From: Haliclona indistincta
Taxonomy: Eukaryota; Porifera; Demospongiae; Haplosclerida; Chalinidae
Assembly (NCBI GenBank): GCA_964017065.1
Contig: OZ024784.1
Location: 2,416,598 to 2,480,597 of the forward strand
Direction: 5' to 3'
DNA length: 64,000 bases
Below are positions 1 through 64,000 of the stretch, piece by piece. The first letter of the stretch is position 1. Each line of letters begins with the position of its first letter. The translations under genes were made by a program, and so were the position numbers. Below the pieces are notes generated by a model, which was not told the DNA's origin, made no database searches, and saw nothing but the letters and a program-made list of their open reading frames with translations.

Positions 1-2
1 GC

Positions 3-1379
3 ATGGGTCATCGCAGAAATATTGTAACCTTTCTTGTGCCTCCTCGCATCAAAAAAGACTGCATGTCTTTTCTCTTGAAAGAGATGCTGATACCTGACAA
101 TCCTGAGCATTTGACAGAGAATGGACCGATCTATTACTCCGTTCCTCATCGCTGCAGCAATGTCCCTCCTGTCCCTCCACGTCGCCCAACAATGTGCACT
201 CCTCGTGGAACAATGATTCAACCATCAGGACCATTCTACTACAATGAAGCAGAGATAGCTGTTCTATCAAACACGCACAAAAGGGCTCCACCTCGTGAAC
301 CACTCCGCCATCTAAAACCTCCGATGCCACCCCCTCCTCCTCCTTCATACTCACCTCCTCCTCCTTCACACTCTCCTCTTCCTCCTCCTCTGCCACCAGC
401 ATATCACGAAATTGAATCGTCAACTCCTGCTAGAAAGAAACCACCTCCCCTTCCTTCTCGAACAATTCCTCGTGGGGAAAACTACGCAAAGAATGCCCCT
501 GCTTTAGCTCAGCCGTACTTGAAGTGGACAAGTCACACCACATTTTCCAGCAGATTACCAAGTTTTTCAAGTTCACACACCGATGAGACTGATGACAAAT
601 CACTCATTACAATGCCTTATCAAATTAGCCATCGCATCTACATCACAGACTCTGGTCAAGTTAAGCACGAACCTCAAGTGCTTGGGAGTGGTGGTGGAGA
701 GGTACGACGAAAAGGCAAACCACCTGCACTGCCTCCTCGAGATGTGACCATGCTAACTCCTCCACGATCCCAGCAAGCTGGTGCTAAAGAAGTTGCCTCC
801 TTCCAGCGTCCAGGTCCATCTGCCAGTTTTATATCTCCGAAGCAGCGCAGATCAGCAACATCAAGAGTCAGGAATTTCAGTGAGAGTGAAAAAATGACCA
901 GCGAATATCCATACCACTATGCAAAGAGCATTTCAGCTGAAGAGGGAGAGAAAGCTCCCTTTTCTACACCACCTCCTATCCCACTAAAAGAAAGAAGTCG
1001 AAGCAGTGATGACCATAACTACCTGCCTATTTCGCCACCTTCTCCATTCTCACCTCCTTTTTCTTCTCAACAGAAAGTCCCACAACCAAAACCTCGTTCA
1101 AGGACAATATGCTCTACCATGTCAGTGAGACATAACCAATCCTCACCTCAGCTTACAAGGAAAGCTGCTTCTGTCAAACCTCCTGTTCCTTTGCCTCGGA
1201 GAAAGACTATCACTAAACAAGATGGTGGAAGTCACTCTGTCAAAACTAGTCCGATAGCTCAACGGAGGATGCAGAGATCTCTCAGTTCAGGAAGTGTGAG
1301 CTCGGACGAATATATGCGAATAAACGTGTGTTATAAAGTAAATGACTTTTCTAATGGAAATCATATTTATAATATTTAA
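3..1379 (+). CDS. Proline-rich SH3-ligand protein, 3' part (partial)
   Basis: An open frame runs from the window edge to a TAA at 1377-1379, so the N-terminus probably lies outside the window and the first Met here need not be the real start. The protein is rich in Pro, Ser, Arg and Lys and carries several SH3-ligand cores: PPVPPRR, PPALPPR, PVPLPRR and PKPRSR, plus a polyproline tract around residues 105-135. Tyrosine-containing segments such as GPIYYSVPHR and GPFYYNE could be phosphotyrosine sites. No folded catalytic domain is visible. The composition suits the disordered tail of a signalling adaptor or kinase substrate. The last residues read past a possible splice donor near 1335, so the true C-terminus could differ. 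I do not recognise an ortholog. Confidence 0.7.
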   Translation: MGHRRNIVTFLVPPRIKKDCMSFLLKEMLIPDNPEHLTENGPIYYSVPHRCSNVPPVPPRRPTMCTPRGTMIQPSGPFYYNEAEIAVLSNTHKRAPPREPLRHLKPPMPPPPPPSYSPPPPSHSPLPPPLPPAYHEIESSTPARKKPPPLPSRTIPRGENYAKNAPALAQPYLKWTSHTTFSSRLPSFSSSHTDETDDKSLITMPYQISHRIYITDSGQVKHEPQVLGSGGGEVRRKGKPPALPPRDVTMLTPPRSQQAGAKEVASFQRPGPSASFISPKQRRSATSRVRNFSESEKMTSEYPYHYAKSISAEEGEKAPFSTPPPIPLKERSRSSDDHNYLPISPPSPFSPPFSSQQKVPQPKPRSRTICSTMSVRHNQSSPQLTRKAASVKPPVPLPRRKTITKQDGGSHSVKTSPIAQRRMQRSLSSGSVSSDEYMRINVCYKVNDFSNGNHIYNI

Positions 1380-1626
1380 CTGATTTTAATTCTTTGTCAT
1401 TGTGTTTTTTGTTTTGTATTCCCTAACCGTTCCTGACAACTATTACGTGACGTGTAGTCACAAGACGGACAACAGACATGATTTACACTCTAATTGAATC
1501 TACTACGTAGGCAAAACCCACAGCGCAGGAAGTAGTCTTGTCTATATACGAGTAATACGACTGTTGGTAAACGAAGCACTGAAGAACTAACTGCAGCTAA
1601 AACTTGATTGAGCACTGTTTTGAATC
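1380..1626. other. Intergenic, probable promoter of the bHLH-PAS gene
   Basis: This short gap between the proline-rich gene and the first bHLH-PAS exon has no convincing ORF. It contains a TGACGTG element at 1447-1453. That resembles a CRE/E-box-type site, but function is not shown. Confidence 0.3.
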
Positions 1627-4600
1627 ATGGCGGTTTCAAGGAGACAGAAAGAAAACGACACATTCAATGATATTGCACAAACCCTACCTCTTTCGGAGAA
1701 CGCCAAGGAGCTCGACAAAGCGTCTGTCCTGCGAGTGGCGATCCACTATTTGAAACTGCGAGATGTCCTCGCAGACTGTGAAAGTTTCAATGGCGACGAA
1801 TCACCTACCGGCGATGGTAAGCAAACACTAAAATGTACCGAGAAACTAAATTATTGCGATCTATAGCAGTCCCAGCTCCAAATCCTCTCTCTAAAACGTC
1901 GTCCGTGCCGAATTTCGCTAAAGATGTTCAGCAGGTTGGTGTGTTACATAATAACAACACGCATGTATGAATTGCACTGTATTGTGTTTGTACAGGCACT
2001 GGACGGTTTTATGATGATGTTGTCTCGAGATGGTCGCATACTCTACGCCACCGATTCAATCTCTCAATTCCTTGGTCTTCGTCAGGTCAGTTTAGTAACA
2101 TCAAAGAATTATCATTCATGCATTCTAATGTTTGTGATACTGCACGAAACATTAACATTTTGTATAAGACGATTGAATGGATGTAGTAATAGGTTTTGAC
2201 CCCCACATTATCTAACTGACAAAACAATAAGAGATAATATTTAAATACAAAGTGGAAGTGGGTCACATGAGTATTACACAAGGATACTTCATCAGGAGAC
2301 AGCTTTATTTGGTGTTGATTACATGTCGTAATTTGCCTCAGTTTGGTAGCTATTACAGGATGTTGGTCACCACGGTTATGCAAGAAACAGCAAACACAAA
2401 TATTTGGACCAAATCGTTTCAATTATTTCCAATATTGTTTTGCGCAGGTTGATGTAATTGGTGTACATATACAAGATATAGTACATCCACAAGATTTCAT
2501 GGACATGGCTACCATCTTTCATGCTCAAGGGAGAGACATTCCTCCAGGTTGGTTACCGACTGGGATTGTCCCAAATGACAGTGATATTATATAATATGGT
2601 TTCTTTGTTAGAGATGGAAGCACTTGGTAAGACTCCTCTCAGGCGAAACATAGTGATGCGAATGAGGTGTGCCTTTACTCCTAGCGTGAGATCCATAACA
2701 CGCTGCTCTAATTTTAAGGTGAGTCACATGAAGTGTAGTAGTGGGCTGCAGTGCATTAGAAACCAAGAAAGGCAATGCATCAAATTCAACACCTTATTCT
2801 GTGCGATATACTCCAAACCTCACCACAGTTGTACTTATGCTATCACGCTAATTTAATAGCACCACACAGCATTCACCAAAAATCAAAAGCCTAGTACAAT
2901 GGATGCTATAAACCCTTGCGTCCCTGGAGGTCTTCTACAACAAAGTGGACCGCTCTATCCTGTCTGAAGTATTGCACTTGTTAAACAACACGAACATCAC
3001 TAGTTTATGCATTTCTTAGAACAGTCCTTGTTGAGGTAGCAGTATAGGAAATTAGTCTGTCTCTATTTTCACAATGTTATGGTTTGTTATTTTATCCTCA
3101 GCCAATCTTTTGCTCAATATATCTCAAGTTCTCTGACAAGAAAATCAAAGAGGGAGAGTTTCTGGGAATGGTGATGCTCTGCAAGCTAGCCAGCACTATG
3201 AGAACAAGGGAACTGTGTGTTGGAGCTTTCTTCAAGACCAAACATTCATTGGACCTCAGTTACACAACTCTGGACACAAGGTAAGAGCAATGGAGGCGGC
3301 TGTGAATTAATGCTATGTGGTCGCATTGTGTAGGATTCGGTGGATTCTTGGCTTTGATCCAGCAGACATGGTGGGGCTAAAGGCCTATGAGTACTTCCAT
3401 CCACTTGATCTCCTAGCAACTTCCAGTTGTCATACCAACTGTAAGCATGCCTAATATCACACTTACTAATGTCATTCTGCCAGACAGAATTCTAATCACA
3501 TTTAATCACTCCACTGCCTACATATTCCCAACTCAATCCGATTGTGATATTCACTATTGTTCCCACACCCATAGTCATAATACCACATCTTGATCACTAT
3601 AAATACATCCCATTGGAAATCCTGTCTTGCAGTCTCTATAGCTACTAAAACCACTAAATCGTTTAGTTTCAACTTAATTTTGTAGGTGTAGCGCATGACC
3701 TAGAGTAGCATACAAAACACTTTATTTTATAGCATGTGACAGCATTTGTATGAAACTGTCAACAATGGCGTGGTAGTCAGTTGCCACAACAATATCACTC
3801 CCACAACTGCCATGATCGATAAGGTGCATTTTCGACAACAGAAGACAGCCGCAAACAAATTATACTTGTCCTTTTTGGACTTCCCAATGTAGTAGCTGTA
3901 ATTCACAAGTTTTTTGGTGTAAACATGTCGCAAGTTTATGGCTTTTTGCCCCACAGTACTTGTCAAGGGCTACTCACACAGTCCCTGCTATCGATTCATG
4001 AACAGAAGTGGAGATTGGGTCTGGGTAAGATCCAAGAGCCATGTCACCTACGACCCTATAACACATCTACCCAATGGGCTCTCCATTTACACTTGGATTG
4101 TAAGGTACGTCATACTGACACACAAATGATATGGTCAGGACATTACATCAATCTCATTAGATATGATGAAGAGGATGACCGGATGAAGGCCATCATGGCT
4201 GGTGATGACCCTGGCAATCTTGGAGTTAAGGAAATAGACCAAGAGTCAACATCCAGTAGCAGCCTGGATGTCAGTTCACTGTGTAATCCTAACTCTTCTC
4301 CTAAGCTGGAACCATCTGAGCAGACCACTCTTTCTCCACCTGCTCCAGTGCAGCAGTTATCCAGTGCCGAACACACTCCAGTACCTTCTCCTAATAAGGT
4401 AGATAGCTCTGTTCTTGCATTATCGTAATTCATTCTTGTTGCTTGCCTCCAGTCTCCCTCTAGTGCTGTGCTGTCTCCAAGTGGATACTCTCCTCCTCCA
4501 TCCTCATCTCAAATGTCCAGTCCTCCATACACTCCATATCCCTACAGCCCTGAGAAGACCTCTCCATACCAAGGCTACAACAACCAATCTCCCTCATACA

Positions 4601-5274
4601 ATCACTACCAGTTGCTACAGCAACCTCCACTCACACCATATGTCGATAACCAATCGGAAAACAACTACGCTGGAAGCCCCACTAAGAGCATCCATATAAC
4701 ACTGGCTAGTTGCAACCAATCCTCGGTTGACAGTCAACACGAATTGAGTCCACCCTATTCTGCTAGCAACTACAGCTTTCCTTCACCCACTAACAGCCCG
4801 TCTAACAGCCTTGGCTACTGTAGTGGTTCTGATTCCACTTCCTGTCCTTACAGTAGCCCGCAAACTCAGCATTCACCATATGCTGATGCTACCTTACCAT
4901 ACCTAGACACCCTCCCTGGGGTCCCTGGACTGACCATGGATGCTCAAGCTATATTCATGCCTGACCTCACTGGCTTCTCAGATTGTCCATTCCCTACAGC
5001 CGGCGAAACTAACTTTACTGAGGTATTTTCCAATGGAAGTCACCAGAAGCAGGCCACTCAAGGCATACAATACCAAGAGTCAACAATGATATTTGCTCCT
5101 ACAATGTCACAACAGCAACCCACAATGGGTGGCTATGCAGCACAAGCGAAGGCACGCTACAATCATATTGCCGTAGCAGGAGGCCACTCAAACGAGACCA
5201 GAAGATTGCGAAACGAAGGCACAGAGATCAAAGACATATCAAGGTGGCTACAAGAAAGTGCTCCTGTTCATTAA
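1627..5274 (+). CDS. Class I bHLH-PAS transcription factor (HIF/SIM/TRH-like)
   Basis: A spliced model has ten exons: 1627-1816, 1867-1934, 1996-2085, 2448-2547, 2611-2719, about 3103-3280, about 3332-3440, 3957-4104, 4161-4398 and 4453-5274. All joins keep frame. Exon 1 encodes a helix-loop-helix with the class I bHLH-PAS signature LDKASVLRVAIHYLKLRD. Exons 3-5 encode PAS-A (ALDGFMMMLSRDGRILYATD, then IVHPQDF). Exons 6-8 encode PAS-B and its PAC segment (SGDWVWVRSKSHVTYD). The last exon is a Ser/Pro/Tyr-rich tail of about 270 residues, suited to a transactivation region. The family acts in the nucleus as a heterodimer with ARNT. Only the C-terminal half of the basic region is present (SRRQKEND), so an upstream exon or reduced DNA contact is possible. 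Assignment among HIF, SIM and TRH is not resolved by eye. Confidence 0.88.
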
Positions 5275-5546
5275 CACTAAATAGATAGTGCCCCTAATAC
5301 CTGTATTTAACTGAATCATTTCACAACAACACTAACGACTTTCTATCATTATGCCAACATTAAACATTATGTACTATCACTTTCATCACGACCATAATAC
5401 CAATAATAATGTATGGTGCCGCGAGATTACAATTATTATGTTGTTGTCAATATTATTGTTATCAAAGGTACACATGACTAACACAGATCTTAAAGGTGTG
5501 CAATAAATACAAAAAATGTATGAAAATGGATTAATACGCAATAAGT
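5275..5546. other. Convergent 3' intergenic gap
   Basis: This AT-rich spacer of about 270 bp separates the stop codons of the two convergent bHLH-PAS genes. An AATAAA signal at 5502-5507 on the + strand fits the first gene. Nothing else is seen. Confidence 0.4.
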
Positions 5547-8500
5547 TTACATGAGCTGTTGCAGAACTTCAATCATTTCGTCATCGTTCATATGGCTGAT
5601 TCCTACTGGCTGTGATGCAACGTTCACTTCAAAAAAACTCTCCATATTGCAAGAAATTGGTGCTTGAGTAGGATATCCGTTCATGAAATTTTTAGCAGTT
5701 GGAATGCCAGGATTCAAACCCATGTCTACATTGTAATAATGATTGGGAGGTTGAGGCTGAACTGCAGGAGAGTAGACAGTGCCATTATACTGAGAGTTTG
5801 GCATTGGTTGGTACAAAGGTGTGCCATTAATAAACTGAGGTATAATATGAGATGGCACTGGAGCAGGTTGGACTTGAGGCTGATGAAGACTGTGGTTAAG
5901 AGTAGCTTGATGCTGGTCTGGGAACATGGCTTGAGAGGTCAATGGAGCAGGTGTATAGTAGTTTGGTTGTAAAGTGGAGTGAGTGCCAGCCATCATAGTT
6001 GATGAAGACAAGTTTCCCGGTAAAGGTACAGGGCTTACTCTGCTGACTGAGGGAGGCTGTTGGACAGAGCCAGGTGGGCTGTTATAATGGCCCCAGCTAG
6101 GAGGAGGCTGACTAACTGAAGGAGGCTGGGATCCCAAGCTGATGCCATCAGAAGATACTGAAGAAAGAGGAGACAAGCTGTAGAGGTTTGAGATGCCATC
6201 AGAAGAGACTGAAGGAATAGGAGACAAGCTGTAGGGGTTTGAAGCATGGCTTTGAGGAAAGTGAGTGAGTGGGCTCTTTCCAAGGCTACTGACTACAGAA
6301 CTAGGACCAGCAGAATCGTCCAACGGAGGAGGAGAAATTGAGTCAACACTTGTTGGGCTAGTGGTTGAATCAGGCAGAGGAGGAGGAGATGATGAGACTG
6401 AAGGAATAGGGTAGTCAGAAGAGCATTTCTTAGGAGCTTGCGGGTAAGGACTCTTGTAGTTAGGAGGAAGGCCTTTTGAAACTTCATAGGCAACAACAGC
6501 ATCACGAACATCATCCCACTGAGCATACCTGTTCAATTGCTTAGGAAGGTTAGCCAGAGTGGTCTCACGAGAGTGAAGGAGTACATCACGGACAGCAGGT
6601 GATACTTTAGTGGATTCAATCGCTTCAACTACAGCTGAAGGAGAATCCTCGCAAAGTTTCTCAGGAATTGTAAACCGAGAGTCAGCATGTATAGTGGACT
6701 GACTAGAGTCCAAACTGCTACGATGACCGTACAACTCCTTGTGTTCAATCATTTGAACGTCTCCATCTTCTGTTGAGCTAATGAGCAGAAAAAAAACTTG
6801 AAATGACTGAAGAACTAATTTCTAGCAAGATTAGCACGGCATACAAATTACTATGCTTGGGATTCAATTATGATTTTAGACTAAACAATGGAGTGCTTTT
6901 CTACAAATTTTAGCTGAGAATAGATCATTAAGCATTATCGTTTAGACCAAACTTTGGGAAGTGTTGGTCTAGAAATATTTCAGCTGAGAACAAATCATTA
7001 AGCATAGTATATCATTAGACAAAACGTTGGAGGCAAGTCGGAAGTGTTTGAATAATGTTATGATTAACTTACCAGACAATCTTGCAAGTGACCTCAATGA
7101 ATTTTGGCGTCTGGTTGTCTGCCTCGTACCTGGTGAGTCCGTGCAGTTGGACCCATATCCACTCCCCAGTATGTGTCATGAACCTCAGCACAGGACTAAC
7201 AGCCTCTCCTGTTATCAGCACTGCAGAAAAAAATCGAGGAGTATGATTTGGAGGCTATCCAGTTCTCCCTCATTCCTCTCTCCCACCACACCCTGTCTGT
7301 GCTCATTCATCCAATGGCTAGTCCCCACACACAGACAGACAGACAATAAACAGAATCATACACAAAACCCACAATTGACATAATCAGGTTATAAATACAA
7401 CCATTAACATAACACAATGCAAACAGGAAAGACCTACACAATTTGAGACAGTTGATGGATTTCTTGTTGTCAGATGGATGAAAGAAGTCTGTGAAATCTG
7501 TTCCTTTGACTTGGTTAGCCTTAAAACCAGTCAGACAATGAGCCCTAGATTATACACACACAAAAACAGTGAGTTAAGATCTCCATTACACACAGACACT
7601 ACACACGCAAAGAATTTACTAGAATCATTAAGGGTAGATTTCACAGTTTTGGTCAACAGGGCCATAACAAGAGTACTATTAATCACATTAGTGACTCTTT
7701 GTAGAGCCTAATATGCCCAACAGGCAATTAGTTGAGGAATAATTCGAATGTGCTCTGACATCAGTTGAGAGTCATTGTATGAGTTGTGCGTGTATCACCA
7801 GAGCACCATTTGTAAAGAGGAGCTCGATCTTTTACTGAAGCAAAGCAAGGCTGTGTCTCATGAAGAGCTGGTTTACTAGTAGCATTTGTATTGCAACACA
7901 GAGATAGAATAGATTTATATATCTGCATTGCATTGACACATCGTAGTGCAACCACATGCCTCGACTTGACTAGAAATATGATGTGTGAGTTTGGTGAGTT
8001 TTGCTTACTTTGTGTCTAATGTCAGGATCTTGAGGTCCATGCTTGTTGTGGATGTGAACGAGGATTGAGGAATGGAGACTTCAAGAATCGATGAAGAGGA
8101 TTCAATGAGTCGACATTCAGCAATCAGACCAAGAGGGCGTGGTCTGACTTCTCCTTTGGGAACATACATTTTGAGGTTACCAGACACTTGCACCATCTAG
8201 AAAAAAGAGAAAGATCAAGAGATAGAATAGTGTGTGTGTGTGTGTGTATGTGTGTGTGTGCGTGTGTGAGGGGTAATCACCAAGTGACCGCCAAACTTGG
8301 AGAGTTGTTTCTTGTTGGAAGAAATGGACGACTTGAAACGAGCATAGAACTGTCTGAATTGGTTTGGTCGAACTCCTGAAGAGAAGGTTGGAAGCATTAA
8401 TATTTAGTCATGTGACATGTAAAATGTTTGTGATTCACTCAAATGTATGGCAAATATTAGTTGCCGATTTTTTGTGCTATTCTCTGGATGAATTTAGTAT

Positions 8501-10895
8501 CAATCAAAAGCCGTTGCAAAGCAGATTACGAATATGCAATCTACCCAATCCATCCCATGGGTCCCTGAGCTGCTATGGGTGAGAAAGTGATGGTTGCATA
8601 TGCAAGCAGTCAGCTTATTGGCAAGTCTACTGCACCCACCATGAAGCAAATTCTTAGCATTGAAAAATGGCGAGCAAAGAGATAGCACCATTGGTACCTG
8701 CAAACCCCAATAATACAGCTGACAAGATCTGGTCAGAGCTAGATCTAAGATAGTTGCTAAAATTTAGCTGTCTCACAGCAAAAGAGATTTCTTGCTCCAG
8801 CACAAGTGTGCTGTCTACTGGAGCTGTGCTACTTCTTCCACGATTTCACGCCATACAGAGCACAGAGTGCACTATACAAAAAAGCTAAAAAATATTTTAA
8901 GATCATTAAGAACAGTAATCAAGCACAGCTTTAGGGAGAATCCACGAATGAGTTAGAGCGCTGTATGCTAGTGCCATTGAGCCACACCCTCACGATGGAA
9001 CATTAGCTATGCATTGAGAAATCACGAGCGCTTAATAACATTTAAAAATCACGTGCGCATACTAATGTTTCTGGAACTCCTGTAGCACAACAGTATCGAT
9101 AGCCACACAGACAAACAAACAGATAACCACAAACCAATCAATGACATCTGTTACAAATAAAGCACAATCGACCTCCCAAGACAACTTATGTTACTACACC
9201 TCACATATGTCACAACAAGAAGATCAACAAGTTATTATAAACCCTAATAATAGTATTATGGTATAATACCAAGAGTAATCTAGCTAGCAGTGTTCGTTGA
9301 GCCAGCCAGCTATAACACTAACATGTGCTATAATACTACACAGTTCTAACATGCTATCTAATAGGTTATTATTACAGACTAAAAGCAAAACATCTACAGT
9401 TACACATGAGCAAATTCTACTCTCCCACTCCACAACCACAAACAATTGCATGTCTCAAATGTCTCACCTCTCGGCTGAAGATTTTGCTTTATTGACTTAG
9501 CGTCATCCTCGTGTGTGATGTCATAGATAGACTGACCAATCACCTCAGGCTAGGGTTATGGAAAGTGCAACACCATTGAGTGAATGATGATAGGTATATG
9601 TGAATATAAGCACTGATTTATAAAATCAAGAAGTGTACAACTTCCAACAAGTAGAAATGGTGCTACTACAATAAGGGTTAATGTAAAGTACAATAACATG
9701 CAATATCGTTAAACTGCAGTTGTAAAAGCACACTTGTGATGAAGCATAACATAATTATGTAGGTACCTATTATAGGATGAGTAATTTACCTGAAAGATAC
9801 CAATGAAGTCTTTAATGCTCTCAGATGAAAATAGAATCTCACCAGTTGTAGAGATTATCAGCAGAAACCCATCCATTGCCTGCAGACAAGAACACATTCT
9901 TTCATCCTAGCAACAGCTCAATGCATTCTCACGTTAAAATTAATTACAAGATGCCTTCACACACATATATGTACGTAATCAAATTTACAATACACAGGTC
10001 AATTATCGGTGTACCCAATGAGTACTAATTTATTAGTGAGTGCGAACTTGTAAAAATATAAACAACCACAACTATGTACAGCACAGAGAGATATAGACAC
10101 AATGGAGCCTTGGTCAGAGGAGAGCTACAGTTATACAGCCCTTGCAGAGCTTTCCGTACTACAAACTGCAGTTCCATGCAATTCTAAATAATCAATTCTG
10201 AGTGTGTAGGAGATTCAAATGTGCAGCGTATGTGTTTTATTTTGAAATTTCCTCCAGGCTAAATATGGACCTTGAGGAGGTGTCATGTTAACAATATTTG
10301 ACATCATCAGAAAGTTACACTAGATTTATGTAACCACACGTCACATTGAGGTGCAGGAAAATGACGTGAGAAAGAGAGGTAACTGACCTCTGAAAACAGA
10401 CGATCATAGGCGCCAGTTATCCCAGGTTTATCAGAACTTGAGTGCTCAACAGCTACAGAGAGAAAGCACCACAGTAATGGCTGGAAAATATTTTGATAAT
10501 TGTTATTTTAGGACTTGAGAATCTAAGTCAATGGGTCTGAATAAGTGTAAACAATTCATCACAAGACCCTCCCAAACTAGCTGAACTAGGTTTGAACATT
10601 AAAGGAAATGGAATGACAGAAGGAAATAAACAATTTTGATTCACACCGTTCTTCCAAAAGTCCTTGAACTTCATGTAAGCAGTGGTTAGTCGCAGAACAG
10701 ATATCTTGTCGATTGGACCGCCATTGGACACCAGGGGAACGGTTGGAGTTTGAGGCTTCCAAGGCAACAACGCCTCTAGCTGCCCAATTTCATTGTTCTG
10801 GTTCCTGCGCCTCTGTGAAGCAGTCTTTTTGGCTTTCCTAGCTTCAGCACTGCGTTGTTGTTTAACAGAAACAGTGGTTAGCTGATAGCAATAGT
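5547..10895 (-). CDS. Class I bHLH-PAS transcription factor (AHR-like), start unresolved
   Basis: Minus-strand exons: about 10895-10648 (bHLH), 10452-10387, about 9880-9791, 9552-9470, 8382-8283, 8196-8012, 7544-7448, 7223-7071 and about 6782-5547. The bHLH segment has a full basic region (KKTASQRRRNQNNEI) followed by IDKISVLRLTTAYMKFKDFW, close to the AHR pattern. PAS-A begins AMDGFLLIISTTGEILFSSE and continues with DITHEDD. PAS-B reads across an in-phase splice as LDTK/AHCLTGFKANQVKG, then FTDFFHPSD. The PAC segment has TGEWIWVQLHGLTRYE. The C-terminal exon is about 410 residues, Pro/Ser/Gln-rich, and suited to transactivation. The frame stays open upstream of the bHLH with no ATG, so a first exon further upstream is missing from this model. 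AHR-like is a by-eye call; SIM or NPAS-type is possible. Confidence 0.85.
8230..8268. repeat. (GT)n microsatellite
   Basis: An imperfect GT dinucleotide run of about 39 bp lies in a short intron of the AHR-like gene, between its exons at 8283 and 8196. No function is implied. Confidence 0.9.
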
Positions 10896-11180
10896 TGGTG
10901 CGTGCGATTACCTTGGTATAACGTTGACAGGCATTGCGTCGGCAGAGTATCTAACCTGCGCGCCTTAGTAACTTCACAAATCAAAGTGCAACAGTCACTC
11001 ACGAACTCCGTCCTGTGAGTTTTGCTGACGAATGACGATTCACACAACAGGGCGTGGTCCAGAGTGCGCGCACGTGGGTTGATTTTGTAGGCGTGGTCAC
11101 TGCATAGCGCGTATTGCAATCACGAGATTGCACCTCAGCTCACGCCAGTCTCTTTGTGTGCTCACAAACCAGCAGTGAAA

Positions 11181-13151
11181 ATGCAAAAAAGAAAAGGCCC
11201 TGCAGACGGCCACGCTCGGCTGCAAAATGGAAATGCGAAACTGCAGCGTAACAGTCTGCACAGGTCGACTCCTCAGCAAGCTGAACAGCAGATCTCCTAT
11301 CTTCACTCATCCTCAGCACTGCCAGGATTTCTGATCATCGTGTGTCCTATCTTTGCAGTTATGCTCACCTACACACAGGTCGTTCTCAAAGGTGACGTTG
11401 GGGCTCTGATGCAAGTGATCCGGCGAGATGGACTAGCTGTGTTTGTGCAACGTTCTCTACTACAGCACCTTCTCGGAAACACCAAGGCCTGGACTTTCAT
11501 AGGGTGCTTTGCGGTGTTTCAGCTGATCCTCATGCGTTTGGTCCCTGGAAAGAGAATGACTGGTCCTGTGACTCCTAAAGGCAATGTTCCTGTTTACAAA
11601 GCAAACGGCTTGCAGGTGTATTTCATCACACTTGCATCATTCGTCACTTTGGCTTACTTCAAAATATTCAATCCTGTTGATATTTACGACAACTTTCCGT
11701 ACATAATTGGAGCTCTCTGTTGCTTTAGTTTAATAATCGTATTCGGTCTATATCTCAAAGGTCGATTCGCTCCCTCTTCTACTGATAACAGCGTTTCTGG
11801 TGCCTTCTTCTTTGACTATTTCTGGGGTACGGAACTCTACCCACGAGTGTTCGGATGGGATGTCAAGCTATTCACAAACTGTCGATTTGGAATGATGAGT
11901 TGGGCACTGCTTGTTGTTTGTTATGCTTGGAAGCAGTATGACACCTATGGTCAAGTTAGCGAGAGCATGGCCGTATCTGTGGCTCTACAACTGATCTACA
12001 TCACAAAGTTCTTTCATTGGGAAATGGGCTACATGAGGACTCTTGACATAATGCACGATAGAGCTGGTTTCATGATTGTGAGTACAGTATGCAATATTTG
12101 TACCTGTACATAGTCAGCTACAATATGCAGGCAATGTAGTTCTGTCAACTTTGCAATTTGGACTAGTGCGCTTGTACAAACATGACTTTCAGTGTTGTTT
12201 GTTTTCATATGCATCATTCGGCCCTCATGCAACAACAAGTCTTGTACCCAGACTCCTCACTTAGGGTCTCATACCTAACCTCAATTTAGAAACCCCATAC
12301 CCCTGGACTAGACACGTTGACTGTAGATCAATCATTTCCTCCCCACAAACCCACAGTAAGCTTGGGAATGCTCCTTTGTGTCCCCTGACCATGCCAAGTT
12401 CGGTTGTGGTAATTGTCTTTCCTGTCAAAATGATAACTTGATGTCTTTTAGAGAACCAAATCACCAACCACTTTCAAAACCTCAGCAGGAAACTCTCACA
12501 CCTGTTTATACTAAATCAGTTAGAGCAGTGCAAAATTAATATCAAATTTATATGTGTTCGCTCCATGTGTTTGCAAAATCTTGCATTCTTGAAAAAAATT
12601 AATTTGATTCTTTATGGTAACTTGCGCTTTTCATTCTATAGTGTTGGGGCTGTCTTGTGTGGGTCCCGTCATTCTACACCTCACCCAGTCTCTACCTTGT
12701 CCACAATCGAGTTGAATTGGGATTGCCTCTTGCTGCAGCCATCTTTGTCATTGGTATTGCAGGCATTGTCATTAACTATCATGCTGACTACCAGAAAGAA
12801 ATAGTCCGTGCAACCGATGGAAAGTGCACTATTTGGGGACGCAAGCCTACAATCATTCGCACAACCTACCAGACCACAGAGGGAGAGACAAAGAAGAGCT
12901 TGCTCATACTATCAGGCTGGTGGGGAGTGTCCAGGCACTTCCACTACATTCCCGAGTTGGTAGCTGCATTCTGCTGGAGTGTCCCTGGTCTTCTCAGCAG
13001 TGTTATTCCGTACATGTACTTCATATTTCTCTTCGTCCTGCTTACCCACAGAGCTGTTCGTGATGACAAGCGATGCGAGGAGAAGTACAAGGAATCTTGG
13101 AAAGAGTATTGCCGTCACGTGCCGTACAAGATACTACCATGGGTCTTTTGA
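11181..13151 (+). CDS. DHCR7: 7-dehydrocholesterol reductase
   Basis: Two exons, 11181 to about 12077 and about 12642-13151, join in frame (FMI/CWGCLVWVPSFYT). The product belongs to the ERG4/ERG24 sterol reductase family of multi-pass ER membrane proteins, which use NADPH. DHCR7 removes the C7-C8 double bond at the last step of cholesterol-type synthesis. Diagnostic matches to animal DHCR7 are the block around FFHWEMGYMRTLDIMHDRAG, the motif IWGRKPTIIRTTY, the SGWWGVSRHFHYIPEL segment, LLTHRAVRDDKRCEEKY, and a C-terminus VPYKILPWVF that parallels the vertebrate ending. I take the ATG at 11181; the reading frame upstream has no ATG. It diverges from the AHR-like gene and probably shares a promoter region. 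The 560-bp intron holds no gene. LBR/TM7SF2-type C14 reductase is the alternative but fits less well. Confidence 0.92.
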
Positions 13152-13621
13152 TAAGAACTGCTACGTATACAACTAGATGAAATTATTTTTTTTTTTACTA
13201 GTTCTTGATAATTTCGTGAATTGACACTTGCAAATGGTTAACATAATATTTTTTATATAATTTAAAATAGGAGGACCTGTGTATAATAACATGAGTGATA
13301 GATAGAAGAAAGGAAAAGCGAGGTGATAAATTCTATGGATGAGTAGACACTTTTGACATAAATAAGATACAGAAATAGATAAACATGAAGAACAAGCCTA
13401 TTAGAACCTGTCGTAACGCAGATACAAAGTACAGTATAATATGATAGGCAGTGTTTGAATAAAGTACAAGAGGATCGGGAACATGTGATTGGTGAAATCT
13501 GATTGGTGGTTGGTCAGTAGTATAGTATGTGATAGGAGTACAAGGAGTGGGTAGAATAAAGTTAGTATAATATTATTGGCGTCAAAGTCGGTTTAACAGC
13601 AGTTTGGAGTTTGTCGTAGTG
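13152..13621. other. Convergent intergenic region, no gene seen
   Basis: About 470 bp of AT-rich sequence lie between the stops of DHCR7 and FBXO11. A T-tract follows the DHCR7 stop at 13185-13196. No ORF or RNA gene is supported. Confidence 0.4.
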
Positions 13622-16600
13622 TTATGATGTTGCAACGTTTTGTTGAACAGCTACGTTTGATTGGGCAGGTGTTGCACTGTGTGTGTGCTGTGATCGACTG
13701 CCTTTTGATGAAGAGAAGGCCTTGTATCCTGTGAGATGGCAGTCTCTCCCGAGTGCACCGGCACCACAATCACAAAAGAATCTGAACAGAAGGATAATTA
13801 TGTAAAATGAGCTGAGTGTGAGCAGGTGTTCTTACTGACCTATCGTGTCGGACGAATACAACCTGGTGGTCTTTATGACATGATTTAATGCAGTTGATGC
13901 AGATAGCGTCACTCTCATTCTGACTGCATGTCAAGCATCTGAAAAGCAGACGAAAAGTCAATAAATTTCTCTGACTGACATTCAATGTTGCACATACCTA
14001 TAAAAATCCTGCATTGGGTAGGAGTTGTCACCTGAGATGGAGTAGAGGCACTTGCCTACTCTCAGGGCATCCTCTAATGTCTTACGATTACCATACTCTC
14101 TATTGCCTGAAGACAAGAATCATCATAACTAGGAAGTGATTGATGTCTACAATAAATTACCAGAGAGAGTCAGAGTGACTCCTGTTGCGAGACAGATACC
14201 GTCAAAGTGGTTGTCGAAGACTTCGTTGTTCTCGATTACTCCGCCACCGAAGTTAGTGACCTCAACTCCAGCAGCTCGGCCGCCAAACACCCGATTGTGT
14301 CTCAAGATGGGCTGGCTTCCAGAGCTGATAAGAACACCTAATGCAGAAGGATATGAGTCTTTCCACAGCAGCAACAGTTGTTCTCAAGTACCTGTTAGAC
14401 TGTTGTTGAATATGTCGTTCTCCTCTAGGAGCCCACGACCATTGTTGAATATGCAGACACCACCTTCCTTGCCATTGTAGATCTTGTTTCTCCTCAGCGT
14501 GGGATTGCTGTCGGTCTTGATCCACACTCCAGCAAGTGCGTTGCCATAGATATCATTCTCCTCCAGTAAGCCCTCTCCTGATCAGTGAATAAAATTATTT
14601 CCGACAAATAATTCAATATTATCTTACCTGAGTTGTAGATGAGGACACCACCATTCTTTCCACCAAATATTTTGTTTTTCTTGATGTGAGGATTGCTGCC
14701 AGTTCTAAAGAATACCATTAGTATGTCAACCTACACATTGTCACAGAGCTGATACGTACCTGATCTGTATTCCTGAGAAGCTATGATTGTAGATATCGTT
14801 TTCTTCCAGAACTCCACCTCCGTTGTCGTAGAAATAGATTCCCACCTGCTTGCCGCTGTGGATGCGATTGTGACGGAGGATCGGTTGGCTGCCAGTAGTG
14901 ATCCAGACACCAGCCAATGCATTGGAGTGTATCTCATTGCCCTCAATCAGTCCAATACCATTATCATGCTGTAGGGACAAGATCATACTAATAATACTGC
15001 AACAAAAATATCATAATTTTCACACAAAAACAGAGACTAAATAGACTGAAGGTACTGACCACGTAGATTCCACCATGCAATCCGTGATGAATTTGGTTGT
15101 TTCTGATAATGGGATTACTACCGGTTCTGATCTGCACGCCAGCCAATGTGTTGCCTGAAAATATCATCACGATAATCTCATTTGCAACACTGCTGATGTG
15201 TCTGTTTACCATGAATGTTGTTGCTCTCCAAAATTCCACGACCGCCGCCAAAAAAGTACACTCCTCCTTGTAGTCCACCAAATATTTCGTTGTCTCGCAT
15301 TGTAGGGCTACTCTCACTGGTAATCCACACGCCAGCATAAGTATTAGCATAGATCTTGTTCTCAATAAACTGTCCTCGCCCCTAAATTCAAAATAATTGT
15401 TATGATACAGGCATGAATAGAAAGATAGAGAGAGCTTACTCGATCATGGACGTACACTCCACCAGTTGATCCGTGGTGAATAGAGCAGCGGAAGATGATA
15501 GGATTAGCATCGTTCTTAATTTCGATACCGGCGATTCTGTTCCTGTGAATATCATTCTCTTCTAAGAGACCCTGTGACCAGGAAGTACAGTAATGTGTGA
15601 ACGTGAGTCTCTTCTCATGCGTACCTGTCCTTCCTGGAAGATAAAGAACCCCACATCTTTCCCATGATGCACTTCGTTTCTTCTGAACATCGGAGAGGCA
15701 TAGTTTTTGATCCATACTCCGGCTAGCTTGTTGCTGTGAATACTGTTGTGCTCAAAACGTCCCTGAGACACAAAAATAAGATTTAGAAATAGAAAGCTAC
15801 TATCATTTTAGTATTACCTTTGCATGGTCGTCTACAAATATCCCAACGTTATTAGCGTTAGCGACAGTGCAGTGTGTGACAGTAGGCTTGGCTTCCTTGC
15901 CATGAACATAGACACAAGAACCACCTGGATATAGATAGAACAGAATTTAAACTATACCGCACTGATCAAATTTTGTACTAAGACACTAGCTAGAGCTGTA
16001 GAATGGCTCACAGTATGATGTGTTGGTGAGATGACAGTTGTGAATGTATGGCTGAGCTCCCTCTGGCACTCTGATACAGTAGTGACGCACACTGGGCAGG
16101 TCATCGGGTGCATCAAACTAGACCAAGATAATGATGCAACTATAGAGACTGGAAAAGGGTGTTCGCATACCTTGATCTCCATATTGCAAATGGCGGCATC
16201 AGATGTGAACTTGCCCACTTCAATCACAGTTTGACTTGAATTGACTAACAACACTTTCTCAGGTCCTGCGCATCAAACCAGAAACACGATAAGTTAAGTC
16301 TAATATTATATTTTTATACAAGCTACCTCTATACAAACACAATAATTAATCAGACATTAAGTAATCGTGAACAAGGATATGTGGTAGCAGCTGGCTTCAC
16401 GGACTAGTGACTGACCCTAATACAGCTGTTCTATATTAATATAGTGCTAATAACAGGCAACCTTTACTCTTTCATCTCCACAAATCATTATCTATCATGC
16501 AGTACACACCTGTTCAACATCAATAATGCCGGCATGCAAAATCAGTTATTTGATAACTTTCAAATCTCAGTTACAAGCTTATCAATTATACTTTTGGCAT

Positions 16601-19547
16601 TCACTTGGATGCTTGGAGTGATATATGGAACCAAGTGTCAACAGATTTGAATGTGGAGATGGCTTGTGTGTGCATGACAGAAGCTTTAGAAAGTTGATCC
16701 TCTTCCTGGGGACTAGTTAAGTCATGGCATGTGGTTTGCAAGCAATGATATTCATTAGTTAAATGAGTGAGTAGTTCAAGCCCTACACATCCTTTGAAAC
16801 TAGCCCAAATGAACACTTGATCCTAATCAGTCACTACCACACTAAAGTATTATGACCAGAGGCAACAACACTATTGCGGCAACCTCTCACCTGCTCCAAT
16901 TAGTGATACAGGTCGATCCAACAGCACCGTCTCATTGTAGACACCAGGATGCACCAGTATACGCTCTCCTTTAGAACTAGCCACAATTGCTGATGAAATG
17001 GTTGGATAGTACTAGATTGGAAAAGAAAGGTCAGTTATTTTTGCATTCATAATAGAAAAATCATTAGCTCCCACAGTTGTTTTCCTCACCTTGACATCTG
17101 GTGCTTCTCTTCTCAATGAATGACTGGTTGATAGGTTAGCAATCCTGGGTAGCACGTGTGTACAGCCATGCTGTTCAGAGAATAGAATAGAAATCATGAG
17201 TTGATATAATCACACAATAGACATCCAACTGATAACAGATCAACACATACCATGATAGAGAACTGCTGTTTCCACGGCAGTTTTTCGGGTGAACTGGTCT
17301 GACTGGAGTCAAGCGAGGGCACAATGTAGGCGTGATCCATCTCAAATACTCGTTGAAACAAGTCTCTCCTGAAAATGAAAAAAATTTGTAAAAATTGGAT
17401 TCCAACATACAATAAAAATCTATTATTACTGTAGTACAATAATTTTTAGTAGCAGTAGTATTATTATAATTTTACTGATTATTATAATTTTACTGGTTAT
17501 GTCTATCTCACCATAATGATTGCATATTGCTGACTTCATTGAACCGCTTGCAGACCTGTGCAATGCGGCACAGCTCTTTCTCTCTCAGGTAGGAGAAGAT
17601 GTGCATGAGCACTTCAGTGGGTAGCACTTCTTGAAAGAATCCCATTCCTGCTGGAAAGAAGAAAGAGAAAGAGAGCTTCAAAAGCTGTGCATGCTGATGC
17701 AAGTTACTGCAGCCAAATGACCGTGTAAACTAGAGAAAGTATGAATACAATTAATCAGAAATCAACACTTTTTTGACTACTCAGCAGTCGGCTCATAAAC
17801 AGCTTCAAAATCATAATTTTGACGCTACAGTCTGCCTTTGATAACAATATTGAATTAGAGTGCATGTCAAAATACAAACCAGATTTGAGCTTGAAACGCA
17901 TTTTTCAAATAAACTTGGACACAGCTACAATAGTTACATGAGATAAGTAATATTAACTATTATAGAATAACATTATAGTAAATTCCTTCACTGAGTTATA
18001 TCACAGTGATGAACAAAAGTTGAGCTACACTACAAATTACCATTTCCTGCTAGGTGTGTGGTACAAGCATATCTTTAATACATTAGAAAGTACATAATAC
18101 ATGTGTAATACATGTGTACTGGACAGGTATAAGTGTTAGGTGGATCCGTCAAGTACAGAATCTTAACAGCAGGTACACTGCTGCGACAGACATAACCCCG
18201 CCCACAATCTGCCCCCTCACTGCATGCTACCTAACAACAGGTTGCTGCTTTCTCACATAATAGGAGAGCGTGTCACAACCAATCCTATCAACTTGATTCA
18301 TGATGCACCTATCAATGGATAATAGCACACTGACACTCCCTCATGGCAACAGCACAGGGCTGTTTGGATTACAGCAAGATGACTGATTTGAAGCCAAGTG
18401 CTATGCAGCCTACTCTAAAGTCAACTTTCCCACTTGATTTGTTTGGGCAACCACCTGTGCTCCTCCCAACTGAATGAGACAAGGATAAGTGCTGATCAAG
18501 CACTTGGAACACTTTAGACACTTAGATATCTCTCTCCTTCTCCTTATTGATATAGTGCATGCCTTTATTCTTAGTTTTACACAAGATTAGCTAACGAACG
18601 AAACTCAAGTGTGCTCATTCAACCAATTAGATGTAAAGTGTCTATATAGCATGGCTTACAAGATGAATGCATATTGAGATGTTGACTCACCCTCTGTTCC
18701 ACGAGACTGTCCGGCCCACCTTTTCTTCCTTATAGGCACCTGTGGTATCACACATAGTCAGTATTGAATAGAATCAGGTTTGCAGACGAAAGACAATGAA
18801 GAGAATAGAGAGGATGAGGGCACTGTGTTTGTCAAATTATCTAGTGGTCATATTCAGGTTCTTAGTGGATATATACTTGAGGTGCTAAACACACATTCAC
18901 ACAAGCACACTTAAATGCGAATAAGCGCATACACACAAACTGATGTAAACATGAACGATTATTCACATTCTCTCTTTACTCGGACCTCTTATTGCAATTA
19001 CAATGGATCGGTGCATATTGTGTGTTTTGATCAGAACAGTCTAACAGACCATGAAACTCGTGTTTCATATTCTAACAACTTGATGCATCGCCAGTCAATA
19101 GGCATTTAAGTTTACTTGTTTCAAAGTGAGGGGAGCAGGAAAGACGAAGGGTGTTATAGTTAGGGGGTTATAGTTAGGGGGTTTTGATGACTGAAGAAGT
19201 CAAAACAGTTTTAGAGGCATTAGCACGTGCTGTGTTGGTCTCTGTTGAGAGAGTTAAAGTCGAAAACATTATTAAAAACGCATATTGGATTTAACTCACA
19301 AAACACAACTTACTACTATGCTCATGTTATGTCTAACAAGTCATTTGTTCAAATCTCCAATACAGCTACCCACTATATATACACAATTATTCACTGGGGA
19401 TTGGACACAAAAACATGCTACCGATACCACAAGGGGTATCACAGGTAACAGAGAGGGTGTGTGTGTGTGTGTGTGAGTGGGGCAACTTACTGCATCATAG
19501 AGTCGAGGTCTCTTTACCCCAGCACAACTAGAAACTGTCTCTTCCAT
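13622..19547 (-). CDS. FBXO11: F-box only protein 11 (SCF substrate receptor)
   Basis: About twenty short minus-strand exons can be chained from the Met at 19547 ([19 protein letters not shown]) to a TAA at 13622-13624. In order they give an Arg/Lys-rich N-terminus ([11 protein letters not shown], exon near 18740), an F-box ([19 protein letters not shown], 17653-17513), and a long run of parallel beta-helix (PbH1/CASH) repeats. The repeats recur as LEENDIxxN, LAGVWIxxxSNPxxRxNxI and HHGxxGGVYV between about 17012 and 14150. The C-terminus is a UBR-type zinc finger ([20 protein letters not shown], then [11 protein letters not shown]). This architecture is specific to FBXO11, a cullin-1 ubiquitin ligase receptor (BCL6 and CDT2 are vertebrate substrates). 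Introns at 17654-18690 and 18741-19489 hold nothing recognisable. The exon-repeat correspondence is imperfect. Confidence 0.93.
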
Positions 19548-20386
19548 TTACTGAGCTGCAGAGCAAAGATTGATTATAATCCAGTATACTACCAATGCCT
19601 CTTTAAGGTTCAGTAAAGCACCTTCTTGCAGTTGTTTATATAACGCTAACATCTCCTTGAAAAACGCCATTTTAAAGTAAGCGGCAGACAATGAGACAAG
19701 CATATTCGAGAACCACGACATGCATGTGCATGCTACAACGGCAGCTATTTTGCAGCATTAGCGTGCGAGTCGGACCAGGAACGTCCTTACCTTTACGAAA
19801 ACTACCAGCATGCACAGGTAAGTAGAATAGAAAAGTGACTGCTGGACAGCGCAGCTGTTCTGAACTTCAAGTATTTCCGATGTCAATCGCTTGCTGTTTA
19901 ACAAACTTTGCTTCCGTGCTTTGCTCTGCTAGTCGTCTCGGGCGACTCCGATCCGCTTTGCGACCAACAGACTACTTGAACAATACACAGGAGAGTTGAA
20001 TTACACTCACCGCAGAGAAGCGCCTCCTTGCTGTCAAGATCAGGGATTGTGTAATGGGTGTTGCTCCGGCACCGCGAGTGGTTGTGGGCAGTTCGGGACT
20101 ACTGAAGCGTGTGTTTCTTCAATGATTGCAGCCCACTTGCGGGTTTCCACAAGCCGATGTAATTAACGCTCCTGACTCTTCTACCTGAACACTTTGTGGT
20201 TTCCACGGTGTGGGAGAAGTGGAGATCGAGTGGTGAATATGATCAAATCGCAACTGGAGCACTGATCAGGCTTTGTTCTGTTTGCGTAAGGACACGAGAG
20301 TTTACAGCATGTAATTGAAATTTGAACTTCCCGCATTATCAGTCACTAAGGTACTCATTGGCTACCAGTCACAGACCACCTCTGCA
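19548..20386. other. Upstream region of FBXO11, no firm gene
   Basis: About 840 bp upstream of the FBXO11 start are moderately GC-rich, with a CAGGTAAGT splice-donor match at 19816-19824 on the + strand. That donor may belong to a 5' UTR exon of a plus-strand transcript reaching 20387. No protein-coding feature is convincing. Confidence 0.3.
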
Positions 20387-20823
20387 ATGGTTGCCATGGA
20401 CGCTCGTGGTTTTGCAAGGTGCTATCACCGCGGCAGTCCAATGGCGACCAAGTGCAGGCAGCGGGACAAAAACGTAAGGGGCTTATACGCGCAGTTTCTG
20501 AGGGAGAATCCTAAGCTGCTCAACGAACCTATCTGCAACGTGGCGTCTCCTGCTGGTGCTGCAGACGATACGATCAGTGCTGCTACGTGCATGCAATGGC
20601 CGACCGAAACAGAGAACAGGACAGAAAAACAAGTGTTAGTTTGATTCTGGCTCTTTCTTTTTCAAGAGTGATATTATTTTTACCCTAATAATCCATGCAT
20701 AGTTCCTACAGTCAAGACAGCACGAGCAGGAGTGATTACAAGCCCCACCCATCATTCCTGGAGACTCAAAGACTATGCGGTCAACCACAGTCAACAATCA
20801 AATCAGTGTTAGGTGTGACATAA
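20387..20823 (+). CDS. Hypothetical small basic protein (doubtful)
   Basis: This is a possible two-exon gene: ATG at 20387, donor near 20634 (GT/gttagt, non-ideal), exon 2 from 20703 to a TAA at 20821-20823. The first exon has moderate codon quality and encodes a basic, Cys-containing stretch (RGFARCYHRG, then RQRDKNVRGLYAQFL). Exon 2 would add a Ser/Gln-rich tail. An alternative is read-through to a TGA at 20643. I recognise no domain, signal peptide or membrane span. It lies between the divergent FBXO11 promoter and the 3' end of the NOTUM-ABCG gene. It may instead be part of a noncoding transcript. Confidence 0.35.
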
Positions 20824-21149
20824 CTGTACTGTCTAATACGACAGTGTCTATACGAGTCCTTACAGAACCAGATGCAACACAAACAAGCAAGTTTACAGAA
20901 AAGATATCTTTCAAGCATCAATACAACTGTCGTACAGACCCAAATGAGCCATTGAGAGGGAAGGTGCGTTGACTGTCAAGCAAATAATGAATGATAACAT
21001 GCTTCATCTTTCCTTTCTGCAGCTTCACGGAACTTTTGTATGCAACTAGATTGAGTCATCACAACAAAAATAATTATATTAATAATAGTTGCAGGGTAAT
21101 AAAATGAATTATTATTAATGACAGAACCTTAGATTATTTTGTAAACAAG

Positions 21150-24100
21150 TCAAACATCAGTCTCTTCAAGTGGTCCATGTGATGGGCTGCGGATGCCACG
21201 TAGCATTGGTGAGGTTGGTATTAGAACTAGTGATTCTGTTGGAGAATGTAGCCTCTTAGAATACAATAGAGGCGAGGTTGGAACTAGTGCGAGTGGTCTC
21301 AGTGGTCTTAGTAACACTGGGGACTTTAATTCTTCTTTCTTCATTTTTGTCTCACATTTTCTTTCGCTCCCAGTTGGCATGCAATCTTTTTCTTCTTGGC
21401 AAGATCCACTCAGTTGTTTAGAAGAGGGTTGAGCAAAGTAGAATACTGAGTTCCTGACACTGTATGGTGACTGGTCCAGGGCTCCAGTGGCAACACTTTC
21501 AGAGCTTTGTCCAGTAGGATGTAACAGATTCTGTGGCTTGGCAGTGGTACTTGGTAGCTGAGGTAAGGAGCAGTCCTGGTTATCTTGAGAAACCACCACT
21601 GTTACTCCAATGGACCCACTTCCTTCTTCATTGGTAGGCTGTCTGGTGACACCTCTGATATTGGTTGAGTGGGCGAGCTGGCTTGTTAGTATGGAAATGC
21701 AAGTGCTTGGGAGGTTTTCATTGTGGCCACAATAAAGCAAACCGTGTTGCTCCTTTGTACTCACTTGGGAACTATTGTCATCAGCCACACTACCATTGTC
21801 AACACTAATGTTGCAATCAGTGTTGATAGGAGAGATAGATGAGTCATCCAAACTAGAGCCCTCTTCTAATATTGCATCCATAATGGGAAGCAAGTGGTGT
21901 GGCGAGGAAGGCACACAGCATTTCTTATAGCCATCATCCTCAGCTGGTGGAACGATACACAGCACTGGAATTGACTTTTGAGGGGAATCTGGGAATACGA
22001 AATGTTGTGGTTCCACTGCAGTTGACGTGTCCTGTCGATCACTGTACTGTTGTGATGAAGACAGTGTGGATGATGGTGTTGACTGATTATTACCAGAACT
22101 GTCTTGAAGCGTCAAAGCAAAGTTGTGACTACCTCTTCGTCTTCTCTTGAACAGTGACAGATCATTTGATGGATCTGGAGACGCTGCACTCTCATCATCA
22201 GAAATCGGTATAACTATACTCTCCAGCTTTGTGGTAGTTTCAAAGTTAATATGACTTCCTGAATTCTCTAAAGAGTGATCAATACATATTCCAGGCCGTG
22301 GATCATTCACTAAACTAGTAACACTCAATTCATGCTGGTAAAATGGAGAGTCACCAGCACCTCCAAAAGCATCTCGCTCAATTTTGCTCCACTGCTGTAG
22401 TCTCTTTGCCAGAAGTACTTGTGTCGGAGTCTGCTCACCCGATGCGCTGGTTTGGGCACCGCTAACATGCCCTAATAAAGAACTTTTCCTAGATTCGAGG
22501 GTATTTCTTCGTAAGGAAATTCTTTTCCCAGGCTTCCACAGCTCGTGACTCTCTCCTTCATGAAGAAGAATAGATGACGTGATGCCGTACTCATGATCAT
22601 CGGATTGTAGACTTAGCCTTCCAAACGATAACCTGGAAATGTCGGTTGTACGCCGAGGTCTTGATTTTTCCTCGTAGACTACAGACCCAGCAGAGTTGAA
22701 TGATAAAGAAGACACTGGAGAGAGAGGCACACTGTTGTCTTGCAAAACCACATTGTTGGTCAGTGGACCAATGTTGGGGGTAGAATAATCTGGAGGTGTT
22801 TTCCTGTTGGTGATAATGTATATACACTATTAGTGATCATAACACACAACAAAAACAACTATTTGACACTATCTGATAATAATACCAAACATTTTACATG
22901 ATTATACCTGAATCTCTTTTTCAGGTAAGTAGTTAGACGAGGCAGAAGGTAGGAATGGCGAACAGCAAGTGAGAACCAGGACAGCAGTAGAAAGAAAACG
23001 GTCATTCCCAGCAAAATCTGCAGTTTGTAAAGTGATGTAGGCGTGGTTATGTGAATCGACTTACGGTAACATGAAAGTAAGGATTGATGTGATGGAGGCT
23101 GAAATAAGTGAGCACATATCGAGCGGACGAAGGATAGCACTCGATGGGAGAGTCATATGGACACTTGTTTGACAAATCCTGCAACACTACTCTGGCAATG
23201 GCTGAGAAACCATAATAGGTTGGGTTGATGTAGAACAACCACTTGTACCTGAAGATAAGCAGTGAAATCAAAGTTTCGCTTTCATATGACACGAAGTGCT
23301 ATCTAGGAAAGATAAGGGCTTGTGTATCACCATTGTTTTGAGAGAATGCATCAACATCGGGCGTCATAACAAATCAGCGTTATCGTACCATCAATATTGC
23401 CCATAGTACTGTGCCGGGTTTCTGAGCACATGCTCCCAACATTAGCTTTGATGTGTTTCTATAGCAACAGTCTTTTGAAGGTGTTCCCATCATGAGAACT
23501 GACACACGATACATACCCATACCACAAATTGATTGATTCGCTCTGAACATGAACTTGTGGCTTACACTAGCAGTAACTCTAGTACCTTATAGAGTACTAG
23601 ATTGATAATATGTTATGTATAGGTGTCTGCCAAAGAGCCTGAGGTTAGCCAGAAGATAAACACAACAAACTTGGTTGTGGTGACAACGATACTAATGATA
23701 ATAAAGTGGCGATATACATTAATGGAACTAGGATAGAACCCACACAATTCTCACGGCCACCTGGTCCCCTGCATAGCAGCTAAACAAGGCAGTTACTAGT
23801 GATGACTACTACAACTGGTGAACATGAGATGTGAGTATTATTATGACCACTCCTCTTAGATCAGTCAACCATACAACCAGAGCAGACATAGCTAGTTTCA
23901 CTGGTTTCTTATTACTAAGAGTGCATGCACCTACATAGAAGATTGTACGGCCACATCCTTTAGAGGGTTAGTACAGTGGACACGTAATTACTGTGTGCAT
24001 GTTCAATGTTGTTACTATACATGTCTCTTTCTCGGTAAACAACTGTTATCGTGATTATTAGTTATCACAGCAAAGTACTTAGAGGTGCTCACCATAAGGG

Positions 24101-27100
24101 CATTAGGTTAGGTGGCACAAAGAAGCCTCCCGCAAACCCAGCAATGGCTGATAGAACGGGAGAGACACGATGAGCGTAGGTCGGTATGGAGGTGATGACA
24201 CTCATGAGCAGAGCTATCCAGGCTTGATTGAGAATGATGCTAAATGCGACCACTTGAAGAAAGACATAGACATTGTACTCTGAGTATGGAACAGCCTTTG
24301 TGTGCAGGAGAAGAAAACAATAGTAACAAACAAAAATGATAGCCTAGCTCGTACTGAAGACAACATGAATGACTAGTGCAATAACATTAACGCATACCAG
24401 CAGATATATTGATGTTGCACAAAATAAAATTGGAAGGGCACTAAGTGACGAAAACCGTATGAATGCTTGCAGAATAACGTGAATGGGTTTTCCAATTCCG
24501 TCGGAGAACTCTAGTGCAAAAATCTATAGAATTCCAAACAAACACATGAGATAACAAATTCCACAGTCAATGGTGACTAGTAGAAACATTTGCACAATTG
24601 AAATTATGGATTCACCTCCAAAGCAGGAGAAAGGTATCCATAAATTAAAGGAAAGAGGAACAATCCACTAGCACAACTGAACACGCCTAGCCCCGATAAG
24701 ACTAGAGTAACATTCTGTGTCTGAAAGTAGACGGTACCTGTGCGTGGGGGAGATAAGGTGTCTTAGCAATGCAAGTAACAAATCCAATAACCAGGACCAC
24801 ACAACACCATTCGAGTTAGATGAAATTGATGAAATTGACCAACTAGTCAATACATCGGTAAACACATTTTGTTGAATTACTGAATGACAGCCAATTGAAA
24901 TACCTAGCAGAATCCCGTAGACTGCAAAGATCACTGGCAGATAGAGTGTTTGTCCTATGTTTGCTCTCTTCATGGCTCGAGATTCAAGGGCTATAATGTG
25001 ATTTAGGAATCCTCCTCTTTCAGTGGTATTATTACTAGAGGGATATAAACACATCAAGTGAAGGAAGTTAGGACTAGGGTCACTAACCTCTTTTGTTTGT
25101 TGGATCCAGTCTCAGTTCCGTTCTTACCTTCTTCGATGGCTCTGCACACAGCAACACGCTCTTGAGTGCAGTTATAGTAGTTGAGAATAGCAACACGGCA
25201 GTCCTCACTACCCAGCATATCCATTATGGTATCTACACAGACACAAGAAGGTGCCAATGTATGAACTTAACACCATGCAGCTAACCAGCTGGGTTCTTTG
25301 AGTCCATGGTATGTAATCTCTTCACTGTGAGTGTAGCCTGCAAATGGGCTTCTACAAAGAACTCGTAAGCCTTTTCAGGCACCCCGTGATAAGCTACCTA
25401 CACACCATGATCAAATAAAAACAGTCAACACTAGCACTTTACACAGTATAGTTAGACTCACTTGTCCCTGGCAGAGGAGGATGATTTTGTGAAACATGTG
25501 AAATATCTCGAGTCGTGGTTGGTGGATAGTCAGAATGACTGCTCTGTTAGAGCCAGCCAGTCGATTGAGATAGGTCAGCAGCTCAAGAGAGGAAGAAGCA
25601 TCAAGACCTGCAATCAATATTTGTTATGTCTCGCAGTGCTTGCAAGTGTGTCTTACTCACCCGATGTTGGTTCATCAAGAAATATCATGCTTGGTAGATT
25701 GATGAGTTGCAAGGCTACACACAATCTTCTCTTCTGTCCTCCACTGAGTCCTGGACCAACACTACCACCCACTGGAGTGTTAGCAACAGCTTTGAGCCCA
25801 GTCTGCAGTATAGAACATGCAGTATCATAGCAATGCAGTACTACAGTGGTTACTCAGTGACATTTCTACCTCAACAATGATCTGCTCAACTCTCTCCAGT
25901 TTGTCTCGCATTGGTAACTTTTGGGGCAAACGCATCTGTGCAGCAAAGGTCAAATTCTCTCTGACGGTCAATTCACTATAGTACGGTGTCCCCAGCTGCA
26001 GTACATAGCCAGTATGGGTGATATACCAGTCCTGATTTGACTCCAGAGGTACACCATTAACGAAAATCTCTCCTTTGTAGTTGCCAGTATTTCGTCTTCC
26101 AGCTAGCAAATCCAGCAGTGTTGTTTTTCCGCAACCTGGACATATCATAAACATCAGAAATTGTTCAAAAATGATTTTTAATAATACCTGAAGGGCCCAT
26201 TATAGCTACCATCTCTCCTGGATTGAAATAGGCAGAAATTCCTTTCAAAATCTCTTTCTTTTTATTGGATTTGCTAAATTTCTTTTTCAGAATCTTTTTG
26301 AATTTAGAGCACTTGCTCATTTGCTGTTGTTGTTCATATTGCCGCCGAAACTGCTGGAGTTGACTGACCATATCTAGAACATGTGTGTGTAGGTATACAG
26401 CTAAAGATTGTGACGAGGGCAGTAACACACCGTTCATATCGCCACCTCTATTGTTATTATCATCAGAATTGCAAGCTTGAAAGTGACCAGCTGTTCCAAC
26501 ACTGCGCCTGCCCCTTCCTCTTGGTCGTTGTTGCTGTTCATATTGTCGTCGGAACTGATGGATTGCGCTGACCATGTCTACAGTGTGTGATAGCGCTAGA
26601 GGAGAGGTACATCAGCAGCATACCGTTTGTATCACTAGTTTCATCATTGTCATCATCATCAGGGTTGCAGGCTTGAACGTGACTAGCTCCAACACTACGC
26701 CTGGCTCTCCCTCTGCTCAACCCTGGCGGTTGTTCCTCATATTGGTTTCGGAACTGATCAATTGCGCTGACCATATCTACAGAGTGTTAGCATGAAATAG
26801 CTAGAAGTGTACAGCATTAATGCTGACCAGTTTCCTCCTCCTGTTCATTAGATTGAACTTGCCTCGATCTCCTCCTACGATAACCCTCTGACCCTCTTCT
26901 TGATGTCGTGCTGTTACCGCCATCACTACCAGCTGATAATGAGAGGAGACGTTTGTATCTTTGAGGTCCGGTAGCACTATTTGCAGCTCGCTTGAGTGCA
27001 GACTTGGAGAGAGTCACAGAATATCTAAAAATGAGATATATATATTAGCTCTTTAACTTGCAATGTAGAGTATTGCTTTTACTTGATGTTTAGACAAGCT

Positions 27101-28974
27101 ACAGAAATGGCGTCATCTTCATTGCAAGAAGGCAGCTGTATAAAGATATGAAATATTTCACATTGTGAGAATTCCGAAATAGTGTAAATCAGCAAAGAAG
27201 ACTGAAACTTGAAGACCGACATGACAAAAGCGATTCTGTGTTTAGTGTTACTAAACAAACTTGACGATCACAGAAATGACGTAAAAAACGTCACCATGTG
27301 GAATGCAAGGGTAAGAGTAAACACTTACAGTAGATTCTTCAACACTTGTCTGAAAAGCGCATTCCTCTACAACACGAAGTTGCTTCTTTTCTACTCTCTT
27401 GTAGCAGAGCATGAGAGTCACTTTAGCGATTCCACAAACAGCCGCTGATATTAACCCGGCACCCAGCAACACATACTGCACAACAGCACTCCAATACGGG
27501 CTCACTCTGCCGAGAATAACTTGATCAGGGCAGTTTAAGTTACAATGAGGCCCCTTGCAAGCATCCACATAGTGGATAGTGGTTTGGTTGCGCTGTGCTT
27601 CTAGCCAGCTGTGTATAGCCATAGCAATAGTAGGACCATGACTATTGTCAGGAAGATGGAGGGAAAATGAAGTCCATACTCTACTATTGACAGAGTGCCT
27701 GCAAGAAAATAACATATGAAAGGAATTTAAAAATAGCTAATTTTTACTTACAAGAAGGCGTTGTTTGCTTTAACTCGAGCTACAGAGGTAGCAGCCAGTA
27801 ATCCATCCTGCTGTGACAAGCTCGAGGCTGCAAGATAGACGTGTTGAAAACACGACGTGGAATAGTAGCTCAAATTCTTGAAAGACAAAGAAGTGCTTTG
27901 CAATGAGGAATGCATTGAACCTCCGAACTCTGACACTGTACGAAGTAGGTCCACGACAGCGATCGATGTGGGTTTGTTTTGCTGCAGTAGCCGAGTGAGA
28001 ATATATAGGTCATACTTACTCATGACAACCAGTGTGGGGATATTGGGATAGAGAGAAGTGTCCCTCAGCAACTGATGGGCAGTGAGACAAGCTGTAGGTT
28101 TGCTTGGATCACTACAACTACCAATGATCTCCTTGTTCTTTACGAGATTAGTAATGTTCATCTTGGTCACCTCGTTCGTTATTGTGTCTCGAAAGTCAAT
28201 GAACCATGAAGAGTCAGTGATTGCTGACAGCCGACATGTCGAGGGTAGTTTATCGTGCAACCACTTAGCGTGATTCAACACGCCCACCCCACCTGCACTG
28301 CTGCCTGCGAAAACCACCTCACTTGCATTGCTGAAATTGTATTGCTGCACGAGATCTGACACGACGCTTCGAAGCACAATCGCACCGCGAAAGGTGAACT
28401 GGTGAGAGGTAGCTGTTGGATCAAATATGAAATTGAAGCCAGGCTGCAAGGCAAGTTTGTAGCTTGCAGTCTGCTGCAACCAAAGGTCACTGGTACAGTA
28501 CGGAATAAGGATATGATTGTACGAGTAAAAGTCTGGATTTTTTGAGATGTTTGCAGAGAGAAGATCTTCTCCTTCGATACTCCATGACCGAGAAAGCTTG
28601 GCAGCACTTGGAGCAAACCGCCACAAAGAAGTCATGAGCTTTGAAGTCACTGAGAGAGGATTATTTCGAAATTTGTTCCATGCAGCTGTTACATTGACAA
28701 CACGACTTCTATTGACAGTAGTGGTATAGTGGTCCCTTACATGCTCAACAATGAATCGCTCATTGCAGGACTCTGGGGTAGTACAGCCACCACCTCCCTC
28801 TAGGAACACAACCCACCTGGTATTAGACGGGTCAATACGAGCGAAATAGCCAGCAGGTGTGAAGTCATTGCAAAGAGCTCCTCTTTCATAAGGTCGGGAA
28901 ATATTCCTCCAGTGTAGACTGCCAGAGGACAGATTCACAAAAGACAGCAAAGTAGCAAACAGCAGACGACGCAT
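21150..28974 (-). CDS. NOTUM-like carboxylesterase fused to ABCG half-transporter
   Basis: About nineteen minus-strand exons chain in frame to give roughly 1,900 residues. Exon 1 (28974-27752) starts with a signal peptide and encodes a NOTUM/pectin-acetylesterase fold. It has the oxyanion strand [11 protein letters not shown], nucleophile motif GSSAGG (Ser226), Asp322 (KYDLYIL) and His378 (CFQHVYL), so the triad looks intact. Exon 2 (27698-27329) finishes that fold ([13 protein letters not shown]) and adds one membrane span. Exon 3 (27135-27083) opens the ABC domain ([12 protein letters not shown]). After an Arg/Gln-rich insert come Walker A GPSGCGKTT, LSGGQ, Walker B MIFLDEP and H-loop ILTIHQPR, then ABCG membrane exons (24,738 to 22,908). 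A final 1,655-bp exon adds a long Ser-rich tail ending ETDV. Exon 1 has no stop and exon 3 no start codon, which supports one gene. ABCG half-transporters dimerise and move lipids or sterols; the substrate here is unknown. Confidence 0.85.
26190..26780 (-). repeat. Triplicated phase-1 exons inside the ABCG gene
   Basis: Three successive exons (about 26777-26622, 26576-26433 and 26374-26190) begin with the same block, [33 protein letters not shown] and [18 protein letters not shown]. The first two also share an [14 protein letters not shown] core and an Asp/Asn-rich end. Each exon starts in phase 1 and the first two also end in phase 1, so duplication or skipping keeps frame. The third runs into the real nucleotide-binding domain ([20 protein letters not shown]). 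The array therefore sits between the first strand of the ABC domain and Walker A. Confidence 0.85.
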
Positions 28975-29132
28975 CGCCAGTTTCCCGTCAGAATGTGCTA
29001 ATTGCTGGCTCTTCCCGCTTATATTGCTCTGCGCGAGAAGACTAACAAGAAACTATACGCTCTAACGAACAGGGACAGAGGGCATCAAAAATATGCAATG
29101 ATGAATAAAATGCTGTAAAATGAGTGATAGTC

Positions 29133-30217
29133 CTACATTACTCTAGGAGAGACGTTAGTAGAAGAAGGAGATTCAACCGCGCCAGCACCGCTTCCTCCTT
29201 TAGACCACACCTGCTGGATATCGGGTGATACATCGGCAAACAGCCTACTCCAATCCCACACTTTATCATCCTAGCAATAAAACAAAAGTTAAATTCAAAA
29301 AAGGAAGAATGAACAACAAAAAGCATTCCTGCTAACTTCTAGCATACCGAAATCAACCACTGACTGAGGGCATTCACCTTTTCGCTCGACACTACCAATA
29401 TTACATCATGGGTACAAATACATTCACAGTGCAGGGCTATAGACACATTAAACAATGATATTTCTAGTCACAATGTTGCTGTTTAACTCACTTCTTTGAC
29501 TTCATTCTCTGGAGACAGTACTTTAGCAAGGAGCTTCAGGTCAATGCTACCGTCCTAAACGCAAAAAGGAAGAAGGAGCTAAAACCTATGAAGAATGGTT
29601 TTGGTTTGTACCAATGTGAATAAGCCGGCATGTTTCTGGAGGTCAGAGTCAAGTTCCTTATAAGTAGCTACTCTATTGACAGTGACACTGAGTAAGAGAA
29701 GAACAAGACGAATTTGAAAAGAAAAATTAGTACACAAGAGAGATGAAACACATTGCTACATCATTTGAACATGACGTCTATATTGCTGACCTTGGTGGGG
29801 CAGCAACTTCCGTTGTTAGTTCTTCTTCCTCCAGCTCTCCCAGCTCTGGTATTACCATGATATCTACCACAAACTCACATTAGCGAGTGATTATACACTA
29901 TCAAAACCACATACCATCATCATCATCTTGCTGTAGACGCTTGCTGCATAATAAATGACAAGCAATCAAATAAAATTATTATCAATTATGGAATAACGTA
30001 CTCCTCTTCAATTGGTGAATTCCGAGTCCTGCGGCAAAACAACAACATTGCTGTAAGAGTCAATAATGTATGGTACCTCCTTCCTTTTCCCTTTGCTGGA
30101 GTCACTTCTGCCCAGCCATCCACAACTCTAGGTCGTGATTCCTGTGTAAGGTATCCTAGCAACGAGTAAATAACACCCACTAGCACTCACTCTAGCTAGT
30201 TGACTGTCGGAGTCCAT
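29133..30217 (-). CDS. IFT43: Intraflagellar transport protein 43
   Basis: A multi-exon minus-strand gene runs from ATG at 30217 (MDSDSQLAR) to a TAG at 29133-29135. The conserved C-terminal core of IFT43 is clear: a short acidic lead (IMVIPELGELEEEE), then VAAPPTSVTVNRVATYKELD, LFTLDGSIDLKLLAKVLSPE and the tail DDKVWDWSRLFADV. IFT43 is a subunit of the IFT-A complex for retrograde ciliary transport and membrane-protein entry into cilia. The N-terminus is short, with a basic tract (TPAKGKGRR) spread over tiny exons, so small exon-boundary errors are likely. The ATG lies 233 bp from the divergent PPP1R14-like gene, and the stop lies about 160 bp upstream of the NOTUM-ABCG start on the same strand. 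Confidence 0.9.
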
Positions 30218-30450
30218 TGGTCAGCACACCTTGAGTACCTGGTTTATTGGTATAAAATCAGTTCACTCACTCTACAGCTCTCGTTGTAAAGCTAAAGAGT
30301 AGTACCTGCACTGCACCTCCTACGCGCCAAGTCCGCCAGTCCAGCACGTGAGTTGGTCTTAGGGCGTGGCACAATGATCATGACGTGGCACGCCCATGCA
30401 TTGGAGAGGCGAGTCGTTGTGTGAAAATAATTACAAAGAGAGAAGATCAG

Positions 30451-31197
30451 ATGGCAACTACTGAAGAGATAGACGCGGCAGATGGCCGGGTGCAGTTTGC
30501 TGAAGAGAGCGTAGCTGAGGCCAAGAGCAAGAGAAGATTGGAGCTCACTCAACGATACGATCGCAAAGAGGTCCAGAAACGACTTGACATGGAAAGCTGG
30601 ATGGATGAACAAATGAAGAGCCTGTATGAATGCGAGGTGTGTGTGTAGTTACTGTAATGGATAGTTTGAATGCAACACAAACGTACTACTGCTTGAAACC
30701 TGCTGACAAGCAAATCTTTTGGAATGAGTAGCATGTTTAGTATGTTACACAGTAGTGTGGCTGCTTGTTATTAAACTACGAGTTCTGTTCACAATAACAA
30801 TGCATTATCTCTGATCCACAAGATACTAGTCTTGTCATTTTTGGTTTCATGATAGGATTATCCTGAACTGGATTTGGATGATGTTATGTCAGTACCGCAA
30901 GCAATGCGACAGGAAAGATTAAAGGTTAGCAATATTGTAACAGGTGCTGTTCGTTGCAATGTACATCTGCATTATGTAGTCTGTACTTGAACAAAAGACA
31001 TTGGTTGACACTCAATTGATGTATTGATACATAAATCATTTTTGTTTCCTCTATAGGAATATTTGAAAGATGCGAAAAAGCCACCAGAGGTATGATAAAT
31101 TTTACTGCACAACTTGCAGCGTTATTGCTGCTCAATTTTACAGGATTTCATCGATGAGCTTTTGAAGAGAACTGCAACAATCAAACAAATGTACTAG
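30451..31197 (+). CDS. Protein phosphatase 1 inhibitor, PPP1R14 family
   Basis: Four exons, 30451-30636, 30856-30924, 31057-31089 and 31144-31197, give a protein of about 110 residues. The hallmark PP1-inhibitory segment LELTQRYDRKEVQKRLDMES aligns with the CPI-17/PHI-1 core. Thr33 sits where the regulatory phospho-threonine of the family lies. Helices WMDEQMKSLYECE and YPELDLDDVM, and the ending EDFIDELLKRTATIKQMY, follow the family layout. Members inhibit myosin phosphatase and other PP1 holoenzymes when phosphorylated. The residue two before the Thr is Glu rather than the Arg of CPI-17, so the upstream kinase may differ. It is divergent from IFT43 and ends 80 bp from the SLX4 stop. Confidence 0.9.
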
Positions 31198-31277
31198 AGA
31201 AGGCCTATTGTAATACTAACTCTCTGTTTTATTAAAGTAGTAATAATAATGAGACTCAGACAAATATGATACAAAAA

Positions 31278-34143
31278 TTAATATGGTTTGTCATGGGGAG
31301 TGGTAAACGTCACACACTGCAATGAAAGAGAAAGTGCAGCAGAAGGTTAATTTCAAGAAGCCTTAATGTGTAATTTTCTATATACATAAAATAACATTGT
31401 GTTAGTCTTACCAGCTGATCCAGGATTTCTGTTAGCTTCTCCTTAGAGAGCGATACTGGTGTAGTGCCTGACTTAAGTCTCAGTTGAATATCGCTGAGTT
31501 GTAGTGGCTGTAGAAACCCATAAGCGGATACTGTGTTAGTACAGTCATGTTGGTATCACCTTAAACAGTAAAATATCATTGTAGAGCTTTTGGTTTGTCA
31601 TTATAGCCTGTATTACATCTCTCTCTTGAGAACCACTGTCCTGCAGTTTGGTCGTCTTCCTTGACAATTTCTTACCACCGCCTCCTTGTTTTTTGTTCTC
31701 GACCTCCTTTTCTGCTGTGCCTTGTTCATCTATGTAGAATAATTTTAGAAGATTTTATGTATTATACTCACTTATTAGTGGGTGAGTGTAGTCATAGATC
31801 TCCTCTAGTTTTACAATCATTCGTTTCTTAGGCATTGCCCGCACACCGAATCCCGAGCATTGTCTCTACACAATCACATTTACTTTACTACCATCACTGT
31901 AAAACAATTTCACCTTCAAATGAGGTGTTGGCATGGTCTGATAGTTGGGCATTGGGGTGATGGTGTCTCCTGACTCAGGAGGGATTGGCTGGTTACCAGG
32001 TGTTATCATCGCCTCTGTCACTTCAGTCAAATCAGCGGGAGAGTGGAATGAGCTGGGGAGCTGGATTGCACTGAGTGGTAATGGCGAAGGCTCTGTTAAT
32101 GGGATTTGAGGTAATGGAGATTGTGATGGTGAAAAGTGTGATGGTAGTGGTGATAGAGGAGATTGTGACAGTAGAGGAGGTGATGGTTGAGTTGGAGGTA
32201 GTGATGGTGGTGGTTGTGAAGGAGACAATGAGGATGACGATATTGAATAAGGAGATGGAAACTGAGAAGATGTGCATAAAAGTGAAGTTGACTTTAGTGG
32301 AGGAGAAGGTGACTTTAGTGGAGAAGGTGACTTTAGCGGAGAAGGTGACTCTAGCGGAGAAGGTGACTTTAGTGGAGAAGGTGAATTTAGTAAAGAAGGT
32401 GGAGGTAGTGAAGGTGACTTTAGTGGAGATGGTGACTTTATTGGAGATGGTGGAAGTAGTGAAGGTGACTTTAGTGGAGATGGTGACTTTATTGGAGATG
32501 GTGGAGGTAGTGAAGGTGACTTTAGTGGAGATGGTGACTTTATTGGAGATGGTGGAAGTAGTGAAGGTGACTTTAGTGGAGATGGTGATTTTGTTTGTGT
32601 TTGTGGTGGTAGAGTGTCTGAAAAGTTTCTATTTTCATCTTCCTGCTGGTCTTTACAGATCTTCACTAACTCTTCCACACCCCAACTACAAACGCACAAC
32701 GTGTATACAACAAGCACTTTCTTCGGACTCACATTTCAGCTTGTGTGATGAGTTCTTGTCTTTCCTCATCTCCTAAGTTAATCGGTGCTGTTGCAGAGTA
32801 CAGGAACGTCAGCAGAGTCATCACTGATGAGTGACTGAATGCAGATAGATCCAGTTCATTGGAATTGGATTCAAGTACCTGTAACATGCACAAGTGAAGT
32901 TCATAGACTCTAGTATGCGCAGTAATAGTAGCTTCTTCTATACTTTTCTTAGTTATATACTCTGACACTGCTTCACTCATTACAAACAGTGCATAGTATC
33001 ATAAGTTTGAATCATCATACTTAACCTCTTTCATCCTGGGACACCTGCAGCCCAGTATTGCCGAGTGTGCGTGTATCCTCTTTCCACCTTTGGTGATCAC
33101 TGTTAGATCAGAGAAGGAAGGGCAGTCAACAAGAGTGAGGAGAGCATTGGACAGGCTATCCAGTGAACCAGCACATGTACCCACTACACCTGGCAACTCA
33201 ACCTAACAAAAAAAAAAAATTTGATACTGACATCATGCACAAATTGTGACATACTGGTGGTGAAGGACGAGCAATAAACTGACTGAGGGCTGGCACATAA
33301 AACTCCTCTTTGTCTTGATCCTGACTTTTGCTCAGTTCCCACATGGTCATGTACTCGGTTGTACCACTCTTCTCACTCACCATCTCCTTCCCTGTAGCAG
33401 CTTCGCCCACATCAGCAGAGTCGTGAGATGAGACAGTGAAAGGTGGTGTACACGAGAACTCCTCTTCTATAGCTTCCTCTTTTATCATTTGCTCTGCTCT
33501 CTCTTGGAGCAACTGCCAGGCCTCATCAGGGGTTGTAGTGAGAACAAGGAGAGGAGAAGGAGGCCGGACACTGTTGACTCCTCTCCTGAAAGAGACAAAG
33601 GATTTTAAAAACAGAGTGAGAAGATAAGGTGCGTACTTTCTCTTTCTCTTCCTGGTATCTACCACCAGAGGAGCATGAACATTTTCTCCTGGCTCAACTG
33701 ATGCTGACAGTGCCTGAGCCAGCTGGAGCTGCTCCTCTTCAATGGTGCTGAGTAAACTGAGATAAAAAAGAACACTTCAACGAGTATCAACATAATACCA
33801 ACAGAGTTTACAGAGAAACCCACAAAAAATCCAATAAAGCAAGTACACCCATGTTCAACTTTACCATTCTTCACTTAGTTTTGGTATTTCTGTTCGAGGC
33901 ATCTTGAAGTCATTTTCTTCCTCCCCTTCTTTGTTTGGTAGTGGGTCTGACTTAGCTAGTCGAATATTTACCTATAAAAGCAGCATATACTGCAGGTAGA
34001 AAGTGAGTGGCTCTTACTTGTGAAGTACTAAGAGCAGAAAGGGTGAAGTTTGAAGAGTCACTGGATGAGGGTAGAAGAGGTTTGCTAGATCGAGTAAAAT
34101 GCTTCTTTTTTCGAAGTGACAAGCGACCACGATTAGATTCCAT
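31278..34143 (-). CDS. SLX4: SLX4 structure-specific nuclease scaffold
   Basis: About ten minus-strand exons run from ATG at 34143 to TAA at 31278-31280. Domain order matches SLX4. An MLR-like region that binds XPF in relatives comes first (IEEEQLQLAQALSASVE, then TTPDEAWQLLQERAEQMIKE). A BTB/POZ domain follows (CPSFSDLTVITKGGKRIHAH to LLTFLYSATAPINL). Next is a long Ser-Pro repeat linker. The C-terminus has MPNYQTMPTPHLK, an SAP-type segment GFGVRAMPKKRMIVKLEEIY, and an SLX1-binding-type end (KLYNDILLFKPLQLSDIQL to LTEILDQL). SLX4 scaffolds XPF-ERCC1, MUS81 and SLX1 in Holliday-junction and crosslink repair. I see no UBZ zinc fingers at the N-terminus, unlike vertebrate SLX4. Exons: 34143-34020, 33965 to about 33866, about 33760-33645, 33588-33260, 33216-33026, about 32883-32732, 32732-31912, 31882-31772, 31732-31562, 31510-31411 and 31320-31278 (several approximate). 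Confidence 0.88.
32287..32590 (-). repeat. Coding tandem repeat (SLX4 Ser-Pro-Lys linker)
   Basis: A run of near-identical units encodes SPSPLKSPSLLPPSPIK-type repeats within SLX4. The unit is about 60 bp, with shorter 15-bp subunits at the 32287-32390 end. Every visible unit keeps frame. It translates to a disordered linker dense in SP and SPxK sites (CDK-like sites). Confidence 0.9.
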
Positions 34144-34210
34144 ATTCAAAAGAATTAATAATGTATGTTATAAATTTTGTATAATCGAGCAGTAAATGTC
34201 TATTAATCGA

Positions 34211-34414
34211 TCATTTGCACTGTTCCTTTTCTTTCTTGACGCCTTCAGCAACTAGTGCCTTGAACTTCGACGCCTGTTGGCGACTCTCCAGGTATTTTTC
34301 TCTTTTGCCTTCAAAAACTTCTGAAAATAGACTCTTTCTGTTGTAATAGGCTACACCAAGGAATACCAAAGATACAGCAAAAACAGCAGGGAAGACTGCA
34401 GCACGAGGAGCCAT
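34211..34414 (-). CDS. Small single-pass membrane protein (67 aa)
   Basis: This is a compact one-exon ORF of 67 residues. One hydrophobic segment (VFPAVFAVSLVFLGVAYY, about residues 7-24) is followed by a basic and polar helix rich in Lys, Glu and Gln. The layout suits a small mitochondrial inner-membrane or ER membrane protein, but I cannot name it with confidence. The ATG is only 82 bp from the divergent start of the SH3D19-like gene. That suggests a shared bidirectional promoter and supports the ORF as real. The stop lies 68 bp from the SLX4 start on the same strand. Confidence 0.7.
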   Translation of the reverse strand: MAPRAAVFPAVFAVSLVFLGVAYYNRKSLFSEVFEGKREKYLESRQQASKFKALVAEGVKKEKEQCK

Positions 34415-34496
34415 TACGAGTGCACGTTACGCCCAGCCATCTATTTTAACCCTTCCCACACTAGAAGGAATTCATCGTTTTGCCTTTCTCGTCAAG

Positions 34497-37400
34497 ATGA
34501 GCGAGCCTACTAGACCACCGCCACCAAAGGCTTACGTACCGCTGGCTCACTCTGAAAAACCGCCCGAACCTCCTCCGAGGCCTAAAATAGAGGAGGGAGA
34601 GAGTACGTTTGCATTGCTTAGTGTGTAAGAGATTTGTCTAACTGTATATCCACAGATCCACCTATCCCTGTTCCACCACGCCCCTACGGTTCTGATGCAG
34701 CAGAAAGCAGTGAAAATGCCCCCCTTTGTCCAAAACGCAAGAAAAGAGGCACTACTCCTCCTGCACCTCCAGCTCCTTATTCTGTGAGTGCAGTATGTAT
34801 ACCAAATTGTGATTCTTTCAATGCAGTGTTGAAGATCCATCTGTTAGTGTGTATCTGTTATCTATCTAATCACTGTAGAAAGGTGATCTCTCATCAGCTG
34901 ATGTTGCTCAAAGTCTTCCCACTGCTTCTGGTAGTCAGGGACGACCACCTCCTCCTGCATCCAGACCACAGGTCAGGAAAACCTCTGGACCAGGTAATGT
35001 CAACTAATGAACAATTCCTATGTGTTAATGTGTATACTTCTTGTTTAGCTGCTCCCAGTCGTCCCTCCCGACCTCCATCTGTAGTTACAGCGTCCTCTTC
35101 ATCAGCAGGCAAGACTGCATCAAACAAGTAAGCGGTATTGGTTACAACACACACACACACACTCATCATGTCTTTACACTATAGACCAGAGATCACAATA
35201 GTCTCTGCTCAACCAATGGTCCCCACTGCTTCACTACCATCTCAACTAACTGCAGTAAGTATACCATTATTCTTAAAGACTGTAAATATTATAATGGTGA
35301 ACTTGTTCTCTAGAAGCCTGACCCTCCCAAACCTCCACGAAGCAGACCTGCTAAACCTCCATCACGACCAGGCAGTGCACCTCACAAACCGTCACAGCCT
35401 CCTAACCTTATTGACTTTCCTGAAACTGCGGCACAAGGTGAAGATAAGAAGAAGGCTCCACCACCTCGGAGAGCACCTCCCCCGCAACATGCTAGTACCA
35501 TACCAGAACAGCCGCCTCAAAGCAAGCCCTCTCCCCCACCATCTCGACCATCACCACCACAACCATCCCGGCCATCACCACCACAACCATCCCGGCCATC
35601 ACCTCCACAACCCACAAGAGTAGCTCCTCCTCCTCCTCCATCACCTCCTCAACCCACTCGCCTACCACCTCCTCTGAAACCGTCACGTTCTCCTCAGGTT
35701 GCCCAACCAACAACAGCTGGTTCTTCACCTCCTCAACCCGCTCGCCTACCACCTCCTCTGAAACCATCACATTCTCCTCAGGTTGAGGTTGCCCAACCAA
35801 CAACAGCCACTTCTTCACCTCCTCAACCCACTCGCCTACCACCTCCTCTTCAACCTTCAGCAGCACCTTCAGAGGCATCCTCTACACAACCTTCTCCTCC
35901 TACTGAAAGACCAGCTCGTGAACCACCTAAACCACCTTCTCAACTACCTGAAGAACCTGTTGAATCTCCACCACCTCCTCCAGAAGAACCTAATGAATCC
36001 CCTCCTCCTCCTCCTGTTCCTATAGCTGAACCAGAGAAACCAAAGACAGAAGAAGCAACAAAAGTGAATGCAAAAGAGGTCAGAGCAACATCTCCTCCAA
36101 TAGAAAAGCCCAAGCCTCCTCCACAGGCTCGTTCACGCCCACCACCACCTTCACTGGCTACAAAAGCAGTAGAGAAGAAAAGTACGGAGGATGCTGATAA
36201 GAAAAAAAGCCCAGCAGCAACTCCAAAAGAGGCTGTTAAAGTAGATAAGCCCAAACCTCCTTCACAAGCTCGTTCACGCCCTCCTCCACCAGCATCGAAA
36301 CCGGTAGAAAAGAATACAGAGGACGATGAAAGCAAAAAAGAAAGCTCAGCAACAACTCCAAAGGAGGCTGTTAAAGTAGATAAGCCCAAACCTCCTTCAC
36401 AGGCTCGTTCACGCCCTCCACCACCAGCATCGAAACCGGTAGAAAAGAATACAGAGGACGATGAAAGCAAAAAAGAAAACCCAGCAACAACTCCCACTGA
36501 GCCTATAAAACCCACCAGAAAACCACCTCCTCCTGCGGTACGTAAACCACTCCCACCGTCTAAACCAAAACCGCCACCTCCAAGTAAACCAGTCATTTCT
36601 AAAAAACCATCTCCACCCCCACAACCTATAGAAAGCAAAACAAATGAGGGAGATACTTCTAAAAAACCACCTCCAGCTGAGCCAAACAAAAAATCAGACT
36701 CACAGGTAACTAAACCAAAGGATGAAGCTCCTCTAGTTACTGATGAGGTAGACATTGCTGAGAAGACAGAGAAACCTGAAGAGGATAAACAGCCTGGGAA
36801 GCATCCATCTCCAGTAACAACAGCTAGACAACCTCCTCCTCCTCCACAAGCTAGACCTAGTTCCAAACCAACGCCGGCACCTGACTCTGACAAACAAGAG
36901 GAAGTTAAGAAAAGCTCACCTCATGTTGAACGAAGGAAGCCCGCACCAACTCCAGCCTTGAAGTTAGTACCACCACACACAGTAATGTTTTGACATGATA
37001 GTATGACATTGAACAACAGAACACACATTTAGTTTCAATTTGGTTTTTTAGCAAAGCAGAGGACAGGAAGGTTTCTGAAAAGACTCCGCCTACCTCTCGC
37101 AAGCTTGCCCCACCTCCTGGTCGTCCTTCCATTCCTCCATCCAGCAAGCCAGCTCGTCCTGGAGGACCGCCCAAGCCCCCTCCTCCATCAGAGGTAAATT
37201 GTTTAAAAATCTCTTGTTATTAATTTTCATTATTGTTCTATAGGCAAAGGTAGCTAACAAACCTCCAAGGTACTTAGAATTACTCTAAAGCATTTTGTAT
37301 GATTTAGCTTCATTACAGAGGTGAACCACCAGTGCCTGCAATGAGGAGAGGGAGCAAGAATGAACCCACCAGGAAAGTTAGCAAAGATGGGCCCCCTCCG

Positions 37401-39522
37401 CTTCCACCTAGGCCTTCACCTGGTCACCCTCTCTATCGCTATGTGGTCAGTACTGTACTTCTCTCACGTGTTCCTCCATCATTCACTCTATATACACAGT
37501 GCACCGAGCCTCATGGTATTGCTAAGGGTGTTTACGAATCCTATGATCCCGAAGAGCTGTCCTTTCAGGTATGCATACAAATAATTGAGTACATGTACAT
37601 AAACCTCATTTCATTACATAGGAGGGCGATGTTATTGAGCTATTGGAGCATGTTGATGAGTACTGGTACTTGGCTAGGAATGTTGATAATGATGATCAAG
37701 AGGGTATGATCCTGGCGTCTAACATGAAGATAGTCAAGAGAATGGCTGGAGAGGATGCTGTGGTGCGTGTGTCCCTACATACTCTCCTGTACTGATGCTA
37801 TGTTTTTCACCATAGAGTGGATTTGAGGAGGGTCCTTGTGCTGTAGCTACGTACAAATTTGAAGGAAGTGAGTTTCTGGAACTATCTCTTTGATTTTTAC
37901 TTTTTCTGCTCCAGTTGGTGATGATGAGCTTAGTTTTGATGCTGGTGTTCTCATTATGCTGAAGACTCGTGTCGGTAGTGACTGGTTGAGAGGAAGACTT
38001 CTTAATGGCAATGAAGGCATCTTCCCTAAAGAATATGTCGAGATTGTGGTAAGTACACGTTTCCGTAAAAAGTGAATCTATTCTACGTTTCTGTACTTTT
38101 GGCTAAATAGGAGGAATTGCCTAAAGATGCTTATGAGTCTCCTCCTCCAATGTCTAAAAGCCCTTCACCAGGACCCTTTGATGGACCAGTGTATGTGTTG
38201 TGCTGGTACTGTGTATCATGTAGTCACTGTTCTTTATACTGTAGTGGTCCTTACTGTGTTGCTATTGATCAGTTCATAGCTGAGACTGGTGACGACCTCT
38301 CGTTTGAACCGGGTGACGTGATAGAGCTACTAGAGCGTGTCGATGACGGCTGGTTGAAGGGATACCTGAATGGACAGATTGGAATGTTTCCTCAGGTGTT
38401 TGTCACGATAGAGCGAGACCTGCCTACATCACAGCCAGCTGAATCTAAGCCATCACAGCCAGCTGAATCTAAGCCATCACAGCCAGCTGAATCTAAGCCA
38501 TCACAGATAACTGAATCTAAGCCGAAAGCATCCGGTAATGCATACAGATAACATCATTCTAATGAATGCATCTTCTTCGTTCAGGTAAAGATGCAACTGC
38601 ATTGTTTGATTTTGCTGGTGAAGATGGTGAACTCACATTTAAGGTTCGAACTGTTTAGTAACTAAGTAAATTATTGTATAATTTCGATAGGAAGGTGACG
38701 TCATCACTGTGTTATCAAGAGTGAATGAGGATTGGTTGCATGGGAAGCTCAAGTCTGGTGGCAAGGAAGGAGCATTCCCTGCCAGCTTTGTAGATCGCGT
38801 ACCTGATGGACTACCTGAGAAGGAAAAGGAGGAACCAGAAAAGAAAGCAACCGTGAGTCATAAAGAAACATCAAAAAGAAGAGATTTGAATTTTGTTGTC
38901 TGACTGCAGGTAAAGACAGGCAAGTGTGAGGCAATGTTTGATTTCGATAGTGAAGCTGCTGGTGAATTGAACTTCAAGGCAGGCGATATTATCACTACAA
39001 CCGAATGGATCAATGATGACTGGTTGGAGGGAGAAGTAGGAGGGCAGTCGGGCATCTTCCCTCTTGCCTTTGTCAAAGTGCTGGAGGAATTGCCAAAAGT
39101 TGTTGAAGAGAAAATAGCACAAGTGGGAACAGGAGGGAGCAGTAGTGGGAGTGGGACTACGACAACTACTACTAAGACAAAAAAGCAGGGCGATGATAAT
39201 TTACTGCCTCGTGCAGTAGCTAAGACGAGCTATCAAGCTCGCAGTGATATGGAATGCAGCTTAAAGGTGTGCTGTGATCAGGCTGAGATATTTTTTCTTT
39301 TCTCACTACTATAGTAGTGGTCATATAGTGGTAGAGTAGAGTGCATTATTTGATCTTTGTCTCTCATAGGTTGGCGACTCAATTATTTTGTTGGAGTCAA
39401 TCAGTGATCAATTGTTGTACGGAGAAAATGAAACTAGTGGAAATTTTGGAGAATTTCCGTCTCGGTGTGTTGATATTATTGTTCCTCTTCCATCATCAGG
39501 TGGTAGTACCACCACGTGGTGA
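34497..39522 (+). CDS. SH3D19-like multi-SH3 adaptor, six SH3 domains
   Basis: The plus-strand gene starts at ATG 34497 ([16 protein letters not shown]) and ends at TGA 39520-39522. Short N-terminal exons and one long exon (about 35312-36960) encode about 800 residues of proline-rich sequence full of class I/II SH3 ligands. Six SH3 domains follow: about 37501-37740 ([20 protein letters not shown]), 37820-38045, 38240-38420 ([20 protein letters not shown]), 38583-38810, 38915-39090 and 39200-39480. Each has the ALYDF-like start, acidic RT loop, the W of the ligand groove (missing in SH3-6) and the G-x-FP-x-x-(F/Y)V end. SH3D19/EBP has a similar plan with five SH3 domains and acts in endocytosis, ADAM regulation and actin signalling. 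Assignment to SH3D19 rather than another multi-SH3 adaptor is moderate. Confidence 0.82.
36100..36480 (+). repeat. In-frame repeats in the proline-rich exon
   Basis: A unit of about 126 bp encoding [20 protein letters not shown] plus an acidic spacer ([11 protein letters not shown]) and TPKEAVKVD occurs three times. The last two copies are nearly identical at DNA level. Two further short arrays lie in the same gene: [15 protein letters not shown] units at about 35638-35850, and a 24-bp unit (SQPAESKP) repeated three times at about 38434-38505. Confidence 0.85.
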
Positions 39523-39790
39523 CAATTATTGTGTTGTGTTTGCTGTGTGTGAGCTGACATATATATTATTCTATAATAGCCATTTTGTAAATTGAGAAAA
39601 TATTTATAGTTAAAAACTACATGTTCGGATGCATTTCAATATGCAGTGTGTGAAAGAAAAATATTTTTGACATGAAGAATCCTAAGACGGCTGTTGTAGG
39701 TCTCAAACCTGCTGTCCAAATGATATTTGTTGCCTCTAGCCTCGCCCCCAGGATGTAGAGCTATTAAACGTTTCCTTAGTGACCATCAAG

Positions 39791-40253
39791 ATGGCTCTCA
39801 GACTCGTGTCTGTTCATTTCGAGGTCTTTGGTCGTGTGCAAGGTGAGTAGGGACGTAGAAATTGGAGCTATTATTTGCAATTATGTTCTCACGTGCACTG
39901 CAGGAGTGTTTTTCAGAAAGGTGAGTAGTTTAATAGTCGGGCTCTAAAGTTTAAACAAAACTCGTCTTTCGAGCAGGGTACACTGGAAGTAAGCACTAGA
40001 GAAGGAGTGCTGGGATGGGTGAAGAACACGGCTAGAGGCACTGTCGTTGGTGTGTTGCAAGGAGAACAAACTAAAGTGGAAGCTGTGTAAGTGCATGGCT
40101 GCAGGACACTGTGCTACAATATGTCTACCCTTCTTCAGTAAGCACTGGTTGGCTCATGTTGGCAGCAAAAGATCTCGTATAGATCGATGTGAATTCACTA
40201 GAGAAAAGACTATCGAAAAACTAGAGTACACAGAATTTACGATTAGAAAATGA
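39791..40253 (+). CDS. Acylphosphatase
   Basis: A short multi-exon gene: ATG 39791 ([17 protein letters not shown]), a tiny exon GVFFRK at about 39902, exon from about 39977, and a last exon ending TGA 40251-40253. Acylphosphatase hallmarks are present: the phosphate-binding loop FGRVQGVFFRK with its Arg, the catalytic Asn in [13 protein letters not shown], and a length near 100 residues. The enzyme hydrolyses acyl phosphates such as 1,3-bisphosphoglycerate in the cytosol. An Arg/Lys-rich C-terminus ends with YTEFTIRK. The 3' end lies 49 bp from the convergent eIF3k stop. Confidence 0.9.
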
Positions 40254-40302
40254 TTCAATCTGATCTGATGTACAGTAACTATGAGTGAGTACAGACTGTC
40301 TA

Positions 40303-41380
40303 TCAGCTGCACTGTGGAATCACAGCCGCGATGCCTAAGAGGAGAGAACCGAAAAAAGTGTGAAAAAGAAATTTAAGATATAGCTCACTGTCAAAGTCTA
40401 TCTTAGCCAGAATTCTTTTCGGTCGAATGTGCTCTTGGTGACCTCTGATGTGAGTGACTCCACTATCCACCCTCCATTCTTGTTCGGCTGCTATCACAGC
40501 TAGTTCCTCATCTAAAGAGGAGCAGATACGTACAAGAGGTTCTATCATGATCTAAGCAATACCCGATAATCCAGAATCAGTCACTCCTCTCAAGTATCCT
40601 TTGAGCAATCCAGTGTCTATGGACTGGTAGGTGCTGTTCACAATATTGACAATGACTAGAAAGAAAGAGAGAGAGAGATGGTAAAGTGCAAGCAATGAAT
40701 GCTGTAACAAACATTTCTTAACGTTGTCTATGAAACTTTTCGCTCCGGTGATGACATCAAGATTTTCAGCTAAAGTGCTCTGTGAAAAGGAGTAATTCTT
40801 GTCTCTATTAATGTGTTCTTGCATACCCAAAACTGGTCAAAATTACATGACTCCAGTAGTGTATGCAGCAACGAGATTTTTTCAATGTCCTCGTTAGTTT
40901 GCTGAAGAGACACAATACTGTACGTGAGATGTATCAAATAACAGCACGTACCTGGCTAAGAGGGAGTACTGACAGTAGAAGAGTAAAATGAGTCAGAGGA
41001 AGAGCGGTAACTGATTTCAATAGTATTTTGCAGGCAATGGAATTGTTGAAACGACTAGGTTGAAATTGATAGCTGGAGAAGAGAGTGATGAGAGGGTAGG
41101 CGTGTACATGACCACACCTACAGTTTCATTAACGCCAGATTAGCCTCGAAATTGTACTCATTCTCCTCCGCCTACAGACAGTATCCAAGTGCTGGTGATA
41201 CTCTGATACACTCGCTTACCTGAAACATAACATACTGCTCCAGCAGTTCAATATTCTCAGGATTATATCTGTGCACGAATTCCGCGGGCTAGAATACACA
41301 ATGCGTCTTTCTCACCTGTTGATTCCGCTCAGAGTAGACATCAGTGCCTCCTGCCATTCCTGGGCGCTCTGGTAAGCCAT
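40303..41380 (-). CDS. EIF3K: Translation initiation factor eIF3 subunit K
   Basis: A minus-strand gene of several short exons runs from ATG 41380 (MAYQSAQEWQEALMSTLSGI) to TGA 40303-40305. Conserved eIF3k features are NRYNPENIELLEQYV, the ANLALMKLYQF helix, LTHFTLLLSVLP and LLESCNFDQFW. The C-terminal winged-helix part ends in KIDFDSIAAVIPQ after a 54-bp intron, matching the KIDFDS ending of animal eIF3k. eIF3k is a peripheral subunit of the eIF3 complex on the 40S ribosome. Its ATG lies 75 bp from the divergent BABAM1 ATG. Confidence 0.92.
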
Positions 41381-41455
41381 GGCCGACGAGACCACGTGCG
41401 AATTGATCAAAACTGTCAGTTTGGTCACGCCCAATTAGGCGTGGTTTTGTTTAAA
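41381..41455. promoter_or_regulatory. Bidirectional promoter between eIF3K and BABAM1
   Basis: Only 75 bp separate the two divergent start codons. Core promoter and both 5' UTRs must fit in or overlap this interval. It carries CACGTG (E-box) near 41393 and a CCAAT at 41430. This is sequence context only. Confidence 0.6.
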
Positions 41456-42677
41456 ATGGCGGACAACGCCTCGTTGTCTTCAACAATCAGCAGTGCTTCT
41501 AGTGAGTTTGCGAATGTGTAATGTGTCATCTTTATACTACTATATATATTATGCAGTAATTAGTTTTGAATTCAACGCTCAGGATATTCATTCTTCCTGT
41601 CCTGAGAAAATAGTGAGCCTCACTCACATCGATCATGCCGTATCTAGCTAAGCTTGCTAGCAGCTCCTACGTTTTCTCGTCTGTATAATAATACTAGTCT
41701 ATCGCCTTAGATATTTTGCATTGATCTAGCTCAAGATGTTGAGAAAACAACAGTGAAGTCTAAAGAAAAGTAAGCAGCTCACTGGACCATGCACCACTGA
41801 CCTTCACCATTCAGTTTCACAGAGGAGATGTATCATTGCTGGCAGTGTGGAAGAATGCATTGGAGCTGTTTGTATGGAACAAGTCTGCTATGAACAGCAA
41901 TCATGAGTTCGCTCTTGTAGTTCTTACCGACAAGGCTAACTGGGTCAGTGATACACATACAGCTTCATTCATGTACTGTTACTTACGTATTTGTTTTATG
42001 CAGTATTGTGATTTTAATAAGAACCCTGAACTAGTTTGTGATGCTATTAAGAGTATAGAAGCAATGGAAGAGTCATATGATTCATTTGGTAAGTTACTGG
42101 TAGCGTTCATTTCTCTCAATGCTTCTGATTTTACAGATACGGCATCATTGTATTCACTTATGTAAGTTTTGTAACCGTTATTTTTCATTTTGACGATACT
42201 CTCTATAGCTATGAGAATTGCCCTCCTCCCCCTCCCTCTGCTAACACCAACCCTCTTCTGCCTCCTCCTTTTATTGTCAGAGCTGTTCTCTTGTATTGTC
42301 GCACCCATAGTCTCCCTGTGTTTAGAGGAGAAGTCATGGTAAGTATTGTAACATGATGGTAACTAGCATAAGCTGCTTGTTAGGCACATGATGAACTCAT
42401 GTCTTCTCCTAATTTCTTTCTCGATGTTCTCTACTCTCACGAAATACCGGGCGTGTCAAATCTATGCCAAGTCAGTTTTATAAGTGTATGCTCAGCATGG
42501 TTGTATATTATCCTGCAGAGTATCTTTGACATTCTTGCTGAGATGTGTCCCAAGCCTAAAGCTATGGTGCTGGACTGGTCATCCAATGTTGTTAAACTGT
42601 TCAACTGTTTTGCTAAACTTATTGCACATCCATTGCAAAGACCTTTGCAGTCTCACATGGATAGCAAATTATTATAG
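41456..42677 (+). CDS. BABAM1: BRISC/BRCA1-A complex member MERIT40
   Basis: Exons start at ATG 41456 (MADNASLSSTISSAS). In order they encode HSSCPEKIIFCIDLAQDVEK, VWKNALELFVWNKSAM, HEFALVVLTDKANW, PPPFIVRAVLLYCRTHSLPV, SPNFFLDVLYSHEI and a C-terminus FAKLIAHPLQRPLQSHMDSK ending TAG 42675-42677. The von Willebrand A-like fold start (CPEKI, FCIDL), the NSHEFALVV strand and the C-terminal HPLQRP motif are diagnostic of BABAM1. It is the scaffold of the BRCC36 K63-deubiquitinase complexes BRISC and BRCA1-A. In exon 4 the correct acceptor is tttcacag (about 41822) rather than an earlier CAG, as only this one keeps frame. Confidence 0.92.
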
Positions 42678-42880
42678 TATAGTATTTGCAGCACTGATTC
42701 CCTTGTTACATGCTTAAGAGTATACTGAAATATTCTCTGATGATAAAACATACAGTAGTAAGAATGGAAGGTATCTGAATACTACACAGGGTTTATAAAC
42801 AGTTTCTACTGATACTAATACTACTACTAATATAATACTACACAGGCAGTTTCTACTGACTAAAGTACAGCATTCTATTA

Positions 42881-43105
42881 TTAGAAGTTACTGCACGAGT
42901 GTCCTTCAACAATGAATTTCCCAACTGTAGAAGGCAGTGTGACTATCTTGTACAGAAAATCATTGACAGTTTTCAATGGACTGATACAGACAGCAAATGG
43001 TAGCAGGAGAATCCAAATCCCAGCAATCAGGCTAGCCAGTGGCCAGGCAATGAGTATTAGAAAGACAACCCACAGAATAGAGAAGAGCCAGTTAGTAGAG
43101 GCCAT
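42881..43105 (-). CDS. Small membrane protein, paralog of downstream copy
   Basis: A single-exon ORF of 74 residues starts MASTNWLFSILWVV. Two hydrophobic segments are separated by a short loop, then PFAVCISPLKTVNDFLYKIV and a polar end with GHSC. It is clearly paralogous to the protein at 43613-43317: shared AWPxASxIxGIxILLLPFAxCI, VNxxLxKxVxLP and GxSC. I cannot name the family. Both copies share strand and orientation, 212 bp apart, which points to tandem duplication. Topology suggests a small two-pass membrane protein. Confidence 0.75.
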   Translation of the reverse strand: MASTNWLFSILWVVFLILIAWPLASLIAGIWILLLPFAVCISPLKTVNDFLYKIVTLPSTVGKFIVEGHSCSNF

Positions 43106-43316
43106 GGATGACAGCAACCAGCACTACTCCACGATTCTTATCATGTGATCTGAGTGTAAGACTAGTGTACCTTTTATGACAAAGAGATAAAAGAGATTAG
43201 GCATGTACTACAACTTCCCGATAATGTATCTGCATGCAAAAATTTGGCTAGCATTAGTGGTATCCAGTTGATCAAAAAAATTATTTCACTCATCAAACAG
43301 CAGTATGCAACATGTT

Positions 43317-43613
43317 CTACTCTGAAGTTATGGTTATGCCTTCACAGGAACGTCCATCTCTAATGTACTCCCCCATTAATCCTGGTAGATTGACAAGCTT
43401 GAGCAAGACTTCATTTACTCCTCTTATTGCAGGAATGCATGCAGCAAACGGCAACAGTAGTATGTAAATTCCTGATATAATCGAGGCTACAGGCCAAGCT
43501 AGAAAGAAAAGTGCTAAGATCCATAGCAAAGAGAACAGGATATTAGGAGGCGGTCCACCACCTCCCCCTCCTTGACTGCCACCAGTTAATCCAGAAGTCT
43601 CTGATGTAGCCAT
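43317..43613 (-). CDS. Small membrane protein, Gly-rich N-terminus
   Basis: A single-exon ORF of 98 residues starts at ATG 43613. The first 25 residues are Gly/Ser-rich (GGSQGGGGGGPPP). Then come two hydrophobic segments (LFSLLWILALFFLAWPVASI and SGIYILLLPFAACI), a VNEVLLKLVNLPGLMGEYI helix and a C-terminus with DGRSCEG. It is paralogous to the ORF at 43105-42881, which lacks the Gly-rich head. Function unknown. Conserved hydrophobic positions between the copies support both as genes. Confidence 0.75.
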   Translation of the reverse strand: MATSETSGLTGGSQGGGGGGPPPNILFSLLWILALFFLAWPVASIISGIYILLLPFAACIPAIRGVNEVLLKLVNLPGLMGEYIRDGRSCEGITITSE

Positions 43614-43883
43614 TTTGATGCCAGGAATTAGAACGCTGGTATAGTAAATAATACCGGTTTAAGTATGCAATGACAAAACATGAAAGCTATACCTCTAAAC
43701 CGCACTGTCGTACACTTTACTTGCAGCACGCTTGCGTGATTCAGCGGTGTGCGCGTTATCTGAACTGGCTCCAGGGTGATTGTGTAAACTAATGACATAA
43801 TTGCTCAACTATTATCTTTACAACTGCATGCTACGCATGCCTGCGTCAGACCGTCTTCAGCAGGCACTCAGATTTGGACAACC

Positions 43884-46396
43884 ATGCCGTCGTCTTCGTC
43901 GTCGTTGCTCGTGTTAGTGCTGTTGGCAGTAATAGTAGCAGTGACTGGTAATACCATCATCCTGTCCCCTAATGTACTGCAAGAATACCAAGACACGTAA
44001 GTACTGTACACGTACACGTAAGTACCTTGTTGAAAAGTACATTAATATTTTGAAATGCATATAATTATAATAATTATATAGCAGCATTACCTTATTGCAT
44101 GAACAAGAGCATTGATACTAGTGAGCAGCTCTTACAATCATTATTACCTACTATTAGCACTTGTAGCCAATGTGCTCACAGTATGCATGAGATGTAGCAT
44201 AATATAGAACCCATAACATCATGCATTGAAAGTGTGATGTCTGACAGAAGATGCTTCTGACGTATTTATCAGAAGATGCTCGCCTCAGCAGACATTTCAT
44301 AAATTGCTTGTAATTATATACAATAACACATAAATATATTCACAACACAGTTCCTCTGCAGCTGTGGTGTAAGCCTATGCATAGCTGCACTCTACTCCTA
44401 CTGTCCATAATGGGTGATAATATGAGATGTATCATTGTCTTGTGATAACTAGAGTATCTAACACCTTAATATTCTTGTACTTGAATATACTGCGATCATC
44501 TGCAGCATGTTCATGAAATAAGGACACAATAATTCATGCAGTTCTGATCAACTGTTTTCAATTCACACAGGCCTTTGAATGCATTTTTGGGCGGATCTGT
44601 GACAGTACAGTGCAATCGCACAGTATTTTCACTTTTAAATGTGAATAAGGAGCTGTATGACAACTGTTCATTTGATGCAACCAATAAAACTATACATATA
44701 TGTGAGTCATATTATCTGTCTGGTGGTTAAGACAATACCACGTTCATATGCTACATTGTTTCACGCATGCATGCATGCTACTGAGCCTATAGCATCAGTA
44801 CATACTGCAAGATTACACTAGCATCAGTGCCCTATTACCCAGGCAGTGTCAAATAATATTATATGGACAGATGGCAATGATAACATGATATACGTACTAC
44901 TTGGTGTGCTCAAATGCCTATAGGTTTCCATTTATTATAGGCATCTTGCTGCATGTGTATAATAAGTGTTGTACAGTGTTTTATGATTTTTTTTTCAATC
45001 ATTATTATGTGGCAGTTGACTGCACTGAACAAGAACCAACAAGAAGTTTTACAATTCTTTTGTCTTCTTTTCCATTTCCGAACTTTGTCCAGTATGTAAA
45101 AGGACAAACATTTTACTATGCTGGTAGGTCATGCAGCAACCGATTCACTCAGAATAATGATATGTCTATTATACAGCATTTGGTCTTAATAATGATCCTG
45201 CACCATGTTTGGAAGGAACAAAGTTTGCTATACATATAATCAATGAAAGGTGAGAAGGACAACTGAAGCGAATAACACTGCTTTTCACAAACTCATACAG
45301 CACAATTTCATCAACGGTTCAGATGGTTTCAACCACCATGCTTCCAGTATCTAGCACTGTTGCTGTTGAAATCTCAAGTAGGTTCCGAAGTATAACAATT
45401 AACTCTGCTATAATCTGTGTCAATGATTACAGCTACACCTGTTGTTGTTGTTGCTCAAAGGAGCACCACAGTACAGCTACCATCTCTCAGAACCTCTACA
45501 GGTATGACGGACCAAAGGCTCATTCATTACTTCCATTTTTACTACAGTGATTCGGTTACCTACTACCCCTACTACCCCTACTACCCCTACTACCACACTG
45601 ACACAAACACCAACATCAGCAAGTAAGGAGTGACCATGCAATATTTCCGTGCAATATACGTTTATATAGTTCGCGCTCTGCACTGCTCTGTGCTATGCAA
45701 AGTCTCAGTGCTCTTAGCACTGTTATTTTGGACAGACAGCTCATTGCAAGCATACTGGGATAACTCAGTCCAATCACATGTACCGATATCAGTGTAGTGT
45801 GACCATACGCATACACAATGCTCACTGAACCTGAGCTCATGTATACAAGTGCAGCCAGTGTATCATGAAGTTTCCTTGTATGTGGCTCATTTGCAAACTC
45901 TGTAGTACTACAGGCAATGATAACATCCCACCATACATTGCCTTATACATTCATGCAGGACCACCTATTGTTATTACTGGTGATAACACACTAAGACCAC
46001 CTACAGAACCACTATCTACTGAATTAGAGCGAGATGCTGTCATTGCCGCTGCTGTAAGCACAGTCCTTGGAGTACTGATCATCATCGCAATCTTGGGTGT
46101 AATCGCTTTTCTGTTGGTGATGATTGTACAAAAACGTCAAAAGCAGAAAAATATGATAGTAGAAAATGTACCTGAGAAACCAGCGTCGCAAGAAAATCCA
46201 CTTTACACACCAGCACTTGGAAATGTTGATTTGCCAACAACTCCAAAAACACCTAAGGAAATAAGATTCCAGAACATGTACTCCGAGTAAGACACAATAA
46301 TAATTAGTAACATGCTTCGCTGACATGCCTTTTTCTCTCTTCAGTTTGGAAAATTTCGAAGCAAAAAAGAAACGTAGACAGACATGGTTATTTTGA
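43884..46396 (+). CDS. Transmembrane ephrin-like ligand
   Basis: Nine exons: 43884-43996, 44571-44701, 45016 to about 45121, about 45178-45249, 45300-45376, 45432-45501, 45549-45622, 45959-46287 and 46345-46396. All joins keep frame. A signal peptide (LLVLVLLAVIVAVTG) precedes an ephrin-type cupredoxin domain. It has GGSVTVQCN, NVNKELYDNCSFDATN, FDCTEQEPTRSFTILLSSF, VKGQTFYYA and a final PCLEGTKFAIHIIN, with four cysteines placed as in ephrins. A Thr/Pro-rich mucin-like stalk (PTTPTTPTTPTTT) leads to one membrane span (AAVSTVLGVLIIIAILGVIA) and a basic cytoplasmic tail with two tyrosines (NPLYTPAL, NMYSDLEN). This is the plan of class B ephrins. The tail ends TWLF, not the vertebrate YKV. Identity rests on pattern, not alignment scores. 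Confidence 0.78.
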
Positions 46397-46730
46397 AAAG
46401 AGTCTATATGTGTGTTGTATATCACAGGTGAAAGGAACTGAACAGTCAAGGGTTATTTTTCTTCATTGTTTAAATGTGTCAGATTTCGTCAGTATCATAA
46501 TTATTATTATTACAAAATTTGTGCATCACTGTAGTTCACTGATATAATTTTTGTACAATATTTCATATTTTTAATATTTAAGAGCAGACCCAAATGACAT
46601 GAGACATGACATAATACAGCAATAAACTATTATGATACATAGGAATAAAAAATAATAAATTAATGTGGGATAAATAATTATGCCCCCACCTTCAAAAATA
46701 GTGAATAAGGAGATGATGTTGTTGTGCTGA

Positions 46731-46764
<34 letters not shown>

Positions 46765-46778
46765 TGAAAATAATAAAG
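46397..46778. other. Convergent intergenic region with TAA microsatellite
   Basis: About 380 bp between the stops of the ephrin-like and FN3 genes, very AT-rich, with a (TAA)n run of about 32 bp at 46732-46763. No gene seen. Confidence 0.6.
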
Positions 46779-49700
46779 TTATACTGAAGTAGAGACAATG
46801 ACAAAGTCAGGCTTAGTGGTGCTGGTACTATCTGCAGTGCTATCACCATCACGTTGGCTTGGTATTGAGTCATAAATATTTTCCTCTGCCTTTCTCACAT
46901 TGGGAATGGCGGCCGGCACCTTCTTCAGTGAGGCAGTTTCTGGATCACTCTCGACAGCTGAAATCTGTGTAGAAAAATTATGGTAATTGCACATGTCTGT
47001 CCACAATAATATTAGCTAAACTAATAACTATAAACCTGAACAAATACCATGCCTATGATAATTAATTTCGAAGGTCACGAATGACCAAGAATTTGTATTT
47101 TAATGAATTAGATTTTGTGACTACCAGAGCCTAGGTTCACAATTACAATAACGGTAAAACCAAATAGAAGTGAAAACTTGACAATTTTCTCCTGTAAAAT
47201 TACCCACTACATGTATTATTTTTTTTATGATACATAAATAAACCTTTATTTTTGCTTGCCTTATCTTCTCTGATTCTTGAGTATCTCAAGATGACTAGTA
47301 CTACAAGGAACACTGCACTCAGTAGCAACAGCACAGCTGTGAAAGCTGATAAGCTATACACGACGTACATTACATTTTGAGACACGGCTGTGTCTATCGG
47401 TACAGCAGAAGTCTGCTCGGGAGTAGTAGACACCATTGTTGTGCTGAGTGCTGGTTCATGTTCAGTGGTAGCGATAGAGAGAGTTGATGGATTAATAGAA
47501 AGTGTAGATGTAGTTAAGCTTGGTACTGGTGTGGAGGTGGTAGGCATGCAGTCAAGCTGCAGACCAGTGAGTGAAAGAGGACTGCTCCAGTTACTCCATG
47601 CGAATCCATTGTATGATCGTATCTACAGTAATTGTAAAATAATTGTGTGCGAATATAGACTATTTTTACTACCAATGAAAGTATCATAGCAACTGGGTGT
47701 TTCCTGTCTGCTATAGACCTACCTGAAGATAGTTACAGCTGGTCTGTCCCGCTATTTCACTCGAGTGTAGAATTACATTTGTAGTATTGCCCTGCATAGA
47801 CAGACACGTGGTTATAGACGCACATTCACAGCCATCTTCTCACCGAGACTAATGTAGTGTAGAAATTATTTGTGTCGTTCTCATTGCCCATTAAAGGGTT
47901 TTTCCCAACAAGAATTTCATATGCCGTAATTGTGCCGAAAGGTGGAGAAGGCGATGACCAGCTTGCATTGAAGGAAGTGGTTTCATTGCTTTTTACTGAA
48001 ATTGTGTCCATGCTGATTTTGTTAGGAGGCCCAGGAGAGATTGTAGCATTAATGATACATTCAGCTTGATGGGGAATCGGTCGCCAGAAATAGGATAAGT
48101 TTTTAACAGGTGTGACTAATATTACGTATTTCCTGTCGACCTCAATGAACGATTGAAGACCAGATGAAAATTCATAGCTGCTGTAATTAGCCTAAAATTA
48201 ATTATAGCATCACGTAATGAGTTAATGATGGGTTATTACATTTATTACATACCTTCATTGGTAATTGAGATGAAGATAGTGTATTTGGTATCATACTTGG
48301 ACTATCAACTGTCATAAGTTGAATATCAATGTTAAAACTGCTTATGGCAAAATCATCAGAGTCCACAGACCAAGAAACATCAACAGTAATGGTCTTGTTA
48401 AGATGAATTGTTCTTTGGCAGGAGAGTATTAAGGGCCCAACAGTATTTGTCACTATAAAGCATAGTCAAAAAATAGATTTTAAATTGTTTATTACTTACA
48501 GATGGGTCTCATCAGTTTTGTAGCAGGTGGTAGACCTGGTTCAATGGGTAAAGAGCGCAGCTGTTGATGGGTCAGCGTTAATGTTAGCACAGTAACAGTT
48601 GTATGGTAGTACCTGCACGTGATAGGTACAGCCAAACCGTGGTAGGTGACCAGGTTGATCAGCTCTGAGTACAATCCAAGTGATGTTCTGTGAATAATTG
48701 AGAAACGTTAATCACGCATGAACTCACATGCTCCCAGATCATTAATCAACCAGTAACAAATTAGTATAATTACCTTAGGTATGTTGTCTATGGTGATCAT
48801 CCCCTGGGGCCCACCGCAAGCACCAGTCAGTGGTACAATAGCAATGGTGTAGCCAGTCAGGTACATGAAATCTGATATGGGAAAACAACGCAAGCTAATA
48901 ATTGACAAGAAAAAATTCTCACAGGTGGGTAAACACATGAACTATTAGATTAAGGCATTAAACAGGATATGGTCAGTGAAAATACCACAAATCAAACCAT
49001 GAATCCATGCACAATTAAACCAGATACAAGTTGATTAATTCTGTAAGTCTGTTGTTGTGCTCTGTGTGTGAACACCCACAAAGCACAGGATGTGGCTAAT
49101 AATTACTATACCAACACACCTGCTGGCTTTTCCCATGAGATGTTGGCTATGGCATGTGATACAAACTCTGGCCTGTGATCCTCTGAGTACTCAAAGTTAA
49201 CCTGTGTCACTTGTTGAGGATAGTAGTAATCTGTGGGTAGACCACAGTAGAGATATTGATACCAGCATAAACAATAGTTAATATAATTATATTATGCATG
49301 TGCTCCACCATAATCATGCTAAAATGATTATTCTTACCTCCACCTATGCAGAAGGAGTTTACTGGAGAATATGAAGACCTTCCATACTTGTTCACGGCAG
49401 CATAGGAGATTTTAACATTTTTACAGCTATAGGCCGATAGCTGCAAATGTTCTGCTAAACTTGGCTGTTAATAAAGAGGAAAAATAATTTTGAAGGCTGC
49501 ATGCAAAGCTTAATCACCTGCCAAAAGTAATCAAACTCTCCATTTTCCTCAACCCTGAATACAAAGCTTGATAGAGTTGAAGACAAAGAATCCGTAGAGT
49601 TTACAATAGGTGCCTGTACTGTGTAAACTCCAGCATCGCCACTAGGCATTAGTTGTAGTGGGAGTAATGGGATACTAGGTTGGTTGCCTGGAGGGTAAAG

Positions 49701-51472
49701 AATGTGCACTATATTATTCGTGGGAAAACATCGAACGTTATACACAGGTGCTCAAATGAATAACATTGCAATACAATAGAGATAGGAAAGTAGGACGCTG
49801 ATCTATACACTGCTTACCCATGGTATTCACTCCAAAGTTTAGTGAGAATTCTTCACACCCAATTCTACACGCAGGCCTCCGCTGAAGGGATGCACAAAAA
49901 TAACACAACGGTCAAGCACAGAAAATTGAATTTTATTCTTTAAGTTGTGCAAATGCAAGGACAGACGTGAGACAAATGAAGTGGAGTATGCAATATACCA
50001 TAGAGGAGTGATAGTGTACATTGGTGTGACTCATTACCATAGCAACAAAGTACAATTACAAGGTATAGCATAACAGTCTACCCATTGATCTTAATGGAAC
50101 CAGATTAGTCTATGAATGCGCAATCTAGTACTAAAGTATTTTGTACATGAATTAATGTGTGCACTCAGCTCACGCATTTTCTCGAACAATTGGTAAATAA
50201 TGTTCCATAAGTACAATTACCAGTTCCACATTCCTCCACACATTTGTTGTCCTAGATAACAAAAGTACAGTTAAAGAGTCTGATTACTGTCATTGAAAGA
50301 ATTTAAACTTTAATTTGACAGCATGTGGTCAGCCACCCTCGTAATAATTCTCATTTTATAATGAGAAGAATTCGTAGTGACTGCCATTAAAGAGCCGCAA
50401 AATAAAGAGTATAGTTAAAAAGGCGCCAAATTTTACGGTTGTAACAGTAGTATGCAAATCATAAAAGACTTACACAATCATCTCTGCACAGGTTGTCAGT
50501 TTCATAGTGTGTGTACAGTCTACTCAAGCAGCTGGTTTTACACTCCATAACCTAAGTACACAAATTGAACAATAGAAACTTAAAACCATCACACCCAGAG
50601 CTATTATACATAGTGTCTAATTGGTTATTAAGACAACAGACAATAGAATACATTAAAGTTACTGCATTTACCCTCTGCAAGTGTGCGCAGGTGTGAGATT
50701 CCAGTAGTACATATGAAACTGAACTCCAGTTACCGTAATTGATGTATGACTAAAGAGAAATATTTTAGAATTATAGAAATTATAGCACGTAGCATAAACA
50801 ACACTACTGTTTCTGGGCAATTGTAAATAAACATAGCATATTGTATAGACATGCACACAGCTCACACTATTGTATTCAATGCTATGCTGCCTACACAGCT
50901 GCTAAGAGCTGGATAATGTCACTGATGATTTAATCCCCAATGACCAACACACAGTGGCTTTGATAATAATACAAGTGAATATCACTAGATACTAATCATT
51001 GCACAAACACAATAGGATATGCATGTTGCAACTAGCTGTGATAACAGTGTGAAGTTGGTTACACACTGTGTTTGGGGTTGGTACAAGAAGTGATAAGCAA
51101 TAGTGTATGTGACAGCTATAGCTCACCGATGAGGGAATAAAGTCTTGATACTGGTAAAGAGAAAAAAACAGGAGTGATTGGATAAAATATCATTAGTAGC
51201 AGTACATTGTAGTAGTGCATAGATAGCATGCATGCAAGCATGCAACTGAACCAGTACATTATGCTGAAAACACATGCTCAGCTCACCCTTTCTAGGCATG
51301 CTGTGTAGCAACGACCCTCAGCGATTGCCAGTTCTTCTGTAGCATTGTGTATTGCTGGTGTGGAGGGCGGGAAGCAAGCCACTTCGCAGCTCTTCACTGT
51401 AGAGATCCACAAGCACAGTACCATTAGCAGTTTGAAGCGCAGATGAGACGAGTCATGTTGTAGAAGACCCAT
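46779..51472 (-). CDS. FN3-repeat type I membrane receptor without kinase
   Basis: About seventeen short minus-strand exons run from ATG 51472 to TAA 46779-46781. A signal peptide (LLMVLCLWISTVKS) is followed by Cys-rich modules (CEVACF, GRCYTAC; CKTSCLSRLYTHYET; DNKCVEECGT; CRIGCEEF). Several fibronectin-III domains come next: ANISWEKPADFMYLTGYTIA, ITVDVSWSVDSDDF and FNASWSSPSPPFGTITAYEI. A Ser/Thr-rich stalk precedes one membrane span (LSAFTAVLLLLSAVFLVVLV). The cytoplasmic tail is short (about 70 residues), with one likely phosphotyrosine site ENIYDSIP. There is no kinase domain. The Cys-rich plus FN3 layout resembles receptor tyrosine kinase ectodomains and anosmin-like proteins. It lies just downstream, on the same strand, of a transmembrane pseudokinase lacking an ectodomain. 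Middle exon boundaries are approximate. Confidence 0.72.
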
Positions 51473-51947
51473 GATCGTGATGAACGAGTCTCAGCTGTTT
51501 TGTCTTTCCCAGTCCAACAGCTCTTTTATAACCAATCGCTGATTGACTAGCCGACTAAAATTACTTGTTGTAATAACACATAAATGAGCCTGAGCGAGCC
51601 TGTTATTGTAAGAGTGCAAACCGCTACTTGGGTGTTTTTCTCGTTCTCACGAAGTGCAAGTATTATTGTGCACTACAAGAATGATGGATGGTCTGTAAAT
51701 ATTTCATAATGAAATGCTCTAGGAAGGAATATCAATTCTCTCATTGCCAGATCATTACTAAACTATTCAAGCTAGCTAGTGTACTTGTGATAATGCAAGG
51801 CGGCACGTTGCCATAGGCAAAGATTTACTGACGAATATTTCAAATTTTGTTAACAGTTGTTGAATTGTGTATAACATAAAATATTGTAGATTAGCTTGTG
51901 ACACTTCCCTGTGAAATGCTACATTGACAAATAATATGCACTATCAG
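51473..51947. other. Intergenic region, no gene seen
   Basis: About 475 bp between the pseudokinase stop and the FN3 receptor start. It should hold the FN3 gene promoter. No ORF or repeat is convincing. Confidence 0.35.
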
Positions 51948-53851
51948 CTAGTATTCTAGCTGAGTTTCAACAATGAGATCTTGAAGTTGGCGATGTAATT
52001 GTTCGAAAGACAGTCTAGCTTCACTCTCTTGCTTCCAGCAAGCTGTCATGATTGAGTACAACGCCTTAGTGCAGGTGACAGGTCTAGCAGGAAATACACT
52101 TCGGTTAGAGATGTATTCCACTACATCTTCATCCGTTAGTTCATCATATGGTAGTTTACCATATGTTAACAATTCCCATATTAAAATCCCAAATGACCAA
52201 ATGTCACTGGAGGTGGTAAAGGTGAGTGTTTTAATAGCCTCAGGTGCCATCCATCTGATAGGATATGTTTTATCACCGATCTTGTGGTAAACGTTTGGAT
52301 ACCACTGTTCTGATAATCCGTATCCAGCCACTTTGGCAACACCATCAAAGCTGAATATGCAGTTCCTCAGGGAAAGATCAGTGTGGACTATTCCAAGTGA
52401 AGCCAGATAGGACATTCCAAGGCAAATATCGTCAGCTAAATGAAGCATTTCTAGGTTGTCATCAATTTGTTTCATTAGTTCAAGATTAACCGCACCCATT
52501 CCGAAGGACTGTCTCCTCTTGCAACGAATGTAGGTCAGTAAATCTCTGTTCTTCCCTGCATCCAGTAGCACACACTGATGATTTTGGTCAATGCATACAG
52601 CAAGAGCGCCTACTACATTGCGATGAGTAAGCTTAGCCAGCTCCTTCACTTCTTGTTCAAATATCTCTGTTAGTTTCTCATCAGCATTTTCACTTAGCAT
52701 CTTAGCAACCACAGTCTGCTGGTAACCATCTCCCGCCCAGTTGTATGCTTCAGCTGTGTGCACTGACCCATAGCTAATCTGTCCTAGCTGCTCCAACAAA
52801 ACAACATTCTTACAAGAGAAGTGACGTACTCCAGTGAATGTACTGTGTGTGACTGATTCTGAATCATATGCTTTTTCATACTGACGAGCGATTAAATCTT
52901 CACTGCTCTGCAAATAAAGATCAAATTGAAATGTAGTACATGTATGGTGACATTATTTTGATGATCTGGCCCAAAACTAGTGTAGAATAATTATTCAAAA
53001 TTTGGTTCCCAGTGAGTATTTTATAACTGCAATAACAGTAGTAACAGCTACACCTTAATAATTTGCCAAACTTTCATGCAAATCGAAAATAATTTTGGTA
53101 AAGTTCAGCAGTTCGTCATATTAATTTTTTTCACAACTCACTAAAAATTAATATGGCACTTCACAGGGTCCTTAGTTCATAAAGCTTCAGACCAGATGTT
53201 ACTGATCACTCCATGCAAGTCAAGCCAACGCAATTTTACAAATACGCTATGTTCTTAGAATAATGAGGTTAGAATTCTAATTCAAATCAGTACGTATACA
53301 CAACAAGCATTCCTGTGGTCAGCCTTGTGTGTTTGCTTTCCTACACATGCTGGAGTATAGAAATCATACTAGAGCATTTCTTAAAGCATCGGTATCAGAA
53401 ATACGTAATCTAATCACACAAAGAAATGTGCATCCTTGGTGTTCAGTTACTTCCATCACCATAATGTTCAAAGGTACCCATAGAGTGCACCAATCAATCT
53501 TTATTGGTGGTGCGCCGGGCTCATACCTCTGCAGAGATTCCACTCTGGTCCAATGTGTCTCCACGTTCATGCAATGGATAATCGCTGCTCTTTTTGCTCT
53601 TGATTTTCCAAAGGATGGTCATGCACACAGCAATAATGCTCAAAGTAAAGACGATCAGCACTAGCCCTCCTCCTACCGATCCTCCAATAATAATAGCCAG
53701 TTGAACATCTGGAACAGAAACAGATAGTCTACATTTGAAAAGTATTGCACAGTGTATTATATATAGGCTTTGACAAAGAATTGATACAACTTTAGTATAC
53801 TGGGACAGTGATGTAATGTAGGTATTTACCAGTGATGTTTTGAGCATCCAT
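51948..53851 (-). CDS. Transmembrane tyrosine-kinase-like pseudokinase, no ectodomain
   Basis: Three coding exons: 53851-53830, about 53708-53527 and about 52910-51948. The first gives only MDAQNIT before an in-phase join to a membrane span (LAIIIGGSVGGGLVLIVFTL...). A juxtamembrane region with tyrosines follows (ARQYEKAYDSE), then a complete tyrosine-kinase fold. The Gly loop GQISYGSV, the Lys in VVAKML, the Glu in FEQEVKEL, WMAPEAI and SDIWSFGILIWELLTYG are kept. Two catalytic motifs are altered: HRD is HTD (52377-52385) and DFG is GYG (52317-52325), so the metal-binding Asp is lost. This predicts a pseudokinase, as in RYK. An apparent 5' UTR intron upstream (donor near 53981) and a TATA-like AT-rich run at 54027-54038 support this start. 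I cannot exclude a distant ectodomain exon. Confidence 0.8.
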
Positions 53852-54087
53852 AGAAAATTCACTGAAGCAGAAGTGCAGTAGAACTGATCAGTCGAAGTAG
53901 TAAAAAAAAACAAGTTTCAATATCTTGATGCTCTATCTAACGCATGTACAAGTGACCTAAGAAACTTCGTGGACTCACTCGACTGGTCTGCTTTCTGAGC
54001 CTCGACACTATTCGATCGACGGATCCGGATATATTATATCCGAGTAGACTTCTAACGATTTGCCACGCCCAAAATCGATGTAGAAGT

Positions 54088-54803
54088 ATGGAAGCAGTTT
54101 CTCTTCTGCTACTGCTCGTGCTTACAGATACAGTTAAATCTCAAAGTTTGTCAATGTGTCACTATGGAAAGCATCCAAGCGTGGCTGCAAAGTCGTGCAG
54201 TAACATCAGAAAGAATGTCGAATGTCGTGGAGAGAGTGGCTCACCGGTGATGGAGTAGGAGGTGCACTGGAGCATGTATATACTGCGATATGGATCACAA
54301 GAGAGAAGAGTGATATATTTCCACAGTGATGTTAATACAACATGCCCCGGCATATTGGTAGCTGAATCAGCCTCAGGAAGCAGGAACTTTTGCAAGAAGT
54401 GCAAGATCAGAACAGATCTAACGAGTATCTCACTTGGAATGATGATCAAAGCATATCGTTTTCTGAAGTGTGAGGCTACGTTACAATAAAGGTGACAGGA
54501 ACTTCTCACTTGATGGATGGTCTGATAATGCTCAGTTGTTTTACAAGAATGGAAATGCTGACGATGTACACGTACTTGTCAGGCAAATTGGTACTTCATT
54601 TCCCAATAGACCATTCTTTTCGTATGTGGTTGCTCAAACTATTGATGAAGCAGGTGCAGCTGGATGGAGACAGGTGTCCTCAAAATGGAGGGACAATTGA
54701 AACAGCAGTTACACCGACATATCAAGATGGATTTTATGCTTGTGATGTGTATCGTTTCGGAGCAGTGGACTCAAATGGATTCTTAGGCACAGTTTGGAGC
54801 TGA
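54088..54803 (+). pseudogene. Decayed secreted-protein gene with in-frame stops
   Basis: An ATG at 54088 opens a good signal peptide (VSLLLLLVLTDTVKS) and a Cys-containing start (MCHYGKHPSVAAKSCSNIRK). The PSVAAKSC pattern recalls N-termini of fibrinogen-like secreted proteins in early animals. The frame hits TAG at 54256. Homology-like sequence then continues in shifted frames (CPGILVAESASG at about 54345, DGWSDNAQLFYKNGNADD at about 54515, YQDGFYACDVYRF at about 54720) with further stops. No intron pattern removes these breaks cleanly. I read it as a broken gene; an unusual spliced gene is less likely. It is head-to-head with the pseudokinase gene. Confidence 0.5.
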
Positions 54804-55101
54804 GTGTGTGCAGTGTCCTCCAGGCTGTCTTTGGTTTGAGCAACAGTTTGCCGACTCTGAGATCATCAACTATTTGGGTCAGAATTTCTAATGCAGATGA
54901 TCACGACGAGCACATTTACTTTTCTAACATAGTTACATGTACATGTATACATACGATAGCATGCTCATGACTGTATGCATTTTTTGATGGCCAAGGTATT
55001 TTGAAAACCAAAAATTGATCATGATTCTCTAAAATATTATAGTCCTATAAAAAATTCACAACAAAAAATGAAGCATCAATAATAATTTTATACTACAAAG
55101 G

Positions 55102-55635
55102 TCATGCTTCAAGAGGATAGTCGGGATCTACGCATGGTTTTTCTGAATCCTTGTCTCTGTCTCTACTCAGTGCTTTTCTCATGTCATATGCATCTTCGGC
55201 TTCTTCAAAAGCTGACGTGTAATAGCCATGAATGGTGCGAAATATCTTGTAGCCCATATTCTTGTACATTGTTATGGCAACATTGTTTGAAACTCGAACA
55301 AACAAGTCAACGAAATAGCAGTGTTTCAACTCAGACACCTTCTCTAGGTGATGCATCAGTATAGCTGCTAGACCAATTCGACGAAACTTGTCAGCAACTG
55401 AAATTGCTGTAACATGACCATGCCAGTCGAGTGGGTTGTTTTGCCTTGCTTCTGACTTGCCCATTACGTAGCCCATGATATTTCCAGAGGGAGATTCGGC
55501 TACGTAAAAATACTCAGGCCATTTCGAGAGATACGTGAGGTAAAATCCAAGATTGTAGGTTTCTGTGAGTGGATCAAGATTGACTGCATTATAGCGAAAG
55601 AGATCCTGACAAGTAAAGGGTCTCAGAGTACACAT
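55102..55635 (-). CDS. NAA20: N-alpha-acetyltransferase 20 (NatB catalytic subunit)
   Basis: A single intact exon of 177 residues covers almost the full length of animal NAA20. It starts MCTLRPFTCQDLFRYNAVNL and keeps LDPLTETYNLGFYLTYLSKW, the GNAT acetyl-CoA loop (VADKFRRIGLAAILM), VDLFVRVSNNVAITMYKNMG and the DAYDMRKALSRD segment. NatB (NAA20 with NAA25) acetylates nascent proteins starting Met-Asp, Met-Glu, Met-Asn or Met-Gln at the ribosome. The C-terminal tail is divergent, as is usual. The lack of introns is unusual here, and a retrocopy origin is possible. Confidence 0.95.
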   Translation of the reverse strand: MCTLRPFTCQDLFRYNAVNLDPLTETYNLGFYLTYLSKWPEYFYVAESPSGNIMGYVMGKSEARQNNPLDWHGHVTAISVADKFRRIGLAAILMHHLEKVSELKHCYFVDLFVRVSNNVAITMYKNMGYKIFRTIHGYYTSAFEEAEDAYDMRKALSRDRDKDSEKPCVDPDYPLEA

Positions 55636-56101
55636 TTGGACGAAAATTATGGACAGCTAATAATGACAAAGAACTGTGAATATGCAGACGAGCTACATGC
55701 TTCACCTACCGCTTAGCTGTCGTTTTCAGAACTGCGGTCACCAAAGGTGGTTTTTGACACATGGCAGTGATGTGCGAATTATTAGAACACATGTGGGAGG
55801 AGCCTGTTGGGTAGTACTCGCACGTGATCCATTTTGTGAACGTGAACGATGAAGTCGAGTAGTAGGGATGGAGTGTAGCATCTTGTGACTACTTGTGACC
55901 CAGCTCACATTCGCTATAGGATTCTTGCTTTCATCTGAACCGTGATACACTTCGTCTATTAGCTGGTAAGTCACTACTAAGAAACAGGCTCACTACTCTA
56001 TCATAGTAGAAATTATGGTTGATATAAAAATTATATAATAGTCTGAGATAAAGAGGGATACCATCAAGTGTCTGTCTATACGTGTGTTGCCTCTCCAGAT
56101 C
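55636..56101. other. Divergent intergenic region
   Basis: About 465 bp between NAA20 and the LRRFIP-like gene. A minus-strand open frame at 55974-55738 has no recognisable features and is more likely 5' UTR or chance. Confidence 0.35.
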
Positions 56102-58600
56102 ATGTCCTCCCAGGACCCTCTAAGTCCTCAAAGGAGTTCACCTCCTCGGGCCTCTCGATCACTAACAGGGACGCTGGATAGGTCCCGATCTCGATCCTAT
56201 GTTCACAATGACATATCAATAGACGAAGGCGTAGCACTGAAAAGAATAACACAGGCAGTGAGTAACGATTACAATAACTTACTGAAAATGCTATAAATAG
56301 TCAGATTTTAGGTATTGGGTGTTGTCTATAATTTACAGTTGTGAGATTTTTAGACATTTGGCTGTGACTGACAGAACCGTTGATCTGATCCATGTCTGTG
56401 TTAATGTTGATTCCCGCACACTGTATTGTCAGTTTGTTTCCTCTTGTTGTCATATTTCTTTCCTGTTAGGAATCAATTAAGTTTAGGTAAATATTGTTCC
56501 TCGATATTTCATGGGTTAATTGGGTATTGGCAGTCATGCATGCCTCGGTACAGATGTAGATGTTTGTATAATGTGCAACATCTGTTAGTGTAGCTTTATT
56601 GTTTAGTGTTATCCTGTTGATTTAGTCATTTTGTGCATGTTAGGCTGAGGAAAAGCTAGAGAGCGAGCAGAGAAAGAATGCCGAAGCTAGGAAGTACTGG
56701 CACGAGAGAAGAGATCAGGAACAGGTGTGTATGTGTGATTTAGTCTGTCTCTTTTTATGCGCTTTTCAATCTCGTAGTCAAGGTTTTCAGACGAAGAAAT
56801 GGAGACAGGTAGTTCATCAATCGCTACGACCTCCACCCCTATATCAGGTCATCCACGCATCACTGGGATCCTGGTCAGTTTACAGTGTTGTTGTGTGTGG
56901 GAGGTCATATTATGATGTCTTCAGTTATTCACTGTTCTATTGTTCTCTCCCCCTCCCTCCTAGGATGATCTATCAGAGCCGTCCTCTCGAGGCAGCAGGA
57001 ATACAGGCAGCAGAGTGAGTCACTGCAGCGTGTGGTTCACTAAAATACCATCCTTTTTTAGCCATCGTCCGCAATGAGCCATAGTGAAGATAACAGTTCA
57101 GAAGTTATCAAGCAATGGCAGGTTAGCTTGAAACCTCTTGTCATGGGTAGGGAGACACCTCATTTTTCTCATTGCAGGATAAGTTTAATGAACTCGATAC
57201 TCAGTACAAAGAGTCGATGGTCTCGAATGCTAAGCTGTATGACGAGAAGACGGCTCTAGTATTCCAGGTGGAATCACTGAAGGATCTCCTTGAGGATCGA
57301 TGGCAAGAGGTGCATGAAACGAAAGCAGAATCACAACGAATTCAATCTGTGAGTAGTGAGAGTATGCATGTTGGGGTTAGAAGTCAAGGACAGTCACATG
57401 TACTTTTTGACTCGTTGAAATGCGGTCTTTTCTTAGCAACTTCTACATTCAAAACACAGCGAAGACTCACTTGGAGCTGATATTCAGAGGCTCAAATCAA
57501 TGATAACTTACAGAAATGACTACTTAGAGGTACAACGTTCTCCGTGAACATTCTCACTTTACTGAGTTCTGGTGTTCCTCAGAGTTTAGGACTAACACTG
57601 CCAACTGGAGAGGAAGGAGAAGAAGAAGAGGAACTACCGCAAGGTACTGTCAATAGAGATCACAGCTGCTAGGCTATTAGCATGATACAGCAATGAAAAT
57701 AGCTAGTCGCCAACAACGGTGCTGTCTTTTAAGCACTTGTAATAATCGGTGTACCCACTTTGTAGTGTTTCCTGTTGAAGAAAGAGATCAACTATTGAAG
57801 CAGGTATGTGGGTGTGTTCCAGCTGCATACACCAAATAAAACAAGAATGGAGTTTGCCTGTGTAGTTTGAAGTCGTGTATCTACAATGTAGTGTAGGCGA
57901 GATTATTTGCGTAGGTCTATTGAAGCATTTTTGAAACTTTTCTGTTATTCATAATAATGGAAGGTAGTTGGTAAATTGAATGCACACTACAGATAGCTCA
58001 TCTCAAGGCTGAGGTAGAGACGGTGAAGACAAGTCACACTCCATCAGCAGACTCACTACTGCATGGAGAGGAGACCAAAGACATAGTCCGTGAGTACCTC
58101 TAGGTATTATTTGTCGCACATTTTTAGTCTCTCTGGTCCGTAGGCGAGAGCACTCGCCTAGTTAGTGAATTCAAGACAAAGCTGCAGATTGCTCAAGCTG
58201 AGACTACTCGTTTAGAGGGGACGGTAAGCACCTGCAGTCTACTAGTAGCTATTATCTGTCGTGCTAGGTCGAAAGGTTAAAAGGACAAGTCGGTCGTTAC
58301 AAGAATCAAATGGAAGAAATGGTGTGTGTGTGTGTTGTTAACTCGTGAATATAGTTCATATTACAGTATACTAATGCATTTTTGTCTTAACAGGAACAGC
58401 GAGAGGATGAGTTATTGAAAGAAAAGAGAGGGCAGTCTCGAGAGGTACGCTCCCTCAGTAGCCTAGTGTCATAGTAACATACTACTATGTCGTCATCTTT
58501 GTAGGTTCGGCGGTTGCAGTCACTAGTCGATGATTTAGAATCAGAAAATGAACTGCTAAAGCGTAGAGTAGAGCAAATGAGGAAGAGGCAAAAGGATTGA
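56102..58600 (+). CDS. LRRFIP-like coiled-coil protein
   Basis: About twelve short exons from ATG 56102 (MSSQDPLSPQRSSPPRASRS) to TGA 58598-58600. A Ser/Arg-rich head is followed by a helical exon (EKLESEQRKNAEARKYWHER), Ser-rich linker exons, and a long coiled coil. The coiled coil includes NAKLYDEKTALVFQVESLKD, the pattern conserved in LRRFIP1/2 (leucine-rich repeat Flightless-interacting proteins). The C-terminus is also coiled coil (RRLQSLVDDLESENELLKRR, VEQMRKRQKD). LRRFIPs bind Flightless-I and act in nucleic-acid sensing, actin and Wnt signalling in vertebrates. The weakness is that coiled coils align easily; the AEARKYW head exon and the LYDEKTAL motif are the main support. Middle exon boundaries are approximate. 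Confidence 0.7.
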
Positions 58601-58818
58601 TTCCTCATCTCTCATTGTTTAGTGCTAATGGTTTTACGTAGTGATACAGTTTGTACAGTATGGATTGTTATTCTCAATCGCGTGTTATCACGGTACACAC
58701 TGTCAGAGTTATATAGGTCAGGAGAAACAGAATTTTAGTGATAGCAACATTCTACAGCATTGGAAAATATATTGAAAATCAAACAGCATCAGCATGGACA
58801 GCATGGAGAATTCTTAGT
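58601..58818. other. Convergent intergenic gap
   Basis: About 220 bp between convergent stops. Nothing recognisable. Confidence 0.35.
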
Positions 58819-59542
58819 TCAGTACTTGCCACAGTTGCGAGAGGAATACTGAGTACAATCGCTGTCAGACGTCACCTCTGTGAAACCATCCACATTGGTG
58901 ATCTGGGCACCATCAACCAGGTTGTGGAGGTTACAGTAGTTGGTGCCATCATCAAGTACAGCATACCAGGTCTCAGATGTTGAGTAACCCTACGAGTGAT
59001 GGAAAGACTGTAATAATGTATTACATAATATGGACCATGTTGTTTATCACATGTGATGATTACATAAGAGCTAGTCACTGCTTGGATTGTAGTGGTGTTT
59101 CTTACCTTCACAGTGCAAGTTGATCCGGACATTGAGAACTCCATTGTTAGGTCATCATTATAATGCTTGACAGGAGTGGTGTGTTTTCCTTCTATCTTTT
59201 TAGCATTGTCAGAAGTTGTGATCTGTTTAAAAAATCATCAGTTACTATAATAATAATAATTAAAAGTTTCTTACCTTATAGCCGCACTTTTCAGAACTAC
59301 CACAGGGTGCTGATGTATTCCATTTCTTCATCTGGGCGATGATGGCGTTATAAGGCACCGAGCAATTAGTATTCCAAGTCCTGCATGCGATGAGAGAAAG
59401 TGAGTATAACTGCTGATTGCTGGAAAAGATACCTAACTTACCACGTAAGCTTGCAGCTTGCATGGAGAGGACCACTCTCTACAGCTTGGTAACAGCAATA
59501 AAAGAGAGCCAGAGAGGCGACAAGAGCAATTTTGGCTGACAT
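58819..59542 (-). CDS. Small secreted Cys-rich protein, unknown family
   Basis: Four minus-strand exons run from ATG 59542 to TGA 58819-58821, all joined in frame, giving about 160 residues. The signal peptide MSAKIALVASLALFYCCYQA is followed by a Cys-rich domain: WTWNTNCSVPYNAIIAQMKK, SAPCGSSEKCGYK, HTTPVKHYNDDLTMEFSMSG, TCTVKGYSTSETWYAVLDDG and TNYCNLHNLVDGAQI. It ends CTQYSSRNCGKY. Cysteines occur at regular exon positions, fitting several disulfides. I believe related sequences occur in other animals, but I cannot name the family or function. Confidence 0.8.
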
Positions 59543-59662
59543 TTTTGACCTTTGCAGTGTCAGCCACACCTAACACCTTGTAGTCACGCGCGGGATGACG
59601 CGGGGTCATGCTTCAACTTTGGACTGTTGTCATAACAACAAGTAATCAGCAGTGCATGGATC

Positions 59663-60489
59663 ATGGCGTCAAGCAGTGAGAGTGAGCGGCCTGCCGATGA
59701 AGAGGAGCCCACTTCTAATCGTACGGGATTTTTACCTTGGGAGCAAGATTTGGAGATGATCTCGAAGTTTTTAGACAGAAAGGTGATTATTGTATAGGAA
59801 TAACAATTATTAGTGCAATTGCATTGGACAACAGTTGAGTTCAAGCAAAGCTGGAGGGGTCTACTAATGAAAGCATAGATTAGCAATACAATTCAGACTG
59901 GTGAAAGTACATGTATAATGATTGTACTCAACTAATTGTCTTTTGTGAATGCTACATGTTGCACACCGTCTGGGCTGATCATGACTGAATACAAAATCGA
60001 ACAATAATTATCAATACAATCTGCTACATGTATTGATTTACTAGCATCTTGATTTATATTTCTCACAGTACAGTGAGTGTTATAAGGTAGAACCAGACTG
60101 ATTATTAAAAAAGAGCACAGTCACAAATCTGAACTCAGTGCACCCACCAGTGACCTAGTCTCGCGTGCCCAACCCTTCCCTTGGGTTAGGTCTGGCGCGC
60201 GAGACTACCAGTGACCTGGATCGTGGCTATAGTATAATGCTTGTACTTCAATCATTTAATCTGCTGTTGTTCTTACTAACTACAGGAAGAGTTAGAGGAA
60301 TCCCACCATCACTACATTAGACAGCACCCTGAACTAAGAGCTATTCTGACTGACTTTGTGAATGCTCTTGTGATACAAAAGCCGGATGATGTCTACAAAT
60401 TTGCACACAATTTCTTTGCGCCATTTTCTCCAAAACTCCCCACTCCTCCACCCCATCTATGTCACACTGTTGCAGATCCTGTTGACTAA
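59663..60489 (+). CDS. RIIa (dimerisation/docking) domain protein
   Basis: Two exons, 59663-59782 and 60286-60489, give about 107 residues (MASSSESERPADEEEP start, TAA 60487-60489). The core HYIRQHPELRAILTDFVNAL, VIQKPDDVYKFAHNFFAPFS matches the RIIa helix-loop-helix that docks amphipathic helices such as AKAPs. The KPxDxxxFAxxFF signature is typical of RIIAD1- and ROPN1-type proteins of cilia and sperm. A Pro-rich C-terminal end follows. The acidic N-terminus plus WEQDLEMISKFLDRK helix resembles RIIAD1 in size. The precise ortholog is not settled. Confidence 0.75.
60147..60216. mobile_element. 52-bp MITE-like fold-back with 9-bp target duplication
   Basis: A 52-bp element (60156-60207) has near-perfect terminal inverted repeats, TAGTCTCGCGTGCC at one end and the complement of TAGTCTCGCGCGCC at the other, with a fold-back interior. 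It is flanked on both sides by the direct repeat CCAGTGACC (60147-60155 and 60208-60216), as a target-site duplication would be. It sits in the RIIa gene intron. A 9-bp duplication fits Mutator-like elements; the assignment is open. Confidence 0.7.
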
Positions 60490-60845
60490 TCACTATCATT
60501 GTTATGCATTGACATTGACCTATAAAAATAATTTTAACTGAGATAAAGTTCTCGGTAGTGTTGATCGATGTTGGCAAACAAAATCTGCTTGGGAGCAAAC
60601 CACATTCTGTAGATTCTCAATAATGTGATACACTACAGACTACATAGCTGTCGTTGATGCAATAATCGCCTCTGGAAGCTTGCTAGTGCTAAATGCGACC
60701 AACTTATCAAGGCCTCGGGTGTTAATTACATCGTGAGATCAGAATTTATATTCAGGAGCTCCCTCTCAGTCATTGCGCTTTGCAGATATATTCTCCCAGT
60801 CGATTGAGCCGATATCAGTATCCTCACTGTGCCCAACTGCCGCAG
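60490..60845. other. Gap between RIIa gene and boule/DAZ gene
   Basis: About 355 bp. It probably holds the boule/DAZ promoter and 5' UTR. The frame upstream of 60846 is open back to about 60735 but has no ATG. Confidence 0.4.
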
Positions 60846-63800
60846 ATGGTAAGCATTGAACAATGTCTATAATTCTAGCAGAGCTGTCGTTATCATAAAT
60901 GCATGAATCTCTCGTGATTATTGCCTCTAGGAACCTAACTGGCAACTATTTGGTGTGGAAATCACCACTCGTGTCTTCGTTGGAGGATTGCCCTTCAAGG
61001 TTAGCAGCCAATAGCAGTCAATCGTCCTCAAATAATTATTTTACATGACTACAATGTAGGTACAGTATATGCATGCAGCTTTTTACAGGCCTCTCTACAA
61101 GCCAGTTTTATAGTTTTAGCTTTAACATTAATTTTTGTAGATGACGGAACTCGAGTTGGAGGAATGTTTTGGCCAGTATGGCTCAGTAAAAGATGCAAAA
61201 ATAATTACCGATAGACAAGGAGTACCGAAAGGGTGAGCCACGATGGTCAATCTGTTATTGTACCTGTATGCAGGCTTGAGCATGCTGGATCATGAATTTT
61301 GAATTATCATGATGTGCGACTCAAAATAATATGGTCTCAGCCTAGATAAGTAATACCTATAGTTTAAGCTATACCAGAAATAAAGCTACCATAACTTCTT
61401 GGTATTCTGATTTCATTGTTTTGTATTGGTGTAGAGGTCACTTAAATCATGTTGACCTTGAGCAATTTAGTGCGGCACTCTGCCTCTCATTGGTGTGCAC
61501 GCAATGACATTCTTGTTGTGTTGGTGAAGTCTTATGATCGTCTGTGAATCAATCTACACTTGTTCTACCTAGCCAGACCATCATTTACACCTTCCGGTCA
61601 AATCATATATCTAAGCGCCATTTTCTCTTCTAATAAGAGCCTACTGTAATGCTTGCGGTACAGTCCAAGAGTGGGTTGTATCTCTCGGGACAATCCTTTG
61701 AATGTCATTTACACCTTCTTTGAAGTGGTCGAGTAGATTGTCCACTGGATTACTATCACTTTTTAACAGTTGCTATATGTATTGATCAATGCTTGCAGGT
61801 ATGGATTTGTAACTTTTGGCAGTGAGGAAGAAGCAGCCAAAGTACAGGCAAAGGCAAGCAAACTGTTAATGCAGATTGTGGTATTCTTGTGGTAACCGGC
61901 CAGCTCTATTGACAATTCTGTTCATTGTTTCATGCCTATGCTTGTGGTTGCTGAGTCATCTTATTTTTTCCCTAGACATTACGCATGTTTACATCCAGTA
62001 ATTCCCCTTTAGGGCAGTATATTTTATAAAGAAAAAAAGTTGAATGTTTCTAAAGCCATCAGGAAACAAGTGAGTTGGAAAAAAATAAATACACTTACAA
62101 TCAGTAACATTTTCTTCCATTAGGGAGGACAATATGGTAGAGCAAATCAAGGTAGTGCATGATGAGTGAACAATAATCAGCTTCTTTTATCATTCTCTTA
62201 CAGAATATGTAAATGGACAGAGACAGCTATTTATGCACCCAGACGGGTTCATAATGTCTCAACATGGTCCTTCGTGGTTCTGTGAGCCAGTTGTGTCTCA
62301 TTCACAACCCGCTAAGGTTTGTTATACTAGTACTTTCTGCATGAGTTAACAAATCTGTTAAAATTCTATACAACTGCAATCCTTGATGTAGCTATCAGTG
62401 CTACCTTGTGGTTTAATCATGTCTCAAGGAGTGTGTACATTAGAGCTGTCAACTGCAGCCACAAACACTCCCAGCATTAAATACTGAGTCACTATAGTAG
62501 GAAAAGGGACTGATAGAGACATTGCGTGTTGGAGTCTTACTGTGCAAAGAATCATGCACCAGCACTATCACAGCGGGATACAAAGCTGCCATTGATAGTG
62601 AACTATAGCGACAGATTTTTGATTTTCTCATGCACTGCATCTTTGAGGCTCTAGGGTTAAGTGTTTGGGTTTATCAGTCATTTAGTATAATACGTGTGTG
62701 ACGTGTTGTCAAAAATACGGTACTTACTGTATTGCCAATTTTCCATTCAAAATCAAATATCTTCAACGATTCCTAAAAGATACCTACAAAATTGGGAGAG
62801 TCTTGTGAATCCTGTGGCCATGCTTTAGGTTCACCTCTGATAAGAATGGTGTACTTTAGCCACGGTGTGCCTCAATGAGTGTAGAATTTTATGTCCACAA
62901 TCACAATCTGTTGCTACTAGTCTTGCTGGCACAATCTGAACCTACATCTCAAATATGATTGCCTGGTGCTACAACTGTTACCAAATTTTCGTTGTTAAAA
63001 AATTTCATGAATCAGGACTAATTCACGAAAATTTGAGACCATGGAAATTAAGATGTGGCAACTCTATTTCAGCGTGCTGATACCTCACTCCTACCTCTCA
63101 CACATGAGGAGAACCCGATTTTGCATGCAAAAGTGTATTTTTGTTAAATGCCACACCCACGTCATCAATAATGAAAGCATTGAAATGTGGTATGCATAAA
63201 TAATATTCGTATTGCATCACTAGACTGGCACAGTTCTAAAGTGTCTAGTGTAATGCAAGTGTGATGCAAGTGTGGTCATGAAATCCTGCTACAAGTTGCA
63301 GAGCAAAGTTTTAAAATTCTAACCACTTGTATGTGCTTACGGTAATGAAAAGGCTCCTGACAGCCAGGAACTATTAGTCAACAGTTCAGTGTTTGTGCAT
63401 TCTTGAATGCCGTTACTTTTCTGGTGCATGCACATGGTGTGATCATGATGTCAACTTTACTATTTTACTACAGCCTTGTTTCTCATTTGGTCCGGTATAT
63501 ACTTATAATCCTACTCCATATATGCAAACAGTAAGTTGAAAGAATTATTTCGTCAGACTGATGTGGATGTTTCTTCTTTCTCTCCTAGCCTCCAATGGTT
63601 TCTTCACCTGTCACATCATATCCATCCCAAATTCTCCAACCTAATCCTTCTTATGACTTATCTTATGATCTCAATCACAAAATGTCAAATTTATCGCTTG
63701 CTGGTCCATCTTCACCACAGTATGGTCCTCCTCCACTCATGCATCCAATCGGCCCACCTATGTATAAAACTCCGTTGCTCCCAGCTCCTCACATTCCTCT

Positions 63801-63891
63801 TCCACATCCTCTAGCTCTTCCACCTCCTCAAGCTCTTCCACCTTCCTCTCAATCTTCCAAATCAAACAATAATAGCAATCATCAACAATGA
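60846..63891 (+). CDS. Boule/DAZ-family RNA-binding protein
   Basis: Exons: 60846-60848 (start Met), 60931-60999, 61141-61232, 61799-61853, 62013-62069, 62124-62151, 62204-62316, 63474-63530 and 63589-63891. The RRM spans the first exons: RNP2 TRVFVGGLPFK, QYGSVKDAKIITDRQGVPKG, RNP1 GYGFVTFGS, then KEKKLNVSKAIRKQ. The RVFVGGL, GVPKGYGFVTF and KKLNxxxAIRKQ segments are the DAZ/boule signature. A Tyr/Gln/Pro-rich tail follows (GQRQLFMHPDGFIMSQHGPS, FGPVYTYNPTPYMQT). Boule regulates translation in germ cells. The intron after 61853 uses a GC donor (AAG/gcaagc). The start is chosen at the ATG ending the first exon; an earlier exon is possible. A 1.16-kb intron (62317-63473) holds nothing recognisable. 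Confidence 0.88.
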
Positions 63892-64000
63892 TTTTTGTGC
63901 TGCAAAAATAATTGTTATCACTGTACTATTAATGGATATACCGTAAATTGTCTAATAATCTGCCAAAGGTAATTTTGGATGATCAGCTGTGGGATATCGC
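63892..64000. other. 3' flank of boule/DAZ gene
   Basis: AT-rich sequence to the window edge; no feature seen. Confidence 0.4.

What the first reader, a model, noticed from the sequence alone, without database searches (positions are those of the whole stretch)
21150..28974. One gene encodes a NOTUM-like esterase fused to an ABCG transporter
The exon chain joins a secreted NOTUM/PAE domain with an intact Ser226-Asp322-His378 triad, a membrane span and a complete ABCG half-transporter (Walker A, LSGGQ, Walker B, H-loop, TMD). Exon 1 to exon 2 (TT/G) and exon 2 to exon 3 (phase 0) keep frame. The NOTUM part has no stop and the ABCG part no start Met. NOTUM removes the palmitoleate of Wnts; ABCG proteins move lipids and sterols. 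I know of no described protein combining the two. A coupled ester hydrolase-exporter, or release of a lipid or lipid-modified ligand, is inference.
Basis: partly seen in the sequence, partly recalled or inferred. Interest (0 to 1): 0.93.

Follow-up and report, generated by a model that had tools for sequence, protein, structure and literature searches.

The report
Notum-like esterase fused to ABCG transporter
A sponge gene encodes one long membrane protein that joins a Notum-like esterase, an enzyme type known for stripping fatty acids from Wnt signals, to a lipid-exporter-like half-transporter; the same fusion sits undescribed in databases for other sponges and for cnidarians.

Summary
The fusion is real by sequence evidence and belongs to an old family. 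The window gene (minus strand, 28974-21150) splices in frame as 19 GT-AG exons into 1,889 aa: signal peptide, NOTUM/PAE esterase, membrane span, ABCG ATPase, ABCG membrane domain, long tail. A diverged paralogue 2.6 Mb away has the same layout, with only a 43-bp intron at the domain junction. Two searches gave 37 database relatives: all carry PF03283, 36 also an ABC domain, 26 all three Pfam domains. They include three sponge classes, Clytia, stony corals and one yellow-green alga; one is a complete ORF on what looks like an assembled transcript. The esterase triad is kept in every row covering it; one coral subclade lost the ATPase signature. In this genome the two fusions are the only NOTUM-type genes found, beside three Wnt loci with the acylation motif. 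Function is inferred: an extracellular esterase tethered over an ABCG exit, acting on acylated cargo or ligands. Eight paper searches listed no description; some lists were cut.

The parts
27752..28974 (-). Exon 1: start Met, signal peptide (about aa 1-19, inferred) and most of the NOTUM/PAE esterase, with Ser226 (28299-28297), Asp322 (28011-28009), His378 (27843-27841)
27329..27698 (-). Exon 2: cysteine-rich end of the NOTUM domain, membrane span (aa 480-506, about 27484-27404), start of the cytosolic stretch
27136..27328 (-). Intron 2 (193 bp) at the domain junction; holds an in-frame ATG at 27222; no AATAAA/ATTAAA
27083..27135 (-). Exon 3: first conserved stretch of the ABCG ATPase side ([10 protein letters not shown]...)
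26828..27024 (-). Exon 4: linker before the ATPase core
26624..26776 (-). Exon 5: first of three related repeat exons ([16 protein letters not shown]...)
26431..26577 (-). Exon 6: second repeat exon
26188..26373 (-). Exon 7: third repeat start, then the ATPase core up to Walker A
25870..26135 (-). Exon 8: rest of Walker A, Q-loop
25661..25802 (-). Exon 9: LSGGQ signature, Walker B
25462..25607 (-). Exon 10: D-loop, H-loop
25286..25397 (-). Exon 11: end of the ATPase domain
25088..25232 (-). Exon 12: end of the ATPase domain and ATPase-to-membrane linker
24904..25034 (-). Exon 13: start of the ABC2 membrane domain
24616..24737 (-). Exon 14: ABC2 membrane domain
24398..24523 (-). Exon 15: ABC2 membrane domain
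24093..24295 (-). Exon 16: ABC2 membrane domain
23065..23248 (-). Exon 17: end of the ABC2_membrane match and the loop before the last span (loop assignment inferred)
22908..23017 (-). Exon 18: last hydrophobic span
21150..22803 (-). Exon 19: serine-rich C-terminal tail of about 550 aa and the stop codon

Best explanation
One gene encodes one polypeptide. An N-terminal signal peptide puts a NOTUM-type serine esterase outside the cell; a single span crosses the membrane; a cytosolic ABCG ATPase, an ABCG-type membrane domain and a long cytosolic tail follow. As an ABCG half-transporter it should dimerise, which would hang two esterases over the outer end of the export path. Most likely working (inferred): the ABCG part brings an acylated lipid or lipid-like cargo to the outer leaflet, or presents it there, and the tethered esterase removes an acyl group, making release one-way; a lipidated protein outside, such as Wnt, could be the substrate instead of exported cargo. 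Shown by sequence: gene structure, domain content, conserved catalytic residues, family and its spread. Inferred: topology, dimer, direction, substrate, coupling. The confidence is for the whole statement; the fusion alone I hold at about 0.95, the export-coupled mechanism alone at about 0.35.
For: In-frame 19-exon model, 1,889 aa; PAE, ABC_tran and ABC2_membrane over cut-off; paralogue B with the same layout, 1,805 aa, 43-bp junction intron whose one ATG is out of frame (read); A and B are 40.7% identical in NOTUM, 62.1% in the ATPase domain, 44.6% in the membrane domain, and 11 of 18 A introns have the same alignment column and phase in B, 2 more lie within 3 columns with the same phase. Relatives: 11 of 11 hits and 32 of 32 carry PF03283; of the 37 distinct proteins 36 also carry PF00005 and/or PF01061 and 26 carry all three. 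P0001 is one complete ORF, header comp27452_c0_seq1:72-5408 (that this is a transcript-assembly name is recalled). Triad: Ser 39 of 39 rows, Asp 39 of 39, His 38 of 38 rows with a residue there; a hydrophobic segment follows NOTUM in 39 of 39 rows. N-glycosylation sequons are most enriched in the NOTUM part (1.78 x composition; 1.35 membrane domain, 1.04 linker and ATPase, 0.98 tail; 31 of 39 rows). The predicted structure of exon 1 has Notum crystal structures as all 50 listed PDB matches. Most clades recur in the NOTUM and ABCG trees.
Against: No RNA reads for this gene itself. The in-frame ATG at 27222 allows an ABCG-only isoform. No activity or substrate evidence. One coral subclade (P0072, P0073, P0074, P0079; P0073 and P0074 are named as isoforms of one Montipora protein) has LSGGQ replaced by LTELQ/LTKLQ/FTELQ while keeping the triad, so ATP-driven export is probably not needed in every copy. 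The exon-1 model is of middling confidence (mean pLDDT 68.3, pTM 0.74).
Confidence: 0.6

Rival explanations
1. Tethered Wnt deacylase: the fusion is the sponge's NOTUM, with the ABCG part serving to anchor, place or regulate the enzyme at the membrane, or to handle the freed fatty acid.
For: A Drosophila NOTUM query (315 aa of joined pieces) finds only the two fusion genes in this genome (4 of 4 matches); the other PF03283 matches (14 of 18) lie in a C9 cluster of three units with the YCDG motif (that this motif marks plant-type PAEs is recalled). Three Wnt loci are present and all three have a CHG[VI]S-type motif.
Against: Clytia has two published Notum genes (PMC4169000, passages read); translated primers of these do not match the Clytia fusion P0056, though primers in untranslated parts could not match anyway, so their separateness is likely, not proven. 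A yellow-green alga has a similar layout (P0061); that such algae lack Wnt is recalled. Walker A Lys is kept in 37 of 37 rows with a residue there and LSGGQ/ISGGQ in 29 of 39 rows, more than a mere anchor needs.
Confidence: 0.25
2. Two neighbouring genes: NOTUM with a membrane anchor and a separate ABCG gene, wrongly joined.
For: In-frame ATG at 27222 inside intron 2, and intron 2 (193 bp) is the second longest of the 18 introns.
Against: Paralogue B has a 43-bp junction intron with no in-frame ATG; P0001 is one ORF on what looks like one assembled transcript; joined models come from many species and several sources; no AATAAA/ATTAAA in intron 2 (a weak test here).
Confidence: 0.04
3. ABCG exporter with a catalytically dead or purely structural extracellular NOTUM domain, such as a cargo-binding cap.
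For: No enzymatic test exists; the oxyanion-side motif varies (EGGGGC, ESGGxC, ESGSGC).
Against: Ser, Asp and His are kept in every row that covers them, also in copies whose ATPase signature has decayed, which points to selection on catalysis.
Confidence: 0.08

Closest known systems
NOTUM (Wnt/ghrelin deacylase, PF03283, PDB 4uyz, 4uzj)
   Same: Fold (50 of 50 listed PDB matches), Ser-Asp-His triad, GSSAGG-type nucleophile elbow, YCSSDxW-type motif and CN..CP end
   Different: Known NOTUM is a secreted single-domain enzyme (recalled); here it is joined through a membrane span to an ABCG transporter
ABCG half-transporters (ABCG1, ABCG2, ABCG5/G8; plant ABCG25)
   Same: ATPase domain before the membrane domain; Walker A, LSGGQ, Walker B, H-loop intact in A and B. 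The top PDB score was Pdr5-type, a full transporter counted over both halves; ABCG2 was the best half-transporter
   Different: Extracellular enzyme plus an extra N-terminal span; long linker before the ATPase core; long tail
ADP1 / AtABCG24 / AtABCG28-type ABCGs (recalled)
   Same: Signal peptide, extracellular domain and extra span before the ATPase domain (architecture recalled, not tested here)
   Different: Their extracellular domain is not a NOTUM esterase (recalled)
Peptidase-containing ABC transporters (PCATs; PMC6959990, start of abstract seen in the listing)
   Same: A hydrolase built into a dimeric ABC exporter that processes what it exports
   Different: Bacterial peptidase, different ABC class, processing on the cytosolic side (recalled); no peptidase domain found here

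Membership tests
NOTUM/PAE esterases (PF03283) | Curated Pfam profile over cut-off | tested here: met
   A 139 bits, B 124.7 bits, cut-off 26.6
NOTUM/PAE esterases (PF03283) | Ser-Asp-His triad with the nucleophile in a GxSxG-type elbow | tested here: met
   39 of 39, 39 of 39, 38 of 38 rows with a residue there
NOTUM (rather than plant-type PAE) | NOTUM-type YC[ST]SDxW motif and best match to NOTUM | tested here: met
   A and B have it; 10 of 13 rows do, P0054, P0057 and P0061 do not. PDB hits 8 of 8 NOTUM, Foldseek 50 of 50 listed. No plant PAE was compared, so the contrast rests on motifs
NOTUM | Removes palmitoleate from Wnt | not testable with these tools
   Needs an enzyme assay; pocket residues were not compared
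ABCG half-transporters | One ABC_tran followed by one ABC2_membrane domain | tested here: met
   Both over cut-off, in that order, in A and B
ABCG half-transporters | Walker A, Q-loop, LSGGQ, Walker B, H-loop | tested here: met
   Intact in A and B; signature not intact in the coral rows P0072, P0073, P0074, P0079
ABCG half-transporters | Dimerises and transports | not testable with these tools
   none
ADP1/ABCG24/28-type | Sequence kinship to those ABCGs | not tested
   No such sequence was knowingly compared; architecture recalled only
Peptidase-containing ABC transporters | C39 peptidase domain | tested here: not met
   No such Pfam domain in A or B at E 0.01

The most novel reading that the evidence does not exclude
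An undescribed family, present in the common ancestor of sponges and cnidarians, of ABCG exporters carrying their own extracellular deacylase; in sponges it is the only NOTUM-type enzyme and acts as an ATP-coupled Wnt (or lipid-ligand) deacylase, so that acyl-ligand control and lipid export were one machine early in animals.
Probability: 0.2. Interest if true: 0.92.

Novelty: new variant of a known kind. Interest (0 to 1): 0.74.

Why it matters
This sponge has Wnt genes, yet no free-standing NOTUM was found in its genome; the two fusions are its only NOTUM-type genes found. An enzyme-transporter fusion kept in three checked sponge classes, in Clytia and in stony corals, with its catalytic triad unbroken, points to an unknown lipid or acyl-ligand process early in animal history that can be tested by expressing the ectodomain and by knockdown. 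The coral copies with an intact esterase and a decayed ATPase signature suggest heterodimers, as in ABCG5/G8 (precedent recalled).

Tried and rejected
Separate genes: rejected (43-bp junction intron in B; single-ORF entry P0001; recurrence). Chance adjacency: rejected by the same. Plant-type pectin acetylesterase as the kind of the window domain: rejected on motifs; the C9 units carry YCDG in three of three and LEGGGWC in two of three (MEGGGVC in the third), A and B carry neither. Identity of the Clytia fusion with the published Clytia NotumA/NotumO: not supported; translated primers match P0056 at no more than 4 of 6 residues, but primers may lie outside the coding part. Origin of the Tribonema copy (independent fusion, old inheritance or transfer): left open; its membrane domain is 14-23% identical to eight others, its ABC2_membrane score is 26.5 bits, just under the cut-off of 26.9, and the tree program warned of long branches meeting. 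Whether NOTUM split from the fusion or the reverse: not resolvable with one NOTUM row. The first profile search found one fusion among 50 hits because the ABC part drew in other transporters; the region searches solved this. The whole-genome PF01061 search listed neither fusion gene; exons are scored singly there. An attempt to collect other ABCGs of this genome as tree outgroups gave none that I used, so the ABCG tree has only plant, fungal and (recalled) algal ABCGs as outgroup. An earlier count said 12 shared introns; the count is 11.
Full report
What is there. The window lies at G000:C2:2416598-2480597 of a 144-Mb, 46-contig genome. The gene reads on the minus strand from 28974 to 21150. 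I traced 19 exons by hand from the sequence and checked them by script: every intron is GT-AG, the chain is in frame, and it gives 1,889 aa. Order: signal peptide (inferred); NOTUM/PAE domain; a hydrophobic span at aa 480-506; a conserved stretch in exon 3; a linker that includes three related repeat exons (5-7); ABC ATPase; ABC2 membrane domain; serine-rich tail of about 550 aa. Pfam scores exceed curated cut-offs for all three domains.

Intron 2 (27328-27136) contains an in-frame ATG at 27222 that reads openly into exon 3, so 'no start Met' is not correct. Intron 2 has no AATAAA/ATTAAA; the gene holds three such signals, at 26266, 26182 and 21330. In the 550 bases after the stop none was seen either, so this test is weak here.

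A second copy in the same genome. A PF03283 search of the genome gave 18 matches: two in the window gene, two at C2:5073053-5074177, and 14 in a cluster on C9. The C2:5073 locus (L009) continues into the same architecture: 21 exons, 1,805 aa, with PAE, ABC_tran and ABC2_membrane over cut-off. Its junction intron is 43 bp; its one ATG is out of frame with exon 3 (read). A and B are 40.7% identical in NOTUM, 62.1% in the ATPase domain, 44.6% in the membrane domain, 19.0% in the linker and 27.0% in the tail. Of 18 introns of A, 11 are at the same alignment column and phase in B, two more lie within three columns with the same phase, one lies two columns off in another phase, and four have no partner within six columns.

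A family. A profile search with A and B found P0001 (EukProt; 'complete' ORF 72-5408 on comp27452_c0_seq1, a name form that I know from recall as a transcript assembly's), with PAE, ABC_tran and ABC2_membrane in one ORF; the other 49 hits carry ABC domains without PF03283. Searching with the NOTUM part alone among long proteins gave 11 hits, all with PF03283 and an ABC Pfam domain; the same with P0001 gave 32 hits, itself included, all with PF03283. The union is 37 proteins; 36 carry PF00005 and/or PF01061 as well and 26 carry all three. The exception (P0068, Stylophora, named 'Protein notum-like') still shows ABC-like stretches in its sequence. Named sources: Ephydatia muelleri, Geodia barretti, Oopsacas minuta, Oscarella lobularis, Corticium candelabrum, Clytia hemisphaerica, Oculina patagonica, Porites evermanni, Stylophora pistillata, Montipora capricornis and Tribonema minus. 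Looked up: Oopsacas (Hexactinellida), Corticium (Homoscleromorpha), Geodia (Demospongiae), Oculina (Scleractinia), Tribonema (Xanthophyceae); the groups of the others are recalled. Two 'scpid' entries are, by recalled naming, the calcareous sponge Sycon. P0001 is 62% identical to the Oscarella lobularis protein over 99% of the NOTUM region searched. No hit bore a bilaterian name, but many hits are unnamed, candidates must share exact words with the query, and one search was capped, so absence from bilaterians is not shown.

Conservation. In a 39-row alignment (A, B and all 37) the catalytic Ser and Asp are present in 39 of 39 rows, His in 38 of 38 rows with a residue there (P0059 has a gap). 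A hydrophobic segment follows NOTUM in 39 of 39 rows (mean hydropathy of the best 19 residues 1.76 to 3.16; lowest in Tribonema). The ATPase signature reads LSGGQ in 28 rows, ISGGQ in one (Tribonema), is degenerate in four (P0072, P0073, P0074, P0079: LTELQ, LTKLQ, FTELQ), is ERGGE in P0054, whose model runs off into repeats, and is missing in five rows. The four degenerate rows are corals (Oculina; Montipora with two isoforms; Stylophora) and keep the triad; three of them have Gln in place of the H-loop His; Walker A is kept in the three that cover it. P0059 and P0081 lack Walker B, apparently because the models skip exons. Eleven cysteines of the NOTUM part are kept in at least 90% of 31 fuller rows, and N-glycosylation sequons are most enriched there (observed/expected 1.78; 1.35 membrane domain; 1.04 linker and ATPase; 0.98 tail; 8 of the 39 rows were left out). 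This fits an extracellular NOTUM part.

Trees. I used 30 of the 39 rows plus one NOTUM and one PAE for the NOTUM part, and 24 of the 39 plus five ABCG outgroup rows for the ABCG part. The same groups appear in both: the homoscleromorphs, the two Sycon-type rows, the demosponges with glass sponges and both copies of this genome, the corals, and Clytia with its kin. In the ABCG tree the 24 fusion rows are parted from the outgroups with support 100/99 and Tribonema falls outside the 23 other rows (99/99). Against: the program warned that long branches meet in both trees, Tribonema among them in the ABCG tree; A pairs with the glass sponges in the NOTUM tree (95/87) but branches before them in the ABCG tree; Sycon joins the homoscleromorphs in the ABCG tree only; the deep order of the NOTUM tree is open (fusion rows against the one NOTUM 84/64).

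Fold. AlphaFold2 of exon 1 with 16 relatives gave mean pLDDT 68.3, pTM 0.74, with confident core strands and weak loops. All 50 listed PDB matches, of 180 at E 0.001 or better, are Notum structures, TM-score 0.52-0.58 by query length and 0.60-0.66 by target length. By sequence, 8 of 8 PDB hits were NOTUM.

Wnt context. In this genome a query of joined Drosophila NOTUM pieces matches only genes A and B (4 of 4 matches). The three C9 units carry YCDG motifs, which I know from recall as plant-type PAE. Wnt (PF00110) gives seven matches in three places, and each shows a CHG[VI]S-type motif (that this serine is the palmitoleoylated one is recalled). So Wnt is present and the fusions are the only NOTUM-type genes detected. 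In Clytia, published NotumA and NotumO (PMC4169000, passages read) are described as related to Notum with a signal peptide, and the text has no mention of an ABC transporter; translated primers do not match the fusion P0056.

How it may work. Shown by sequence: one coding chain, conserved esterase residues, conserved ABCG residues in most members that cover them, the same groups in both parts. Inferred: the esterase is outside, two halves dimerise, and the esterase sits at the exit of the ABCG path. The simplest reading is a processing exporter: cargo is brought to the outer leaflet and deacylated there. A Wnt-deacylase reading is supported by the lack of another NOTUM-type gene here, and weakened by the likely separate Notums of Clytia and by the alga. 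Coral copies with a decayed ATPase signature and an intact triad suggest that catalysis is the more constrained function and that they may pair with intact copies.

Literature. Of ten paper searches, eight aimed at the fusion or its parts, one at ABCG24/28 and one at PCATs. No listed paper describes a NOTUM-ABCG protein by its title or the start of its abstract. Not all matches were listed: 15 of 41, 15 of 195, 12 of 14, 12 of 36. Only open-licence PMC papers are held. Apart from passages of PMC4169000 I saw search listings only.

Noticed in passing
window 26776-26188: Exons 5, 6 and 7 start with near-identical units ([16 protein letters not shown] / [16 protein letters not shown] / [16 protein letters not shown]) in the same phase: tandem exon duplication in the linker.
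   Followed up: partly
G000:C9:5022909-5029238 (L011): Three tandem PF03283 units with YCDG motifs (plant-type PAE by recall) in an animal genome.
   Followed up: partly
P0072, P0073, P0074, P0079 (corals): Esterase triad intact but LSGGQ lost, and H-loop His changed in three of four rows; Oculina copies P0065, P0067, P0072 and P0077 are listed with the same longest contig length (24174019), which suggests one contig.
   Followed up: partly
P0061 (Tribonema minus): A yellow-green alga has PAE, a span and an ABCG in one protein, but very diverged, with residues missing after Walker A in the model.
   Followed up: partly
P0052 (Ephydatia muelleri): The deposited model carries a long VWDGV repeat after the H-loop, probably a retained intron with a minisatellite.
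   Followed up: no
window 31866-32735 (-): A 289-aa open frame made largely of SPSPLKSPSLLPPSPIK-type repeats.
   Followed up: no
tails of P0001, P0051, P0052, P0053 and paralogue B (L009): By eye, a short ERQ..L..R-type motif recurs in otherwise poorly conserved tails; a possible partner-binding site.
   Followed up: no
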